From Raineyella sp. W15-4 (lineage in GTDB: Bacteria > Actinomycetota > Actinomycetes > Propionibacteriales > Propionibacteriaceae), in NCBI RefSeq assembly GCF_033170155.1, contig NZ_CP137079.1, positions 2,666,001-2,730,000 of the forward strand: a stretch of DNA of 64,000 nt, given 5' to 3'. A program made the translations under genes and the position numbers. Below, one piece after another: positions 1 through 64,000 of the stretch; position 1 is the first letter of the stretch; every line of letters begins with the position of its first letter. Under the pieces are notes generated by a model. That model saw only the letters and a program-made list of their open reading frames with translations, had not been told where the DNA came from and made no database searches.

Positions 1-531
1 GACCTTGTCCGGATCGGCCACGTCCAGCTCGTCGACGTCGGCCGGGTGCTCGACCAGGGTGATGTGCTCGGGCGCCTCACCCGAGGTGCCCGCCACCTCC
101 TCGTGGCCGCTGTGGCCGATGAGCAGGATCTGCACCCCCTGCTGGGCGAAGCGCTTCGCCTCGTGGTGCACCTTCGTCACCAGCGGGCAGGTCGCGTCGA
201 TCGTCCGCAGCCCGCGGGACTCCGCCTCCGCCTTCACCGCCGGCGACACCCCGTGGGCGGAGAAGATCACCAGCGAGTCGTCGGGCACCTCGTCCAGTTC
301 GTCGACGAAGATCGCCCCGCGCTGGGACAGCGTCTCGACGACGTGCTTGTTGTGCACGATCTGCTTGCGGACGTAGATCGGGGCTCCGTACGTGTCCAGT
401 GCCTTCTCCACCGTCTGGACCGCGCGGTCGACGCCGGCGCAGTAGCCGCGCGGTGCCGCGACCACGACCCGCTTCGCGGCCGCCGGCTGTGGGTCGGCGG
501 GAGTGCGGTCGGACGTGGGGGGAGTCGTCAT
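1..531 (-). CDS. ispH: 4-hydroxy-3-methylbut-2-enyl diphosphate reductase, N-terminal part (runs off left edge)
   Basis: Last step of the MEP isoprenoid pathway: a cytosolic [4Fe-4S] enzyme that reduces HMBPP to IPP and DMAPP. The 177 visible codons begin at ATG 531 and contain the family hallmarks: the first cluster cysteine in [12 protein letters not shown] near residue 35, FSAHGVSP, and the second cysteine in [15 protein letters not shown] near residue 118. The third cluster cysteine and the C terminus lie outside the window. A TACACT box lies 7 bases before the ATG, so the mRNA is probably leaderless. It is divergent from xseA, whose own TAGGGT box overlaps the same short intergenic region. 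Identity is very secure; only completeness is limited by the edge. Confidence 0.95.
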
Positions 532-569
532 GGCAGTCAGTGTAGGCGGGGCGTCGTAGGGTGAGCCTC

Positions 570-1844
570 GTGCCTGCCGACCGGAAGCTCACCTCCTCCC
601 CGGAGAACCCGCAGCCCCTGCGCACCATCGCCGGCGCGGTGCGGAACTGGGTGGAGCGACTCGGTGAGGTGTGGGTCGAGGCCCAGGTGATCGAGCTCAA
701 CCGGCACCGCAACGGCACCGGCTACCTGACCCTGCGCGATCTGACCGAGGAGGTGTCGGTCCAGGCGTCCTGCCCGGTGGCGGTGCTGGACGTGGCCGGG
801 CCGCTGACCGTCGACACCACCGTGGTGACCCGGGTCCGTCCCCGCTACTGGTACCGGAGCGGGCGGCTCACCTATGAGCTGATGGAGATCCGGCCGTCCG
901 GGGAGGGCCGGCTGCTGGCCCAGCTCGAGCAGCTCAAGCGGATGCTGCAGGCGGAGGGGCTCTTCGACCCGCTGCGCAAGAAGCCACTGCCGTTCCTGCC
1001 GCGCCGCGTCGGCCTGATCACCGGGGCCGGCTCGGCGGCCGAGCGGGATGTGCTGGAGAACATCCGCCGCCGCTGGCCGGCGGTCGTGGTGACGGTACGT
1101 CACACCCTGGTGCAGGGCCCCCAGGCGGCCGCCGGCGTGATCGCCGCGCTGGCCGACCTGGATGCGGAGCCGGAGGTCGACGTGATCGTCATCGCCCGCG
1201 GCGGCGGGTCACTGGAGGACCTGCTGCCGTTCAGCGACGAGGGACTGGTGCGGGCCGTCGCCCGGGCCGAGACCCCGGTCGTCAGCGCCATCGGTCACGA
1301 GCCGGACCAGCCGATCCTCGACCTGGTCGCCGACCTGCGGGCCTCCACCCCCACCGACGCCGCCAAGCGGGTCGTCCCGGACGCAGCCACCGAGCTCGGC
1401 CACCTCAGCACCGTCCGGACCCGTCTGGACCGGGCGGTGGAGCGGGCGGTCACGGTCCGCACCGAGCAGTTGGCCGCGCTGCGCTCCCGGCCGGTGCTGC
1501 GGGCCCCGACCGGCACCCTGGACCTGCACGCCGAGCGGCTGACGGCGCTGCGCGAGCGGGGCCTGCGGGCGGTGGAGGGTCGGCTACGCACCGAGGAGAT
1601 CGGCCTGCACCACGCCCGCCAGCGGGGGCGGGCGCTGTCGCCGCGGTCGACCCTGGAGCGCGGGTACGCCATCCTGCTCGACGCCGACGAGCGGCCGGTG
1701 ACCTCGACGGCGGAGGTCGACGAGGGGGACGGTCTCACCGCCCGGCTGGCGGACGGCAGCGTGGTGGTGCAGGTGGTGGAGATCGAGGGCCGTACGGACG
1801 AGTTCGACGACGCGGAGTTCGAGGAGGGACGGTTCGATGAGTGA
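570..1844 (+). CDS. xseA: Exodeoxyribonuclease VII large subunit
   Basis: Catalytic subunit of the bidirectional single-strand-specific exonuclease VII. About 424 aa: an N-terminal OB-fold (roughly residues 20-115), the catalytic domain with [14 protein letters not shown] and [20 protein letters not shown], a coiled region and a short C-terminal beta domain ([10 protein letters not shown]), then an acidic tail. I chose GTG 570 rather than the in-frame GTG 561, because TAGGGT at 557-562 lies 7 bases upstream and would give a leaderless transcript; 561 would sit inside that box. The gene overlaps xseB by 8 bases, which fits translational coupling of the two subunits. Confidence 0.93.
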
Positions 1845-2076
1845 GCGCCCGGTGGGTGGACAGCAGCGGGGCGAGGAGCTGAGCTACGAGCAGGCCCGCG
1901 ACCAACTGGTGGAGATCGTGCAGAAGCTGGAGTCCGGTGGAGCGACGCTGTCGGAGTCGCTGGCGCTGTGGGAGCGTGGCGAGCAGCTCGCCGACCTCTG
2001 CCAGACCTGGCTGGACGGGGCGCGGACCCGGATCGAGGCGGCCCGCGACCGGCGACCTCCGGACGGCGGCCAGTAG
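1837..2076 (+). CDS. xseB: Exodeoxyribonuclease VII small subunit
   Basis: A 79-aa partner of XseA; several copies bind the helical arm of the large subunit. The sequence shows the usual helical hairpin ([20 protein letters not shown] and [18 protein letters not shown]) followed by a basic tail. The ATG lies inside the end of xseA (8-base overlap). The family is normally 60-85 aa, so the gene is complete. Confidence 0.92.
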
Positions 2077-2162
2077 GCGGCGGCCGGTCGACGGAGGCAC
2101 CAGCAGCCACCCGCGGCAGCCACCTCCAGGAGACCGGCGCACCGGCCACCCGGCCGCGGGAA

Positions 2163-2759
2163 TCAGTGCGTGCTGAGGGTAGCGACCAGCGCCTCCAGCC
2201 CCTCGTACGGCGCGTCGGCCGTCACCGCGAGGGTGTAGCCGTCCTGCCGGAGGACCAGCACCCGGGTGCGGCCGTCCGGGGAACGCCACCGCTCCCACTG
2301 CTCGCCGCCGACCGTCGAGGTGCCGTCCGGGCTGCCGTCGCGGCTGAGCCGCCGGATGACCGTGCCGGGCTCGTCGTCGGACTCGTTGACGGCGTAGTAG
2401 ATCTTCGACTGGTCGAGGCCGCCCCACAGCCATTCGTCGGAAGCCGAGACCCCGCCGCCACCACGGGTCTGACCGCCCTTGGGCACCCAGGACGCCTGGG
2501 TGACGATCCAGCCACCCTCCCCGGTCGGCAGCCCGGCGGGGGCGTAGACCGGGTACGGCGCCTCGGCCCGGGCCTGGGCCACCACCGGCGCCGGGTCGAT
2601 CGCCTGCACCGGGTAGTCGGGCAGGTTGTTGGTGTAGAGCCAGGTCAGCAGCAGGATCGGCACGATGATCACGCCCAGCGACAGGAACATGTCCCGGATC
2701 GTGGTGGGCTTCTTGATCCGCCGGGGGCGCGCCTGCGGGCTGACGGTGTGATCGGCCAT
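2163..2759 (-). CDS. DUF4245 membrane-anchored protein
   Basis: A 198-aa protein with one membrane segment near residues 27-43 (LSLGVIIVPILLLTWLYTN) after a basic cytoplasmic stretch (ARPRRIKKPTTIRD). The remaining ~150 residues should be outside the cell. The extracytoplasmic part resembles the actinobacterial DUF4245 family, whose function is not established. I start at ATG 2759; the longer open frame upstream runs antisense to the neighbouring gene. It is convergent with xseB and separated from it by 86 bases. Confidence 0.8.
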   Translation of the reverse strand: MADHTVSPQARPRRIKKPTTIRDMFLSLGVIIVPILLLTWLYTNNLPDYPVQAIDPAPVVAQARAEAPYPVYAPAGLPTGEGGWIVTQASWVPKGGQTRGGGGVSASDEWLWGGLDQSKIYYAVNESDDEPGTVIRRLSRDGSPDGTSTVGGEQWERWRSPDGRTRVLVLRQDGYTLAVTADAPYEGLEALVATLSTH

Positions 2760-2800
2760 TGCCCCATCATCACAGATCGGCTGCGCGGCGCCACCCGCGT

Positions 2801-5052
<2,252 letters not shown>

Positions 5053-5056
<4 letters not shown>

Positions 5057-6228
5057 CGGACCTCCACCGGGGCGAAGCGGCGGGGGTCGACCGCGGCGGC
5101 GGTCTCCGGCTCCAGATCGCGGCCGGCCACCAGGTCCGCCCCGAGCCGGGCGCCGAGGGCGCTGAGCAGGATGCCGTGGCGGAAATAGCCGGTGGAGACG
5201 GTCAGTCCGGGCGCCACCCGGCCGATCAGCGGGACGTCGTCGGGGGTGCCGGGTCGGGCCCGGGCGGTGACTTCCAGCAGTTCGCACTCCAGCACGCCGG
5301 GGACCAGCCGCTGCGCGTCGCGGAGCAGTCGGTGCACGCCGCCGATGCTCGGGCCGGCGAGGCCGTCCTCGCGCGAGGTTGCCCCGATCACCACGGTGCC
5401 GTCCTCGCGCGGCACCAGGTAGACGGGGCTGCCGTGGACCAGCCCGCGGACCGTCCGGGTGACCAGCGGCCGCAGCCGCTCGGGCACCCGGATCCGCAGG
5501 ATGTCGCCCCAGACCGGGCGCAGCGGCAGCTCCAGACTGTCCGGCAGCCCGGTCAGCTCGCCGGAGGCGAGTCCGGCGGCGACGAGCACCTCGTCGGCCG
5601 CCAGGGTGCTGCCGTCGGCGAGGCGTACGCCGCCCACTCGCTCCGCGGTCCACCACACTCCGTCGGCCCGCTGCCGGACGACGGTGCCGCGGTGCTCGAG
5701 CAGGTCGAACAGTGCGGCCATGATCCGACGCGGGTCGACCTGGTGATCGTCGGGGATCCGTACCGCCCCGACCACCCCCGGTCCCAGAGCGGGCTCCAGG
5801 AGCCGGGCGGTCGAGGAGGAGATCTCCCGGAGGTCCATGCCGAGCCGGCGCTGGAGGACGGCGAGATCGGCCAACGCCTGCCGGTCGGCGGCGTCGCCGG
5901 CGCAGACCAGGGTCTCGGTGCTGAGGTGTCCCACCGGGCGCCCCGCCTCGGTCGCCACCCGGGCGGCCAGCCGCGGCCAGAGCTGGGCGGCGGAGACCAT
6001 CAGCCCGTAGAGAGTGGGCTGGTCCCAGACCACCTCGGAGGCGGGTGCCAGCATCCCGGCCGCGGCGAAGCTGGCGCCCGACATCGGGGCGGGATCGCAG
6101 ACGGTGACCTCCCAGCCGGCGTCGAGAAGTTCCCAGGCCGTCGCCAGGCCGATGATGCCGGCGCCGACGACGATCACCGAGCGAGAGCGCGACCGGGAAT
6201 CGCTGGCAGTGTGCTCGACCACGAGCAT
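5053..6228 (-). CDS. thiO: Glycine oxidase ThiO
   Basis: A 391-aa FAD enzyme of the D-amino-acid oxidase fold that oxidises glycine to the imine used by ThiG. The dinucleotide-binding motif [15 protein letters not shown] lies near the N terminus; [24 protein letters not shown] and the C-terminal [16 protein letters not shown] match the family. It is the first gene after the TPP riboswitch. The ribosome binding site AGGAAAGGA directly abuts ATG 6228, so GTG 6222 two codons downstream may be the true start. Confidence 0.92.
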
Positions 6229-6229
6229 T

Positions 6230-6326
6230 CCTTTCCTACGGCGGCATGACCCGCATCAGGTTCAGCGGTCGGCACGTGGCCCTCTCAGCCCTCATCCGGT
6301 GGGCTCCCGCGGAATGTGCTCCCTAC
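6230..6326 (-). promoter_or_regulatory. TPP riboswitch (thi box) upstream of thiO-thiS-thiG-thiF
   Basis: Read on the minus strand, the segment contains the conserved TPP-aptamer blocks GGCTGAGAGGG (6281-6290) and CTGAACCTGATGCGGGTCAT (6246-6265), followed by CCGTAGGAAAG, which closes the P1 stem just before thiO. A minus-strand -10 box TATAGT (revcomp of 6325-6330) sits immediately upstream, so transcription should begin at the aptamer. By analogy, TPP binding would block expression of the four-gene operon. The divergent thiE appears to lie outside this control. Confidence 0.92.
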
Positions 6327-6335
6327 TATAGGCCC

Positions 6336-7034
6336 GTGACATCGTCGCCGACCCCCAGCGTCCCCTCCGCCCGGACCTCCCGCTCCCGCCGGCTCGCCGC
6401 GCTGGACGCGGCGCGGCTCTATCTGTGCACCGATGCCCGCACCGAGCAAGGTGACCTGGAGGCGTTCCTCCATGCGGCGTACGAGGGTGGGGTGGACATC
6501 ATCCAGCTGCGGGACAAGCGGCTCGAGGCGCGGGCGGAGATCGCGGCCCTGGAGCTGCTGGGTCGGATCGCCGCCGAGCACGGGCGGCTGTTCGCGGTGA
6601 ACGACCGGGCCGACCTCGCTCTGCTGGTCGGCGCGGACGTGTTCCATGTCGGCCAGGGCGACCTGACCACGGCGCAGGCCCGTACGATCCTCGGGCCGGA
6701 CGTGTTGGTCGGCCGCTCGACCCACAGCCTCGCCCAGGCGCGCGAGGCGGCCGAGGATCCGGGGCTGGACTACTTCTGTGTCGGGCCGGTGTGGGCCACC
6801 CCCACCAAGCCCGGCCGACCGCCGGTAGGGCTGGACCTGGTGGCCGATGCGGCAGAGATCGGGACGGCACTGCATCCGCCCAAGCCGTGGTTCGCGATCG
6901 GCGGCATCGACACCGCCCGGGTCCCGCAGTTGCGGGCCGCCGGGGCGGAGCGGATCGTCGTGGTCCGGGCGATCACACAGGCCGCGCGGCCGCGCGAGGC
7001 CGCGACGATGCTGCGGAACGCGCTGCTGGGCTGA
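6336..7034 (+). CDS. thiE: Thiamine-phosphate synthase
   Basis: Joins HMP pyrophosphate and thiazole phosphate to give thiamine monophosphate. It is a 232-aa TIM barrel with [14 protein letters not shown] (pyrophosphate-binding), [28 protein letters not shown] and [18 protein letters not shown] 6336 is preceded at 6 bases by TACTAT (6324-6329), so the transcript is probably leaderless. An upstream in-frame ATG at 6246 lies inside the antisense riboswitch and is not credible. The -10 boxes of thiE and the thiO operon overlap on opposite strands. Confidence 0.93.
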
Positions 7035-7075
7035 CACCCGCCGTCGACACCCGCTCAGTACCAGCCGGACACCCG

Positions 7076-7759
7076 TCAGTACCAGCCGTGGGAGGACTTG
7101 AACGCCCAAGCCTGGCACGGGGTGCCGTAGCGGTCCTTCACGTAGCCCAGGCCCCAGCGGATCTGGGTGACCGGGTTGGTGCGCCAATCGGAGCCGGCGG
7201 AGGCCATCTTCGAGCCGGGCAGGGCCTGCGGGATGCCGTACGCACCGGACGAGGGGTTGGTCGCCGCCGGGTTCCACTCCGACTCGCGCATGATGATCTG
7301 GTCGTAGCACTGGAACTGGGCGGCGCCCCAGCCGAACTCGGCCGAGGCGATCTGCTGGGCGACGGCGCGGGGAGCCCCGGAGTAGGAGCCCGATCCCCGG
7401 CCACCCGCGGACTGCGCCTGCTTGGCCGCTGCCGCGGCAGCCGCCTTGTCCGCGGCGGCCTTGGCATCGGCCACGGCCTTCGCCCGGTCGCTCAGCACCT
7501 GCTGGTTGGCGTTGATCGCGTCGGCCAACCGCTGCTGGGCGGCGACCCGGTCGAGCGCCGGGCGGTCGAGGTCGCGGGTGACCTGGTCCGCCCGGGCCGC
7601 GAGGTCGTCAGGGGTCGGGGCGGCCGTGGCGGTGGCCGGCGGGGCGGGGACCGCTTCGAGGGAGTCCTGCCGGTGCAGCACCAGGGGTGTCGCGGCGACG
7701 GCGGCCAGGACACCGGATGCGGCGGCGGTCATCAGCAGGGGGGCACGGCGTACGTTCAT
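7076..7759 (-). CDS. Secreted lytic transglycosylase-like protein
   Basis: A 227-aa exported protein: signal segment near residues 8-28, an Ala-rich coiled region (about 60-110) like the linkers of actinobacterial cell-wall hydrolases, then a C-terminal lysozyme-fold domain. IIMRESEWNPAATNPSSGAY contains the presumed catalytic Glu in the order typical of transglycosylase SLT/Rpf-like proteins, followed by GIPQALPGSKM and a C-terminal SSHGWY. It probably cleaves peptidoglycan glycan strands during growth. I prefer ATG 7759 because AGGATGAT lies just upstream; ATG 7768 would use the same bases. Confidence 0.85.
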   Translation of the reverse strand: MNVRRAPLLMTAAASGVLAAVAATPLVLHRQDSLEAVPAPPATATAAPTPDDLAARADQVTRDLDRPALDRVAAQQRLADAINANQQVLSDRAKAVADAKAAADKAAAAAAAKQAQSAGGRGSGSYSGAPRAVAQQIASAEFGWGAAQFQCYDQIIMRESEWNPAATNPSSGAYGIPQALPGSKMASAGSDWRTNPVTQIRWGLGYVKDRYGTPCQAWAFKSSHGWY

Positions 7760-7777
7760 CGTGATCATCCTGTGATA

Positions 7778-7793
7778 TTTACCGAACCGTTAT
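7778..7793 (-). promoter_or_regulatory. Possible MtrA-type box upstream of the lytic transglycosylase
   Basis: Read on the minus strand the site is ATAACGGTTCGGTAAA, two RTAA half-sites about 11 bases apart, 18 bases before the start codon. MtrA of actinobacteria recognises paired GTAAC-like half-sites upstream of rpf and other cell-wall hydrolase genes, so the match is suggestive. The second half-site is imperfect and MtrA itself is not in this window. Confidence 0.3.
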
Positions 7794-7889
7794 CAAATCG
7801 GGACGGCACGGTGTCCCCCGAGCGAACGGTTCCCCGGCCTCCCGCGGCCGCCCGGTGTCAGGCCGTCACGACTCCGATCGTGAGATCCG

Positions 7890-9200
7890 TCACAGCACCG
7901 GATCCTCCAGCAGTTCGGTGACCAGCGCGGCGATCGGCGACCGCTCGGAGCGGGTCAGCTTGACATGGGCGAACAGCGGGTGGCCCTTGAGCTTCTCGAC
8001 CACCGCCACGATGCCGTCGTGCCGGCCGACCCGCAGATTGTCACGCTGGGCCACGTCGTGGGTCAGCACCACCCGGGAGTTCTGGCCCACCCGGCTGAGC
8101 ACGGTGAGCAGGACGTTGCGCTCCAGCGACTGGGCCTCGTCGACGATGACGAAGGCGTCGTGCAGGGAGCGGCCCCGGATGTGGGTCAGTGGCAGCACCT
8201 CGAGCAGACCGCGGTCGAGCACCTCGTCGATGACGTGGCGGTGGGCGACGGCGCCGAGGGTGTCGAAGACCGCCTGCGCCCACGGCGCCATCTTCTCCCC
8301 CTCACTGCCCGGCAGGTAGCCCAGTTCCTGGCCACCGACGGCGTACAGCGGCCGGAAGACGACCACCTTCTCGTGCTGCTCGCGCTCCAGCACCGCTTCC
8401 AGGCCCGCGCACAACGCCAGCGCCGACTTGCCGGTGCCGGCCCGCCCGCCCAGCGAGACGATGCCCACGCTCGGGTCGAGCAGCAGGTCGAGAGCGACCT
8501 TCTGCTCGGCCGAACGGCCATGGATACCGAAGGCCTGCACCTCGGGGCGGACCAGCCGGACCTGCTTGCCCGGGGTGACCCGGCCGAGCGCCGAGGAGCC
8601 GCCACCGAGCAGCACCAGGCCGGTGTGGCAGGGCAGCTCGCGGGCCGCGTCGAGGTCGATCACGCCCTCCTCGTAGAGCCGGGACAGGTCGCCGGGGCCG
8701 ACCTCGACCTCGGCCATCCCGGTCCAGCCGGTGTCGGTGACCAGCTCGTTGCGGTACTCGTCGGCCTCCAGGCCGACGGCGGAGGCCTTGACCCGCAGCG
8801 GCAGGTCCTTGGAGACCAGGGTGACATCGGCCCCCTCGGCCTTGTAGTTCATCGCGACGGCGAGGATGCGCGAGTCGTTGTCGCCCAACCGGAAGCCGAC
8901 CGGCAGCCGTTCCGGATCGGTGTGGTTGAGCTCCACATGGAGCGTCCCGCCCTGCTCGTTGACCGGCACCGGGGCGTCCAGATGACCGTGGCGCACCCGC
9001 AGGTCGTCCAGGAAACGGAGTGCGGCGCGGGCGAAGTAGCCCAGTTCGGGATGGTGGCGTTTGGCCTCCAGCTCGGTGATCACCACGATCGGCACCACGA
9101 CGTTGTGCTCCTCGAATCGGGAGAGGGCCCGCGGATCACTGAGCAGAACCGAGGTGTCGATCACGTACGTACGACGCCCGGTTGAGGTGGTCTCCTGCAC
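7890..9200 (-). CDS. PhoH family protein with N-terminal PIN domain (PhoH2 type)
   Basis: About 436 aa. The N-terminal PIN nuclease domain (residues ~10-140) opens with YVIDTSVLL and carries [12 protein letters not shown] and [12 protein letters not shown], supplying the acidic metal ligands. The C-terminal PhoH ATPase has Walker [14 protein letters not shown] and Walker [10 protein letters not shown]. PhoH2 proteins are described as RNA helicase/RNases. Three starts are possible: ATG 9245, ATG 9218 and GTG 9200. I chose GTG 9200 because GGAAGGA lies 6 bases before it. The gene follows a 328-base leader containing a hairpin and a small reading frame. Confidence 0.9.
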
Positions 9201-9528
9201 GATGTTTCCTTCCGACATGGCCGCGCGCCAGTCACGCCCGGCCATGCAGCTACGTGGATGGCCGGAAGACGGCGGTGCCTTCGGAAAGGTCCCGCATCGA
9301 TGGTCCGCAAGGGGTCATCAATGTTCCTTCCGTACGGGTGGCTTCCCCTCCACCCGTACGAACAACCTAGCCACGGGGATCCCTGTTTCGACGATTCCGG
9401 TGGGGGCGTGGCGGGAAATTTCACCCGCCGTTAACACGGCGACCACCGGACGGTCATGGGGCCGTCACCGACCCGGGGTTGACGTCCCGACCGGCGAGAC
9501 CGGGCCGTCGACCGACCTATCCCGGCCG
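9201..9528 (-). promoter_or_regulatory. Leader between isoprenyl synthase and phoH: hairpin plus possible 22-codon reading frame
   Basis: This 328-base gap holds a perfect 11-bp inverted repeat, CGTACGGGTGG (9331-9341) and CCACCCGTACG (9350-9360), with an 8-base loop and no T tract on either side. Directly after it on the minus strand comes GAAGGA, then ATG at 9318 opening a 22-codon frame (begins [10 protein letters not shown]) that ends at TAG 9250, 49 bases before the preferred phoH start. The sequence around this ATG (GGAAGGAACATTGATG) resembles that around the phoH start (GGAAGGAAACATCGTG). No other gene is visible in the gap. Confidence 0.4.
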
Positions 9529-10338
9529 TCAGCGGCCGTAGCGACGTTCTCGCTGGGCGTACGACCGCAGGGCGCGGATGAAGTCGACCTTGCGGAAGTC
9601 CGGCCACAGCGCCTCGCAGAAGTAGAACTCGCTGTGCGCCGACTGCCACATCAGGAACCCCGACAGCCGTTGTTCCCCCGAGGTGCGGATGATCAGGTCC
9701 GGGTCCGGCTGCCCGGCCGTGTAGAGGTGCTCGCCGATCTCGTCGATGTCGAGGGTCTCGGCGACGTCCTGGATCGTCCGGCCCTCGGCGGCCTTCTCCC
9801 GCAGCAGGTCGCGGACCGCGTCACGCAGTTCATGGCGCCCCCCGTACGACACGGCGACGTTGATGTGCATGCCGTCGGAGTCCGCGGTGGCCCGCTCGAC
9901 CGCCCGCAGCCGCTCGGCCACCGGGCAGGGCAGCAGGTCGAGCGCCCCCACCGGCTGCACCCGCCACCGCCCGGTGGCTGCCATCCCCTCCACCAGGTCG
10001 GCGATCACCTCCAACAGTGGTTCCAGCTCCTCGGACACCGCGCGGCGCAGGTTGTCGGTCGACAGCACCCACAGGGTGACGATCGGGATCCCGAGCTCGT
10101 CGCACCACTCGACGAACTCCTTCAGCTTGCCGGCCCCCGCCCGGTAGCCGGTGACCAGCGGCTGGCCGGGCGCGTTCGCCCTAGCCCAGCGCCGGTTGCC
10201 GTCGGCCAGCACGGCCACGTGCTGCGGGAGGGCGACCGGATCGAGCTCCGCCGTCAGCCGGTGCTCATAGGTCGAGTACAGCAGGGTGGCGGGGTGCAGT
10301 CGGTCGATCAGCTCGCGGAGGCTGTCGAGTCGGGACAT
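9529..10338 (-). CDS. Short-chain Z-isoprenyl diphosphate synthase (UppS/cis-prenyltransferase family)
   Basis: A 269-aa cis-prenyltransferase that condenses IPP onto allylic diphosphates; mycobacterial relatives of this size make Z,E-farnesyl diphosphate for decaprenyl lipid carriers. Motifs are AVLADGNRRWAR (catalytic Asp and substrate loop), VLSTDNLRR, NVAVSYGGRHEL, and DPDLIIRTSGEQRLSGFLMW followed by SEFYFCEALWPDFR. A TACCCT box lies 6 bases before ATG 10338, suggesting a leaderless mRNA. The hemolysin III gene diverges upstream, as for Rv1086/Rv1085c. Chain length cannot be read from sequence alone. Confidence 0.92.
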   Translation of the reverse strand: MSRLDSLRELIDRLHPATLLYSTYEHRLTAELDPVALPQHVAVLADGNRRWARANAPGQPLVTGYRAGAGKLKEFVEWCDELGIPIVTLWVLSTDNLRRAVSEELEPLLEVIADLVEGMAATGRWRVQPVGALDLLPCPVAERLRAVERATADSDGMHINVAVSYGGRHELRDAVRDLLREKAAEGRTIQDVAETLDIDEIGEHLYTAGQPDPDLIIRTSGEQRLSGFLMWQSAHSEFYFCEALWPDFRKVDFIRALRSYAQRERRYGR

Positions 10339-10405
10339 GGGTCAAGGGTAACGAGGTCCACTCCGCGGGCCGCTTCGGATCCGGCCCCCAGCCGACTAGA
10401 GTAAC

Positions 10406-10434
10406 TTACGAATCCGTAGCTTACGGATCCGTAA
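10406..10434. promoter_or_regulatory. Two adjacent palindromes, likely repressor operator of the hemolysin III gene
   Basis: TTACGAATCCGTAG (10406-10419) and the perfect palindrome TTACGGATCCGTAA (10421-10434) lie 15 bases apart centre to centre, just downstream of a TAGAGT -10 box (10397-10402). This is the arrangement expected for a dimeric repressor, for example of the TetR class. The ribosome binding site CAGGAGG follows before ATG 10452. The cognate regulator is not identifiable here. Confidence 0.55.
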
Positions 10435-10451
10435 CCTCCAGGAGGCGTCCG

Positions 10452-11126
10452 ATGCCAGGACCACGACTGACCCGGCCCGCCGGCTTCGCCGGCCCGGTGA
10501 AGCCCAGGGCCCGGGGGTGGATCCACACCGCGATGGCGCCGCTGATGCTGCTCACCGGCATCGGCCTGATGATCTGGGCGCCGGACCTGCCGCTGCGCGC
10601 GGCCGTCGCGGTGTACCTGCTCTCCGCCCTCGAGCTGTTCGGCTGTTCCGCCCTCTACCACCGGTTCTACTGGGGCCCCGGCGCCACCGCGGTACTGCGC
10701 CGGCTGGATCACTCCAACATCTTCGTCTTCATCGCCGGCACCTACACCCCGCTCGCCGTGGCGATGCTGCACGGCGCCGACCGGATCGTGTTGCTGTCCG
10801 TGGTCTGGGGGACGGCGGTGCTCGGGGTGCTGTTCCGGGTCTTCTGGCTCACCGCGCCGCGCTGGCTCTACACCCTGCTGTACATCGTGATGGGCTGGAC
10901 CGCCGTCTGGTGGCTGCCGACGTTCTGGCGGGTCGGTGGCCCCGGCGTGGTCGTCCTGCTGCTCGCCGGCGGCCTGGTCTACACGGCGGGCGCGGTGGTC
11001 TACGCCCGGAAGTCGCCCGACCCCAGCCCCACCTGGTTCGGGTACCACGAGATCTTCCATGCGGCCACCGCGGTAGCCGCGATCTGTCACGCGGTGGCGA
11101 TCGGTCTGGCGATCGGCCGGGTCTGA
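10452..11126 (+). CDS. Hemolysin III / TrhA-type seven-helix membrane protein (PAQR family)
   Basis: A 224-aa integral membrane protein with seven hydrophobic segments. Family motifs include SALYHRFYWG, LRRLDHSNIFVFIAGTYTP and, near the C terminus, WFGYHEIFHAATAVAAICHA, giving the conserved His, Asp and Ser residues of PAQR hydrolase-like proteins. The bacterial family is linked to membrane-fluidity homeostasis; haemolytic activity is historical naming. The start has the RBS CAGGAGG and two palindromic operators upstream. It diverges from the isoprenyl synthase gene. Confidence 0.88.
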   Translation: MPGPRLTRPAGFAGPVKPRARGWIHTAMAPLMLLTGIGLMIWAPDLPLRAAVAVYLLSALELFGCSALYHRFYWGPGATAVLRRLDHSNIFVFIAGTYTPLAVAMLHGADRIVLLSVVWGTAVLGVLFRVFWLTAPRWLYTLLYIVMGWTAVWWLPTFWRVGGPGVVVLLLAGGLVYTAGAVVYARKSPDPSPTWFGYHEIFHAATAVAAICHAVAIGLAIGRV

Positions 11127-11157
11127 GTCCGGCCCCTGGACCGGTCGGCGTCCTGGG

Positions 11158-12984
11158 TCAGGAGCCCTGGACGAGCCGGTCCACCGTGTCCGCCAGCGCC
11201 ATCCCGGCGAACCGGGGGGCGGTCCGCAGCAGCTGTGCCTGGGTCCGCACCGCCCGGTCGGCCCGGGCGTCGTACGCCTCCTCCCCGGTCACCCGGGTGA
11301 GCTGGCGCAGCGCCGCCACCATGGCGGCCACCCCGGACGGGGTCGCGTTGTCGTCGAGGGCCCGCGGGCGCAGCCACAACCCACCGGCATCGTCCGCGGT
11401 GTCCCACCAGCCGCCGTCACCGGCGGCGAAGTGATCCTCGGCCAGCGCCACCAACTGCCGAGCGCGGTCCGCCCAGATGGGCTCCCCGGTGGCCTCGGCG
11501 AGCAGCCCGCAGGCCTCCGCCAGCGCGCCGTGGTCGTCCAGCGTCGCGGGTGCCTCGGAGACCACGCCGTCCCGGCTCACCCGTCGCAGCCGGCCGTCCA
11601 CCAGATGGACGTCCCAGACCACCTCGGCGGCCCTCCGGGCGGCCCGGAGCCAGGCCGGGCGGTCCAGCCACTGAGCGGCCCGGACCAGCCCGGACACCAT
11701 CCAGCCGTTCCAGGAGGCGACGACCTTGTCGTCGCGTGCGGGGGCCGCGCGGTGTTCCCGCACCTCGCGCAACACGGCCCGGGCGCGGTGGTACAGCCGC
11801 ACCCCGTCGGGACCGACCTGGTCGGGATCGACCGGCAGCTGCAGCGTGGACGCGTAGCCCTCGAAGGTGCCCGGATCGGTCACCCGGAACAACCGCAGCA
11901 CGTCGTGGTAGTCCCGCTCACCGAGGATCTGCTGGATCTGGGCCGGGTTCCAGATGTAGTACTCGCCCTCGCTCGACTGGCCGAGCGGGTCGGGGGAATC
12001 GGCGTCCAGGGCCGCCGCGAACGCCCCGTCCGGGGTGGTCATCTCCCGGACCAGCCAGTCGACCAGGTCCTCGGCCACCCGGCTGAACAGCGCCTTCCGC
12101 CGGTCCTCGACGAGCGCGGCGGCATGGGCGTACGCCGGCAGCAGCAGGGCGTTGTCGTAGAGCATCTTCTCGAAGTGCGGCACCACCCACTGCGCATCGA
12201 CGCTGTAGCGGTGGAATCCGCCGCCGATCTGGTCGCACAGCCCGCCGCGGGCCATCGCCTCCAGCGAATCGAAGGCCATCTCGGCGGCCTGCTCGCGCTG
12301 GTGCTGCGGCAGCGCCCCGGCCTGTGACATCCGCAGCAGCGCCTCGTGCACCATCGCCGTAGGGAACTTCGGGGCCCGGCCGAACCCGCCGTCGACCGCG
12401 TCGTACTCGGGCAGCAGCCGTCCCCAGGCCATCTCGACGTCCTCGGCGCCCAGGGTCGCGGGGATCATCGCGGGAGTGAGAACGGTGGCGTCGGTGACGT
12501 GGTCCACCACTTGGTGGGCGGATTCGACGACGGCGTCGCGCTGCTCGGCCCAGGCCCGGGCCACCGCGCCCAAGAGTTGCCGGAAGCCCGGCTGGCCGTG
12601 GCGAGGTTCCGGCGGGTAGTACGTGCCCGCCTGGAACGGTTCCCCGTCCGGGGTGCAGAAGACGGTCATCGGCCAGCCGCCCTGGCCGCTCAGCGCCTGG
12701 GTGGCGTTCAGGTAGACGGCGTCGACGTCGGGCCGTTCCTCGCGGTCGACCTTGACGGCGACGAAGTGGTCGTTGATCAGCCGGGCCGTCTCCTCGTCCT
12801 CGAACGACTCGTGGGCCATCACGTGGCACCAGTGGCAGGAGGCGTAGCCGACCGACAGCAGGATCGGCACGTCCCGCCGACGGGCCTCCTCGAAGGCCTC
12901 CGCTCCCCACGGCTGCCAGTCCACCGGGTTGGTCGCGTGCTGCAGCAGATACGGGCTGATGGCGTGGGCGAGTCGGTTGACCAT
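11158..12984 (-). CDS. DUF255 / YyaL-type thioredoxin-domain protein
   Basis: A 608-aa protein with an N-terminal thioredoxin-like domain (DUF255; [17 protein letters not shown] near residue 50) and a C-terminal (alpha/alpha)6 barrel resembling N-acylglucosamine 2-epimerase/glycosidase folds (for example [36 protein letters not shown]). Its substrate is unknown across the family (relatives: B. subtilis YyaL, human SPATA20, Rv1084). I start at ATG 12984, which has AGGAG upstream; the longer open frame to 13128 is not supported. It converges with the hemolysin III gene. Confidence 0.88.
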
Positions 12985-13354
12985 TTCCTGTAGCTCCTGA
13001 CGAGTGGCCTGTGGATCAATCCACGTCACTGATTCACAGAAGTGATACACGACAGTGATACACGACGCAGATATCGCGGAGGCTGCCTCGACTCCGCGTG
13101 TCCAGCCTAGGAGGAACACCGACGCCACCTTGCAAGAAACCCACGCTGCTCGCGCAAGGCAGGCTCTGCGCCCACCGGGTCTTCGTCACCACCGCCCGAG
13201 TCGCTCACTCGGGGCACTGGGTCGCTCACTCGAGGCCTGTCAGCACGTCCAGAAGCTCGTGGTTGACGCAGCCGATCCCCTGATCGACCGTGACGTCACC
13301 CCCCGGGTGAAAGTTCTGTTCGAGAACACATCTCCGCGGTGGTGCGCCCCATCC
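12985..13354. other. 370-base gap with short repeats upstream of the DUF255 gene; no gene seen
   Basis: Near the DUF255 start the gap holds an inverted repeat GTGGAT-CA-ATCCAC (13011-13024) and a 13-base tandem duplication AGTGATACACGAC (13041-13053 and 13054-13066), which may be a regulator site. Further on, GTCGCTCACTCG occurs at 13200-13211 and 13221-13232, and GTTCT-N5-AGAAC at 13313-13327. I see no convincing reading frame, RNA gene or terminator. Confidence 0.5.
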
Positions 13355-14788
13355 CTAGCGTGGCAGCTCCCCCCGCGCCCGCCCGACCGCTGCCCGTCGA
13401 CCGGCCTCCCGGCCGGCCCGGGCACCGGCCTCGGACCAGCCGCTCGGGCCGCGGTCGTTGCCGCGCCACCGTCCCGGGCGGATCCGCTCGACCACCTGCT
13501 GGTGGAAGGCCCGCACCTGCTCGCGCTTGGCGGCCAGCACGACGGCCGTACTGTGCAGGGCTGCCGAACCGGGCAGGACCGACCCCGGGTCGCCGGCCGA
13601 CGCCGCGCCGTTCCCCGCCGCTGTCCCCTCTCTCCTCGTCGCGGCCGGGTCCGCCCCGCCCAGTCGCTCGGCGCGGACGGCCTCTTCCTCGGCACGGCGG
13701 CGGGACTCGGCCAGTCGTTCCGCGATCGAGGCGACGAAGCCTTCGTAGAAGGAAGTCTTCGCGGTCGACCAGTGCACCGGCGGCTGAGCGAGGCGATACC
13801 CCTCCACCAGCACCGTGGTCTCCCGCTTCCAGTCCCCGGTGGCCATCCAGCGGGTCGCGGAGGCGACCATCTGGGCGCGCAGCGACTCGTAGAGGGCGAT
13901 CGTCATGGTGATGTCGGAAGGCATCCCGTGGGCGTACATCCGGGTCGAGTCGCGGGCCAGCAGGAACTCCACGTCGTTGGCCCGGGCGACCGCCATGAAG
14001 AGGGTGCAGTAGAGCCGCAGCCACCGCTGACCCGACCGGCCGATCACGACGCTCTGTTCCTCGGGCAGTTCCCCGGCTCGGGCGGCCTCGCCGGCGGCCC
14101 GATCCCGGGCCTGCAGCAGCGCCAGGTCGATGGCGTGCCGGGTGGCCAGTTCCTGGGCCCGGCTGACGAATGTCTCCGCCTCCGCCCGGTGCGTCGTCGC
14201 CTCGGCCTGACGCAGGATCGCCGCGATCCGGTCGCGCCACACCGACTGCTCCGGCGGGGCGTGATCGGTCGCCAGGGCGAGCCCGAGCAGCTTCGCCTGC
14301 CCGGGAAATCCGAGCAGCTCCAGCGCGTGGGTCATCCGCAGCCGGAACGACGCCCCGTGCGGCCCGCCCTCCTGCTTCCCGCCGACGGCGACCAGGTGGT
14401 GGGCCAGCTCGTGGATCACCACGATCCCGCGCAACGCCCAGGCCCCGCCGATCTCGGCGGGCGGCACGGCGATCTCCATCAACGGCGCCTGGTACTCGGC
14501 CCGCGTCGGGCCCTTCCGGGCCCGCACCTCCACCCGTGGCACCCCGAGCCGATCGCATGCCGCATCGCAGAACCGCGCCACCTCCTTGACGTCGTGGAAC
14601 AGCGGGTCCGGCTCCGGCAGCCAGGTCGTCCCGTCGAGGCGTACACTCCCGTCCTCCACCCACCGGATCAGCCGATCCTCGGCCGCGTACAGCGCGGTGG
14701 TCTCCTCGGTCCACTCGGCCGGGGCAGAGCCCGCTCCCTGCAGCCTGCGCCGGAACGACGCCATGTCCGTCATCGATCCCGTACTCAT
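13355..14788 (-). CDS. Putative metallohydrolase fused to DUF2786
   Basis: A 477-aa protein. The first ~170 residues resemble the small actinobacterial metallohydrolase family annotated as TIGR04338, with the zinc-binding signature VIHELAHHLV followed by GPHGASFR. Residues ~180-390 match DUF2786 (WRDRIAAILRQAEATTHRAE, FVSRAQELATRHAIDLALL). An Ala/Arg-rich tail follows. No biochemical role is established for either part. ATG 14788 overlaps the upstream 208-aa gene by 4 bases, so the two are co-translated. Confidence 0.72.
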   Translation of the reverse strand: MSTGSMTDMASFRRRLQGAGSAPAEWTEETTALYAAEDRLIRWVEDGSVRLDGTTWLPEPDPLFHDVKEVARFCDAACDRLGVPRVEVRARKGPTRAEYQAPLMEIAVPPAEIGGAWALRGIVVIHELAHHLVAVGGKQEGGPHGASFRLRMTHALELLGFPGQAKLLGLALATDHAPPEQSVWRDRIAAILRQAEATTHRAEAETFVSRAQELATRHAIDLALLQARDRAAGEAARAGELPEEQSVVIGRSGQRWLRLYCTLFMAVARANDVEFLLARDSTRMYAHGMPSDITMTIALYESLRAQMVASATRWMATGDWKRETTVLVEGYRLAQPPVHWSTAKTSFYEGFVASIAERLAESRRRAEEEAVRAERLGGADPAATRREGTAAGNGAASAGDPGSVLPGSAALHSTAVVLAAKREQVRAFHQQVVERIRPGRWRGNDRGPSGWSEAGARAGREAGRRAAVGRARGELPR

Positions 14789-15411
14789 CCTTCGACCCCC
14801 CTGTGTCGCCACCGGGCCCAGACCCCCCAGGCCCGTTCCAGACCGGCCGGCACCCCCGGCACCGGTTCGTCGTCCCGCCACGAGCCGTCCGGGTCGACCT
14901 CGGGCAGCCCGGCGACCAGCTCGCCGGCCCGCGCCAGGGTGGCCAGGTAGTCCGCCCGGTCGAACACCAGTCGTCCCGGCAGTCCGCGGACCGGCTCGGC
15001 CCGGCCGGAGCCGCCGTTCTCCCAGCGGAAATCGGTCCACGTCACCGACCGCTCGTCGACCCGCACCCGCGTGGTGAGCCAGCCGCAGGCGATGTCGTCG
15101 TCGTACGGACAGACCAACAGCGGCACCCGCCCCGGCGACAGGTACCGGATCGGCGCGAACCCGCTGGGCAGCCGCAGCTGTTCGGTGCGACCGGCCAGTT
15201 CGTCGAGCACCGGCGAGGTGCGCAGCAGCCACCATCCCTGCAGCGGGGTGACCAGCCCGGTCCCGTGGGTGACCGCGACATCGAGCGGCACCCCGTCGAC
15301 GAGCAGCGCCACGTAGTGGGCGATCGGCACCTCGCGGGCGCCGCGTCGCCCGGTCCGCCGCTCGGTACGGACGGCGGGGCGGATGGTCAGGGAGTTCGTC
15401 ACGCTCGTCAT
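14785..15411 (-). CDS. Conserved-looking hypothetical protein, operon partner of the DUF2786 protein
   Basis: I do not recognise this 208-aa protein. It has no signal peptide or membrane segment, is Arg- and Trp-rich (GWWLLRTSPVLDELAG, GLERAWGVWARWRHRGVEG), and begins MTSVTNSLTIRPAVRTER at ATG 15411. The 3' end overlaps the metallohydrolase/DUF2786 gene by 4 bases (ATGA), so a shared function is likely. Normal high-GC codon use suggests it is not recently acquired. Confidence 0.65.
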   Translation of the reverse strand: MTSVTNSLTIRPAVRTERRTGRRGAREVPIAHYVALLVDGVPLDVAVTHGTGLVTPLQGWWLLRTSPVLDELAGRTEQLRLPSGFAPIRYLSPGRVPLLVCPYDDDIACGWLTTRVRVDERSVTWTDFRWENGGSGRAEPVRGLPGRLVFDRADYLATLARAGELVAGLPEVDPDGSWRDDEPVPGVPAGLERAWGVWARWRHRGVEG

Positions 15412-15453
15412 TGTGCCCGGCGGCTCAGACACCGCCGCGGTAGCGTCGGCGCC

Positions 15454-16338
15454 ATGAACCAGCTGCCGCTGTGGGACGGGCCCGTGCACGACATCCCCGA
15501 GGGGATCGACACGCTGGTCGAGGCGATGAACGGGACCCGGCTGTGCGTCCAGGTGTTCGGCGCCCCCGACGCTCCGCTGCAGGTGCAGCTGGAGGGCCGG
15601 GGCGCCCAGCTGATCAGCCTGTCACGCGAGTTCTGCGTGGACCTCGCGGCGCGGGGCTTCCGGGTGGTCCGGGTCGACAACCGGGACGCCGGCCGGTCGC
15701 AGAAGTTCCCCGACCGGCCGTACGACCTGACCACGATGGCGGACGACGTGGCCGGGCTGATCGAGGTCTTCGGCGGGGAACCGGCGACGGTCTGCGGCCG
15801 CTCCCTCGGCGGCATGGTCGCCCAGCTGGTCGCGCTGCGTCACCCGCGGCTGACGGCCGGGCTCGGGCTGTTCTACACCGCGCCTCGCAGCGGCCGGGCG
15901 GTCGCCGCGGACAGCCCGGCCGCAGCCTCCGGCGGATCCGCCGCGGAAGCGGTCCCCGGGGAGACGGAGTGGGTGGAGGACTTCGTCAACTCCGTGCTGC
16001 CGCTGGGCGGCTCGCTCTACCCGTACGATCCGCAGGCGCTGATCCGGCTCGGCCACCGGCTCTACGTCCGCGACCACGATCCGGCCGGCGAGCGGCGGCA
16101 GGACCGGGCGATGGCCCGGACCCCCGACTGGTCGGCGGAGCTGGCCGGGATCACCGTCCCCACCGCGATCCTGCACGGCGACGAGGACGAGGTGATCCCG
16201 CTGTCCGAGGCCGAGGAACTGCACCTGCTGATCCCCCACAGCACCCTGCGGGTGCTGTGGGGGATGGGTCACGGTCAGCCGGCGCAGTTGGACACGGTGT
16301 TCGTCGACACCTGCGCCGCGCTCAGAGCACCTTGCTGA
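15454..16338 (+). CDS. Alpha/beta-fold hydrolase
   Basis: A 294-aa soluble enzyme. The nucleophile elbow [12 protein letters not shown] (Ser near residue 118) is preceded by [13 protein letters not shown]. The acid is probably in [17 protein letters not shown] and the base in WGMGHGQP. This pattern fits esterases related to aclacinomycin methylesterase RdmC; the substrate cannot be inferred. TAGCGT (15441-15446) lies 7 bases before the ATG, so the mRNA is probably leaderless. The 3' end overlaps the convergent ABC ATPase gene by 17 bases. Confidence 0.85.
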
Positions 16339-17119
16339 GGAAGTCCTTGGTCCGCGGGTCCTGCGGGTGGTCGAAGATCTCCGCGGGCGTGCCCTGCTCC
16401 TTGATCACCCCGTCGGCCATGAAGACCACCCGGTCGGCCACCTCGCGGGCGAAGCCCATCTCGTGGGTGACCAGCACCATCGTCATGCCCCGGTCGGCCA
16501 GGTCCCGGATGACGGCCAGCACCTCGCCGACCATCTCCGGGTCCAGCGCACTGGTGGCCTCGTCGAAGAGCATGATGTCGGGCTGCATCGCCAGTGCTCG
16601 GGCGATCGCCACCCGCTGCTTCTGACCGCCGGACAGCTGGTCGGGGCGGGCGTCGGCCTTCTCGGCGAGTCCGACCCGGGCCAGCAGCGCCGCAGCCTGG
16701 GCGCGGGCCTGCTCCCGAGCGGCCCGATGCAGTTCCACCGGGGCCAGCATGACGTTCTCCAGCACCGACATGTGCGGGAACAGGTTGAAGTGCTGGAAGA
16801 CCATGCCGATGTCCTGGCGCACCGCGTCGAGGTTCGTGTCCTTCGACGTCAGGTCGTGCCCGTTGACCACGACGTGGCCGGAGCTGACGTCCTCCAGCTT
16901 GTTGAGGCAGCGCAGGAAGGTGGATTTCCCGGCGCCGGAGGGGCCGATGATCGCGACCACCTCCCCCTCCTTGATCGTCAGGTCGACGTCGTGGAGGACG
17001 TGGTTGTCGCCGAAGGACTTGGCGAGGTCGGTGACCACGATGATGTCCGGCCGCTCCGCCAGCGGCACGCGGCCGGTCCCCGAGGTGCCGGCACCGACGG
17101 GCTGCTGTGCAGTACTCAC
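16322..17119 (-). CDS. Polar amino-acid ABC transporter ATPase (GlnQ-like)
   Basis: A 265-aa ABC ATPase that energises uptake through the adjacent fused binding protein/permease. Walker A is [14 protein letters not shown], the Q-loop [12 protein letters not shown], the signature [16 protein letters not shown], Walker [16 protein letters not shown] and the H-loop [10 protein letters not shown], all typical of the PAAT family. GTG 17119 overlaps the upstream stop by 4 bases. The specific amino acid is unknown. Confidence 0.92.
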
Positions 17120-18585
17120 TTGTTGAACCTCTTGTCGACCTGGTTGGACGCGACCGTCAGCAGACCGATCACGATGAAGTAGATGACGCCGATGATCAGC
17201 CACATCTCGAAGGAGCGGAAGTTGCGGGCGATGATCTGCTGGCCCATGTAGGTGAGCTCGGCCAGGCCGATGACGGCCAGCAGCGAGGTGTCCTTCAGGG
17301 TGATGATGAACTGGTTGATGAACGACGGCGTCATGATCTTGATCGCCTGCGGCAGCACCACCTTCCGCATCGACTTCAGGTACGGCAGGCCCAGCGACCG
17401 GGCGGCTTCCATCTGGCCCCGGTCGACGCCCTGGATGCCGCCGCGGACGATCTCGGTCATGTACGCGCCGGCGTTGAGGCTCAGCGTCAGCACGCCGGCG
17501 GTGAGCGCGGTGAGCGTCACCCCGGTGACGGCCGGGATGCCGAAGTAGAAGAAGAACACCTGGACCAGCACCGGGGTGCCGCGGAAGATCCAGACGTAGA
17601 CCGAGGCGATGCCGGTGAGCACCGCGTTGCCGGAGACCTTGAGGAAGCCGAAGACGATGCCGAGCACCATCGCGATGGCGATCGAGAGGGCCGCTGCAGC
17701 GACGGTGATCCCCAGGCCCTTCATCAGGGTCGGGAAGGTGTCGGCGAGCAGGGTGAAGAACCCGGAGCGCTGGGTGGTGCCCTGCTCGCCCAGGTACTTC
17801 GCAAGGATCTGGTCGTACTGGCCGTTCGCCCGGACGTTCGCCAGCCCCTGGTCGAACGCCTCGATGAGCTCGGGATCGGTGCCCTTGTTGACCGCGACAC
17901 CGTACGAGCCGGCCGGCGCCTTGTCGCCGACCAGCTTCATCGGCGCACCCTGCTGGATCGAGTACGCGACCACCGGGTAGTCGTCGACGTACGCCGCGGA
18001 ACTGCCGGCGGTCACGTCGTTGACCATGTCGGCGGTCTGCGAGAACGCCACCGTGGTGAACCCGTACTGCGCCTTGATCGACTCGGCGTAGTCCGCCCCC
18101 GCAGTGCCGGTCTTCACCGCGACCCGCTTGCCACGCAGGTCCGCCAGGGAGGCGACCGCGGAGGTCTTCGGCGCGGCGAACTGGACACCCGAGTCGTAGT
18201 AGGCGTCGGAGAAGTCGAAGACCTTCTTCCGGGCGTCGGTGATGGACATCCCGGCCATCACCGCATCCACCTGCCGGGACTGCAGCGCCTGCACCGCGGC
18301 GTCGAAGCCGAGGGATCGGATGTCGACGGTGAAGCCCTGGTCCTTGGCGATGGCGCGGAGCAGGTCCATGTCGATGCCGACCATCTCGCCACTCTCCGAA
18401 CGGAACTCGAACGGGGCGAAGGTGGTGTCGGTGCCGATCACATAATGCTTGCCCTGGGCCGGCTTGTTGTTCGGGTTCGGCGCGGGCGTCGCCGCTCGCG
18501 CGAACGGGGCGGCGAGCAGGAACAGGAGCGCCGCCAGGGCGGCCACGACCGGGGCACGACGGTGCCGATCGAAGAGGTGTCGCAT
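17116..18585 (-). CDS. Amino-acid ABC transporter, fused substrate-binding protein and permease
   Basis: A 489-aa fusion. A signal/anchor helix (about residues 10-30) is followed by a periplasmic-binding-protein domain 3 ([15 protein letters not shown] through [10 protein letters not shown], about 45-270). A PAAT-type permease then spans about 280-489, with [33 protein letters not shown] and the ATPase-coupling loop [20 protein letters not shown]. The layout resembles GlnP-type proteins of Gram-positives that fuse the binding protein to the permease. It is followed directly by its ATPase. ATG 18585 gives a normal signal region. Confidence 0.92.
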
Positions 18586-18677
18586 GGAAGTCCCATCTGG
18601 TTCGTACCACCGGGCGGGGATACGACGCACACGTTACTGCGCACCGACGTGACCCGGCGCACCCCGGTGACCGGCGG

Positions 18678-18971
18678 TCAGGACCCCTGCGGACGGTCCT
18701 CCGGCGTGCCGGGACGGTCCGTCCCGTCGGGACCGGAGCCCTGCTCCGGGGCATCGCCCTCGCCCGGCGTCGCCTGTTCCGCCGGGCCCGGCTCCGCTCC
18801 GTCCGGCTGCAGGTCCGCGGCGTACGGCACGTCGATCTTCCGCAGCGAGCGGAAGAGCAGCAGGCCGATCACCACGATGGCCAGGGCCAGCACGCCGAAG
18901 ACGATCACCTCGGTCGGGCTGCTCGCCGCGCCGCCGTTCACCTCCAGCGGGAGGACCTTCAGCAGAACCAT
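18678..18971 (-). CDS. Small single-pass membrane protein next to mca
   Basis: A 97-aa protein with one membrane helix ([19 protein letters not shown], about residues 22-40), a short basic segment and a Pro/Gly/Glu/Asp-rich cytoplasmic tail. The TAGGGT box 7 bases before ATG 18971 suggests a leaderless transcript. A small membrane gene at this place beside mca is also present in mycobacteria (Rv1083, from memory). Function unknown. Confidence 0.7.
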
Positions 18972-18981
18972 GGCCCCGACC

Positions 18982-19941
18982 CTAGCGGACCGTCGGATGC
19001 GGCATCGCGATCCCGGCGAACAGGTCGTCCTCCGGCACCGCGGCCTCGGTGTGGTTGATCACCAGCTCGTAGTCCTCGGTGGGCCAGGCTTCCTTCTCGA
19101 TCTCCAGCGGGCAGGCGAACCATGCCCCATGGGGGTCGATCTGAGTGGCGTGGGCGAGCAGCGCCCGGTTGCGCACCTCGAAATAGTCGGCGCACGGGAT
19201 ACGGGTGGTGATCCGACGCTGGTAGGCCTCGTCCACCGGGTGGTGGTCCAGCCGTTGCTCGTACGCCCCGGGCAGACCGTGTGCCTTCATCGCCTCGTTG
19301 AGGGCGCGCCAGCGGCCGGCGGTGAGGGTCATCTGGTAGTAGACCTTCGGCACCTCCCAGGCCGGGCCGAGCTCCGGGTGCAGCGCCCCGTCGGCCGCCT
19401 GGCGCACCGCCTCCATCGCCACCCGGTGGGTCTGGACGTGGTCCGGATGCGGGTAGCCGCCGTTCTCGTCGTACGTGGTGACGACGTGCGGACGGATCCG
19501 GCGGATGATCCCGACCAGCGGGTGGGCCGCCTCGGCCGGGTCCAGGGTCGCGAACGACCCCTCCGGCAGCGGGGGCAGCGGATCTCCCTCGGGCAGCCCG
19601 GAATCGCGGTAGCCGAGCCAGATCTGGTCGATCCCGAGGATGTCGCGGGCCGCGTCCATCTCGCGGCGCCGCACCTCGGCCAGGTTCGCGACGACCTCCG
19701 GGCGGTCCATCGCCGGATTGAGGACGTCACCCAGCTCCCCGCCGGTGCAGGTCACCACGATGACGTCGACGCCCTCGGCCTCGTACCGGGCGGTCGTCGC
19801 CGCCCCCTTGCTGGACTCGTCATCGGGGTGGGCGTGGACATGGAGGAGCCGCAGCCGCTGACCGAGGGCATCCACCCGCTGCGCGGGGAACCACCCCCCG
19901 ACGCTCGGATGGTCCTCGTGGGGTCCCTGCGGTGTGCTCAT
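18982..19941 (-). CDS. mca: Mycothiol S-conjugate amidase
   Basis: A 319-aa zinc amidase of the LmbE/MshB fold that cleaves mycothiol adducts to release mercapturic acids, detoxifying electrophiles and antibiotics. Zinc ligands lie in LLHVHAHPDDESSKGAA (about residue 34) and GGYPHPDHVQTHRVA (about 165). The length and the C-terminal region DPHGAWFACPLEIEKEAWP fit Mca rather than MshB. AAGGAG lies 6 bases before ATG 19941. Neighbours DUF4307 and greA are the usual Mca neighbours in actinobacteria. Confidence 0.92.
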   Translation of the reverse strand: MSTPQGPHEDHPSVGGWFPAQRVDALGQRLRLLHVHAHPDDESSKGAATTARYEAEGVDVIVVTCTGGELGDVLNPAMDRPEVVANLAEVRRREMDAARDILGIDQIWLGYRDSGLPEGDPLPPLPEGSFATLDPAEAAHPLVGIIRRIRPHVVTTYDENGGYPHPDHVQTHRVAMEAVRQAADGALHPELGPAWEVPKVYYQMTLTAGRWRALNEAMKAHGLPGAYEQRLDHHPVDEAYQRRITTRIPCADYFEVRNRALLAHATQIDPHGAWFACPLEIEKEAWPTEDYELVINHTEAAVPEDDLFAGIAMPHPTVR

Positions 19942-20017
19942 CGACCACTCCTTCCCAGCCCGTTCCGCACCGTCCCATGACAACGCTGTGAATCCTGCCA
20001 CGGGGCACAATGGGCGG

Positions 20018-20449
20018 GTGGCACGTACGAGCATCCGGGCACTCAGCGACGACCCGGCGGACATCGACCGGATCGCCCGCCGTTACCCCGGCGGGGCCGG
20101 ACGGGCCGTCCTGCTGCGGATCCTCATCGCCGCGCTGGTCGTGGTCGCACTGGGCTGGTACCTGCAGGTCGCCGTCCGCAACTCCCAGCGCCCGCCGGTG
20201 GAGGCCACGCTGACCGCGCACTGGGTGATCGACGACCAGCGGGCCGGCTTCACCCTCCAGGTCGCCCGGACCGATCCGAGCCGCGCCGCGGTGTGCACGG
20301 TGCGCGCCCAGGCCCAGAACTACGAACACATCGGCGACGCGGACATCACCATCCCGCCCTCGGACCAGGAAGTGGTCACCGTCGACGGGAGTCTGCGGAC
20401 CGTCCGCCGTGCCGACGCCGTCTCCGTCGCGGGGTGCCGGCTGGTATAG
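20018..20449 (+). CDS. DUF4307 membrane protein
   Basis: A 143-aa protein with an N-terminal cytoplasmic part (DDPADIDRIARRYP), one membrane helix (VLLRILIAALVVVALGWYL, about residues 30-52) and an external beta-rich domain containing two cysteines (AAVCTVRAQAQNYE and SVAGCRLV). Family function is unknown; it is Rv1081c-like in position. GTG 20018 sits 6 bases after a CACAAT box; upstream starts run antisense into mca. Confidence 0.78.
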   Translation: MARTSIRALSDDPADIDRIARRYPGGAGRAVLLRILIAALVVVALGWYLQVAVRNSQRPPVEATLTAHWVIDDQRAGFTLQVARTDPSRAAVCTVRAQAQNYEHIGDADITIPPSDQEVVTVDGSLRTVRRADAVSVAGCRLV

Positions 20450-20488
20450 CGGGGAGGGGTGCTCCCGGGGGTGGGCTAGACTGCGGGG

Positions 20489-20992
20489 ATGGCAGAGAAC
20501 GTTACCGACACGCTGTTCCTGACCCAGGCGGCCTACGACAAGCTCACCGCCGACCTGGAAACACTGAAGGGCAACCGCGAGGCGATCTCCCGGAAGATCG
20601 CCCAGGCCCGTGAGGAGGGCGACCTCTCCGAGAACGCCGGCTATCACGCCGCGCGTGAGGAGCAGGGGCAGCAGGAGGCGAAGATCACCGAGATCGAACA
20701 CATCCTGCGCACCGCCCAGGTGGGCGAAGGTCCCGCGGACACGGAGGTGGTGGGCGTCGGCACCGTCGTGACGGTCGCCTGGGACGGCGACGATGACGAC
20801 ACCGAGTCCTTCTTCCTCGGCTCGCGGGAGAACGCCCAACTGGATCCCTCGCTGGCCGACACCGACGTCTACAGTCCGCAGTCCCCGATCGGCCAGGCCG
20901 TACTGGGAGCGAGGGTCGGGCAGGCGGTCGAGTTCGACACCCCGACGGGTGCCGTCGCGAGCGTCACCATCCTCAACATCGAAGCACACTGA
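20489..20992 (+). CDS. greA: Transcription elongation factor GreA
   Basis: A 167-aa factor that enters the RNA polymerase secondary channel and stimulates transcript cleavage. The N-terminal coiled coil carries the acidic tip AREEGDLSENAGYHAAREEQ, and the C-terminal FKBP-like domain ends in PTGAVASVTILNIEAH. TAGACT (20477-20482) lies 6 bases before ATG 20489, so the mRNA is very likely leaderless. An insertion DGDDDDTESFFLG makes the C-terminal domain slightly longer than usual. Confidence 0.95.
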   Translation: MAENVTDTLFLTQAAYDKLTADLETLKGNREAISRKIAQAREEGDLSENAGYHAAREEQGQQEAKITEIEHILRTAQVGEGPADTEVVGVGTVVTVAWDGDDDDTESFFLGSRENAQLDPSLADTDVYSPQSPIGQAVLGARVGQAVEFDTPTGAVASVTILNIEAH

Positions 20993-20999
20993 CACCCAC

Positions 21000-21026
21000 G
21001 GGGCCCCACCACACGGTCGGGGCCCC
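21000..21026 (+). terminator. Probable terminator after greA
   Basis: GGGGCCCC at 21000-21007 can pair with GGGGCCCC at 21019-21026 across an 11-base loop, 8 bases after the greA stop. There is no T tract, as is common for high-GC actinobacterial hairpins. Confidence 0.5.
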
Positions 21027-21115
21027 ACAGCATGTGAGGGGCGTACGGTCCGGTGCCTGTCATCACCCGGCCGTACGCCCTCGGTGCATCCCGGCCCGGC
21101 GGGGAGGGCCTGGGC

Positions 21116-22219
21116 TCAGGAGGCCTCCGGCGCGGGGTCGTCGCCGACCTTCACGCCGGCGTGGCCCATCACCACCCCCACGTCCAGCCGGGCGGAGCCG
21201 TTGCCCATCACGACCTGGTCGCCCGCCCCGGTGTGCCGTCCGGACCAGGTGACCCGGCCCAGCTGCGACTCGGCGACCACTGTCACGTTCGACTCGTCGC
21301 CGAGCCGCAGGGACAACTGCCCCGACTCCACCCGGATCCGGGACCGGCCCGACCGTACGGTGCCGCTCATCTGCACGATCGCCGCCTGGAGCAGGGCGTC
21401 CTCGACGACCTCGAACCCCTCGATGGTGGCGGAGCCGGCGGTGAGCCGCACCCGGCCGAGCCGCGGCACATTCGACAGGTGCAGATTGCCGGCGGTCACC
21501 TCGACGTCGAGGGCAAGCGCCGGGTTCACCCGGATCAGCAGCTCGTCCCCGGGCCGGCGCCACAGGTCGTCCAGCCGGCGCGGCGGCGGCAGCAGCTTCA
21601 CCCCGCCCAGGTGCGGCCGGAAGTCGCCCTCCGCGGTGACCTCGATCAGGTCGGGGTGGCGGCGCAGGACATGGTCCCCGGTGACGTGACAGGTGGTCAC
21701 CGACGGGTCGACGACGATCCGCACCCGCTTGCCGGTCACCCGGACCGACAGCCGCTGCACGCCGGTGGGCCGGCCGGCCGCACCGCTCTCGGTGGTGCCG
21801 CTGTCCGGATGGCCGGTCCGCGGGTGGGTACCGGCGGCCTCGGCCGCGGCGTCGGCGGCCTTGACCGCCGCCTGGCGGGCGCTGCGGAAGACGTCGCGCA
21901 GATAGTCTCCGGCGGCCTGCGCGGCACTGGCGGTCTGAGCCCAGGTCTCGGCGCTGGACGGGCCGCTCTCGGTGGTCTCCTCGGGCCCGGCATCGCCCGG
22001 GGTGCCGGAGGCGGTCGGCGGCGTGCCCGTCGCCGCGGTGTCCTGATCGGTGCCGTCACCAGTGGCGGTCGCCGGCTCCTCGGTGTCACCCGGCGCCGTC
22101 GTCTCCGGCCGCGGCGGTGCGCCGCCCTGGAGCTCCTCGATCAGCCGGCTGGCCTCCGCGGTGTCGATCCTGCCGGCGGCGAGGTCTGCCAGGATCCGGC
22201 TCAGGTCAGGCGTGTCCAT
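21116..22219 (-). CDS. SHOCT-like N-terminal segment plus DUF4097-type beta protein
   Basis: A 367-aa protein without a signal peptide. Residues ~5-32 (LSRILADLAAGRIDTAEASR) resemble the short helical SHOCT-like motif. A low-complexity linker rich in Thr, Glu, Gly and Pro (35-130) follows, then a C-terminal parallel-beta region with repeating short strands (for example LDVEVTAGNLHLSNVP, GSATIEGFEVVEDALL), typical of the DUF4097 adhesin-like fold. Role unknown. TATGGT lies 6 bases before ATG 22219 (leaderless). Confidence 0.7.
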   Translation of the reverse strand: MDTPDLSRILADLAAGRIDTAEASRLIEELQGGAPPRPETTAPGDTEEPATATGDGTDQDTAATGTPPTASGTPGDAGPEETTESGPSSAETWAQTASAAQAAGDYLRDVFRSARQAAVKAADAAAEAAGTHPRTGHPDSGTTESGAAGRPTGVQRLSVRVTGKRVRIVVDPSVTTCHVTGDHVLRRHPDLIEVTAEGDFRPHLGGVKLLPPPRRLDDLWRRPGDELLIRVNPALALDVEVTAGNLHLSNVPRLGRVRLTAGSATIEGFEVVEDALLQAAIVQMSGTVRSGRSRIRVESGQLSLRLGDESNVTVVAESQLGRVTWSGRHTGAGDQVVMGNGSARLDVGVVMGHAGVKVGDDPAPEAS

Positions 22220-22314
22220 GCGTCAACCATAGAAGCGCCGGCCGGTGCGCCCCACCCCGGCTGGGGCCGAATCAGGGCAGGCTCAGGGTCCGGCCGGCGG
22301 ACGGTCCGGGAGAC

Positions 22315-23700
22315 TCAGCCCTTGGCCTCCCGGCGCCGCCGGCGCCGTTCGAGGTCGGCGGTCGTCGGGCTGTCCGGGTCCAGCTGTCGCCGCAGCGTCT
22401 CCTCGGTGCCGCCGCCGAGGGCGTTGCTGGCCACCACGTCGTCGGGTCCGAGCCTCAAGTCGGCGGCCGGGGCGAGGTGCAGCCAGTCCCGGGCACCCAG
22501 CGAGTCGGAGAAGGCCTTGATGAACGCGAGCACCGGCACGGCGACGACCGCCCCGGCGATCCCGCCGAGGGTGACGCCGATGCTGATGCCCAGCAGGATG
22601 GCCAACGGATGCAGGGACACCGCCTTGCCCATCAGGAACGGCTGGAGCACATTGCCCTCCAGCTGCTGGACCAGGATCACCACGCCGAGCAGAATCAGGG
22701 CGGCGATCCAGCCCTTGGTGACCAGCGCGATGAGCACGCCGACCGCTCCGGCGACGACGGCACCGACGATCGGCACGAAGGCGGCGAGGAAGGTCAGCGC
22801 CCCGATCGCGCCGGCCATCGGCACCTGCAGGGCGAGGGCGCCGATCATGATGCCCATGCCGTCGACGGCGGCGACCAGGACGGTCGAGCGTACGTAGTCC
22901 ATCAGCGCCCGCCAGCCGAGAGTGGCGCCACGGTCGATCGCCGGACGGGCCCGCTTGGGCACGATCCGCAGGCAGGAGGACCACAGGAAACGGCCGCTGT
23001 AGAGGAAGAAGAACAGGGCGAACAGGGCGGTGAACGTCCCCGCGAAGAAGCTCGCCACCGACGACCCGACGCCGGCGGCGACGCCGAGGATCTGCCCCGC
23101 CCACGACTCGAGCCGCTGCGGGATCTGCGCCGTCACCTGGCCGAGCGCGCCCTGCACCTGCTCCGGTGCCAGCTGCAGCGGACCGTTGCTCAGCCAGGCG
23201 ATGAGCTGCATGATGCCGGCCTGGGAGGAACTCACCAAGGTGGGACCCTGCCCGACCACCTGGAGGATGATCCCGGACAGCACCGCCAGGACGAGCAGCA
23301 GCCCGACCACCAGCGTGAGAGCCGCCGCCACGGCCCGGGCCACCCCGTGGCGCACCAACCAGGCCTTGGTCGGGGTGAGCAGCGCGGCGAGCAGCAGAGC
23401 AACCGCCAGCGGGACGGTGAGACCGGAGAAATAGCGCAGCAGATAGCCCAGGGCGACGATCCCGACGCCGATCAGCAGCAGCCGCCAGGTCCACGACGCC
23501 GCGACCCGGACCGGTCCGGGGACGGAGGCGGCGGATCCCGTCGTCCCGTCACTGCCGGCCGCTGGGCCGCGGTGTTGCCGGTGCAGTGCGGCGCCGTCCG
23601 GGTGGACCGCCGGGTCCGGCGGAGCGGGCGCGGGGGCCGCAGCCCCCGAGGAGGTCTCCGCGGGCTGCTCCGCGGCTCCCTGGTCGGTCGTGTGGTCCAC
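22315..23700 (-). CDS. AI-2E family transporter
   Basis: A 461-aa membrane protein with a Pro/Ala-rich cytoplasmic N terminus (about 60 residues), then about eight hydrophobic helices. Family-typical segments are RYFSGLTVPLAVALLLAALL near the start and FVPIVGAVVAGAVGVLIAL, QQLEGNVLQPFLMGKAVSLH and HPLAILLGISIGVTLGGIAG toward the end. The family includes AI-2 exporters and Na+/H+ antiporters, so the substrate is open. GTG 23700 has AGGGAG 7 bases upstream; the longer upstream frame is antisense to the MFS gene. Confidence 0.85.
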   Translation of the reverse strand: MDHTTDQGAAEQPAETSSGAAAPAPAPPDPAVHPDGAALHRQHRGPAAGSDGTTGSAASVPGPVRVAASWTWRLLLIGVGIVALGYLLRYFSGLTVPLAVALLLAALLTPTKAWLVRHGVARAVAAALTLVVGLLLVLAVLSGIILQVVGQGPTLVSSSQAGIMQLIAWLSNGPLQLAPEQVQGALGQVTAQIPQRLESWAGQILGVAAGVGSSVASFFAGTFTALFALFFFLYSGRFLWSSCLRIVPKRARPAIDRGATLGWRALMDYVRSTVLVAAVDGMGIMIGALALQVPMAGAIGALTFLAAFVPIVGAVVAGAVGVLIALVTKGWIAALILLGVVILVQQLEGNVLQPFLMGKAVSLHPLAILLGISIGVTLGGIAGAVVAVPVLAFIKAFSDSLGARDWLHLAPAADLRLGPDDVVASNALGGGTEETLRRQLDPDSPTTADLERRRRRREAKG

Positions 23701-23872
23701 GCGGTGACTCCCTGGAACGTCGCTGGGTGAGGCACCCCCCAAACTACCCGCCGCCGGTCCGATCCCCCACCGGGTCCGATCCCACCGGTCTGATCCCACC
23801 CGATGTCCGGCCGGCCCCTGGCGGCCGCCCGGACATCGGTCGGAGGAGGCGGAGCGGATTAGACTGCCGGCA

Positions 23873-25105
23873 GTGACCCGCCCCGCACCCCTGCCGCACG
23901 CCGGCGCCGACCGTCTCCCGGCAGACGTGTACGTGCTGGCCGTCATCTCCTTCTTCGTGGCGGTCGGCTTCGGCGTGGTCATCCCGGTGCTGCCGGTGTT
24001 CGCCCGGGACTTCGGTGTGGGACAGCTCGAGACCGGATTCGTCGTCTCCGCCTTCGCGGTGATGCGGCTGGTCACCAGCCCGCTGACCGGCCGGTTGATC
24101 GACCGCGCCGGCGAACGGGCCGTGCTCACCGTCGGGATCCTCATCGTGGCGGCCTCCAGCGCCGCGATGGGAGCAGCCCAGTCGTACGAGCAGCTGTTGC
24201 TGTTCCGGGCCGCCGGCGGGATCGGGTCGTCGATGTTCACCGTCTCGGCGATGACCCTGCTGATCCGCTCGGTGTCGGACTCCCACCGCGGCCGGGCGAC
24301 CGGGACGTTCCAGACCGGTTTCCTGATCGGCAACATGGCCGGTCCGGCGGTGGGCGGGCTGCTCGCGGCGGTGTCGATCCGCGTCCCGTTCTTCTTCTAC
24401 GCCGCCACCCTGGTGGCGGCGGCGATCGTCGGGATGGCCGGGCTGCGCGGCACTCGCCCGGCCGCGACCACCGGGGGCCACTCCGCCGATCCGGCGCCGG
24501 CCGGCCGCCCGTTCCGGCGGGTCCTCGCCGACCCCGGCTACCAGGCCGCCCTGGCGTGCAACTTCGCCACCGGATGGACGTCGCTCGGCATCCGCAGCTC
24601 GCTCACGCCGGTGCTGGTGGTGGAGGTGCTGCACCGCGATCCGATCTGGACCGGGCTGGCGATGGCGATCGCCTCGGTCGTGCAGACCATCGCCCTGCGG
24701 CCCGCCGGGTGGTTCGTCGACCGGGTGGGACGTCGACCCGCGATGATCGCCGGCAGTGTCATCGGTGCGGTGGCGATGCTGGCGGTGGCCTTCGTGCCGG
24801 ACATCTGGACGCTGATCGGGGTGCTGTGTGTCTACGCCCTCGCGGTGTCCCTGATGGGCACCGCCCCCGCCGCGACGGTGGGGGACATCGCCGGCCCCCG
24901 GTCGGGCATGCCGGTGGCGGTCTTCTCGATGGCCTCCGACACCGGCCAGATCCTCGGGCCGATCCTCGCCGGTGTCATCGCCGACCGGGCCGGGATCCCG
25001 TTCGCGTACCTGACGGCTACCCTGCTGATGGGCCTGGCGGCGCTCGCCTCCGCGCGGATGCCGCGCCGGACGCCGGCCAGTTCCCCGAAGGAGACCGTAC
25101 GATGA
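23873..25105 (+). CDS. MFS transporter
   Basis: A 410-aa major facilitator with about 12 helices. The MFS signature between helices 2 and 3 is [17 protein letters not shown], with its counterpart [16 protein letters not shown] in the second half. It resembles drug exporters of the DHA1 group; substrate unknown. GTG 23873 is 7 bases after TAGACT (leaderless). The stop overlaps the ung ATG by 4 bases. Confidence 0.85.
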
Positions 25106-25788
25106 CCCGCCTTCCCCTCCACGACCTGGTGGCGCCCGACTGGGCCGAGGTGCTGGCCCCGGTGGAGCCGGTGGTGGCCCGGATGGGCGACTTCCTCCGT
25201 GCCGAACTCGCCGAGGGGCGCGGCTACCTGCCGGCCGGTGACCGGGTGCTGCGCGCCTTCACCCGCCCGCTGGCCGAGGTCCGGGTGCTGATCGTCGGCC
25301 AGGACCCGTACCCCACCCCGGGGCACCCGGTGGGGCTGAGCTTCTCGGTCGCCCCGGACGTGTCGCCGCTGCCGGCGAGCCTGCGCAACATCTACGCCGA
25401 GCTGCAGTCCGACCTCGGCATCCCGCCGGCCCCGAACGGCGATCTGACCGGCTGGTTCGAGCAGGGCGTGCTGCTGCTCAACAGATGCCTCACCGTCCAG
25501 CCCGGCAAGCCCGCCTCGCACCGCGGGAAGGGCTGGGAGGAGGTCACCGAGACCGCGATCCGGGCGCTGGCGCGGCGCGGTGGGCCGCTGGTGGCCATCC
25601 TGTGGGGGCGCGACGCCCGCAACCTGGCCCCGATGCTGGCGCCGGTCCCGGTGATCGAGAGCGCGCATCCGTCGCCGCTCAGCGCCCGGAACGGGTTCTT
25701 CGGGTCCCGGCCGTTCAGCCGGGCGAACGCCCTGCTGGTGGAGCAGGGCGGGCAGCCGATCGACTGGGACCTGCGACACTGCGGCTGA
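25102..25788 (+). CDS. ung: Uracil-DNA glycosylase
   Basis: Family-1 UDG (228 aa) that removes uracil from DNA, important in a high-GC genome where cytosine deamination is frequent. The catalytic loop is [20 protein letters not shown] (Asp and Tyr), followed by [11 protein letters not shown] and the leucine-loop segment [11 protein letters not shown] with its His. ATG 25102 is coupled to the MFS stop and has AAGGAG upstream. Confidence 0.95.
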
Positions 25789-25816
25789 GCGACGCCGGGC
25801 CCGCGCCCCGGCCTGC

Positions 25817-26290
25817 TCAGGCGGTGCGGACCAGGTGGGACTCCAGATGCCGGGCCATCGGCTGCCCCACCGCCGCCATGTCGAGCACCGTCTCCAGGGT
25901 GTCGCCGCTGATCCGGTACGTACGCCTGGTCGCCGAGACCTCCTTGGCGGTCGAGGTCGACCAGACCCGGGCCTCCAGCTCGAGCGCCAGCCCGTCCTCG
26001 GTGGTCCGCAGGACCCCCTCGGCCAGCTCCACCTGACCGGTCGGCAGGGCGAGGACGAACTCGAGGTGACCGTCGCCGGTGTGCCGCAGGTAGCCGGTCT
26101 CCTGGTGCAGCGGGCTGCCGTCGGCACCGCGGGTGCGCTGGGTGTAGCCGAGGAAGGGCTTGCCGACGAAGGCGAAGGTGATCTCCTCGTGATAGGTGAA
26201 CGGGCTGATGGTCGGGTATCCGCCGGTGCCTTCGCCGGCCCAGGTGCCGACGAGCCGGGCGAGCGGGACGAGGTGGGGAGTGAGCTCCAT
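25817..26290 (-). CDS. Nitrobindin-like heme-binding beta-barrel protein
   Basis: A 157-aa FABP-like barrel. The diagnostic segment VGTWAGEGTGGYPTI near residue 14 and FLGYTQRTR followed by LHQETGYLR match nitrobindin/THAP4-C proteins that hold ferric heme and react with NO or peroxynitrite. The proximal His is presumably in MARHLESHLV near the C terminus. TACGAT lies 6 bases before ATG 26290 (leaderless). It stands alone, converging with ung. Confidence 0.82.
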   Translation of the reverse strand: MELTPHLVPLARLVGTWAGEGTGGYPTISPFTYHEEITFAFVGKPFLGYTQRTRGADGSPLHQETGYLRHTGDGHLEFVLALPTGQVELAEGVLRTTEDGLALELEARVWSTSTAKEVSATRRTYRISGDTLETVLDMAAVGQPMARHLESHLVRTA

Positions 26291-26495
26291 GGCTGGATCG
26301 TAGCGACTCCGGTCGATGCCCCAGGGGGCATCCAGTGAGGTACGGATCACACCGGCGAAGCCCGGCCGGATCCGCCGAACACCGGCCTCTCGACATTCCC
26401 CCACCGGTATCCTGAAAGGACCCGCGGGTCGCACCACCCGCCTACCCACGTGGTCCGGAGCCAGCGGGTGGGTCACGGTGTCGAAGGAGACTCCG

Positions 26496-27449
26496 ATGAA
26501 GGCATGGCAGTTCACCGGGACGAACCATCCGCTCCAGCTCAACGAGGTTCCCGAACCGCAGGCGGGCCCCGGGACGGTGGTGGTGGAGGTGAAAGCGGCC
26601 GGCGTCTGCCACTCGGATGTGACCGCCCTGGACGATCCGGGCTGGATGCCGTTGTTCCCGATCCTGCCACGGACCATGGGCCACGAGAACGCCGGCGTCA
26701 TCACCGAGGTCGGCGCGGGCATGGCGGCCTGGCAGGTGGGTGACCGGGTGGGATTGGCCCCGGTGATGCCCGACGGGGACGCCCTCGGCTACGGCAAGTG
26801 GGACGGTGGATTCGGACCGAAGCTGCTGGCGACCCGGGCCAATCTGGTCCGGCTTCCCGACGAGGTGCCGTTCGACCTCGGGGCGATGGCCACCGATGCC
26901 GGTCTGACCGCCTACCACGCGATGATGACGACCGGCGGCTGCCGAGCAGGCATGAAGGTCGGCGTCATCGGGCTGGGTGGTCTGGGATACGTCGGGGCCC
27001 GCGTCGCGGTGCTCACCGGCGCCGAGGTCTACGCGGCCGAGGTCTCCCCGAAGACCCGGGAACTCGCCGGTGAGATCGGCCTCACCGACGTCGCCGACTC
27101 GATCACCGCCTTCAGGGACAAGGGCCTGGACCTCGTCGTCGACTACGCCGGTTTCGGCACCACCACCGCGGAGGGCCTGGAGGCGCTGACCGAGTTCGGC
27201 ACCCTGGTCCAGGTGGGGATGGGCAGGCTGGAGGCGACGATCAGCACCTACCCGTTGATCATCAACCAACTGTCCCTCAAGGGCTCCAAGTCGGGGACCG
27301 TCGAGGACCTGGCCGGTGTCTACGAGTTGATGCGGACCGGGTCCCTCAACCCGCCGATGAACCGGATCACCCAGGCCGACATCCCGGCGGCCATCGACAA
27401 GCTCCGGGCCGGTGGGGTGATCGGCCGGTTCATCGCGCTGTACGACTGA
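26496..27449 (+). CDS. Zinc-type alcohol dehydrogenase-like protein lacking the structural-zinc lobe
   Basis: A 317-aa MDR-superfamily oxidoreductase. Catalytic-zinc elements are present: AAGVCHSDVTALDD (Cys) and RTMGHENAGVI (His-Glu). The Rossmann motif is VIGLGGLGYVGARVA, and the region after VYAAEVSPKTRE fits NAD(P) binding. The four-cysteine structural-zinc loop that normally follows the GHE motif is absent; MPDGDALGYGKWDGGFG stands there, which explains the short length compared with ~340-350 aa. AAGGAG lies before ATG 26496. Substrate unknown. Confidence 0.85.
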   Translation: MKAWQFTGTNHPLQLNEVPEPQAGPGTVVVEVKAAGVCHSDVTALDDPGWMPLFPILPRTMGHENAGVITEVGAGMAAWQVGDRVGLAPVMPDGDALGYGKWDGGFGPKLLATRANLVRLPDEVPFDLGAMATDAGLTAYHAMMTTGGCRAGMKVGVIGLGGLGYVGARVAVLTGAEVYAAEVSPKTRELAGEIGLTDVADSITAFRDKGLDLVVDYAGFGTTTAEGLEALTEFGTLVQVGMGRLEATISTYPLIINQLSLKGSKSGTVEDLAGVYELMRTGSLNPPMNRITQADIPAAIDKLRAGGVIGRFIALYD

Positions 27450-27567
27450 TCCGCTCCACACGACTGATCGCTCCACGCCGATCCGGTGGTCCGGCCCACG
27501 TGAGCCGGTGTCCGGGCCGTGCCGGCCGCCCCTGGTCCCGGCGCGGCCGGGCACGTACCCTCGGGGC

Positions 27568-28224
27568 ATGTTCCTCTTCCAGCGGCCGGCGCCGACCATG
27601 GTCACCCGCGAGCAGGCGCTCCCGGGGCGTACGCAGCGGATCCTGCCCTCCCCCGCCCCGGACAACCTGGTGTTCGGCGTGCCGGACGACGCCACGCCGC
27701 CGGGCTCGGAGATCGGCTACTTCGCGCTGGGCTGTTTCTGGGGTGAGGAGAAGATGTTCTGGGGCACCGACGGCGTCACCAACACGGCGGTCGGCTACCA
27801 GGGCGGCTTCACCCCGAACCCGACGTACGACGAGGTCTGCACCGGCCGGACCGGCCATGCCGAGACCGTCCGGGTCGCGTACGACCCGGACCGGGTGACG
27901 TACGAGGCGCTGGTGCGGCAGTTCTTCGAGGCCCACGACCCGACCCAGGGCTACCGGCAGGGCAACGACGTCGGCACCCAGTACCGTTCCGCGCTCTTCC
28001 CCGTCTCCGACGCCCAGGAGGAGGTGGCCCACCGGCTGCTGGACGCGTACGCCGAGGCGTACGCGACGGCGGGGTACGGCGCGATCACCACCGAGATCAC
28101 CCGCCTCGACGCCGCGACCGGCGAGCCGGCCTTCTGGTATGCCGAGGACTACCACCAGCAGTACCTGATCAAGAACCCACACGGTTACTGCCCGGTCCAC
28201 TCGACCGGGGTGACCTGCGGCTGA
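27568..28224 (+). CDS. msrA: Peptide methionine (S)-sulfoxide reductase
   Basis: Repairs oxidised methionine in proteins. It is a 218-aa MsrA with the active-site motif FALGCFWGEEKMFW, the conserved VGYQGGFTPNPTYDEVCTG and GHAETVRVAYDP, and DYHQQYLIKNPHGYCPVH, whose Cys can act as the resolving residue. TACCCT (27556-27561) lies 6 bases before ATG 27568, indicating a leaderless mRNA. Confidence 0.94.
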   Translation: MFLFQRPAPTMVTREQALPGRTQRILPSPAPDNLVFGVPDDATPPGSEIGYFALGCFWGEEKMFWGTDGVTNTAVGYQGGFTPNPTYDEVCTGRTGHAETVRVAYDPDRVTYEALVRQFFEAHDPTQGYRQGNDVGTQYRSALFPVSDAQEEVAHRLLDAYAEAYATAGYGAITTEITRLDAATGEPAFWYAEDYHQQYLIKNPHGYCPVHSTGVTCG

Positions 28225-28389
28225 GCCTCCCGGGTGGCTCCGGAAGGCGGATGAGGGCGTCCTGATCGGCGATGATCCGACCGTAGCTGTGGATCGCGTC
28301 CCGTCCGGCGGCCCCTCCACCGATCGGTTGACCGCGGGTGTGGCCGGGCGGGCGATGTCCCGGGGCGGGCCGCGGGCCAGGCTGGAGCC

Positions 28390-29316
28390 ATGGCATTGAT
28401 CAGCGTCTCCGGACTCCGCAAGTCGTACGGGCCCCGGGAGATCCTGCACGGGATCGACCTGCGGGTCGAGGAGGGCCAGATCGTCGGGATCGTCGGGCCG
28501 AACGGCGCCGGCAAGACCACCACCGTCGAATGCATCGGCGGCCTGCGCCGGCGGGACGGCGGGACGGTCGACGTGGCCGGGATCGATCCCGCCGACGGCG
28601 ATCCGGCGCTGCGCCGGATCCTCGGCATGCAGCTCCAGCAGTGCAGGCTGCCGGCGAAGATCACCGCCGCGGAGGCCCTCGACCTCTTCGGCGCGTTCTA
28701 CCCGCAGCCGCGACCGACCGGCGAGCTGCTGGAACGGTTCGGTCTCACCGCCCAGCGCGACCGACGCTTCGAACAGCTGTCCGGCGGCCAGCAACAGCGG
28801 CTGTCGGTGGCCCTGGCCCTGATCGGCCGACCCCGGATCGCGATCCTCGACGAACTCACCACCGGGCTGGACCCCGCGGCCCGCCGCGACATCTGGACCT
28901 ATCTCGACCGGCTCACCGCCGAGGGCACCACGATCCTGCTGGTCACCCACTCGATGGAGGAGGCCCAGCACCTGTGCGACCGGGTGACCATCATCGACGA
29001 CGGCCGGGTGGTGGCCGAGGGCACCCCCGACGCGCTGGCCCAGCAGGGCGGCGACCAGCTCACCAGCTTCGTCCCCGACCCGACGGTGCCGCTCGACCTG
29101 CTGCGCGACCTGCCCGGGGTCCGGACCGTCACCGAGGAGCAGGGCCGGGTGCAGGTGCACGGCGACGCGGCCAGTCCGCAGACCGTCCTCACCACGCTGA
29201 TCGCGCACGGCATCACCGCCGGGCAGCTCCGGGTCACCGGTCCCAGCCTGGACGACGCCTACCTGCGGGCCACCGACCCGACACCAGGATCACCGACCCG
29301 AGAGACACGGAGATGA
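28390..29316 (+). CDS. ABC exporter ATPase (drug/antibiotic type)
   Basis: A 308-aa DrrA-like ATPase: Walker A GIVGPNGAGKTTTVECI, signature EQLSGGQQQRLSVALAL, Walker B IAILDELTTGLDPAARRD, H-loop LLVTHSMEEA, plus a C-terminal ~80-residue extension usual in this class. Walker B ends in D-E-L-T instead of D-E-P-T. It pairs with the membrane subunit that begins in a 4-base overlap. The two-component genes downstream may regulate it. Confidence 0.88.
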   Translation: MALISVSGLRKSYGPREILHGIDLRVEEGQIVGIVGPNGAGKTTTVECIGGLRRRDGGTVDVAGIDPADGDPALRRILGMQLQQCRLPAKITAAEALDLFGAFYPQPRPTGELLERFGLTAQRDRRFEQLSGGQQQRLSVALALIGRPRIAILDELTTGLDPAARRDIWTYLDRLTAEGTTILLVTHSMEEAQHLCDRVTIIDDGRVVAEGTPDALAQQGGDQLTSFVPDPTVPLDLLRDLPGVRTVTEEQGRVQVHGDAASPQTVLTTLIAHGITAGQLRVTGPSLDDAYLRATDPTPGSPTRETRR

Positions 29317-30050
29317 GAGCCAGCACCGCCCTGTTCACCAACGAGTTGCGCCTGCTGGGACGTACGCCGGCCGTCGTGATCTGGACCGTGATCATCCCGC
29401 TCACCGCGCTGGTGGTGATGTGCGCGATCCCGGCCGCCCGGCAGCCGCAGGCGCCGTTCGGCGGCGTCAGCGTCGTCGAGGCCTACCAGCCGGTCCTGGT
29501 GGTCTTCGCGATGACCTTGCTGGCCCTCCAGGTGATGCCGATGACCCTGGGCCAGTACCGGGAGCTCGGCTTCCTGCGGCGGCTCCGCACCACCCCTGCC
29601 TCCCCTCGACAGCTGCTGACCGCGGTGCTGCTCCTCGCCTTCGCCGTCACCATCGCGGTCGGCGTGCTGATGGGGGTCTACCCGCTGTTCTTCGGCCTGG
29701 GCAGCGCCACCCGGCTGGCGTGGCTGGTGGCCGCGCTGGTGCCGTGCAGCGCGGCGTTCCTCGCCGTCGGGGCGATGCTTGCGGCGGTCATCCCGAACTC
29801 CCGGGTCGCCAGCGGGGTCGGTGCCGCGCTCGCCGCAGTGATGTGGTTCTCCGCCGGGATGTGGTTCCCCCGGGCGCAGTTCCCCGACTGGCTGGCCCGG
29901 ATCGCCGACTGGACGCCCGGCGGAGCCGCGGCGACCGCGCTGAGCCAGGCGCTGCTGGGCGGACCGTTCAGCTGGCAGCCGCTGGTCTGTCTGCTGGTGT
30001 GGACGGCCGGATGCTTCGTCGTCGCACTGTGCACGTTCCGCTGGGAGTGA
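29313..30050 (+). CDS. ABC-2 type exporter permease
   Basis: A 245-aa membrane protein with about six helices, beginning with the usual ABC-2 N-terminal layout (ALFTNELRLLGRTPAVVIW). The conserved late segment VMWFSAGMWFPRAQFPDWL precedes ADWTPGGAAATALSQ. It is translationally coupled to the ATPase (ATGA overlap). Substrate unknown; it resembles lipid or antibiotic exporters controlled by LiaRS/DesKR-type systems. Confidence 0.86.
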   Translation: MRASTALFTNELRLLGRTPAVVIWTVIIPLTALVVMCAIPAARQPQAPFGGVSVVEAYQPVLVVFAMTLLALQVMPMTLGQYRELGFLRRLRTTPASPRQLLTAVLLLAFAVTIAVGVLMGVYPLFFGLGSATRLAWLVAALVPCSAAFLAVGAMLAAVIPNSRVASGVGAALAAVMWFSAGMWFPRAQFPDWLARIADWTPGGAAATALSQALLGGPFSWQPLVCLLVWTAGCFVVALCTFRWE

Positions 30051-30106
30051 CTCCGGCCGGTGGGTGGTACGGCAGGGCCGACGGGTGGTGAGGCAGGATG
30101 GTCGTC

Positions 30107-31342
30107 ATGACCGACCAGCCGCGGGCAGTGGCCCCGGCGCTCCGTGACGGGACGACTTCCGGAGACGGGCTGACCTCGGGGGACGGGACGACCTCCGCGG
30201 TCGAGCAGGTGCTGCGGATCCTGCCGCTGGGGTTGCTCGCGCTCGGCCTGGCGTTCAGTGTGGCGTTGCGCGGCCTGATCGTGCGCGACACCGAGATGCC
30301 GCTCATCCTCGCGCTCACCGGGGTGTTGGTCGCCTACCGGCTGCCGCTGGCCCTCGGTAGGGTCGACCTCCGGATCCGGCGGATCGGCTTCTGGCTCGGC
30401 GTTCCGGTCACCCTGGCGCTGATTGTCCTGTCACCGCTGTACGGGCTGTACGCCTTCCTCGCCTATATCGAGGGCCCGGTGCTGTTCCGCGGCTGGCAGG
30501 CGTGGGCCTCGCTGGTGGTGGGCGCCGCGCTGTCCGCACTGTCCCAGATGGGCGGGCCGCGCTCCGGCTTCGCCTCGCTCGGCATCTACCTGCTGTTCCT
30601 GGCCGCCAACCTGCTGATCGCCGGTCTGATGGGGGTGCTGGAGATGCGCCGGGTCCGCAACATCGGGATCCTGCAGCGCACCGTACGCGACCTGCGCGCG
30701 GCCGAGGAGCGCAATGCGCTGCTGCAGGAGCAGCTGCTCACCCAGGCCCGCGAGGCCGGTGTCCAGGACGAGCGGGCCCGGCTGTCGCGGGAGATCCACG
30801 ACACGGTCGCGCAGAGCCTGGTCGGGATCATCACCCAGCTCGAGGCCGCCGAGGACACCGCCGACGCGGCCGAGCACCGGGCCCGGATCCGGCGCGCCGC
30901 CGACACCGCCCACGACGCCCTCGGGGAGGCCCGGCGGGCGGTGCGCGCTCTGGCGTCCCCCCGCCTGGACTCCGACACCCTGCCGGTCGCGCTGGGGGAT
31001 CTGGTGGCCCAGGTCCGCGGGTCGACCGGGCTGGACGCCCGGTTCGTCCTCGACGGGAGCCCGGTGCCGGGACGCTGGGACGCCGGGCTGCTCCGGGTCT
31101 GCCAGGAGGCCCTGACCAACGTCGCCCGGCACGCCGCCGCGACCCGGGTCACGGTCACCCTCACCTACCAGCCTGACGAGGTGCGGCTGGACATCCGCGA
31201 CGACGGCAGGGGTTTCGATCCGGCCGCCCCCACGGTGGGCAACGGACTGCGCGGGATGCGGCAGCGGATCGGCGAGCTGGGTGGCAGCCTCGACCTGGAG
31301 ATCGCCGGCGGCTGCACCGTCAGCGCGGCCGTCCCGCGATGA
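30107..31342 (+). CDS. Sensor histidine kinase (HisKA_3 type)
   Basis: About 411 aa. The N-terminal half has about five membrane helices (from VLRILPLGLLALGLAFSVAL onward). A coiled linker, the dimerisation/phosphoacceptor motif RARLSREIHDTVAQSLVGII, and a HATPase_c domain with VCQEALTNVARHA, DIRDDGRGFDP and GNGLRGMRQRIGELGG follow. ATG 30107 is preferred, with AGGATGG upstream; 30098 is possible. The gene follows the ABC exporter by 56 bases and overlaps a potential response-regulator start, so the four genes likely act as an envelope-stress or drug-efflux module. Confidence 0.9.
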   Translation: MTDQPRAVAPALRDGTTSGDGLTSGDGTTSAVEQVLRILPLGLLALGLAFSVALRGLIVRDTEMPLILALTGVLVAYRLPLALGRVDLRIRRIGFWLGVPVTLALIVLSPLYGLYAFLAYIEGPVLFRGWQAWASLVVGAALSALSQMGGPRSGFASLGIYLLFLAANLLIAGLMGVLEMRRVRNIGILQRTVRDLRAAEERNALLQEQLLTQAREAGVQDERARLSREIHDTVAQSLVGIITQLEAAEDTADAAEHRARIRRAADTAHDALGEARRAVRALASPRLDSDTLPVALGDLVAQVRGSTGLDARFVLDGSPVPGRWDAGLLRVCQEALTNVARHAAATRVTVTLTYQPDEVRLDIRDDGRGFDPAAPTVGNGLRGMRQRIGELGGSLDLEIAGGCTVSAAVPR

Positions 31343-31437
31343 GCGGCCGCCCCCGGCGACCGGCGGGGAACACGACCGGCGCGGAAGATCAGACCGGCGG
31401 GGAAGATCAGGACGTACGACACGACGGGGAGGACCCG

Positions 31438-32109
31438 ATGGCAGCGGATGCGAGGATCGGAGACGGGCCGACCGAGGACGGGCCGACCGAGGGACGTACG
31501 CCGATCCGGATCGTGGTGGTCGACGACCACCCGGTGGTCCGCGACGGCCTGATCGGGGTATTCGGCCGGGACCCGGGGCTGCGGGTGGTCGGCGAAGCGG
31601 CCGGCGGCCCGGAGGGGGTCGCGGTCGTGGAGCGGACCCGGCCCGACGTGGTGCTGATGGATCTGCGGATGCCCGGCGGCGACGGTGTGGAGGCGATCCG
31701 TACTCTCCTCGCCCGGGGCACCACCGCCCGGATCCTGGTGCTGACCACGTACGACACCGACCACGACATCCTCGCCGCGATCGGCGCCGGGGCGCACGGC
31801 TACCTGCTCAAGGACGCCCCGCGCGACGAGCTGCTGCGCGCCGTGCACGACGTCGCCGCGGGCCGGCCGGTGCTCACCGCCGCCGCCCTGGAGGCGCTCA
31901 CCGGACGCCGGCACACGGCGCAGCTGACCCCGCGCGAGCTGGAGGTGCTGCGGGTCATCGCGGCCGGCGGCACGAACCGCAGCGCCGCCGAGGCGCTGAT
32001 GGTGTCGGAGGCGACGGTGAAGACCCACCTGGTGCACGCGTACGAGAAGCTGGGCGTCTCCGATCGGGCCGCCGCGGTCCGGGTCGGATACGAACGCGGC
32101 CTGCTCTGA
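31438..32109 (+). CDS. NarL/LuxR-type response regulator
   Basis: A receiver domain (IRIVVVDDHPVVRDGLIG, phospho-acceptor Asp in VVLMDLRMPGGDG, LVLTTYDTDHD, GYLLKDAPRDELL) followed by a LuxR HTH (LTPRELEVLRVIAAGGTNRS, VSEATVKTHLVHAYEKLGV). About 223 aa from ATG 31438, which has GGGGAGGA just upstream. An in-frame ATG at 31339 overlaps the kinase stop (ATGA) and would add 33 low-complexity residues; that start remains possible. It is the cognate partner of the preceding kinase. Confidence 0.9.
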   Translation: MAADARIGDGPTEDGPTEGRTPIRIVVVDDHPVVRDGLIGVFGRDPGLRVVGEAAGGPEGVAVVERTRPDVVLMDLRMPGGDGVEAIRTLLARGTTARILVLTTYDTDHDILAAIGAGAHGYLLKDAPRDELLRAVHDVAAGRPVLTAAALEALTGRRHTAQLTPRELEVLRVIAAGGTNRSAAEALMVSEATVKTHLVHAYEKLGVSDRAAAVRVGYERGLL

Positions 32110-32162
32110 TATGTCGGTCGCCCGCCGGGCCGATGCCGTCCCGGCACGCCGAGCCCCGCAGG

Positions 32163-33053
32163 TCAGGAGATCACGCCGAACCGGTAGCCCTTGTCCCGCA
32201 GCCCGTCGATCACGGTCCGCAGCGCCTCGGTCGACAGGGTCATCCCCTCGGCGTCGTGCATCAGCACCACGGCGACCCGAGGATCGCCGGCGGCGGTCAG
32301 CCCCGCCGGCACCATCCGCGCGGCCTGGTCGGCGGTGTGCGGGGCGCGCTTCGGGGGCTCGGCGTCACCGGTCATCGTGTTCCAGTCGATCCAGTGCACG
32401 CCCTCGCTCGCCAGCGCGGCGTCGGCCGGCTCCATCCCGTGCCACGACATGTGGCCACCCGGATAGCGGTAGCAGCCTGCGGAGTAGCCGTCGCCGAAGA
32501 CCCTGCGCAGGTCGGCGATCGCCCGGTCGTGGTCGGCGACGATGTGCTCGGCGTCTGCCCGCCGCCCCGGATAGAGCTCGTGGTAGTCGTGGGACCGGCT
32601 GTGCACGCAGATGGCGTGGCCCTCGGCCAGGGCCCGCCGCGGGATCGCCGGGTCGACCTTGCCCAGCACCCTGTCGCCGGTGATGTAGAAGAAGGTGGCC
32701 GGGACCCCCTCGGACCTGAGGATGTCGAGGTCCTTGGGGGTCGTGGTGGTGCTCGGCCCGTCGTCGAAGGTGAGGAAGGCGATCTTCGCCTCCGGGTAGG
32801 TCGCCGCCTTCGCCCCGTCGACCAGCCAGGAGTGCACGTCGGCCGCCGGGTAGGCGTACGTGTCCGCGGCGTAGGAATGGTTGGTCCCCGGGCGCAGGTC
32901 GGTCGGCGCCGGCGTGACGACGGCGGTCGGGACCGGTGCCGTCGCCTCCCGGGTCTGCTGGCCCTGGGCCGGTGCGCAGGCCGCGACCACTGCCCCGGCC
33001 ACAGCCATCGCGGCCACCGTCGCACCTCGTCGCCGCCCGAACTCCCGCCCCAA
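32163..33053 (-). CDS. Polysaccharide deacetylase lipoprotein (NodB domain)
   Basis: A 296-aa exported protein. A lipoprotein signal (basic MGREFGRRR, hydrophobic stretch, lipobox VVAAC near residue 26) and a Thr/Pro linker precede a NodB domain: LTFDDGPSTTTT (metal Asp), VHSRSHDYH (two His), YRYPGGHMSW and VVLMHDAEGMT. It is expected to remove acetyl groups from a cell-wall polymer such as peptidoglycan, at the outer face of the membrane. TTG 33053 is the apparent start; ATG 33008 would truncate the signal. Confidence 0.85.
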   Translation of the reverse strand: MGREFGRRRGATVAAMAVAGAVVAACAPAQGQQTREATAPVPTAVVTPAPTDLRPGTNHSYAADTYAYPAADVHSWLVDGAKAATYPEAKIAFLTFDDGPSTTTTPKDLDILRSEGVPATFFYITGDRVLGKVDPAIPRRALAEGHAICVHSRSHDYHELYPGRRADAEHIVADHDRAIADLRRVFGDGYSAGCYRYPGGHMSWHGMEPADAALASEGVHWIDWNTMTGDAEPPKRAPHTADQAARMVPAGLTAAGDPRVAVVLMHDAEGMTLSTEALRTVIDGLRDKGYRFGVIS

Positions 33054-33207
33054 GGCCTGTCCCCTCTGCAGCTCTCGCGCCGGGACGACCTCCCGACAAC
33101 CCGTGGCAGGGTACGCCCTGCAGGTGTCGGATCAGGAAAACGCGGGTGGCCACACGGCACAGCCAGGCTGAACGGCGGCCGGCCGCCCCTCAGCGCCGGC
33201 CGGACCC

Positions 33208-33534
33208 TCAGCGCCGGCCGGCGGCCAGGTGGGAGGCCAGCGCGACCGCACCGGTGACCACGGCGACGCTCGGCCAGGCGCCGATCTTCTTGGCCAGCGG
33301 GTGCGAGGCGCCGAACGCCGCGACGTAGAGGGCACCCAGGGCGGCAGCGGTCGACGGGCCGCCCTTGGCCAGCCAGGTCCGGCCGGCCCACACCCCACCG
33401 GCGACCAGAGGGATGGTGCCGACAGAACGGATCCCGCTCTCCCGCGCGGCGATGTAGCCACCGAGGATGCCGCTCGCGGCGACCAGCGCGGAGTTGACGT
33501 CCTCGGCCCTGCGGAACTTCATGCGTGTGCCCAT
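33208..33534 (-). CDS. Small membrane protein, unknown function
   Basis: A 108-aa protein with hydrophobic Gly/Ala-rich helices (LVAASGILGGYIAA, GTIPLVAGGVWAG, AAALGALYVAAFGA, VAVVTGAVALASHLAAG), probably three or four membrane segments. TAGAGT lies 6 bases before ATG 33534, so this start fits a leaderless transcript better than the internal ATG 33522. The stop region lies in one of two copies of CAGCGCCGGCCGG (about 33190-33220), which may form a terminator. Confidence 0.65.
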   Translation of the reverse strand: MGTRMKFRRAEDVNSALVAASGILGGYIAARESGIRSVGTIPLVAGGVWAGRTWLAKGGPSTAAALGALYVAAFGASHPLAKKIGAWPSVAVVTGAVALASHLAAGRR

Positions 33535-34081
33535 GGGCCCACTCTAGGGTCGGATCTGAGAGGGAGCTGTGTCCGCCCGGAGTCGACGGCGACTACGGCT
33601 GCCCGCCGCCACAGAGCGCTGAGGTGTACGAAGCCATGGCAAGAACCTCGCCCTGCATCCGTCCGCGTCCTGCTCGGGGAACCGCTCGACGGACTGCCTG
33701 GCTTCGAGGCCGTAATGGACAGTCGGACGTCCTTCGCCGTATCTACCGGACTGCCAGATTGATGGCCCCGCCCCCAAACCCAACCGGCTGGGCTTTACCA
33801 ACACACTCGAACTGCTGTCAGCGCAGTGAACCGACTCCGACGACGTCGGCGAGACCCAGAGCAGGTCGATGCGGAAGTTCAGGAAGATGGTCCACACCTT
33901 CCACGACGCGGAACTCAAGACCTATCGCGATGTGATCTACAACCAGCGGTAACTGGCAGGCGATCCATACGACCAGCACCTCCACCCTCGAGCAGACTTC
34001 TCCTCCGGGGTGACAACCCCATAGCATATCTCACCGACCCGCCACTAAAGGCCAGAACGGTTATGACTTGGAATCGATCGA
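33535..34081. pseudogene. Degenerate sequence at the left edge of the low-GC island
   Basis: I find no intact gene here and cannot name the parent. On the plus strand one frame reads codingly but with stops: about 33712-33820 (contains SPYLPDCQIDGPAPKPNRLG and FTNTLELLSAQ before a stop), continuing after the stop to 33953 with RKFRKMVHTFHDAELKTYRD and ending VIYNQR. That looks like the decayed end of a mobile-element or phage-type gene. GC is lower than in the flanks. Two overlapping minus-strand frames look like shadows. Confidence 0.35.
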
Positions 34082-34357
34082 TCAGTCGCTTGTCCCCTTC
34101 TCGGTCACCGACTGGAAGCGTCGTAGAAGCTGAAGGAACTGCCCTCCAGGAACTCCAGCCCTGCTGGCAATTATCTCGATCTCCTCGCCGGAGAGCGCTG
34201 GGGCGCGAAGTAACTCATCCTCAGTCATGACAGCGGTCACAGCTCTCGCAGTAGCAAGACGATTTGCATCTCCTTCAGTTAGGGATCCAACAACACTCTC
34301 ACCCAACAGCGGAAGGAATGTCGCGAAGTCTTTGAAGGAAAAGACCTGTTCACTCAT
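34082..34357 (-). CDS. 91-aa helical protein, last gene of the cysteine-peptide operon
   Basis: Not recognised. It begins MSEQVFSFKDFATFLPLLGE, is predicted mostly helical, has no cysteine, signal peptide or membrane helix, and ends in a Lys/Gly/Ser/Asp tail. It lies 30 bases after the Tat-protein gene in the same direction. Base composition is lower in GC than the rest of the window. It could be a leader-like, immunity or regulatory protein; nothing in the sequence decides this. Confidence 0.6.
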   Translation of the reverse strand: MSEQVFSFKDFATFLPLLGESVVGSLTEGDANRLATARAVTAVMTEDELLRAPALSGEEIEIIASRAGVPGGQFLQLLRRFQSVTEKGTSD

Positions 34358-34387
34358 TTCGGCCCATCACCCCCAGCAGCACCTCGA

Positions 34388-34813
34388 TTACCGTACCGGT
34401 ACGGGATCGATCGGAGGGTTGACCCACAGTTGCTGCAAGTCTACATAATGGCCAACATTGTCGACCGTTCCGACCAATACGACATGATCACCGACACGCA
34501 CACGATCAGAAACCTGGGATCTGTCCACAGGGCCACCCTGCCAAGTGAAACGAACTGATCCGATATCGAAGGTCTCTTCGTGGGTGCCGGAGTCGACGAT
34601 GAGCGTCTTCCGATCGATCGATGCCACCGTCCCGCGGGTGAATCCCATCGGCTCAACCGCGGGTGGCTCGCCTCCGGCATAGCTGAAGCCGACAGGCAAG
34701 TGAGTTTCACCCTGTGCCGCCGAAGCCGTTGCCGACTCCAGAATGGACGCCACACCGAGCGCGCTAGCAGTTGAAGCTACGAAAAACGACCGTCGCGAAA
34801 GCTGACCACCCAT
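34388..34813 (-). CDS. Tat-exported small beta-rich protein
   Basis: A 141-aa protein with a clear twin-arginine signal: LSRRSFFVASTASALGVASI, ending near ATASAAQ (cleavage about residue 33). The mature part has repeated short strands, RGTVASIDRKTLIVDSG and VRVGDHVVLVGTVDNVGHY, like an OB-fold or DUF5666-type barrel; the family call is tentative. Tat export implies folding, or cofactor or partner binding, before export. A GGAGG site precedes ATG 34813. It follows the cysteine-rich peptide by 60 bases and is probably co-transcribed. Confidence 0.68.
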   Translation of the reverse strand: MGGQLSRRSFFVASTASALGVASILESATASAAQGETHLPVGFSYAGGEPPAVEPMGFTRGTVASIDRKTLIVDSGTHEETFDIGSVRFTWQGGPVDRSQVSDRVRVGDHVVLVGTVDNVGHYVDLQQLWVNPPIDPVPVR

Positions 34814-34873
34814 TATCTTGTTGCCTCCATCCGCGCTAGTACACAGTCATGACGATGCGGTCCTTCGCTAGGG

Positions 34874-34993
34874 TTACGGATCAGCTCCAGCACAGGCAGC
34901 CATGCAGACTGCGAAGCATGCCAAGTAGGCTGGCGGGTCTTCGAACAGAACGAAGCAGGTCACAGCACACGCATAACTGCAGTTGTATCCCAT
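34874..34993 (-). CDS. 39-aa cysteine-rich peptide with twin CX3CX3C motifs
   Basis: The peptide starts MGYNCSYACAVTCFVLFE and continues DPPAYLACFAVCMAACAGADP. Cysteines are at 5, 9, 13 and 26, 30, 34: CX3CX3C, a 12-residue turn containing Asp-Pro-Pro, then CX3CX3C. The i/i+4 spacing puts each triplet on one helix face, so an antiparallel hairpin could be stapled as 13-26, 9-30 and 5-34. The ribosome binding site AAGGAGG is inside the end of the upstream gene, and only 1 base separates that stop from this ATG, which strongly supports translation. There is no leader or signal peptide. I recognise no family; antimicrobial, metal-binding or redox roles are all open. Confidence 0.7.
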   Translation of the reverse strand: MGYNCSYACAVTCFVLFEDPPAYLACFAVCMAACAGADP

Positions 34994-34994
34994 C

Positions 34995-35504
34995 TCACCC
35001 CTCCTTGAACTTGGTCTTCGGCGTCAGCATTTCCTTCCCTGGCGCAAATTTCCCCGACGGTTCTTCGCCATTCTGGAAAATCGCAGCAAGCGCCGAGCGC
35101 CGTTCCTGCTCGGTCTTGCGACGGGTATCGAACAGGTCATTCTCGTAGCCCACAACCCTAGACTGCGTCCTGCTCGTTCCGTCGGCATAGTAAGTTGTGC
35201 CTTCGACTAGCGTCTCGTAGCGATCGCCATGCTTCTCGCCTCTCCGCTGAGTCCGCTCAATCTTGACCGGGACCTCGGACAACAGCTGATGCGGCGGCAG
35301 ATTCTCCACCTTCACGGTGGCCACATGACGCACACCCCAGTCATAGAAAGTGACGTTGCTGTCGTAGTTCCACACTGACTCAACACCGTTGGCAAAAAGG
35401 ATGCCAACAGCGAGCTTGAACGAATACCCTTCGGAACTATCGGATTGTGTGTACTCGATGATTCGACGACTGACGACATCCGTCGGCCAAGTTGGCTCAC
35501 TCAT
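34995..35504 (-). CDS. 169-aa cytoplasmic protein, first gene of the cysteine-peptide operon
   Basis: Not recognised. It begins MSEPTWPTDVVSRRIIEYTQ, is predicted alpha/beta with no cysteines, signal or membrane helix, and has a charged helical region (RRKTEQERRSALAAIF) before a Lys-rich end (KTKFKEG). ATG 35504 is chosen because GAGGTGAT, an 8-base match to the anti-Shine-Dalgarno sequence, lies upstream; ATG 35537 lies within the promoter. The last codons form the ribosome binding site of the 39-aa peptide, so the two are coupled. Confidence 0.65.
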   Translation of the reverse strand: MSEPTWPTDVVSRRIIEYTQSDSSEGYSFKLAVGILFANGVESVWNYDSNVTFYDWGVRHVATVKVENLPPHQLLSEVPVKIERTQRRGEKHGDRYETLVEGTTYYADGTSRTQSRVVGYENDLFDTRRKTEQERRSALAAIFQNGEEPSGKFAPGKEMLTPKTKFKEG

Positions 35505-35530
35505 GCGATCACCTCGATCGGCCCTCTGAT

Positions 35531-35565
35531 GGTTCATGTCTATTCCCAGGCAATGAACCTGTCAA
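35531..35565 (-). promoter_or_regulatory. Promoter and overlapping operator of the cysteine-peptide operon
   Basis: On the minus strand a consensus -35 TTGACA (35565-35560) is followed after exactly 17 bases by TAGACA (35542-35537). Within it lies a perfect 7-bp inverted repeat, GGTTCAT at 35559-35553 and ATGAACC at 35537-35531 (minus-strand reading), covering the -10 box. This is a typical repressor-site placement. Such a near-consensus -35 is unusual for the window. Confidence 0.6.
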
Positions 35566-36184
35566 GGGAAATCAATGGGCTCTTCTCAGCCCATCGGCAC
35601 GAGAAGCCGACCCTGTCGGGGTCTGCACCTCTGATCTGGATCCGGCCGAGTTCAGTGGACGGCGGAGGCGATGCCATCTGAGCGACAGGCGAAGTTACCG
35701 GTGACACAGCAACGGCAGGCGTTGACGTTTGAGGGCCAGGGCAGACCACGGTCGAGATATCGCGCACGGCCTGGGGGATATAGCCAGATCGATGAGTCGA
35801 TCGACCAGGACCGCACGGCGAGGCGTCGCGGACGCACCCGCAACTCCTGGAAGGCCCGCGGGCACGAACCCGTTCGCCAGACAAGACAAACAAGGTGTGT
35901 CGGCGTCGTAGGGGCGGCTGCGGGAGCCGAGGATGCCAGCATTGAGGTGATGAGGCACTGGCCGAGGTGTGGGTTGCAGAGGTCCCCACGACACGATCTG
36001 CTTCGGCAGAAGTAACACTGGCCGAAACACCGCCTGCCTGCGAGAGTGGTTGTCGATGTGTTCGGCACCACAGCCTCCGCCCCGGCCCGACCTGGCTCAG
36101 CGTAAGGTCACGACCCACCGTCATGCTCGTGTCAGAATCGACCGCGAGGTGGAGAGCCCCCAACCCCACAACAAAGGAGCCGAC
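35566..36184. other. Gene-poor stretch of the low-GC island
   Basis: No credible gene seen. A minus-strand frame is open from about 36259 to 35540, ending 2 bases before an alternative ATG, but its Ser/Pro/Arg-rich composition, the antisense overlap with the pntA start and the internal promoter make it unlikely; at most its last ~30 codons look coding-like (RIQIRGADPDRVGFSCRWAE). Several other overlapping frames on both strands are of similar length, as expected for a decayed region. Confidence 0.4.
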
Positions 36185-36237
36185 GTGTGCCACGCCGAGT
36201 TCGCGGACGTCAACCGACTCCACTACGCTTCGTAGTG
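36185..36237 (+). promoter_or_regulatory. Possible 16-codon leader peptide and hairpin before pntA
   Basis: AAAGGAG (36174-36180) is followed by GTG 36185, opening a 16-codon frame (VCHAEFADVNRLHYAS) that stops at TAG 36233-36235. The perfect hairpin CACTACG-CTT-CGTAGTG (36221-36237) overlaps the last codons and the stop. The pntA ribosome binding site AAGGAGGT begins 4 bases later. Translation of the leader would melt the hairpin, so coupling or attenuation is conceivable. Confidence 0.4.
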
Positions 36238-36253
36238 CTGAAGGAGGTCCACG

Positions 36254-37804
36254 GTGCAAATCGGAGTGCCCAGGGAGTCCTCACCATCCGAGACCCGGGT
36301 GGCGGCGACCCCGTCAACTGTCCCGCAATTACTCAAGCTCGGCTACGACGTGGTGGTGGAGCGAGGAGCCGGTGACCGCGCCGACTTCCCCGACTCCGCG
36401 TACACGGAGGCCGGAGCCCGCCTCGGCGAGGCCCCGGAGGTCTGGGCGTCCGACGTCGTGCTGGCGTGCAACCCACCCACCGACGCGGAACTGGCCCTGA
36501 TGCTGCCCGGGGCCACCCTGGTGTCGATGCTCTCCCCCGCCCTGCATCCCGAAGTGGCCGAACGGTACGCCCAGGCCGAGATCAGCGCACTGTCGCTCGA
36601 CGCGGTGCCGCGGATCTCCCGCGCGCAGGCCCTCGACGTGCTGTCCTCGATGGCCAACATCGCCGGCTACCGCGCGGTGATCGAGGCCGCCCAGGCGTAC
36701 GGCGGCATGTTCACCGGCCAGGTGACCGCGGCCGGCAAGGTGCCGCCGGCGAGGGTGTTCGTGGTCGGTGCCGGCGTCGCCGGTCTGGCCGCGATCGGCA
36801 TCGCCGGATCCATGGGCGCCCAGGTGCGGGCGTTCGACGTACGTCCCGAGGTCGGCGAGCAGATCGAGTCGATGGGCGCGACCTTCGTCGAGGTCGGCGC
36901 GGTCGACACGAAGGTCTCCACCGACGGCTACGCCAAGGAGATGACCGCCGACCAGGCCGAACTCGCCGCCCGGATGTACGCCGAGGAGTCCCGCAACGCC
37001 GACATCATCGTCACCACCGCGCAGATCCGGGGCAAGGCCGCCCCGGTCCTGCTGACCGCCGAGATGATCGCCGCGATGAAGCCGGGCAGCGTCATCGTCG
37101 ACATGGCCGCCTCCACCGGCGGCAACACCGCGCTGACCCGGGCCGACGAGAAGGTGGTCACCGACAACGGCGTGACGATCATCGGCTGGACCGACCTGGC
37201 CGGCCGGCTGCCCCGACAAGCCTCGCAGTTGTTCGGCACCAACCTGGTGAACCTGCTGAAGCTGCTCACCCCGGAGAAGGACGGCCGGCTCGTGCTGGAC
37301 TTCGACGATGAAGTCGTCCGGTCGATGACGGTCACCCGGAAGGGCGCGATCACCTGGCCGCCACCACCGGTGAAGGTCTCCGCCGCCCCCACCCCTGTCG
37401 TCAAGCCGGCGGCCGAGGTCGCGAAGCCGACCGAGTCCCCGGCCGAGCTGGCGCGGCGGAAGCGGACCCGCAACCTGGTCTCCGCCGGGCTGGCGATGGT
37501 GATCTTCTTCCTCATCGGCGGGGTGTCCCCGGTCGCCATCCTCGGGCACTGGATGGTGTTCATGCTGGCGGTGTTCGTCGGCTTCTACGTCATCTCCAAC
37601 GTCACGCACGCCCTGCACACGCCACTGATGTCGGAGACGAACGCCATCTCGGGCATCATCATGGTCGGCGCACTGCTCCAGGTCGGCAGCTCCAGCCTGG
37701 TCGTGACGATCCTGTCGTGGGTGGCGATCCTGGTCGCGTCCATCAACGTCTTCGGTGGCTTCCTGGTGACCAACCGGATGCTCGCCATGTTCCGGAAGGG
37801 CTGA
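36254..37804 (+). CDS. pntA: NAD(P) transhydrogenase alpha subunit
   Basis: A proton-translocating transhydrogenase subunit that moves hydride between NADH and NADP+. It is 516 aa: domain I (NAD-binding, about 1-370; [69 protein letters not shown]), a Pro/Ala linker, then about four helices of domain II (from [20 protein letters not shown] onward). This is the E. coli-type single alpha chain rather than the split PntAA/PntAB. GTG 36254 has AAGGAGGT upstream. pntB follows after 3 bases. Base composition returns to high GC here. Confidence 0.93.
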
Positions 37805-37807
37805 GCG

Positions 37808-39238
37808 ATGCAACTCACCTCGATGGTGCCGGCCGCGTACATCATCGCAGCCGTCCTCTTCGTCCTCGCGCTGGCCGGCCTGTCCCGCCACGAGACCGCC
37901 CGGATCGGCAATGTCGCCGGCATGCTGGGCATGTTCATCGCCCTGGGCGGGGTGATCACCCAGGCGGTGACCTCGGCTCCTCGCGGCTTCTGGATCACCG
38001 CGCTGCTGATCGGCTCGGCGATGCTCATCGGTGCGGTGATCGGCACCTGGCGCGCCTGGACGGTCGAGATGACCGGCATGCCCCAGCTGATCGCCATGCT
38101 GCACTCCTTCGTCGGCCTGGCCGCCGTGCTGGTCGGCTTCAACTCCTTCCTGGCGGTGGACGCCGACCGTTCGGCCGCGCACCTGATCGAGGTGTTCGTC
38201 GGGGTGCTGATCGGCGCCTACACGTTCACCGGGTCGCTGGTGGCGTTCGGCAAGCTGAGCGGCCGGCTGAAGTCCAAGCCGCTGATGATCCCCGGACGCA
38301 ACCTGGTCAACCTCGCCATCGGCGTGGTGTGCGTCGGTCTGGGCGTCTGGTTCGTGCTGATCCCCAGCCTGCTGCCGCTGCTGCTGATGACGGTGCTCGG
38401 TCTGGCGCTCGGCTGGCACATGGTGGCGTCGATCGGCGGCGGCGACATGCCCGTCGTGGTGTCGATGCTGAACTCCTACTCCGGGTGGGCGGCGGCCGCC
38501 GCCGGCTTCATGCTCGGCAATGACCTGCTGATCGTCACCGGCGCCCTGGTCGGCTCCTCCGGTGCCATCCTGTCCTACATCATGTGCAAGGCGATGAACC
38601 GGTCCTTCGTCTCGGTCATCCTCGGCGGCTTCGGCGAGGGCACCAAGAGCGGCGGGGAGGCCCGCGACTACGGCGACTACCGTGAGACGAGCGCCGTCGA
38701 GGTCGCCAGCGAACTGACCGAGGCCAGGTCGGTGGTGATCACCCCCGGGTACGGCATGGCCGTCGCCCAGGCCCAGTACCCGGTGGCCGAGCTCACCCAG
38801 AAGCTGCGGGACCGGGGTGTCCAGGTGCGGTTCGGCATCCATCCGGTCGCCGGCCGGCTGCCTGGCCACATGAACGTGCTGCTGGCGGAGGCCAAGGTGC
38901 CGTACGACATCGTGCTGGAGATGGACGAGATCAACGAGGACTTCGACGACACCGATGTAGTGCTGGTGATCGGTGCCAACGACACGGTCAACCCGGCGGC
39001 GCTCGACGAACCCGACTCCCCGATCGCCGGCATGCCGGTGCTGGAGGTGTGGAAGGCCAAGGAGGTCGTGGTGTTCAAGCGGTCGATGAACCCCGGCTAC
39101 GCCGGCGTGCAGAACCCGCTGTTCTTCCGCGACAACACCCGGATGCTGTTCGGCGATGCCAAGCAGCGCGTGCAGGACATCATCGCGGCGCTCGGCGCGG
39201 AGGCCGAGCCCCGCGCACTGAGCCCGGCACAACGCTGA
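37808..39238 (+). CDS. pntB: NAD(P) transhydrogenase beta subunit
   Basis: A 476-aa partner of PntA. About nine membrane helices form the proton channel (from [20 protein letters not shown], including [19 protein letters not shown]). Domain III binds NADP(H) at the membrane face: [53 protein letters not shown] and [16 protein letters not shown]. The length matches E. coli PntB (about 462). Confidence 0.94.
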
Positions 39239-39284
39239 CCTGCTCTTTCCCGGAGCTGACCTGCTTTTCCCCCCGGAACCGCAG

Positions 39285-39334
39285 GAACCGCCCGGGTCGG
39301 ACTCCCCCCGCGGGGAGTCTGACCCGGGCGGTTC
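39285..39334. terminator. Bidirectional 23-bp terminator hairpin between pntB and the phosphoribosyltransferase gene
   Basis: Arms 39285-39307 and 39312-39334 are complementary over 23 bases, with a single G-T pair at 39299/39320 and a 4-base loop CCGC. It starts 46 bases after the pntB stop and 39 bases beyond the stop of the convergent gene, so it can terminate both transcripts. Arm ends are GAACCGCCC and GGGCGGTTC. Confidence 0.85.
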
Positions 39335-39373
39335 GCGTCGGTCGTGCTGCCCCGGTGCCGGGGCCGGGGGCCG

Positions 39374-39919
39374 TCAGGCCTGGTCGACCTCGATCACCGT
39401 CACCTCGGTCAGCTCCACCTCGGTCAGCTCGGGCTCGGGACGGCCACGGCGGGTGACCGGCGGCAGCGTCGACCACGGGAAGTCGATCCAGCGGTCGGTG
39501 TAGCGCCAGACGAAGTCCGCGTGCAGCCGGGTGTGTGGTTTCTCGTAAATAACCGCCGTACGCGTCTCGGCGGCGTACTGGTGCAGGAAGTCCTGGGTGA
39601 ACCTGAGGGTGGTGCCGGTGTCGGAGACGTCGTCGGCGATGAGGACCTTCAGGTCCCTCAGATCGTGCGGCTGGGGGCTGGGCGGGAGCAGGATCGGGGC
39701 CGGGAGCCGGTCGTTGATGCCGGTGTAGAACTCGACGTTCATCTCGGTGATCTGCTTGATGTCCAGGGCGTAGCCGAGGGCTCCCCCGAAGGGCAGCCCA
39801 CCCCTCGCGATGCACATGATGATGTCGGGGGTGAACCCGTCGTCGACGATCATCTGGGCGACCTCCCGGACGGCGATGCCGAAATCGGGATACGTCAGGA
39901 CCTCGTGCTCCTCACTCAT
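39374..39919 (-). CDS. Purine phosphoribosyltransferase family protein
   Basis: A 181-aa type I PRTase with the PRPP-binding motif VLIADDVSDTGTTLRFT and the purine-base/loop regions IIMCIARGGLPFGGALGYAL and AVIYEKPHT, RWIDFPWS. It resembles xanthine/guanine PRTases of actinobacteria that salvage purine bases. The acidic Thr/Glu/Val C terminus comes from a small repeat (ELTEVELTEV). TAGGGT lies 7 bases before ATG 39919 (leaderless). Exact base specificity is not certain. Confidence 0.82.
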   Translation of the reverse strand: MSEEHEVLTYPDFGIAVREVAQMIVDDGFTPDIIMCIARGGLPFGGALGYALDIKQITEMNVEFYTGINDRLPAPILLPPSPQPHDLRDLKVLIADDVSDTGTTLRFTQDFLHQYAAETRTAVIYEKPHTRLHADFVWRYTDRWIDFPWSTLPPVTRRGRPEPELTEVELTEVTVIEVDQA

Positions 39920-39997
39920 GCGGATCACCCTAGCGCCCCGGCTCCCGGGCCGGCGATGACCCCGGTGACGGATCCCCCGCCCACTAGGCTGCACGCC

Positions 39998-40540
39998 ATG
40001 GAGCTTCGCTGGGCCGGACCCGAGGACGCCGCGCTGGTCGAGGAGGCGTTGCTGGGGATCCTCAATGCGGACCCCGATCGCCCCGCGGTGAGCGCCGAGC
40101 GGTTGCGCAGCGAGCCCACCCTGTCGCGCTACCGGGTCGACTTCTCCGTCGACGGCTCGGTGCCGGCCGCCGGCCGTCCCGGGCGTCACAGCCGGGACGA
40201 GCCCGCCCGGCGCCGCCCGTTCGGGATCATCGCCGAGGTCGACGGGCACCCGGTCGGACTGGTGTGGGCCGTCTTCTTCCCCGCGGACGCCCCGGGGTTC
40301 GGCTTCGTCAGCGCGCAGGCCCCGGAGGTCCAGCTGTGGGTGCGCGAGGAGTTCCGCCGACACGGCACCGGTCGTACGCTGCTGGGTTCGATGGTCCTCG
40401 AGGCGCGGGCCCGCCGGCTGCCGGGACTGAGCCTATCGGTCGATGCCTTTCACCCGGCGGTGGGGCTGTTCTTCGAGGCCGGCTTCCGGACGGTCGGCGC
40501 CGGTGGTCACTCGGAGACGATGCTGCTCGCCCTGCGCTGA
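39998..40540 (+). CDS. GNAT family N-acetyltransferase
   Basis: A 180-aa acetyltransferase. The acetyl-CoA binding region is VQLWVREEFRRHGTGRTLLG, and the C-terminal segment VDAFHPAVGLFFEAGFRTVG is the usual GNAT motif B. An internal loop rich in Arg/Pro (GRPGRHSRDEPARRRP) is inserted before strand 2. TAGGCT lies 7 bases before ATG 39998 (leaderless). The 3' end overlaps the convergent methyltransferase gene by 34 bases. Substrate unknown. Confidence 0.83.
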   Translation: MELRWAGPEDAALVEEALLGILNADPDRPAVSAERLRSEPTLSRYRVDFSVDGSVPAAGRPGRHSRDEPARRRPFGIIAEVDGHPVGLVWAVFFPADAPGFGFVSAQAPEVQLWVREEFRRHGTGRTLLGSMVLEARARRLPGLSLSVDAFHPAVGLFFEAGFRTVGAGGHSETMLLALR

Positions 40541-41589
40541 CCCTCGGCCGCGGTGGCCTCGATCGCGGTGAGCCGGTCGCGGTCCCCGGCGAGCACGATG
40601 AACTCCGTGGTCGACCGGGCGCCCGGCCGACCGACCTTGCGGCCCTTGTCGTCGTACACCCCGATCACCGACCCGATGTAGCGTCGGGCGTCGTACGCCA
40701 GCACCTCGACGTGCTCGGCCCGGTCTCGGCACATCTGCTCCACCTCGGCGCGGCTGACGAAGGACTCGTCGTTGATCGACACCGCGATCACCTCCGCGCG
40801 CAGGTCGCCGATCACCGCGGCCAGTGCCGAGGCCATCGTCCGGCGGCTGTTGAACGGGCTCTTGGTCGCCTGGTCGCGGCAGTCGACCCGTTTGCAGGCC
40901 ACCCCGTACACCTCCGGCTCGTCCCAGCGGACCAGCGTCTCCCAGATGTGGTAGTTCGTGTAGTAGCGGTGCTGGTTGTACGGCGGATCGAGGTAGGCCA
41001 GGTCGACCGGCGGCAACGCCCCGGCGACCGTGACGGCGTCCCCGCGGACCGCCCGGCCGGTGCCGGGGGTGAAGGCCGGCACCTCGAGCCGGATGTCCTG
41101 GTAGGAGCGCGGCGCCCACCGCTTCAGGTAGGCCATCTGCAGCCCCACCGTCGAGTCGACCGCATCGGCGGCCTCGATCAGGCTGGTCACCAGCACCGGC
41201 CACAGCGGGGTGCCGGCCCAGCCCCGGTCGATCGCGGTCCGGATCGCGTCGATCCGGCGCCCGTTGTGCGGCTGGAAGTAGCGGGAGCGGTGGCAGTAGG
41301 TCTCCGTCACGTAGCCGTCCACCCCCGGCAGGGCGTTCAGCTCGTCGACCGCGGCCTGCACCGTGGCAACGTCGACCCGGGCGGCATCCGCCTCGACGTA
41401 CGTCCGGGCGAACACCTCGGAGTAGGCCGCCGTGTCCACCGCGGTGACGTACGCCCCGCGCCGGCAGAACTCCTGTGCCACTCGGGTGGTGCCGGTGAAG
41501 AGGTCGAGTGCGGAGCGCGCCCCGACCGCCTCGGCGAGCCGGCCGAGGACGGGGACGAGGGTGCGCTTGGACCCGAGGTACTTGATCAC
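40507..41589 (-). CDS. DNA adenine methyltransferase (D12 class), orphan
   Basis: A 360-aa N6-adenine methyltransferase. It opens VIKYLGSKRTLVPVLG (AdoMet and phosphate contacts); motif I is ALDLFTGTTRVAQEFC and catalytic motif IV LAYLDPPYNQHRYYTNYHIW, of the D-P-P-Y type. There is no restriction endonuclease or specificity gene near it. GTG 41589 is the likely start, 28 bases after the metallopeptidase stop. Recognition sequence unknown; functions in gene regulation, repair or defence are possible. Confidence 0.86.
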   Translation of the reverse strand: MIKYLGSKRTLVPVLGRLAEAVGARSALDLFTGTTRVAQEFCRRGAYVTAVDTAAYSEVFARTYVEADAARVDVATVQAAVDELNALPGVDGYVTETYCHRSRYFQPHNGRRIDAIRTAIDRGWAGTPLWPVLVTSLIEAADAVDSTVGLQMAYLKRWAPRSYQDIRLEVPAFTPGTGRAVRGDAVTVAGALPPVDLAYLDPPYNQHRYYTNYHIWETLVRWDEPEVYGVACKRVDCRDQATKSPFNSRRTMASALAAVIGDLRAEVIAVSINDESFVSRAEVEQMCRDRAEHVEVLAYDARRYIGSVIGVYDDKGRKVGRPGARSTTEFIVLAGDRDRLTAIEATAAEGQRRASSIVSE

Positions 41590-41617
41590 GTGGTGCCGAT
41601 GGTCGCGGGGCCGATGG

Positions 41618-42484
41618 TCACAGGGTGCGCGCCGACCAGGTGTCGCAGCTGTTCGGGTCGCCGGACCGGTAGCCCTGCAGCAGCCACTTCTCCCGCTGCG
41701 CGGAGGACCCGTGGGTCCACGACTCCCGGTCGACCCGGCCGGTGGTGTTCTGCTGGATCTTGTCGTCGCCGATCGCCTGGGCGGCGGCCCGGGCGTCGCG
41801 GATGTCCTGTTCGGTGATCCGGGCGATCGGGCCCTTGGTGTCCTTGGCGGCGTTGGCGAACCAGACCCCGGCGAAGCAGTCAGCCTGCAGCTCGGACCGG
41901 ACCGCGGCGGAGTCGGCGCCGGTGCCGCCCTTGCTGACCTGGCCGAGCACACCGATCTGGTTCTGCACGTGATGGCCGTACTCGTGGGCCATCACGTACG
42001 CCTCCACCGCCGGGGTCGAGGTGGCACCGAACTGCTGCTGCAACGTGGTGAAGAAGGACTCGTCCAGGTAGACCTTCTCGTCGGCCGGGCAGTAGAACGG
42101 GCCGACCGCCGAGGTCGCGGTGCCGCAGCCGGTCTGGATCTGGCCGGAGAACATCACGAACTGCTCGGCCGGGGTGTAGCCCTGGACCACGCTGCCCCAG
42201 TAGCGGTCGAGGGAGTTCTGGTAGGCGACGAAGCGGCACTGCGGGTTGGTCTCGATGTCCTTGACCGTCGTGCACTTCTGCAGGGTGTTCTGCCCGGTGG
42301 TGGTGGTGCTGGTGGTGTCGACCGCCTGGTTGCCGAGGAGGTTCGCCGGGTCGATGCCGAAGAACAGCGCGACAAGGATGAGGACCAGACCGCCGACACC
42401 GCCGACCGCGATCCGGCCGCCCCCGCCGCCAGCTCCGGAGGTGGACCGGGACGGGTCCAGGTCGGCATTCTCGTTGAAGTCCAT
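41618..42484 (-). CDS. YpfJ-type neutral zinc metallopeptidase
   Basis: A 288-aa membrane-anchored protein: short acidic N terminus, Gly-rich stretch, one helix (VGGVGGLVLILVALFFGI, about 25-45), then an external zinc metallopeptidase domain with AYVMAHEYGHHVQNQIG (His-Glu-x-x-His) and RSELQADCFAGVWF, whose Glu is the likely third ligand. Family members are annotated as zinc metalloprotease YpfJ; natural substrates are unknown. ATG 42484 has GGGAG 6 bases upstream. Confidence 0.85.
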   Translation of the reverse strand: MDFNENADLDPSRSTSGAGGGGGRIAVGGVGGLVLILVALFFGIDPANLLGNQAVDTTSTTTTGQNTLQKCTTVKDIETNPQCRFVAYQNSLDRYWGSVVQGYTPAEQFVMFSGQIQTGCGTATSAVGPFYCPADEKVYLDESFFTTLQQQFGATSTPAVEAYVMAHEYGHHVQNQIGVLGQVSKGGTGADSAAVRSELQADCFAGVWFANAAKDTKGPIARITEQDIRDARAAAQAIGDDKIQQNTTGRVDRESWTHGSSAQREKWLLQGYRSGDPNSCDTWSARTL

Positions 42485-42689
42485 CAGCGTCTCCCCCACT
42501 GATCGCCGGCCATGCCGGTCGAGGAACGAGCCACCGCGGCCGGTCGAACGGTCAGCGGCGGGTCGATCCTACCCCGTGGGGTGGCCGCCATCACAGCACA
42601 GAGGACGACACGACCCCGCCACATCGCCGGGCGACGGGGCGGGGTCGGGATCGCGGGCGTCCCGGTGGAGGCTCCCGGAGGGACCGGGG

Positions 42690-43490
42690 TCAGTTCGACC
42701 GGAAGTAGGACAGCAGCCGGAGCAACTCGGTGTAGAGCCACACCATGGTGACGGTCAGGCCGAAGGCGGCGACCCAGGACTGGTCGGCCGGGGCACCGTT
42801 GCGGACACCGTCCTCGATGGCCGCGAAGTCGACCAGCAGGTTCATCGTGGCCAGCACGATGGCGACCGCGGTGACGATGAAGGCCAGGCCACCGGCCTGC
42901 GGGCCGAAGCCGATCAGCCCGGTGTGCACCCCGAAGAGGGACAGCACGAAATTCACCAGATAGACGACCGCCAGGGCACCGGTGGCGATGAACAGCCCGC
43001 GGGAGATCCGGTTGGCGAAGCGGTTGAGGTTGAAGATCTTGTAGCTGGCCAAGACCAGGCCGGCCACGACGAAGGTCGCGATCACCGCCTGGACCACGAT
43101 GCCCGGGAACAGCCCTTCCAGGAAGCTGGAGAAGATCCCGATGAAGACACCCTCGAGAGCGGCGTACGCGATGACCATGCCGGGCCGTACGCCGCGGCGG
43201 CCGATGACCAGGAACGAGACCACCAGGGCGGCGATGGCCGACCCGATCCAGGCGACGCCGACCAGTGCGGGCGGCACCAGGAACCAGGACGCGGCGGCGG
43301 TGAGGACGACCACGCCGAGGGTGAGGGCAGTCTTGGTGACCACGTCGTCCATCGTCATCCGGTCGACGGGCTGCGGGGCGGCGTACGGGTCGAAGCCCCG
43401 GCCCTGGTACTGCGGAGCGTAGCCGGCCTGGGACCCGGCCCGCGGGTTGAACGAGGCCGAGCGGTTGAGCACGGGGTTGTTGGAACGCAT
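42690..43490 (-). CDS. Bax inhibitor-1/YccA-type membrane protein
   Basis: A 266-aa protein with an N-terminal Gly/Pro/Tyr-rich cytoplasmic part (AGYAPQYQGRGFDPYAAPQP) and seven membrane helices. Segments GMVIAYAALEGVFIGIFSSF, FVVAGLVLASYKIFNLN and the C-terminal WVAAFGLTVTMVWLYTELLR match the actinobacterial Bax1-I family, linked in other organisms to ion leak and stress tolerance. Function here is not established. It stands alone. Confidence 0.85.
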   Translation of the reverse strand: MRSNNPVLNRSASFNPRAGSQAGYAPQYQGRGFDPYAAPQPVDRMTMDDVVTKTALTLGVVVLTAAASWFLVPPALVGVAWIGSAIAALVVSFLVIGRRGVRPGMVIAYAALEGVFIGIFSSFLEGLFPGIVVQAVIATFVVAGLVLASYKIFNLNRFANRISRGLFIATGALAVVYLVNFVLSLFGVHTGLIGFGPQAGGLAFIVTAVAIVLATMNLLVDFAAIEDGVRNGAPADQSWVAAFGLTVTMVWLYTELLRLLSYFRSN

Positions 43491-43639
43491 GCGCGGGAAT
43501 CCTTCTGTTCAGGAGGTACGCCACCCATCGTACGGAGCCGATCCGACGATCCGGGGTGGCGTGCCGCAGACCCGGGACAAACCCGGAGGACCCCTGAGGC
43601 GAAGAGCAGCGGTTGAGCGACTGTCGCAACGTCCGTGGC

Positions 43640-44455
43640 TCACTCGGCTCGGGAGAACTCCGAGGCCTCGGCGACCAGCTCCGGGGTGAGGGCCACCCCG
43701 GTGTAGCGCTCGAACTGTCGGGCGGCCTGCAGGGCGATCACCTCGGCACCGGTGATGAGCTGCTTGGCCCGGGCCCGGCCGGCCCGGATCAGCGGGGTCT
43801 CGGCCGGGAAGGCGACCACGTCGAACACCACCTCCGCAGCCTCGATGTGGGCGTCGGAGAACGACCGGGCGCCCGCCTGTGGGCCGTCCATCCCCAGCGG
43901 AGTGACGTTCACCAGGACCCGCGCCCCGGGCTCGGGAACCTCGGCGAGCCAGCGGTAGCCGTACTTGTCGGCCAGCGCCGGGCCGGCGGTGGCGTTGCGG
44001 GCGAGGACGGTGAGGTCGGCGAACCCGGCGCCACGGAAGGCCGCCACGACCGCCTTGGCCATCCCGCCGGACCCGCGGACCAGAACCGGCAGGGCCGGGT
44101 CGACCCGATGGCTCGCCAGCAGGCTGGCGACCGCCTCGTAGTCGGTGTTGGACGCGGACAGCCTGCCGCCGTCGTTGACGATCGTGTTGACCGACTCGAT
44201 CGCCGCCGCGGACTCCTCCAGCACGTCGACCAGCGGGATCACCGCCTCCTTGAACGGCATCGAGACCGAGCAGCCCCGGATGCCGAGGGCGCGAACGCCC
44301 CGGACGGCGCCCTCGATGTCGTCGGTGGAGAAGGCTTTGTAGACGAAGTTGAGGCCCAGCGTGTCGTACAGATAGTTGTGGAACCGGGTACCGATGTTGG
44401 ACGGTCGCCCCGACAGCGAGATGCAGAGGGTCATGTCCTTGTTGAGGATGGGCAT
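43640..44455 (-). CDS. Shikimate dehydrogenase-like protein
   Basis: A 271-aa AroE-fold enzyme. The substrate domain has LCISLSGRPSNIGTRFHNYL, SVSMPFKEAVIPLVD (catalytic Lys) and NTIVNDGGRLSASNTDYEA (catalytic Asp); the NADP domain has PVLVRGSGGMAKAVVAAF. The N-terminal shikimate-binding loop differs from canonical AroE (SGRPSNIGTRFHN instead of P-I-x-H-S-x-S-P), so it may be one of the diverged AroE paralogs acting on quinate or another ligand. A CACAAT box lies 6 bases before ATG 44455. Confidence 0.82.
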   Translation of the reverse strand: MPILNKDMTLCISLSGRPSNIGTRFHNYLYDTLGLNFVYKAFSTDDIEGAVRGVRALGIRGCSVSMPFKEAVIPLVDVLEESAAAIESVNTIVNDGGRLSASNTDYEAVASLLASHRVDPALPVLVRGSGGMAKAVVAAFRGAGFADLTVLARNATAGPALADKYGYRWLAEVPEPGARVLVNVTPLGMDGPQAGARSFSDAHIEAAEVVFDVVAFPAETPLIRAGRARAKQLITGAEVIALQAARQFERYTGVALTPELVAEASEFSRAE

Positions 44456-44576
44456 GGGGCCATTGTGAGACAGGCCGCGGACAGTGAACCGGAGGGGCAC
44501 CGGACATCGGGCGGCGGTGCGGCGGAGGTGGCCGCGTCGGATCCTCCGAGTGCGCTGTGGGACGTACGATCGGGCC

Positions 44577-45302
44577 ATGGCGACCACCCCTGACGGCGGC
44601 CCGGCGCCCGCCGGCCTCTCCCCGGATCCCCTCTCCCCCGAGCCGGTGGCCTCCCCCGACATGGCCTCCCCCGACATGGCCTCCCCCGACATGGCCTCGC
44701 CCGCCCCGGTCTCTCCCGATCTGGTTGTCGGCGAGGATGGGCTGGCCCGTCCGGTGTGGGCCGCCGCCGATCCGCTGCTCCGGGAGTACTACGACACCGA
44801 GTGGGGCGTGCCGATCCGCGACGAGCGGGGGATGTTCGAGAAGCTCAGCCTGGAGGCGTTCCAGTCCGGTCTGTCCTGGCTGACGATCCTGCGCAAGCGG
44901 CCGGCCTTCCGGGCCGCATTCGACGGCTTCGTCCCGGATCGGGTCGCCGACTACACCGAGGCCGACGTGGCACGGTTGCTGACCGATCCGGGGATCGTCC
45001 GCAACCGGCGCAAGATCGAGGCGACGATCGCCAACGCCCGGGCGACCGTGGCCCTGCGGGAGCGCGGTGGTCTGGTGGAGCTGGTCTGGTCGTTCCGGCC
45101 GGCGGACACCCCGGCGCCGCGCACGCTGGCCGAGGCGCCGACCCGGTCGGCGGAGTCGGAGGCCCTGGCCAGAGCGCTGCGGCGGGAGGGGTTCGTCTTC
45201 GTCGGCCCCACCACGATGTACGCCCTGATGGAGTCGGTCGGCGTCGTCGACACCCACCTGGTCGGCTCGCACCGGCGAGGCAGCTCGGGCGTCTGGTCGT
45301 GA
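44577..45302 (+). CDS. tag: DNA-3-methyladenine glycosylase I family protein lacking the usual zinc ligands
   Basis: Removes 3-methyladenine from alkylated DNA. It is 241 aa: an N-terminal ~45-residue Pro/Ser/Asp-rich extension containing tandem SPDMA repeats, then the Tag domain (YYDTEWGVPIRDERGMFEKL, EAFQSGLSWLTILRKR, DPGIVRNRRKIEATIANAR, GFVFVGPTTMYALMESVGVV). In E. coli Tag zinc is held by two Cys and two His; here the first Cys is Pro (LARPVW), the first His is Tyr (REYYDTEW) and the last Cys is Ser, leaving only the His of DTHLVG. TACGAT lies 6 bases before ATG 44577 (leaderless). It is followed by a sigma factor and ogt. Confidence 0.88.
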   Translation: MATTPDGGPAPAGLSPDPLSPEPVASPDMASPDMASPDMASPAPVSPDLVVGEDGLARPVWAAADPLLREYYDTEWGVPIRDERGMFEKLSLEAFQSGLSWLTILRKRPAFRAAFDGFVPDRVADYTEADVARLLTDPGIVRNRRKIEATIANARATVALRERGGLVELVWSFRPADTPAPRTLAEAPTRSAESEALARALRREGFVFVGPTTMYALMESVGVVDTHLVGSHRRGSSGVWS

Positions 45303-45342
45303 CCGGGGACCTCACATTCCTCTCCACCCACGCGTCTACCGG

Positions 45343-45849
45343 GTGATGGAGATGAGAGAACCGTTCGAACGGGTGGTACACGACCACGGAGCGACCGTGC
45401 TCCGGGTCTGCCGTGCCGTGCTGGGACCCGGCCCGGACGCCGACGACGCCTGGTCGGAGACGTTCCTGGCGGCTCTCACCGCGTGGCCACGACTGGAGGA
45501 GGTGACGAACGTGGAGGCCTGGCTGGTTCGGGTCGCCCACCGCAAGGCGATCGACGTCGCCCGAGCACGGGCCCGGCAGGCGGTCCCGACGGAGGTGCTG
45601 CCGGATGGCGTCTCGACCGTCGGCAGCCCTGATCCCGAGGCTAACGAGCTGTGGGCCGACGTGGGGCGGCTGCCGGAACGACAGCGCCTCGCCGTGGCCT
45701 ACCACTGGTTCGGCGGGCTCTCCCACCAGGAGACCGCCGAACTGATCGGCGGGACACCGGACGCAGTGCGCCGTGCCGCCTCGGACGGCATCAGGTCTCT
45801 GCGCCGGAAGTATCGGGCCGAGGCGGCCCGGAAAGGAGAACCACGATGA
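45343..45849 (+). CDS. Sigma-70 family (ECF-like) sigma factor paired with Ogt
   Basis: About 168 aa, with region 2 (GATVLRVCRAVLGPGPDADD, WLVRVAHRKAIDVARARARQ) and region 4 HTH (GRLPERQRLAVAYHWFGGLS, HQETAELIGGTPDAVRR). No anti-sigma factor is adjacent. Instead the stop overlaps the ATG of the alkyltransferase Ogt by 4 bases, so the two products are made together. The start may be GTG 45343, ATG 45346, or ATG 45352. The context suggests it drives the alkylation-repair genes; this is an inference. Confidence 0.82.
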   Translation: MMEMREPFERVVHDHGATVLRVCRAVLGPGPDADDAWSETFLAALTAWPRLEEVTNVEAWLVRVAHRKAIDVARARARQAVPTEVLPDGVSTVGSPDPEANELWADVGRLPERQRLAVAYHWFGGLSHQETAELIGGTPDAVRRAASDGIRSLRRKYRAEAARKGEPR

Positions 45850-46463
45850 ATGTCGACACCCTCGACCTGCCGCCGGTGACCGGGGCGGAACTGTCCGCAC
45901 TGGAGGCGCACCTGGCCCGGGAGGCCGCCGCGCGCGGACTGCTGGACGTCGCCTACCGTACGGTCGACACCCCGGTCGGGCCGCTGCTGCTGGCCTCGAC
46001 CGAGCGCGGACTGGTCCGGGTCGCGTTCGAACTGGAGGACTTCACCAGCGTCCTGGAGACGCTGGCGGCCCGGATCAGCCCACGCATCCTCGAGGCGCCC
46101 CGACGGCTGGATCCGGTCGCCCACGAACTGGACGAGTACTTCGCCGGGCGCCGCCATGTCTTCGACGTGGCGGTCGACCTCGCCCTGTCCTCGGGGTTCC
46201 GACAGACCGTGCAGCGCTACCTGCCGCACATCCGCTACGGACACACCCTCAGCTATCGGCAGGTCGCCGAACAGGTCGGCAACCCGAACGCCTCCCGCGC
46301 CGTGGGCAGCGCCTGCGCGACCAACCCCCTGCCCGTGGTGGTGCCGTGTCACCGGGTGGTCCGTACGGACGGCCAGTTGGGCGGGTACCTCGGGGGCGTT
46401 GCCGTCAAGGCGACCCTGCTCACCCTGGAAAGGTCGCGGGCTGAGCAGGAGGATGAGGCATGA
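45846..46463 (+). CDS. ogt: Methylated-DNA--[protein]-cysteine S-methyltransferase
   Basis: A suicide repair enzyme that takes the methyl group from O6-methylguanine. It is 205 aa: an N-terminal domain with an unusual helical extension (VTGAELSALEAHLAREAAAR), then the DNA-binding HTH and active site LPVVVPCHRVVRTDGQLGGY (acceptor Cys), with the arginine-finger segment NASRAVGSACATNP upstream. It is coupled to the sigma-factor gene and overlaps the next small gene by 4 bases. Confidence 0.93.
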   Translation: MNVDTLDLPPVTGAELSALEAHLAREAAARGLLDVAYRTVDTPVGPLLLASTERGLVRVAFELEDFTSVLETLAARISPRILEAPRRLDPVAHELDEYFAGRRHVFDVAVDLALSSGFRQTVQRYLPHIRYGHTLSYRQVAEQVGNPNASRAVGSACATNPLPVVVPCHRVVRTDGQLGGYLGGVAVKATLLTLERSRAEQEDEA

Positions 46464-46726
46464 CCGAGAACATGTTCGATCGGGAGACGTTGCGCGCCCT
46501 GGCCGACGAGGGTAACGAGCAGGCGCTCGATCGACTCGCCGATCTCGCCGACGCCGATGGCGACCTGGCCACACTCTCCGAACTGCTCGACGAAGGCAGC
46601 CTGCACGCCGGGCGGTTGCTCACCCGCCGGGCCGCGGCGCACCACGATCTGACGGAACTGCAACGACTGGCGGACGCGGGCAGTCCCGACGCGGAGGCCG
46701 AACTGACCCGACTGCTCCGCGGCTGA
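46460..46726 (+). CDS. Small helical repeat protein after ogt
   Basis: An 88-aa acidic protein of short helical repeats (LADEGNEQALDRLADLADAD, LSELLDEGSLHAGRLL, LTELQRLADAGSPDAEAELT), similar in pattern to Sel1/TPR/HEAT-like hairpins. No catalytic residues are visible. The ATG overlaps the ogt stop by 4 bases, so it belongs to the tag-sigma-ogt group. A protein-protein contact, perhaps modulating the sigma factor, is a guess. Confidence 0.65.
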   Translation: MTENMFDRETLRALADEGNEQALDRLADLADADGDLATLSELLDEGSLHAGRLLTRRAAAHHDLTELQRLADAGSPDAEAELTRLLRG

Positions 46727-46734
46727 TCACGGCC

Positions 46735-47000
46735 CGGAAGGCTGAGTGAGTGCCGGGTCGCGCATCCCGGGGGTGGCCGACCATCACCGCCCGGCCGTAG
46801 TCATCCGCGAGGCGGACGATCCCGCCGAGCACCTTGGCCACGACGGTCGTGTTCACCCCACCGTGGACCACCAGCACGAACGCGCCCGGCCGGCTGACGG
46901 CACAGATCCACCGGCGCATCGCAGCACGGCGCTCCGCCGGGGCCAGCAGGAGCGCGGCGTCGAGCGTGACCAGCCCGACTGCGGCGAGCGCGGCGCAGGA
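46735..47000 (-). pseudogene. Possible gene remnant of unknown parent
   Basis: On the minus strand a frame is open from 47000 down past 46735 with coding-like composition (CAALAAVGLVTLDAALLLAP, RRWICAVSRPGAFVLVVHGG, NTTVVAKVLGGIVRLADDYG) but has no start codon near its beginning: it opens right after a stop at 47001-47003, and its 3' part runs antisense through the 88-aa gene. It is probably a truncated gene. The rest of this 305-base gap holds nothing else. Confidence 0.35.
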
Positions 47001-47031
47001 CTAGACCACGGGTGAGGCGGGTGGGGACGCA

Positions 47032-48603
47032 TCATGCAGACGTGACCCGCCCGAACGTACGCGGCTGGTCGAGGCTCCGGAATGAGGTTTCCTGCTCGGC
47101 ATGCGGAAGGTCGTAAAAGCCAGTTCCCTCGAGCACTGCGATCGCATCCTCGCGCGTACTTACTCCGAGCTTGCGGTAGAGCGACCGTACCTGGGTTTTC
47201 ACGGTGTTGCGAGCCACGCAGAGGGAGGCAGCAATGTCGGACAGCGTCCCGGGATCTCGCAGCCGACGGGCAATGATGGCCTCGCGCTTGCTCAGCGGCG
47301 GGACCACCTGGGAGGGCGGTCTGGCGGATGGTGCCAGCTGCATGCGTCGCCGCAGGTCACCGACTGCGGCCGACAGATCGGGCCTGTCGTTGAGGAATCT
47401 GGCCAGGAGCGTGTCGATCTCGGCATGGGAAAGGGTATGTAGCGGTGTCGTGCTGCCCGAGGAGCGCATCAGGTGGAAGGCATCGGCGAAGGTCGTGTCG
47501 GCCGTTCGGTGGTGCCCGAGACGTTCATTGGCGACGGCACGTCGGAGCAGAACCGGTGGCAGGGTCCGCAGGCAGTGTCGTGGGCCGAAGTGGATGCAGT
47601 GGTCGGTGGTCATCAAGACGCTGCGATCGTCCCCCAGGCGCAGATAGGCCGATGCCCGCTGCAGATCGAAGCACAGGGTGTGGTCCGGCGAGGACTCCCT
47701 GCCCTCGAGGAGCGAGAGAGCCCGCTGGGGCTCGCCTCGTGCGACGAGGAGGGTGGCATGCAGGCTGATCATCATGTCGCGTATCAGGGCCGGAATGGCC
47801 TGTTGATCGGCCCCGTTGGTGACAGGCACGAGCACGGCGATGCCTTCGCTGGGCCGACTGTCGAGGAGCAGTCTCGTCGCATCAGCCAGTGCCGCCAACG
47901 CCCGCCAGGTCGGATCGTCGGGGAGGGTCCGGCGCACGCGTCGCGCACAGCGGTCCAGTCCCACGGTATCCATCTGCGCGGAGGCCACCATGATCCGGCC
48001 GACGAGCAGCATGTAGGCGCCGGCGGTGTGTTCCCAGGCGTGTGCCTGTTCCAGCGTCGCGGCCTTCGCGGAGACGTTCTCCGCACGGATGAACTCCCCA
48101 TTAAGGGCACGGTTCGCCGCGAGCAGACCGTACGCCCGGTACAGCTGGGCGTCACTGCCGGAGTCCAGCGCGTACTCGTGGGCCCGGTAGGCGGCCTGGG
48201 TGCCCTGACGAGCCAGTCCCGCGGTGGCATAGGCCTCCGAGGCGGCCGACCAGAACACCGCGAGAGTAGCAGCGATCACGCCGGCGTCCTGCCCGACCAG
48301 CCGAAGATCAGTCTCGGCATCGGCGAGCTCCACCGCTTCCTCGACAGAGCCGGACCGGGCCCTGGCCAGGATCAGCGCGGCGCCGACCACGCGCCGGCGA
48401 TGGTGGTCCAGTTCCGCGAGACAGATCGGGCTGGTCGCGAGGAGCGCCTCGGTGGCTCGACCCGATGGGTACTCCCCGCCGGGCAGCGTCGCGGCGAGGT
48501 ATGCCTCGCAGATCCGTGCCAGACGGGTCTCTCCGTCTCCGCCCCGGCCCACGCTGGATCGGTGATGACCTCCTCGGGCACTCTTGGACAACATCTGGCC
48601 CAT
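47032..48603 (-). CDS. Large LuxR-family transcriptional regulator
   Basis: A 523-aa protein: a long helical, TPR-like region (about residues 30-430, for example GLARQGTQAAYRAHEYALDS, AYLRLGDDRSVLMTTDHC) and a C-terminal LuxR HTH (PLSKREAIIARRLRDPGTLS, VARNTVKTQVRSLYRKLGVS). It lacks the N-terminal AAA/NTPase part of LAL regulators. ATG 48603 has AGGAGGAAA upstream and is preferred to 48630. Targets unknown; the next gene upstream is the fused sigma factor in the same direction. Confidence 0.82.
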   Translation of the reverse strand: MGQMLSKSARGGHHRSSVGRGGDGETRLARICEAYLAATLPGGEYPSGRATEALLATSPICLAELDHHRRRVVGAALILARARSGSVEEAVELADAETDLRLVGQDAGVIAATLAVFWSAASEAYATAGLARQGTQAAYRAHEYALDSGSDAQLYRAYGLLAANRALNGEFIRAENVSAKAATLEQAHAWEHTAGAYMLLVGRIMVASAQMDTVGLDRCARRVRRTLPDDPTWRALAALADATRLLLDSRPSEGIAVLVPVTNGADQQAIPALIRDMMISLHATLLVARGEPQRALSLLEGRESSPDHTLCFDLQRASAYLRLGDDRSVLMTTDHCIHFGPRHCLRTLPPVLLRRAVANERLGHHRTADTTFADAFHLMRSSGSTTPLHTLSHAEIDTLLARFLNDRPDLSAAVGDLRRRMQLAPSARPPSQVVPPLSKREAIIARRLRDPGTLSDIAASLCVARNTVKTQVRSLYRKLGVSTREDAIAVLEGTGFYDLPHAEQETSFRSLDQPRTFGRVTSA

Positions 48604-48852
48604 GTGGTTTCCTCCTTCGTCGACCAGCACGCGTCATCCAAGTGCTCTGGTGACGCTGACCCCCTACAGAGAAGACGGGGATGGCGGGCGTGGATGACGC
48701 GCCGTGAGGAAAAAAGGTGAATCCGGGCATGAGCTGCCGCCGGTTCGAGTGGAGATGGGAAAGCAGTCAGGACGAGGCGGGAAGTGCGCAGGTGGTTGTC
48801 AGGGATACGGGCCGACCGAAGCGGCACCGTCAGTTTCTGAGGAGTCGCGCAG

Positions 48853-50352
48853 CTAGTACCACCCGTACGCGTGACCCTTGGGCCCGGGCTTGTCGGGAGG
48901 ACTCGGCTGCGGAGTCGCGACAGGACCACTCGGCGTCGGCACCGGAACCGGCGTCACAACAGGACCACTCGGCGTCGGCACCGGAACCGGCGTCACAACA
49001 GGACCACTCGGCGTCGGCACCGGAACCGGCGTCACGACAGGACCACTCGGCGTCGGCACCGGAACCGGCGGGATCGATGCCATCGGCCTCGGGCTCGGCC
49101 CGGGGTTCGTGGCTAGGCGGGCGGAGCTCACCTCAGCCGCTCGGTCGGCGAGCTGAGCGGCCGGAGCCGATGGGGCGGCGGTCCCGTCAACCGCCTGCCC
49201 GGCAGCTTCACCCGCCGATGGCGAGACCGTCACCGGTCGGCCGGCCTGGGCCGCGGCCAGGTCGGCCGACGTCGATGACGAGCGGGGCACGCCGCCCAGA
49301 GCCACCGCCACCGCAACACCCGCGACGGTGACAACGACGGCAGCGACACCGGCGACCGTCTTGACGGCCGGAGTCGAGCCGGACACTGCGGATGAACCGG
49401 CCCGCCCGGACTCGGCGGAATTGCCCGAAGCGTGGGCGCTCCCACCGCCGGACGGCCGCGCAGCGGCGGACGGCGGAGCGTTGGTCGCCCACAAGCCGAT
49501 CAAGCCGGCCGCGGACCCGCCACCGATGAGTGCGGCGATGCGCAAAGAGGTGGCGAGGTGGGCCAGCCGATGAGCGGCCCCGGCGCACTCTCGGCACTGG
49601 TCCAGGTGTGTCCTGACGCGGGCTTCCTGGGGTGAACTAAGGGCACGACGTACGAATCCACCGATGCGATCCAGGGCCCATTGGCAGTCAGGTGCTTCGC
49701 TGCGCCTGTCGACGTGTGCCTGAAGCCAAGCCCGACTCAGGCCGTTGCGGGCACGTTTGGTCAACGCCGCAGTGCCGTTCGCCGACATACCGAGGTCCTT
49801 GGCGACGTCCGACGTGGGACGCCCTTCCACGTCGATCATCCACAGCACCGAGCGCCACCGCGCCGGAAGTGCGTTGAACGCCGTGGCCACCACTTCGTGT
49901 TCGGCCATTGCCCCGGAGAACCCGTCGTCGGCGACCTGAGCGTTACGCCTGATCCCGTACTCGAGCCGGTCCTCCTCGAGGGGGTCCTCCCGGTTACGAG
50001 TGGCGGCGGTGGTCGCAACATTCCGGATCGTCGTCCGCAGGTATGGTCCGAACACCTGTTCCGGGCCGCCACCACCCCGAAACGCCGACCAGACCCGGGC
50101 GAATGCCTCCGCCACGAGGTCCTCCGGATCGAGTGTGCTGCTGATATGAGCCGCGTACCGGAGTGCTCCGGCGTGATGGCTCCTGAACAGTGCCTCGAAG
50201 GCACGCTCATCCCCGTGACGAGCCAACCGGATCAGCTTCTGCTCACCCGCGTCCTCGTCGTGCTCGTCGGCCTTCTGCTCTGTTCCCAATGCGCCGCTTC
50301 CCCGAAAGGCGCCGCCCGGCGGCCCAGTGCACCATGCCAGCCTGTCGACCAC
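48853..50352 (-). CDS. ECF-type sigma factor fused to a zinc-finger-like motif, membrane segments and a Pro-rich external tail
   Basis: 499 aa. Sigma region 2 is about residues 45-112 (DERAFEALFRSHHAGALRY, DPEDLVAEAFARVWSAF) and region 4 about 155-210 (ALPARWRSVLWMIDVEG, AKDLGMSANGTAALTKR). Residues 249-261 (HLDQCRECAGAAH) give the H-x3-C-x2-C pattern of zinc-binding anti-sigma domains. Hydrophobic stretches follow at ~271-290 and ~331-352, then an Ala/Ser linker and a tail of four 13-residue repeats (VPVPTPSGPVVTP). The sigma factor and its anti-sigma-like, membrane-tethered part are thus in one chain. The GTG 50352 start is uncertain; TTG 50289 is an alternative. Confidence 0.8.
   Translation of the reverse strand: MVDRLAWCTGPPGGAFRGSGALGTEQKADEHDEDAGEQKLIRLARHGDERAFEALFRSHHAGALRYAAHISSTLDPEDLVAEAFARVWSAFRGGGGPEQVFGPYLRTTIRNVATTAATRNREDPLEEDRLEYGIRRNAQVADDGFSGAMAEHEVVATAFNALPARWRSVLWMIDVEGRPTSDVAKDLGMSANGTAALTKRARNGLSRAWLQAHVDRRSEAPDCQWALDRIGGFVRRALSSPQEARVRTHLDQCRECAGAAHRLAHLATSLRIAALIGGGSAAGLIGLWATNAPPSAAARPSGGGSAHASGNSAESGRAGSSAVSGSTPAVKTVAGVAAVVVTVAGVAVAVALGGVPRSSSTSADLAAAQAGRPVTVSPSAGEAAGQAVDGTAAPSAPAAQLADRAAEVSSARLATNPGPSPRPMASIPPVPVPTPSGPVVTPVPVPTPSGPVVTPVPVPTPSGPVVTPVPVPTPSGPVATPQPSPPDKPGPKGHAYGWY
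48923..49070. repeat. 39-bp tandem repeat (minisatellite) inside the sigma-factor fusion gene
   Basis: Four copies start at 48923, 48962, 49001 and 49040; each begins GGACCACTCGGCGTCGGCAC. The first three are almost identical and the fourth diverges at its end. The period of 39 keeps the reading frame and encodes 13-residue Pro/Val/Thr units. Copy number may vary between strains by slippage or recombination. Confidence 0.9.
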
Positions 50353-50528
50353 TCACCGGACGGTCTCTGGACGAGAGTAGCCGTGTGCGACCGAGGGCCC
50401 CGGGGATCGGCCACCACTTTTCACCCACAATTTCACCCCTGGGGATTGTTGGGGCCACTCACCTGCACTTACCTGCGTCGCCACCATCCGACCACCGGTT
50501 CTAGCCCGGGACCACCGCGACCGTGCGG

Positions 50529-51170
50529 TCACCGACGCTCTCCGCCGCGCCTCCGCGGGGCGACCTGCTGCCGGAGGATCGTGCGCGACTTCTCGGGAGC
50601 CACCTTGCGGGAGTCGGTGAGGTAGATCTCGTGGTGTCTGCCGACCATGGACCAGCCGTGCTCCGGGATGAACTCGTCGTGCAGGCGGGCCAGCACCTCG
50701 GTCTCGTCGTCGAAGGACCCGAGGTGCAGGGTCTGGACGCAGCGGCCCTCGACGAGCCGTTCCAGGCGAAGGTCGTCGAGCCGGGCCGGCGGATTCTTGG
50801 CTCCGGCGTCCGCGACGGCCGTGGCGACCACGTCCCGGTCGATCCAGTCCGGAACCATCATCAGCAGTGTCCAGTCCCACCGCGACTTGTCCCGGGACGC
50901 GGTGAAGGCCGCCATGTCCTCGGCCCACCACAGCCCTTCCAGGGGCATCACGACATAGTCGCGCCCGAGCTCCCTCTTGCTGGCGAACTTCAGCTTGTAC
51001 GCCACCGGGTAGAGCGTCTCCACCGCCCCGGTGAAGGCCACCGAGGTGTTCGGGTCGCCGTGCCCGTCGATCATCAGGTACTGCAGGTCCGGCACCTCGA
51101 CGACCCGGAACTGGCCCGCTGTCGCGTGGTAGGCGTCGATGGTCTTCTTGAAATCGATCTTGTCGCTCAT
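50529..51170 (-). CDS. GyrI-like small-molecule-binding domain protein
   Basis: 213 aa. It starts MSDKIDFKKTIDAYHATAG, and the family region has VVEVPDLQYLMIDGHGDPN, LYPVAYKLKFASKRE and EGLWWAEDMAAFT, as in COG4832/GyrI-like stand-alone proteins related to the ligand-binding domain of AraC/MerR regulators. It ends with a basic tail. There is no DNA-binding domain. GGGAG lies before ATG 51170. Some relatives hydrolyse or bind cytotoxic compounds; the role here is unknown. Confidence 0.8.
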   Translation of the reverse strand: MSDKIDFKKTIDAYHATAGQFRVVEVPDLQYLMIDGHGDPNTSVAFTGAVETLYPVAYKLKFASKRELGRDYVVMPLEGLWWAEDMAAFTASRDKSRWDWTLLMMVPDWIDRDVVATAVADAGAKNPPARLDDLRLERLVEGRCVQTLHLGSFDDETEVLARLHDEFIPEHGWSMVGRHHEIYLTDSRKVAPEKSRTILRQQVAPRRRGGERR

Positions 51171-51323
51171 CGGGCTCCCGTCTCCGGTCGCGAACCTCGG
51201 TCTGCCGGCCTCCAGCAGGCCCGCCCCCATGGTCGCACCCCCACCCGGTCAGCCTCGCTCATCTCCTCCAGGCGCTCGACCCCACCCCTTGCCCGGCCCC
51301 CGTGCCCGCGGCGAGGATAGTGA

Positions 51324-51333
51324 GTGAGCTCAC
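51324..51333. promoter_or_regulatory. Palindrome GTGAGCTCAC at the VOC-protein promoter
   Basis: The perfect 10-base palindrome follows a GATAGT -10-like box (51316-51321) by 2 bases and precedes the ATG by 34. The position suits a repressor operator; the regulator is not known. Confidence 0.35.
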
Positions 51334-51367
51334 AACCACTTCTGCCCGACGACCGAAGGAGACCATC

Positions 51368-51763
51368 ATGACCGCACTGCCAGGACTTTGGCTGACCCTG
51401 CGCTATCGCGACGCCGGTGCCGCGATCACCTTCCTCCGCGAGGCGTTCGGCTTCGAGTTGACCGTCGCCTACACCGACGAGACCGACCCCTCGATCGTGG
51501 CGCATGCCGAGTTGCTGTGGCCGCTCGGCGGTGGCGTCATGCTCGGCTCGGTCCGTGAGGAGAACGCCGACGTCGTCCCGCCCGGCGGTTCGGCGTACGT
51601 CGTCACCGACGACCCGGATGGGCTGTACGCCCGGGCCCTCGCCGCGGGCGCGACCGAGGTGCGCGGCCTGGTCGACCAGGACTACGGCTCGCGCGAGTTC
51701 ACCGTACGTGACCCCGAAGGGGTCGTCTGGAGCTTCGGCACCTACCGCGGGCAGCAGGGGTAG
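51368..51763 (+). CDS. VOC-fold protein (glyoxalase/bleomycin-resistance family)
   Basis: 131 aa with two beta-alpha-beta-beta-beta modules: GLWLTLRYRDAGAAITFLRE, FGFELTVAYTDETD, ELLWPLGGGVMLGSV and FTVRDPEGVVWSFGTY. It resembles PhnB/YdhR-like VOC proteins. The metal-ligand positions are not clearly conserved, so it may bind rather than convert its ligand. AAGGAG precedes ATG 51368; the longer in-frame start at 51302 is upstream of the promoter-like box. Confidence 0.82.
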   Translation: MTALPGLWLTLRYRDAGAAITFLREAFGFELTVAYTDETDPSIVAHAELLWPLGGGVMLGSVREENADVVPPGGSAYVVTDDPDGLYARALAAGATEVRGLVDQDYGSREFTVRDPEGVVWSFGTYRGQQG

Positions 51764-51812
51764 CCGGGCCGGCTCCGCCACTCGGCGACAGTGAATCGGT
51801 CGCCAGCTCCCC

Positions 51813-52286
51813 TCACGACTCCTCCTCTCGCGAAGCGGAGTCCAGCTTCTCGAGGATCGTGAGCAGCCCCTCGCGCAGCCGCTCGGCCTCGGCCGGCGTC
51901 AACCCGATCGAGGCGCTCAACCTCTCGGGCACGTCGGCCACCCGTTCGCGTAGGGCAAGCCCGGCGGTCGTCGCGGAGACCAGCACCCGGCGCTCGTCGG
52001 CGTGGTCTCGATGCCGCGTCACCAGGCCGGCCGCCTCCAGCCGCTTCAACAGTGGGGTGAGCGTGCCGGAATCCAGCCGGAGCCGCTCCCCGACCTCGCC
52101 GACAGTCGGCGCGCCGTCGGTCTCCCACAGGACGAGCATCACGAGGTACTGCGGGTACGTGAGGCCGGTCTCCGCCAGTAGTTCGCTGTATCGCCTGGTG
52201 ACCGCCCGGGTCGCCGCGTAGAGCGGGAAGCACAGCTGCGCGTCCAGCCGCAGCTGTTCGAACGTGGGATGGGGGGCGTCGGGCAC
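51813..52286 (-). CDS. ohrR: OhrR-type MarR-family peroxide sensor
   Basis: A 157-aa winged-helix repressor. The N-terminal LDAQLCFPLYAATRAVTRRY contains the reactive cysteine (residue 19) and following Tyr residues of OhrR; the HTH is VGEVGERLRLDSGTLTPLLK with wing HRDHADERRVLVSATTAG. It divergently flanks ohr across an inverted repeat. Organic peroxides oxidise the cysteine and release the DNA in characterised relatives. Confidence 0.9.
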   Translation of the reverse strand: MPDAPHPTFEQLRLDAQLCFPLYAATRAVTRRYSELLAETGLTYPQYLVMLVLWETDGAPTVGEVGERLRLDSGTLTPLLKRLEAAGLVTRHRDHADERRVLVSATTAGLALRERVADVPERLSASIGLTPAEAERLREGLLTILEKLDSASREEES

Positions 52287-52316
52287 AGCCGAAGTCTACC
52301 CTTGCATCATTAAGTT

Positions 52317-52337
52317 GTACGCAATATGATTGCGCAC
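52317..52337. promoter_or_regulatory. Inverted repeat between ohrR and ohr, likely OhrR operator
   Basis: GTACGCAAT (52317-52325) and ATTGCGCAC (52329-52337) are complementary except for one base, with a 3-base spacer. The site ends directly before the preferred ohr ATG 52338 and is AT-rich relative to its surroundings. It lies in the middle of the divergent pair. Confidence 0.7.
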
Positions 52338-52754
52338 ATGAAACCTCTCTACACCACCACCGCAGTGAGCACCGGCGACGGCCGCAACGGGCATGTCGCC
52401 TCCCCCGACGGCTTCGTGAACGCCGAGGTCCGCATCCCGCAGGAGATGGGCGGCACCGGCGGGGCGACCAACCCCGAGCAGCTCTTCGCCGCCGGGTACG
52501 CCGCCTGCTTCCACTCCGCGCTCAAGGCGGTCGGCCGCCAGACCCGGGCCGACCTCAGCGAGTCCGAAGTGGTCGCCGATGTGAGCATCGGCGAGAACGG
52601 GACCGGGGGCTTCCAGCTCGCGGTCGCCCTGGAGGTCACGATCCCCCGCCTGGAGCGGAGCACTGCGCAGGACCTGGTGGCGCAGGCCCACCAGGTCTGC
52701 CCCTATTCCAACGCCACCCGCGGCAACATCGACGTCACCCTCAGCGTCGCCTGA
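52338..52754 (+). CDS. ohr: Organic hydroperoxide resistance protein
   Basis: A 138-aa thiol peroxidase that reduces organic hydroperoxides in the cytosol. Catalytic cysteines lie in FAAGYAACFHSALKAVG and AHQVCPYSNATRGNIDV; the N-terminal LYTTTAVSTGDGRNGHV is typical. I use ATG 52338; the in-frame ATG 52326 falls within the operator. It is regulated by the divergent OhrR. Confidence 0.94.
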   Translation: MKPLYTTTAVSTGDGRNGHVASPDGFVNAEVRIPQEMGGTGGATNPEQLFAAGYAACFHSALKAVGRQTRADLSESEVVADVSIGENGTGGFQLAVALEVTIPRLERSTAQDLVAQAHQVCPYSNATRGNIDVTLSVA

Positions 52755-52818
52755 GATCCGGCGGCATGCGGGCCGCCCCCGCATGCCGCCGATCCGGCCG
52801 CCATGCTCCAATAGGAGC

Positions 52819-53637
52819 ATGGCAACGCAGCCCGGGTGCAGGGGCGTGCTCATCTTCGTCGTCACGACCCTCCTGGTCAGCTGGGGCTGGTGGGGGATGC
52901 TGATCTACTGGGGCGCCACAGTGACGGTCGGCGCCTGGCCGACCCACTTCCCCGGGCTGCTCGGTCCGGCGATCGGCGCGTTGGTGGCGGCCGGGGCCAC
53001 CGGACGCCCCACCTTCCGCCGACTCGTCGGACGCCTGGCCAGATGGCGGATCGGCGGGCTCGGTTGGCTGCTCGCGCTTGTCCCACTACTTGTGGCACTG
53101 CTGACGGTGCCGGTCGCGCGGCTGCTGACCGGCGCCTGGCCCGCCCTGGACGATCTCGGCCGGGTCAGCGGCCTCCCACCGGTCACCGGCGGGTGGGTGC
53201 CGGTGCTGGTCGCGGTGGTCTTCGTCGTCGACGGGATCGGCGAGGAGCTGGGGTGGCGTGGCTGGCTGCAACCGGCACTGGCAGCACGATGGGGGACACC
53301 ACGAGCGACCATCGTCACCTGGCTGGCGTGGACGCTGTGGCATGCGCCGCTGTTCGTCGTGGTCGCCACCTTCCGGGGGCTGATCGGGATCACCCTGCTC
53401 GGGTGGCTGATGGGCCTGGCCTGCGCCTCGGTCGTCGCCGCCTGGCTGATGCGGCGCACCGACAGCGTGCCCGCGCTCGCGGCCTGGCACACCGCCTACA
53501 CCATGGCAGCCGGGACCGCCGCCGCCGGCGGCCTCTTCGCGGCGACCTCGACGGCGGCGATCATCGTGTGGGCAGTGCTGATCCTGGGTGCGTGGGCGAT
53601 CCGGAAGTCACGCGGGTCCGGCCCCACGGTCCGCTAG
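52819..53637 (+). CDS. CPBP/Abi family intramembrane metalloprotease-like protein
   Basis: About 272 aa with seven or eight hydrophobic helices. Motif 1, VDGIGEELGWRGWLQPALAA (Glu-Glu and Arg), and the His motif WLAWTLWHAPLFVVVATF match CPBP glutamic/metalloproteases (CAAX-processing relatives). Possible roles include peptide maturation or self-immunity. An inverted repeat ATGCTCC-AATA-GGAGCAT (52803-52820) overlaps ATG 52819. It converges with the DrrB-like permease with a 4-base overlap. Confidence 0.83.
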   Translation: MATQPGCRGVLIFVVTTLLVSWGWWGMLIYWGATVTVGAWPTHFPGLLGPAIGALVAAGATGRPTFRRLVGRLARWRIGGLGWLLALVPLLVALLTVPVARLLTGAWPALDDLGRVSGLPPVTGGWVPVLVAVVFVVDGIGEELGWRGWLQPALAARWGTPRATIVTWLAWTLWHAPLFVVVATFRGLIGITLLGWLMGLACASVVAAWLMRRTDSVPALAAWHTAYTMAAGTAAAGGLFAATSTAAIIVWAVLILGAWAIRKSRGSGPTVR

Positions 53638-54398
53638 GTGATCCTGCGGCGGTAGATGACCATCGCAACGGCGTACGCCACGACGAGGACACCGATGCAC
53701 CAGGCCAGCGCGACCCAGATGTCACTGCCGACCGGCTGCCCGGTGAACAGCTCACGGAGCGTGTTGACGATCGACGTCACCGGCTGGTGCTCCGCGAACC
53801 AGCGCACCGGGCCGGGCATCGTGGCGGTGGGCACGAAGGCGGAGCTGATGAACGGCAGGAAGATCAACGGGTAGGAGAAGGCGCTCGCGCCGTCCACCGA
53901 CTTCGCGACGAGGCCGGGGATGACGGCGATCCAGGTCAGGGCGAGAGTGAAGAGGACCAGGATGCCGGCGACCGCCAGCCAGGCCAGCACCCCCGTCCCC
54001 GACCGGAAGCCCATCAGCAGGGCGACGCCGACGACGACCACGAGCGAGATCAGGTTGGCGACCAGCGAGGTCAGCACATGCGCCCACAGCACGGACGACC
54101 TGGCGATCGGCATGGACTGGAATCGGTCGAAGATCCCGCTCTTCATGTCCAGGAAGAGCCGGAATGCCGTGTAGGAGATGCCTGACGCGATGGTGATGAG
54201 CAGGATGCCGGGCAGCAGGTAGTTCACGTACGACGGCCCCGTCCCGGAGTTGATCGCCCCGCCGAAGACGTAGACGAACAGCAGCATGAACGCGATCGGC
54301 ATGACCGTCGTGGTGATGATGGTGTCCATGCTGCGGGCGATGTGACGCAACGACCGCCCCAACAGGACGGAGGTGTCGCCGAGGAAGTGACTGGTCAT
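53634..54398 (-). CDS. ABC-2 exporter permease (DrrB-like)
   Basis: 254 aa with about six helices. Typical segments are TTTVMPIAFMLLFVYVFGGA, PGILLITIASGISYTAFRLF, FDRFQSMPIARSSVLWAHV and IFLPFISSAFVPTATMPGP. It is the membrane partner of the following ATPase (overlapping ATGA). It resembles daunorubicin-type drug exporters; substrate unknown. Confidence 0.9.
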   Translation of the reverse strand: MTSHFLGDTSVLLGRSLRHIARSMDTIITTTVMPIAFMLLFVYVFGGAINSGTGPSYVNYLLPGILLITIASGISYTAFRLFLDMKSGIFDRFQSMPIARSSVLWAHVLTSLVANLISLVVVVGVALLMGFRSGTGVLAWLAVAGILVLFTLALTWIAVIPGLVAKSVDGASAFSYPLIFLPFISSAFVPTATMPGPVRWFAEHQPVTSIVNTLRELFTGQPVGSDIWVALAWCIGVLVVAYAVAMVIYRRRIT

Positions 54399-55207
54399 CG
54401 TTGTTCCTCACTCGTACGCACCGAGGGTGTGGCGGTCGTCGACATCACCCCCGTGGTGTCGTCACCGATGACGGCGAGGAAGAGGTCCTCCAGCGTCGGC
54501 TGCTTCTCGACGTACTCGACCGTGGTGGGCGGCAGCAGCCGCTTGAGTTCGGCGAGGGTGCCGTTGACGATGATCCGACCGCCGTGGAGGATCGCGATCC
54601 GGTCGGCCAACTGTTCGGCCTCGTCGAGGTACTGGGTGGTGAGCAGCACCGTGGTGCCGTTCGCGGCGAGTTCCTTGACGCACCTCCACACCTCGAGACG
54701 CGCCTGGGGGTCGAGACCGGTGGTCGGCTCGTCGAGAAAAATGACCGGCGGGTCGCCGATCAGGCTCATTGCGATGTCGAGCCGGCGGCGCATACCGCCG
54801 GAGTACGTTGCGACCCGCCGGGTCGCCGCCTCGGCCAGCCCGAAGCGTGCGAGCAGGTCGTCGGCCACCCGACCGGGATCGGGAAGGTGCCGCAGCCGGG
54901 CGACGAGGATGAGGTTCTCCCGGCCCGACAGGATCTCGTCGACGGCGGCGAACTGCCCGGTGAGGCTGATCGAGGCCCGTACGTCAGCGGCCTGGGTCAT
55001 GACGTCGAAGCCGTTGACCGATGCCTCTCCCGCGTCGGGGCGGAGCAGGGAGGCAAGGATCCGGACGATCGTCGTCTTGCCCGCGCCGTTGGCGCCGAGC
55101 AGGGCGAAGATGCCGCCCCGCGCCACCTCGAAGTCGACCCCGCGGAGCACCTCCAGCTTCCGGTAGGACTTCTCCAGGCCGACCACGCGGATGGCTGTCG
55201 GGGTCAT
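54395..55207 (-). CDS. ABC exporter ATPase (DrrA-like)
   Basis: 270 aa: Walker A ALLGANGAGKTTIVRIL, a signature altered to ATYSGGMRRRLDIAMSL as in the DrrA family, Walker B VIFLDEPTTGLDPQARLEV and H-loop LLTTQYLDEAEQLADR. The start overlaps the DUF1048 stop by 4 bases. It forms a PadR-DUF1048-ATPase-permease operon, a common inducible drug-efflux layout. Confidence 0.92.
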   Translation of the reverse strand: MTPTAIRVVGLEKSYRKLEVLRGVDFEVARGGIFALLGANGAGKTTIVRILASLLRPDAGEASVNGFDVMTQAADVRASISLTGQFAAVDEILSGRENLILVARLRHLPDPGRVADDLLARFGLAEAATRRVATYSGGMRRRLDIAMSLIGDPPVIFLDEPTTGLDPQARLEVWRCVKELAANGTTVLLTTQYLDEAEQLADRIAILHGGRIIVNGTLAELKRLLPPTTVEYVEKQPTLEDLFLAVIGDDTTGVMSTTATPSVRTSEEQR

Positions 55208-55605
55208 GGCTGTTCCCTTCGGTCAGTCTGTTCGACAGACCTGTCAGTCTGTTCGGCGGACTCGATCGACCGGGTCAGTCGGGCGCGTTCGTTGTCGATC
55301 CATCGCTTGCCGAGGTAGGCCTGGGCGAACAGGTCGGCGAACTCGACCGGGTCCTCCCCCACGATGTCGCGCACCGGCGTGCCGTCGGCGGCGGCGCGTT
55401 CCCACAGCTCGACGAAGTCGCGCAGCATCGTCACCACCGAATCGTCCTCGGGGATCCCGGCGGCGCCGCTCATGAAGTAGCGGTGGAACGCCTTCGCGAC
55501 GGTGACGTACGGCTCGGGCAGGGCGTCGATGCGGGCCCTGTAGCGCCGGTATTCCTTCTTCTGTTCGAGCGATCCGGTGACCAGCTCGATCCACTTCGCT
55601 GCCAT
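55204..55605 (-). CDS. DUF1048 protein
   Basis: 133 aa, all-helical: KWIELVTGSLEQKKEYRRYR, LPEPYVTVAKAFHRYFMSG, FVELWERAAADGTPVRDIVG. Family members usually sit between a PadR regulator and a DrrAB exporter, as here. The Gln/Thr/Asp-rich C terminus includes a short repeat (EQTDRSVEQTDR). Possibly a helper or adapter of regulation; function not established. Confidence 0.85.
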   Translation of the reverse strand: MAAKWIELVTGSLEQKKEYRRYRARIDALPEPYVTVAKAFHRYFMSGAAGIPEDDSVVTMLRDFVELWERAAADGTPVRDIVGEDPVEFADLFAQAYLGKRWIDNERARLTRSIESAEQTDRSVEQTDRREQP

Positions 55606-55606
55606 G

Positions 55607-55936
55607 TCACTTGCCTCCTTGATGGAGCTGTTCCAGTCGTTCGGCGAGGAAGCTCCAGGTCCTCCAGAACTCTGCGAGGTAGTCCTGTCCCTTGGCGTTC
55701 AGGGAATAGACCTTGCGCGGCGGCCCCTTCTCCGAGGGGACCTTCTCCACGTCGACCAGGCCGCGCTGCTCGACCCTGACCAACAGCGCGTAGACGGTGC
55801 CCTCAGCGATGTCGGAGAAGCCCTGGTCCCGCAGCCACGCGGTGATCTCGTAGCCGTACGCGGGGCGTACGGACAGGATCGCGAGGACGATGCCCTCCAG
55901 GATTCCCTTGAGCATCTCCGTTGCCTGCTTGCCCAT
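55607..55936 (-). CDS. PadR-family transcriptional regulator
   Basis: A 109-aa winged-helix repressor: LKGILEGIVLAILSVRPAYG, YEITAWLRDQGFSDIAEGTV, YALLVRVEQRGLVDVEK, wing GPPRKVYSLNAKGQDYLAEF. As with other PadR-s1 regulators it should sense a drug-like ligand and repress the operon it heads. An inverted repeat lies just upstream. Confidence 0.9.
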   Translation of the reverse strand: MGKQATEMLKGILEGIVLAILSVRPAYGYEITAWLRDQGFSDIAEGTVYALLVRVEQRGLVDVEKVPSEKGPPRKVYSLNAKGQDYLAEFWRTWSFLAERLEQLHQGGK

Positions 55937-55955
55937 GGAGCACCACCTCCTGTCA

Positions 55956-55999
55956 CTACTCAGTCTTGCTGACTACCACTACATAGTAGCGCTGAGTAG
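55956..55999. promoter_or_regulatory. Inverted-repeat operator/promoter of the PadR operon
   Basis: CTACTCAG (55956-55963) and CTGAGTAG (55992-55999) are perfect 8-bp arms. Between them lies CTAC-ATA-GTAG, which on the minus strand supplies a TATGTAGT -10-like box. This fits autoregulation by PadR. The remainder of the 308-base gap to the old-yellow-enzyme start holds no further gene. Confidence 0.6.
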
Positions 56000-56244
56000 C
56001 TGACGGTCAAGACCCTCCGCCAGCGCCGGTCTCTCGACGACTCCGGGCGGCACGGCCACCAGCCACTTTCGTCACGACCCCCTTCAGCACAGCGCCTCCG
56101 GCCCCCCGTCAACAACAACTTGCAGACGCGGGATATCTGCGTAGGCTGGCTATCGTCGCGAGCGGGTAGGGCGACGACGCCCTGATGTCCACGCCAACAG
56201 AACGAGAACGTAGAACGCCCATCACTCCAAGGAGGACGCCCACG

Positions 56245-57378
56245 GTGGCTACCATGCTCTTCTCTCCCCTCACGGTGCCGACCCCGGACGGCGCGGGGCT
56301 GACGCTCCGCAACCGCACCGTCGTGGCGCCGATGTGCCAGTATGTCGTCGACGCGGAGGACGGGGTCCCGATCGACTGGCACCTCCAGCATCTCGGTTCC
56401 TTCGCCGCCGGCGGCTTCGGGATAGTGGTGACGGAGGCCACCGGGGTCGAGGCTCGGGGACGCATCACGCCCCGCGACCTGGGGCTCTACACCGACGAGC
56501 AGGAGCGGGCCCACGCCCGCATCGTCACCTTCGTCCACTCCCAGGGGGCGGCCGCGGCGGTGCAGCTCGGCCACGCCGGCGGCAAGGCGTCGACCTATCC
56601 CTGGCTGCCCGGCCAGCCGGACGCCACCATGCCCGAGGCCGACGGCGGGTGGCGGACCGTCGGCATGACCGCCCGTCCGGTGATGCCCGGACTCGATGCC
56701 CCCCAGCCCCTCGACCAGAACGGGATCGGGGAGGTGACGCGCGCGTTCGCCACCGCGGCCCGGCGGGCGGACGCCGCCGGCTACGACGCCATCCAGCTGC
56801 ACGGTGCCCACGGCTACCTGCTCCACCAGTCCCTCTCCCCCCTCACCAACACCCGCGAGGACGCCTACGGACGTGACGAGCGGGGTCGGACGCGGCTGGT
56901 GCGGGAGGTGGTCGACGCGGTGCGCGCGGTCTGGCCCGCACACAAGCCGCTCGGCATCCGGATCAGCGCCACCGACTGGGTGGACGGCGCCTGGGATGTC
57001 GAGGCCTCTGCCCGCCTGCTCCGCGAGCTGGTCACCGAGCACGGCGTCAGCTGGGTGGACGTGTCCTCCGGTGGACTCGGCGGCGGCGCCCGGATCCCGG
57101 TCGGATCCGGCTATCAGGTGCCGCTGGCGGCTCGGTTGACCGCGGCGTTGGCCGACACCGACGTCGTGATCAGCGTGGTCGGCCTGATCGAGGACGCCAC
57201 CCAGGCGGAGACGATCCTCGCCACCGGGCAAGCCCACGCCGTGTCCATCGGCCGGGCCGCCCTGCGCAACCCGCACTGGGCGGCCGCGGCGGCCGCGCGT
57301 CTGGGGGTGCCTGCCGGGGACCTTCCCAGCGCTCCCCAGTTCTGGCGGGCGAACTGGCGCATCGCCGCGGACCGGTGA
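56245..57378 (+). CDS. NADH:flavin oxidoreductase (old yellow enzyme, YqjM class)
   Basis: A 377-aa FMN TIM barrel: RNRTVVAPMCQYVVDAEDG (Cys of the YqjM group), QLGHAGGKAST, IQLHGAHGYLLHQSLSPLTN (His/His substrate ligands) and VSIGRAALRNPHW. It reduces activated C=C bonds of electrophiles with NAD(P)H. GTG 56245 is chosen because AAGGAGG lies 9 bases upstream; ATG 56254 is an alternative. It diverges from the PadR operon. Confidence 0.9.
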   Translation: MATMLFSPLTVPTPDGAGLTLRNRTVVAPMCQYVVDAEDGVPIDWHLQHLGSFAAGGFGIVVTEATGVEARGRITPRDLGLYTDEQERAHARIVTFVHSQGAAAAVQLGHAGGKASTYPWLPGQPDATMPEADGGWRTVGMTARPVMPGLDAPQPLDQNGIGEVTRAFATAARRADAAGYDAIQLHGAHGYLLHQSLSPLTNTREDAYGRDERGRTRLVREVVDAVRAVWPAHKPLGIRISATDWVDGAWDVEASARLLRELVTEHGVSWVDVSSGGLGGGARIPVGSGYQVPLAARLTAALADTDVVISVVGLIEDATQAETILATGQAHAVSIGRAALRNPHWAAAAAARLGVPAGDLPSAPQFWRANWRIAADR

Positions 57379-57447
57379 GCGCGGGACAGCCGAGCTGCCG
57401 CACTGCTCACCGCGAAGTCCCACCGCAGGGGCGCCGCACCGACGGCC

Positions 57448-57855
57448 TCAGGCCAACGGCAGCAGTCCTCGGGCGGCGAAGACCTTGCGCGCAACGGCGA
57501 CCGCATTGAGTGCGCGCGGAAAGCCGCAGTAGACCGAAGCGTGCAGGAATGCCTCGATGATCTGGTGCGGCGTCAGCCCGACGTTCAGGGACGCGCCGAT
57601 ATGCACTTCCAGTTGCGGCTCGCAGCCCCCGAGCGCGGTGAGCATCCCCAGGGTGACGAGCTGTCGTTCACGGGGTTGCAGGTCGGGTCGGGCGTAGATG
57701 TCGCCGAAACCCCAGGCGACGATCTGGTGTCCCAGCTCGGGCGCGATGTCGGCCAGCGCGTCGATCACCTTCGCCCCGGCCTCGCCGTCGATGGCGTCCA
57801 GGACCTGCCTGCCCGCCGCGAATCGTTCGTCCCGCAGGGTGTCCGTCTCAGTCAT
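57448..57855 (-). CDS. Carboxymuconolactone decarboxylase family protein
   Basis: A 135-aa helical protein: LQPRERQLVTLGMLTALGGC, LEVHIGASLNVGLTPHQIIE, AFLHASVYCGFPRALNA. This is the gamma-carboxymuconolactone-decarboxylase-like fold; no other protocatechuate genes are nearby, so it is more likely a detoxification or AhpD-related protein. It lacks the AhpD C-x-x-C motif. It lies 37 bases after merR and is probably co-transcribed with it. Confidence 0.85.
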   Translation of the reverse strand: MTETDTLRDERFAAGRQVLDAIDGEAGAKVIDALADIAPELGHQIVAWGFGDIYARPDLQPRERQLVTLGMLTALGGCEPQLEVHIGASLNVGLTPHQIIEAFLHASVYCGFPRALNAVAVARKVFAARGLLPLA

Positions 57856-57872
57856 CTGTGTCTCCGTTCCTT

Positions 57873-57910
57873 GTTATCGGTGTCGGTCATCGTTATCGGT
57901 GTCGGTCATC
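57873..57910. repeat. 19-bp tandem duplication across the merR stop codon
   Basis: The same 19 bases (GTTATCGGTGTCGGTCATC) occur at 57873-57891 and 57892-57910. The merR stop lies at the border of the two copies, so the duplication created extra coding-like sequence between merR and the next gene. Confidence 0.85.
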
Positions 57911-58327
57911 CGTGTCTCGGTCACCCGTGGCCGGATCCACCTCGGTATCGGCGAGCAGCTGCCGGTAGGTCTCGACCTTGGCCCGCAGCGCCCGTTCATG
58001 TTCGCGCAGCGTGGCGAGCTGCTCGCGCAGGCGTTCGTGGTGCGCGGCCAGGAGCTCCAGACGGGCGCGGAGCGATGCGTCGCCCTCGGCGCGTAGCTCC
58101 GCGTACTCACGCATCCGCGCTATCGGCATGCCCGTCTCCCGTAGCCTCAGCAGGAACCGGAGCCACTCCACGTCCCCGGGCTGGTACCGGCGGTGGTTGC
58201 CACCGTTGCGGGTCACCGGCCGGATCAGGCCGGCGCGTTCGTAGTAGCGCAGGGTGTGGCCCGAGACACCGGTCGCCGCTGCCATCTCCGCCACGCTGAG
58301 CCCTTCGGGGTCTCGCTGCTCGCTCAC
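57893..58327 (-). CDS. MerR-family transcriptional regulator
   Basis: 144 aa: HTH SVAEMAAATGVSGHTLRYYE, wing RNGGNHRRYQPGDVEWLRFL, MPIARMREYAELRAEGDASL and a long dimerisation coiled coil. There are no cysteines near the C terminus, so it is not a thiol or metal sensor of the classical type; it resembles regulators of aldehyde/oxidoreductase genes. GTG 58327 lies 6 bases after the -10 box of the promoter at 58334-58364. Confidence 0.88.
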   Translation of the reverse strand: MSEQRDPEGLSVAEMAAATGVSGHTLRYYERAGLIRPVTRNGGNHRRYQPGDVEWLRFLLRLRETGMPIARMREYAELRAEGDASLRARLELLAAHHERLREQLATLREHERALRAKVETYRQLLADTEVDPATGDRDTDDRHR

Positions 58328-58333
58328 GGATCC

Positions 58334-58364
58334 ACCGTAGGACTTCGAGTGCACTCGAAGTCCA
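58334..58364 (-). promoter_or_regulatory. MerR-type promoter: 24-bp palindrome within a 19-bp spacer
   Basis: On the minus strand -35 TGGACT (58364-58359) and -10 TACGGT (58339-58334) are separated by exactly 19 bases, the long spacer typical of MerR-activated promoters. The spacer lies within a perfect 24-bp palindrome at 58340-58363, arms GGACTTCGAGTG and CACTCGAAGTCC. The merR GTG follows, so the regulator controls itself and the downstream decarboxylase-like gene. Confidence 0.75.
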
Positions 58365-58385
58365 GCGTCGATCTGCGCGGCGGGG

Positions 58386-59150
58386 CTACTCGACCGATCC
58401 CGGAGCGTCCACGGATCGGCCGCCGGCGCGGTCCTTCGCGACACTGCCGGCTGGGGACACGCGACCGAGCGGATCTGCCCCCTGGTCCACCGCGGTGCCC
58501 CGCGCCAGACCCCGCGCCAGACCAGCGATCACGAACTCCACCTTGCGGTCCAGCCAGGCCCGGCCGACCCAGGACTCGTCGGGCGGCAGGACCGCATCCG
58601 GGGTGACGTCGGCGAAGCGTTCCCGGGCCGCGTCCAGCCCCCGGCGACCATCCTTCCCGACCGTACGGAACGTGGACACACTGATGTGGGTCAGAATGGC
58701 CAGGTCACCGACGAAATCCAGCCCGAACAGGGCCTCATCCTCCGACAGTCCCTGCCCTACCAGAGCATCGATCAGGGCCCGCATCCCCCGCTGGACGTGC
58801 ACGTGCGCCCCGGGCACCCGCAGCAGGGTGAGGTCGAGGCCCGGATACTCCTCGAACAGCTGCCAGCAGGCCTCGGCCCACGCCCGCAACTGATCGGCCC
58901 ACGACAACTGTGAGTCTGGCCAGCGCAGCGACTCGGCCGCCCGGTCCAGACAGGACGACACGATGGCGTCGCGGGAGTCGAACAACCGGTAGATGGCGGC
59001 TGCGGTGACCCCGGCCCGGGCTGACACCTGTCGTACGGTGAACCGGTCGATCCCGATCTCCAGAGCTGCGCTGACCACGTCATCGGCGGAGAACGAGGGC
59101 TTCGGGCCGGTGCGCCGGCCGGCCCGGATCAGGTATTGCCGGTCGGCCAC
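58386..59150 (-). CDS. TetR-family transcriptional regulator
   Basis: 254 aa. The HTH is FSADDVVSAALEIGIDRFTV and RQVSARAGVTAAAIYRLFDS, and the ligand domain follows (LDLTLLRVPGAHVHVQRGMR). It is encoded 31 bases downstream of the ABC-exporter-like gene in the same direction, so it is the last gene of the right-edge transporter operon and probably its regulator. Confidence 0.88.
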   Translation of the reverse strand: MADRQYLIRAGRRTGPKPSFSADDVVSAALEIGIDRFTVRQVSARAGVTAAAIYRLFDSRDAIVSSCLDRAAESLRWPDSQLSWADQLRAWAEACWQLFEEYPGLDLTLLRVPGAHVHVQRGMRALIDALVGQGLSEDEALFGLDFVGDLAILTHISVSTFRTVGKDGRRGLDAARERFADVTPDAVLPPDESWVGRAWLDRKVEFVIAGLARGLARGTAVDQGADPLGRVSPAGSVAKDRAGGRSVDAPGSVE

Positions 59151-59181
59151 TCGAAGCCCTCTCCTCGCCGGTCGGTGCTCC

Positions 59182-60984
59182 TCAGACGAGCTGCCAGGCT
59201 GCTGCCCTGGACCGCTCCTCCCAGAAGCGCCGGTACTGTCCCTCCTGTTCTACCAGCTCGTCGTGAGTGCCGCGTTGCGCGACCCGTCCGTCCGGGCCCA
59301 GCACGATGATCTGGTCAGCACTGCGGATGGTGTCCAGCTTGTGGGCGATCACCAGCACCGTCGAGCGCGCCCGCAGCTCCTCCAGGGAGGCCACCACGTG
59401 GCTCTCGTTCTCCGGGTCCAGGGAGCTGGTCGCCTCGTCCAGCAGCACGATCGGCGCCTGCTTGAGCAGTGCCCGGGCGACCGACACCCGCTGACGTTCG
59501 CCGCCCGACAGGGCGCGGCCGCCCTCGCCGACCCGGGTCTGCCAGCCGTGCGGCAGCCGATCGACGATCTCGCCCACACCGGCCGCTTCAGCGGCCCTAC
59601 GCACCTCGGCGTCGCCGGCCTGCGGGTTGCCGACCCGGATATTGGCCTCCAAGGTGTCGTCGAAGAGGTAGACGTCCTGGAACACCATGGACAGCTGCCG
59701 CATCAGGTCCTCGGTGGTCAGCTGGCGTACGTCGGTCCCGCCGACCCGCACCTCACCGGAGTCGACATCCCAGAATCGGGCGACCAACCGGGCGATGGTG
59801 GTCTTGCCACTGCCCGAGGGACCCACCAGCGCGCAGGTCGACCGGGCCGGCACCTGGATATCGATGCCCTGCAGGACCGGCACTGCGGGGTCGTAGCCGA
59901 AGCGTACGCCGATCAGCTCGATGGTGCCCGGGGTGGGCTGGGTGGCCGACTGCGGCGGTTCGGGCAGGGGCGCCACGTCGAGCACCGCGTCGACACCGTC
60001 CATCATGGCCCGGCGTTCCTCCAGCCCGAGCAGCTGACTCGACATCGCGTCAAGGCTCTGGGTGAAGCGCAGGCAGATGCCGATGAAGGCGATGGTCTGC
60101 AGCGGTCCGAGGGCGGCCCCCAGGGCGAGCCGGCCAGTGAGCACGGTCAGCGTTACCACCACGATCTGGGTCATCGCCCCGTGCAGCGCGTTGGCGAGGG
60201 CCCCCCACCACAGGTTGCGGGCACCCACCTGCCGGGATTCCTCGTTGGCCCGTTGCAGTTCGGGGTAGTCGGCTCCGCAGCCGCACGAGCGCAGGGCCCC
60301 CTGGCAGCGGGCGAACTCCACGATCCGGTCGGAGAGTTCCTCCTCGACCGGTTCCAGCAGCTGTCGGCCGTGATCCAGAATCCGGGTGGCCGCCACCAGC
60401 AGAACGGCATAGACCGGGACCGCGACGAGGAGGGCGGACCCAAGCCGCCAGTCCCAGATGAAGGCACCGGCGGTGAGGACCAGCACAGCGACGGCGTTCG
60501 TCACCACCGGGGCGAACATGTGGGCCAGGCTTTCTCCGAGCCGCAACATCTGGCTGCTCACCATCCGGGCGAGCGTCCCGGCGATCGACCCGCGGAACCA
60601 TCCCAACGGCGCCCGGGCGACCTGCTCGCCCAGCAGACGCCCACAGGTGGTCATCAGATCCAGCGCCACCCGGTAGCCGACGATCGCCAGGACGTACTGC
60701 ACCACGGCGGCCACCACGGCCAGTACCCCGACCACGATCAGCCAGCCGGGCAGCCGCAGTCCCCACCACGGCTCGCCACTCGCCAACGCCGAGGACGCCG
60801 GCATCAGGCTCACCAGGGCGGCCCCTTCGATCAGACCGGCAGCAGAGGAGAGCAGCACGGTCCGGGCCATCCCGGCCCGGCCGGCAGACGACAGCAGCCT
60901 GGTCATCCGGATCAGCAACGGGCTGCGGGATGGGTGGGCGGTGATCGTCCGGGCCGCGGCATCCGTCGCGATATCGGTAGTCAT
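59182..60984 (-). CDS. ABC transporter ATPase/permease (IrtB/YbtQ-like half-transporter)
   Basis: A 600-aa exporter-fold half-transporter: six helices (about 20-310) and a nucleotide domain with Walker A LVGPSGSGKTTIARLV, signature RALSGGERQRVSVARALL and Walker B IVLLDEATSSLDPEN. The closest functional analogues are the YbtPQ, IrtAB and EqbKL pairs, which despite the exporter fold import iron-siderophore complexes. One base separates its ATG from the stop of its partner. Confidence 0.87.
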   Translation of the reverse strand: MTTDIATDAAARTITAHPSRSPLLIRMTRLLSSAGRAGMARTVLLSSAAGLIEGAALVSLMPASSALASGEPWWGLRLPGWLIVVGVLAVVAAVVQYVLAIVGYRVALDLMTTCGRLLGEQVARAPLGWFRGSIAGTLARMVSSQMLRLGESLAHMFAPVVTNAVAVLVLTAGAFIWDWRLGSALLVAVPVYAVLLVAATRILDHGRQLLEPVEEELSDRIVEFARCQGALRSCGCGADYPELQRANEESRQVGARNLWWGALANALHGAMTQIVVVTLTVLTGRLALGAALGPLQTIAFIGICLRFTQSLDAMSSQLLGLEERRAMMDGVDAVLDVAPLPEPPQSATQPTPGTIELIGVRFGYDPAVPVLQGIDIQVPARSTCALVGPSGSGKTTIARLVARFWDVDSGEVRVGGTDVRQLTTEDLMRQLSMVFQDVYLFDDTLEANIRVGNPQAGDAEVRRAAEAAGVGEIVDRLPHGWQTRVGEGGRALSGGERQRVSVARALLKQAPIVLLDEATSSLDPENESHVVASLEELRARSTVLVIAHKLDTIRSADQIIVLGPDGRVAQRGTHDELVEQEGQYRRFWEERSRAAAWQLV

Positions 60985-60985
60985 C

Positions 60986-62890
60986 TCAGTTCTCCGTGAT
61001 CGGGTCGGCGGCGGACGTGTCGGCAGGCGTCGGGCCGGCAGGGGCATCGAGAGTGGCCGTCCCGGAGGTGGCTCGTTCCCACATCGCCCGGTAGTGCGGT
61101 TCGTCGGCGAGCTCGGTGTGGGTACCGTGGGCCACCACGCGGCCGCGGTCGAGTACGACGATCTGGTCAGCGCCGCGCACCGAGGCCGGCCGGTGGGCGA
61201 TGACCAGGACCGTACGACCGACGACGAGCCGGTCGATGGCCTCCTGGATGAGCGCCTCGGACTCCGGATCGGTGAAGGCTGTCGCCTCATCGAGGATCAG
61301 CACCGGGGCGTCGGCGATCAGGGCCCGGGCGATCGCGACGCGCTGGGACTGTCCGCCCGACAGGGACATGTCCTCGCCGAGGACGGTGTCGTAGCCGTCC
61401 GGCAGCGCCACGATCTCGTCGTGGATCCGGGCAGCGCGTGCTGCCTCCTCGATCTCGGCATCGGTCGCCCCGGGCCGGGCCAGAGCGATATTGGCCCGGA
61501 TCGAGGTACGCAGCAGCTGCGGGTCCTGCAGCACGAAGGCGACCCGTCGGTACAGCTCCTCGGTGGTGATCCGGCGCAGATCCACCCCGCCCAGCAGCAC
61601 CCGGCCGCCGGCGGGGTCGTTGAAACGGGCCAGCAGGGTGGCGATCGTCGACTTGCCCGATCCGGACGGGCCGATCAGGGCGGTGACGGTGCCCTCGGCA
61701 AGCTCCAGGCTCACGTCGTCGGCCGCCACGGTGTCGCCGTAGCTGAAGCTGACGTGGTCGAACACGACGTCGTGCGAGGCCGGGGTCCGGGGGTGGGCCG
61801 GTTCGGCCAGCATCGGGGTGTCGAGGACAGCGACCAGCCGCAAAGCAGCCGCCCCGGCCAGTTGGTAGGCCCATGAGGTGTTGCCGAGCACCATCATGGT
61901 CGCCGGCAGTACCAGGGCGATCAGGGTGGTGGTCAGCACCTCAGCCGGGGTGACCCAACCGCCGGCGGCCAGCGCAGCACCACCGCCCAGGTTGACCAGC
62001 ACCAGCACCGGCGGGGCGATCACCGCGGTGGCGATGGCCGAACTACGCAACAGCGGACCGACCCAGGCCAGGTAGAACTCGCCGAACTCCTGGTTGGCGC
62101 GCAAGTAGCGCCCATGTGCCTCCCCGACCCGGCCGAAGGCCTTGACCACGGTGATGCCGCTGACGAACTCGACCATCGTCGACGAGATCCGGGCCAGACG
62201 GACGTCCATCTCGGCGGTCTTGACGCCCATCCCGCGCATCGTCCAGGCATAGATCGCCACGTAGATCGGCAGGGTGCCGATGGCCAGCAGTCCCAACCGC
62301 CAGTCGACCACGAAGGCGTACGCCAACAGGGCGATCGGCATCACCACGGCCGCAGTCGATTCGACCGGCTGGTGGGCGACCAGCGTGTGCAACGTGGCGG
62401 TGTCGTCCTGCACCGCGCTGCGCACCCGGCCGGAGGTGGTGGCGCTGAACCACGACAGTGGCGCACGACCGAGCACGTCGAGAATGTCGTGCCGCAGCAC
62501 CGCGCTGAGCTTCACATCAGCGAAGTGGGTGACCAGCAGGGCGACGTAGTACAGGGTGAGTCGGGCGACAAAGGTGCCGACCAGGACCATCAGGACGGCA
62601 CTCACCCGGTCAGCGTCCGGCGGGCTCCCGGCGGCCCATGCGCGCAGCAGGACATCGCCCAGCTGGACCAGGGCGATGTAGGGGGCGATGGCCAGCACGG
62701 CCGACAGCCCCGCCAGGATCCGGCCGATCAGCAGGCGGGTGGCGATCGGCCGGGTGAGCCGGGCCAGGGCCCGGGCGCCCTCGCGGTGGCGGTCGGCGGC
62801 ACCGGCAGCGGCCTCGTCAACCGGTGGCGCGGCGGGAGACGGATGATCGGATCGGCTCGGCGGAACGGTGGAGAGGGTATCAACGCCCAT
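60986..62890 (-). CDS. ABC transporter ATPase/permease (IrtA/YbtP-like half-transporter)
   Basis: 634 aa: a Pro/Ala-rich N terminus, six helices (about 50-340) and a nucleotide domain with Walker A LIGPSGSGKSTIATLL, signature [18 protein letters not shown], Walker B VLILDEATAFTDPESEALIQ. Walker B carries A-F-T-D, which departs from the usual S-A-L-D and is often seen in the YbtP group. No siderophore-interacting reductase domain is fused. Heterodimer partner of the next gene. Confidence 0.87.
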   Translation of the reverse strand: MGVDTLSTVPPSRSDHPSPAAPPVDEAAAGAADRHREGARALARLTRPIATRLLIGRILAGLSAVLAIAPYIALVQLGDVLLRAWAAGSPPDADRVSAVLMVLVGTFVARLTLYYVALLVTHFADVKLSAVLRHDILDVLGRAPLSWFSATTSGRVRSAVQDDTATLHTLVAHQPVESTAAVVMPIALLAYAFVVDWRLGLLAIGTLPIYVAIYAWTMRGMGVKTAEMDVRLARISSTMVEFVSGITVVKAFGRVGEAHGRYLRANQEFGEFYLAWVGPLLRSSAIATAVIAPPVLVLVNLGGGAALAAGGWVTPAEVLTTTLIALVLPATMMVLGNTSWAYQLAGAAALRLVAVLDTPMLAEPAHPRTPASHDVVFDHVSFSYGDTVAADDVSLELAEGTVTALIGPSGSGKSTIATLLARFNDPAGGRVLLGGVDLRRITTEELYRRVAFVLQDPQLLRTSIRANIALARPGATDAEIEEAARAARIHDEIVALPDGYDTVLGEDMSLSGGQSQRVAIARALIADAPVLILDEATAFTDPESEALIQEAIDRLVVGRTVLVIAHRPASVRGADQIVVLDRGRVVAHGTHTELADEPHYRAMWERATSGTATLDAPAGPTPADTSAADPITEN

Positions 62891-64000
62891 GGCGTACGTC
62901 CTTCCGTGGCAGGTGCGGCTCCGAGCGGTCCCCGGAGTCCAGTAGGGGCAGCGTGGTGATGGTGTCGGCGCAGGCGGCGATGAGTTCGGGGTCGTGGGTG
63001 ATCACGATGACGACCACGCCGGTGCCGGCCAGGGTCTGCAGGTGGCCGGCGACGGCCTGCAGATGGCGGCGGTCCACGCCGGAGGTCGGCTCGTCGAAGA
63101 TGTAGAAGCGACGCCGGCAGGCCATCGCCGAGGCCACCACCAGCCGCTGCTTCTGTCCACCCGACAGGGACAGCGGGTGACGGTCCGCCAGGTCCGCCAG
63201 GCCGAAGTCGGCCAGCAGGCCGTCCACGTCGACCTCGGCCGCCCCGGCGGGACGCATGCCGACGACGAGTTCCTTGGCCACGGTCTCGGCGAAGAGCTGG
63301 CGGTGCACGTCCTGCATCACCAGGTAGCCCTGCCGCAGCCGCTCCCGGGTCGAGACGGTCCGGCCGTCCAGCCGGATGGTGGCACCGCGCCCGGGCTCGA
63401 CGAGCCCGCAGAGGATCCGGGCGAGGGTGGTCTTGCCCGCACCGTTGACACCGCGCAGGACGTTGACCACACCGGGGGCGAAGGCCATCTGCTCGATGTC
63501 GAGCACCGCCCGCCCGTGGAAGCCGTGGCGGAGGTTCTCGACCACCAGCCCGCCCTGTCCCGACTCGGCCGGACGGTCCGGTGGCGACACCGGCTTCCGG
63601 GTCGTCCGCAGTCCCATCGTGTCCAGCCGGTCCTCGGGCAGGGCGAAGAGCTCGGTGCCGGTGAAACGGTGACGACAGCGTCCGGCCGCCATCACCAGCA
63701 CGTCGTCGACCAGACCGCGCAGGAAGTACAGCCGGTGCTCGGCGATCACCACGGCGTGTCCGGTGGCGCGCAGCCGGCCGATCAGCGCGGCCACGTCGGC
63801 GACGCCCTCCTGGTCCAGGTTGGCGGTCGGCTCATCGAACAGCACCAGCGGCGGCGCAGCGGTCAGGGCCGCGGCGCAGGCGGCCCGCTGCAGCTCCCCG
63901 CCCGACAGCGCCGAGACGGGTCGGTCGAGGAGGTGGCCGGCCCCCAGTTCGTCGGCGGTGGCGAGAATCCGGCGGTGGATGTCGGCCGGGTCATCGCCGC
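62880..64000 (-). CDS. Dual ATP-binding ECF-type ABC subunit (runs off right edge)
   Basis: Two ABC domains in one chain. The first is visible from its signature SALSGGELQRAACAAAL, Walker B LVLFDEPTANLDQEG and H-loop VVIAEHRLYFLRG; the second is complete: [56 protein letters not shown] and VIVITHDPELI. This matches EcfA1-EcfA2 fusions of energy-coupling-factor importers. The N terminus and probably the S and T components lie beyond 64000. It overlaps the following half-transporter gene by 11 bases. An ECF module beside an IrtAB-like pair recalls metallophore uptake loci such as equibactin. Confidence 0.85.
   Translation of the reverse strand, partial: GDDPADIHRRILATADELGAGHLLDRPVSALSGGELQRAACAAALTAAPPLVLFDEPTANLDQEGVADVAALIGRLRATGHAVVIAEHRLYFLRGLVDDVLVMAAGRCRHRFTGTELFALPEDRLDTMGLRTTRKPVSPPDRPAESGQGGLVVENLRHGFHGRAVLDIEQMAFAPGVVNVLRGVNGAGKTTLARILCGLVEPGRGATIRLDGRTVSTRERLRQGYLVMQDVHRQLFAETVAKELVVGMRPAGAAEVDVDGLLADFGLADLADRHPLSLSGGQKQRLVVASAMACRRRFYIFDEPTSGVDRRHLQAVAGHLQTLAGTGVVVIVITHDPELIAACADTITTLPLLDSGDRSEPHLPRKDVRHGR

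Follow-up and report, generated by a model that had tools for sequence, protein, structure and literature searches.

The question raised by this locus of Raineyella sp. W15-4 is whether four small, closely spaced genes in DNA of lower GC content form a genuine functional unit and, if so, what a cysteine-rich peptide of 39 amino acids might do within it. The window analyzed here is the whole stretch of 64,000 nucleotides in which the genes lie. Four minus-strand open reading frames (ORFs) were found where the initial annotation had placed them, encoding proteins of 169, 39, 141, and 91 aa:

34995..35504, minus strand: gene 1 (P0001), 169 aa, no signal peptide by eye, no family matched; homologue P0005 at locus L194
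34874..34993, minus strand: gene 2 (P0002), hydrophobic 39-aa peptide, C-x3-C-x3-C-x12-C-x3-C-x3-C, no leader; homologue P0006 at L194
34388..34813, minus strand: gene 3 (P0003), 141 aa, twin-arginine-type signal (by motif) followed by a small domain, no family matched; homologue P0007 at L194
34082..34357, minus strand: gene 4 (P0004), 91 aa, weakly similar to the SRP54 M domain; outside the conserved module

Genes 1 and 2 are separated by a single base, as had been claimed, and the gaps between genes 2 and 3 and between genes 3 and 4 amount to 60 and 30 bases. A longer version of gene 1, starting at 35537, would touch the supposed -10 element, so the start at 35504 (169 aa) is preferred. After shuffling of the operon DNA (200 mononucleotide shuffles), the longest frames had a mean of 135 codons and a maximum of 231. 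As shuffles often give frames as long, ORF length alone is no evidence of coding. A ribosome-site-like sequence was seen by eye ahead of each of the four genes.

Two features were located upstream of gene 1:

35531..35565, minus strand: possible promoter, -35 TTGACA (35560-35565), 17-base spacer, weak -10 TAGACA (35537-35542)
35573..35596, minus strand: stem of 9 pairs with a loop of 6, just upstream of the -35, terminator-like according to the scanner

This region had been described as a near-consensus promoter with an overlapping operator, which was overstated on both counts. The -35 is perfect, but the -10 matches at three of six positions by our own count, and a sigma-70 promoter rule identified no site in 33500-36250. 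The putative operator, an inverted repeat (GGTTCAT/ATGAACC) with 7-base arms across the possible promoter, is not above chance: when the 121-base region containing it was shuffled 300 times, 25 of the shuffles had arms of 7 or more. Given the imperfect -10, the missing rule match, and the frequency of such arms in shuffled DNA, both claims are weak. Terminator-like sites were found twice by the scanner, compared to a shuffle mean of 1.8.

The spacing of the cysteines provided a handle for finding relatives. When the window was read in all six frames, a single instance of C3C3C-(6 to 20)-C3C3C was found, compared to none in 20 mononucleotide shuffles. A genome collection was scanned for DNA coding M/V-x3-C-x3-C-x3-C-x12-C-x3-C-x3-C, which yielded at least 120 stretches, and a like scan of viral contigs yielded 88; together, these at least 208 stretches gave at least 83 readings that stay in frame for 34 residues or more. 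Among the matches listed, the best reading has 19 of 39 residues in common with P0002 and the next best 11. The 88 viral stretches reached at most 11/39 residues. A tighter start pattern returned nine viral stretches, three with an MG-x-N-C-x3-CA-x2-C start that then diverge and six that stop at once.

The best reading lies at L194, on contig JANWXL010000205.1 ('MAG: Roseiflexus sp. isolate SKYG45', labelled Chloroflexota and thus, by its label, a bacterium of hot-spring type). Relatives of genes 1, 2, and 3 are present there in the same order and on the same strand as in the window, with gaps of 8 bases (genes 1/2) and 21 bases (genes 2/3). P0005 has 158 aa (tblastn E 6e-19, 30% over 104 residues), the peptide P0006 has 39 aa, of which 19 are identical to P0002 with all six cysteines kept (E 7e-13), and P0007 has 137 aa and an RR-type start (E 9e-15, 32%); these E-values were computed for 8 kb of subject. 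As the flanking genes 1 and 3 lie outside the pattern used for the scan, their matches are independent evidence. The phylum label of the 16-kb contig rests on MAG binning; at about 30% protein identity, it is a distant lineage under any label. A second genome of the MAG's class (L290) also contains genes 1-3, 99.7% identical over 7.5 kb and with one residue exchanged in the peptide. Being nearly identical, it was counted with L194 and not as an independent case. Profile A1 of gene 1 matched two of 158 genomes of this class, the MAG and the near-identical one, leaving 156 without a match. Among the matches listed, genes 1-3 occur in two lineages, that of the window and that of L194/L290.

The recurring neighborhood, by which the four-gene proposal was to be judged, is therefore a neighborhood of three: genes 1-3 stand together and in order in the MAG, but gene 4 is absent there, and a search of 395 further genomes from the phylum of the window gave no homologue of it. 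Because a distant genome carries three of the four genes in unchanged order, the group looks like a genuine functional unit, and sequence comparison supports viewing genes 1-3 as a functional group, unrecognised so far, that centers on a cysteine peptide and its Tat-type partner. In the surroundings of the L194 module, two LuxR-type regulator genes are located at 2039-2719 (about 1.7 kb downstream) and 6022-6633 (about 0.6 kb upstream). A same-strand ORF of 79 aa (5516-5755), for which Pfam gave no match, has its end 99 bases upstream of the first module gene; tblastx revealed no counterpart of it in the window island.

The products of genes 1-3 could be assigned to no known family: none of them reaches a Pfam or NCBIfam cut-off in either lineage. 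P0001 and P0002 had no Pfam match and P0003 a meaningless one (E 0.19); NCBIfam gave none for P0001, P0003, and P0004. No match to P0001 was found in 95 other genomes of kin (three of the same genus plus 92), in plasmids, or in phages, and no convincing relative in genome contigs by peptide patterns. P0002 had no relative in plasmids, and the weak matches in 12 of 395 other genomes of the phylum (E 0.022-0.092) all lacked the cysteine pattern. A search with P0003 of 195 further genomes from the order gave four weak matches (E 0.0014-0.0094), with no clear relative in the one locus inspected, and plasmids and viral contigs gave no convincing relative. P0005 and P0007 had no match in plasmids or phages, and the alignments A1 (gene 1) and A2 had none in viral contigs. 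Against the PDB, sequence searches reached a best E of 0.052 for any of the four window proteins and 0.38 for A1 and A2. PHROGs returned nothing better than E 0.12, and PADLOC no match for the four window proteins. No description of such an operon was found in the literature searched, which was covered in part and mostly outside subscription journals.

Between the two lineages, protein 1 keeps the motifs YTQxD, NGVE, and RGE..GDR, and protein 3 keeps RR, LPxGFSYA, GDxVVL, and WVN. The start of the gene 3 product reads RR-x-F, which we take to be a twin-arginine motif. The signal had been called clear, and the motif is indeed present in both P0003 and P0007, but neither protein reaches the cut-off of a model: P0007 scored 15.5 bits against TIGR01409 (cut-off 16.7) and 14.6 against PF10518 (22.7), and P0003 matched no Tat model in Pfam or NCBIfam. 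This start is the only signal-peptide-like one seen within the module.

The peptide itself is the same length in all three sequences, and 19 of its 39 columns are invariant (M1, G2, N4, the six cysteines, A10, L16, P20, A22, Y23, A32, A33, A35, D38, and P39), including the start M-G-x-N-C and the end A-A-C-A-x2-D-P. No leader, double-glycine site, or signal was seen on it in either lineage. In each half the cysteines are placed at i, i+4, and i+8, and both halves are hydrophobic, with a mean Kyte-Doolittle value of 1.95-2.06 in both lineages. The peptide contains no His and two Met (P0006 by eye). From this arrangement we infer two helices folded into a hairpin, with their thiols turned toward each other.

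Gene 4 is a local addition that does not belong to the shared module. Its best Pfam hint is SRP_SPB (PF02978; E 0.0031, 18.3 bits), below the cut-off of 27; none of ten shuffles of P0004 matched PF02978 in Pfam. Against a profile of M domains from the window's class (35 of 39 rows used, four dropped by filter or as duplicates), P0004 scored 10.4 bits, compared to 6.4 for the best of 2000 shuffles, and hhalign aligned it with M domains collinearly over 74 columns (P 3.4e-4, probability 38%). The likeness to SRP54/Ffh is thus weak and collinear, whereas P0004 differs in having no GTPase part and in carrying GEEIEIIASRAG at the position of SRxxRIAxGSG, which we take to be the RNA-binding motif of the M domain (it is seen in the printed consensus); the motif is lost. 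Of 296 genomes of the class, eight besides the window's own contain PF02978 twice with an E of at most 0.1. In G275 and G328 both copies are full; the second match spans 26-29 profile positions in five genomes and 52 in G483, all in open frames of 393-1065 codons. Hence, these eight genomes showed no further ORF that stands alone as gene 4 does. Neither plasmids nor the 395 other genomes of the phylum gave a convincing relative. The gene 4 product may bind a hydrophobic helix.

The lower-GC setting of the operon was likewise confirmed: its GC content is 0.565 vs 0.707 for the window, and third-position GC is 0.53-0.68 in the four operon genes compared to 0.91-0.95 in five neighboring genes. 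The following features describe the lower-GC island and its site:

33554..36218, no strand: lower-GC stretch, absent from the sister genome G001
33599..33946, plus strand: truncated, stop-crossed remnant of the slot gene
L016 3809-6004 and L018 3609-6020, relatives' loci: slot ORF, intact and sugar-hydrolase-like in two same-genus genomes, not in the G001 slot

The flanks (window positions 33553 and 36219) are about 70 bases apart in G001, which belongs to the same genus, compared to 2665 bases in the window. For the neighboring gene at 36254, the seven top-ranked plasmid matches come from Rhodococcus, Tsukamurella, Streptomyces, and Arthrobacter (59-62% identity), followed by Klebsiella and Photobacterium at 58%, which fits an actinobacterial host without being decisive. 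In G003 and G002, also of the same genus, the slot is filled by an ORF of 731 or 803 aa, presumably glycoside-hydrolase-like from its motifs. The remnant has 74-79% DNA identity to G003 and 36% protein identity over residues 125-254. With a remnant in the window and the slot gene in two relatives, the foreign-looking DNA occupies that gene's place. A further 0.7 kb of intermediate GC upstream of the operon (35540-36215) has no recognisable gene, and the six stop-to-stop frames given for it had no Pfam match. The DNA of the whole island had no match in plasmids or phages, and Rfam gave none within the island up to E 0.1; elsewhere in the window, a TPP riboswitch was detected at 6215-6320 on the minus strand (RF00059, 60.3 bits). 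At L194, the GC content of genes 1-3 is 0.59, 0.49, and 0.59, that of the 16-kb contig 0.583, and that of the two nearby regulator genes 0.72-0.73. As the module in the MAG is like its contig in GC, support for transfer comes from the window side and from the patchy occurrence; mobility of the module is evident on one side, the window's, only.

Our proposal, possible though doubtful and built on the comparison of two lineages, is that genes 1-3 form a small export module in which protein 1 captures the peptide, the peptide is exported as a Tat passenger with protein 3, and oxidation takes place outside. Protein 1 would be made first and would capture the hydrophobic peptide on its emergence from the ribosome, so that the peptide stays soluble and does no harm within the cell; a coupled upstream gene is what one would expect of a chaperone or an immunity protein. 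Folding would give a hairpin of two helices, each bearing a row of three thiols. The Tat pathway is established to move folded proteins (see also PMC3827258, in excerpts), and the peptide could for this reason leave as a passenger of protein 3. This route is suggested, provided that the peptide acts outside, because the peptide is leaderless and the one export-type start, that of protein 3, is kept beside it. Once outside, the peptide may oxidise to a disulfide-stapled hairpin and act on the membranes of competitors, perhaps in the manner of a bacteriocin; alternatively, the oxidised peptide may stay with protein 3 in the wall. The general form of this proposal, a three-gene module of distant bacteria consisting of a leaderless six-cysteine hairpin, a coupled chaperone or immunity protein, and a dedicated Tat substrate as carrier, is one in which we place still less confidence.

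Rather unlikely, in our estimate, is a leaderless bacteriocin of the halocin C8 type split over separate ORFs, with gene 2 encoding the killer, gene 1 the immunity protein, and export by another route or lysis. Its basis is that TIGR04449 (halocin_C8_dom) is the best NCBIfam hint for P0002 (E 0.0027, 18.6 bits, residues 2-37), which was matched by none of ten shuffles, five of them with the cysteines kept in place, and that halocin C8 derives from ProC8, a 283-aa precursor that is exported by Tat and gives rise to both an immunity part and the peptide of 76 aa (PMC11509114, in excerpts). The score is, however, below the cut-off of 24 and the homologue P0006 does not match the model, so that the relation to halocin C8 is one of resemblance, not membership. 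In addition, the window peptide has half the length and is not cut from a precursor, and gene 1 of both lineages is without a match to TIGR04450 (none for P0001, P0005, and P0006; 8.3 bits, E 1.6, cut-off 27 for P0002). The sole Pfam hint on P0006, a PHD finger (E 0.004, 17.7 bits, cut-off 27), is about as strong as the halocin hint on P0002 and is a reminder that cysteine peptides give stray matches. A search of 394 genomes of the class with TIGR04449 gave two matches, of which the Ala/Ser-rich frame at L009 looks false; at L008 (1501-1677, reverse strand) there is a real-looking C8-like cysteine stretch of 28.7 bits, over the cut-off, with one stop inside.

The same cysteines could serve a metal or redox function, the reduced peptide binding Cu(I) or another soft metal in the cytosol via its six thiols and protein 3 working outside, a reading that we regard as clearly unlikely. 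The i, i+4, i+8 spacing in both halves is consistent with it, since copper storage proteins have cysteines that point into helix bundles (PMC5171941, in excerpts). It is at odds with the absence of His and the two Met of the peptide, with outer helix faces that look hydrophobic, and with a length too short for a four-helix bundle; moreover, no copper transporter or regulator was found among the island ORFs scanned and the eight L194 ORFs.

The order and spacing of genes 1 and 2 would also fit a toxin-antitoxin-like pair, in which a membrane-active hydrophobic toxin encoded by gene 2 is held by the gene 1 product and gene 3 is a passenger: the partner gene comes first, the peptide is small and hydrophobic, and the window copy lies in DNA of island composition. 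We consider this quite improbable, as the third gene with its export-type start, which both lineages keep, would be superfluous to a pair of this kind, and neither PADLOC (four window proteins) nor the plasmid and phage searches gave a match. A radical SAM-modified cysteine peptide (RiPP) is very improbable. The second-ranked hint for P0002, TIGR04118 (radical-SAM cysteine RiPP), scored 11.2 bits (E 0.27) against a cut-off of 35, but two of ten shuffles weakly matched the same model, the peptide has no leader, and no maturase was found among the island ORFs scanned or the eight L194 ORFs. Chance ORFs in decaying foreign DNA are an extremely improbable explanation, and this reading is rejected for genes 1-3 only. 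In its favor, a decayed gene remnant adjoins the operon and the ORF lengths are within the shuffle range; against it, the same three genes, similar at the protein level, stand in order in L194, and each gene of the window operon is preceded by a ribosome-site-like sequence (by eye).

The comparison links three protein families, none of which has an annotated relative in the libraries searched, into a single unit whose conservation is sufficient to point experiments to particular cysteines, arginines, and partners. If the export module proposed above is real and the peptide is secreted via its Tat partner, it would represent a new way of exporting small peptides without leader, ABC exporter, or maturase. 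Should the peptide be a weapon or a metal ligand, it would offer a small scaffold of a new type, held by up to three staples. In any of these cases, orphan genes not named by the libraries searched gain a testable handle.

Among known systems, copper storage proteins (Csp) resemble the peptide in that its cysteines are spaced to line one helix face; the peptide differs in being, with 39 aa, too short for their four-helix bundle and in having no Pfam match to the Csp family. In Tat hitch-hiking, proteins without a signal of their own are exported in complex with a Tat substrate. The export route proposed for the peptide is of this kind, and the literature searched, covered in part, contained no bacteriocin-like peptide riding on a Tat substrate. 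Halocin C8 differs from the window peptide, which is a free-standing 39-aa ORF without precursor in both lineages, compared to 76 aa processed from ProC8. Both are small, hydrophobic, and cysteine-rich peptides with Tat export, a proposed one in the case of the window, in the system. In both, the coding sequence of the peptide directly follows that of an immunity part, a putative one in the case of gene 1; in ProC8 the two parts belong to a single protein.
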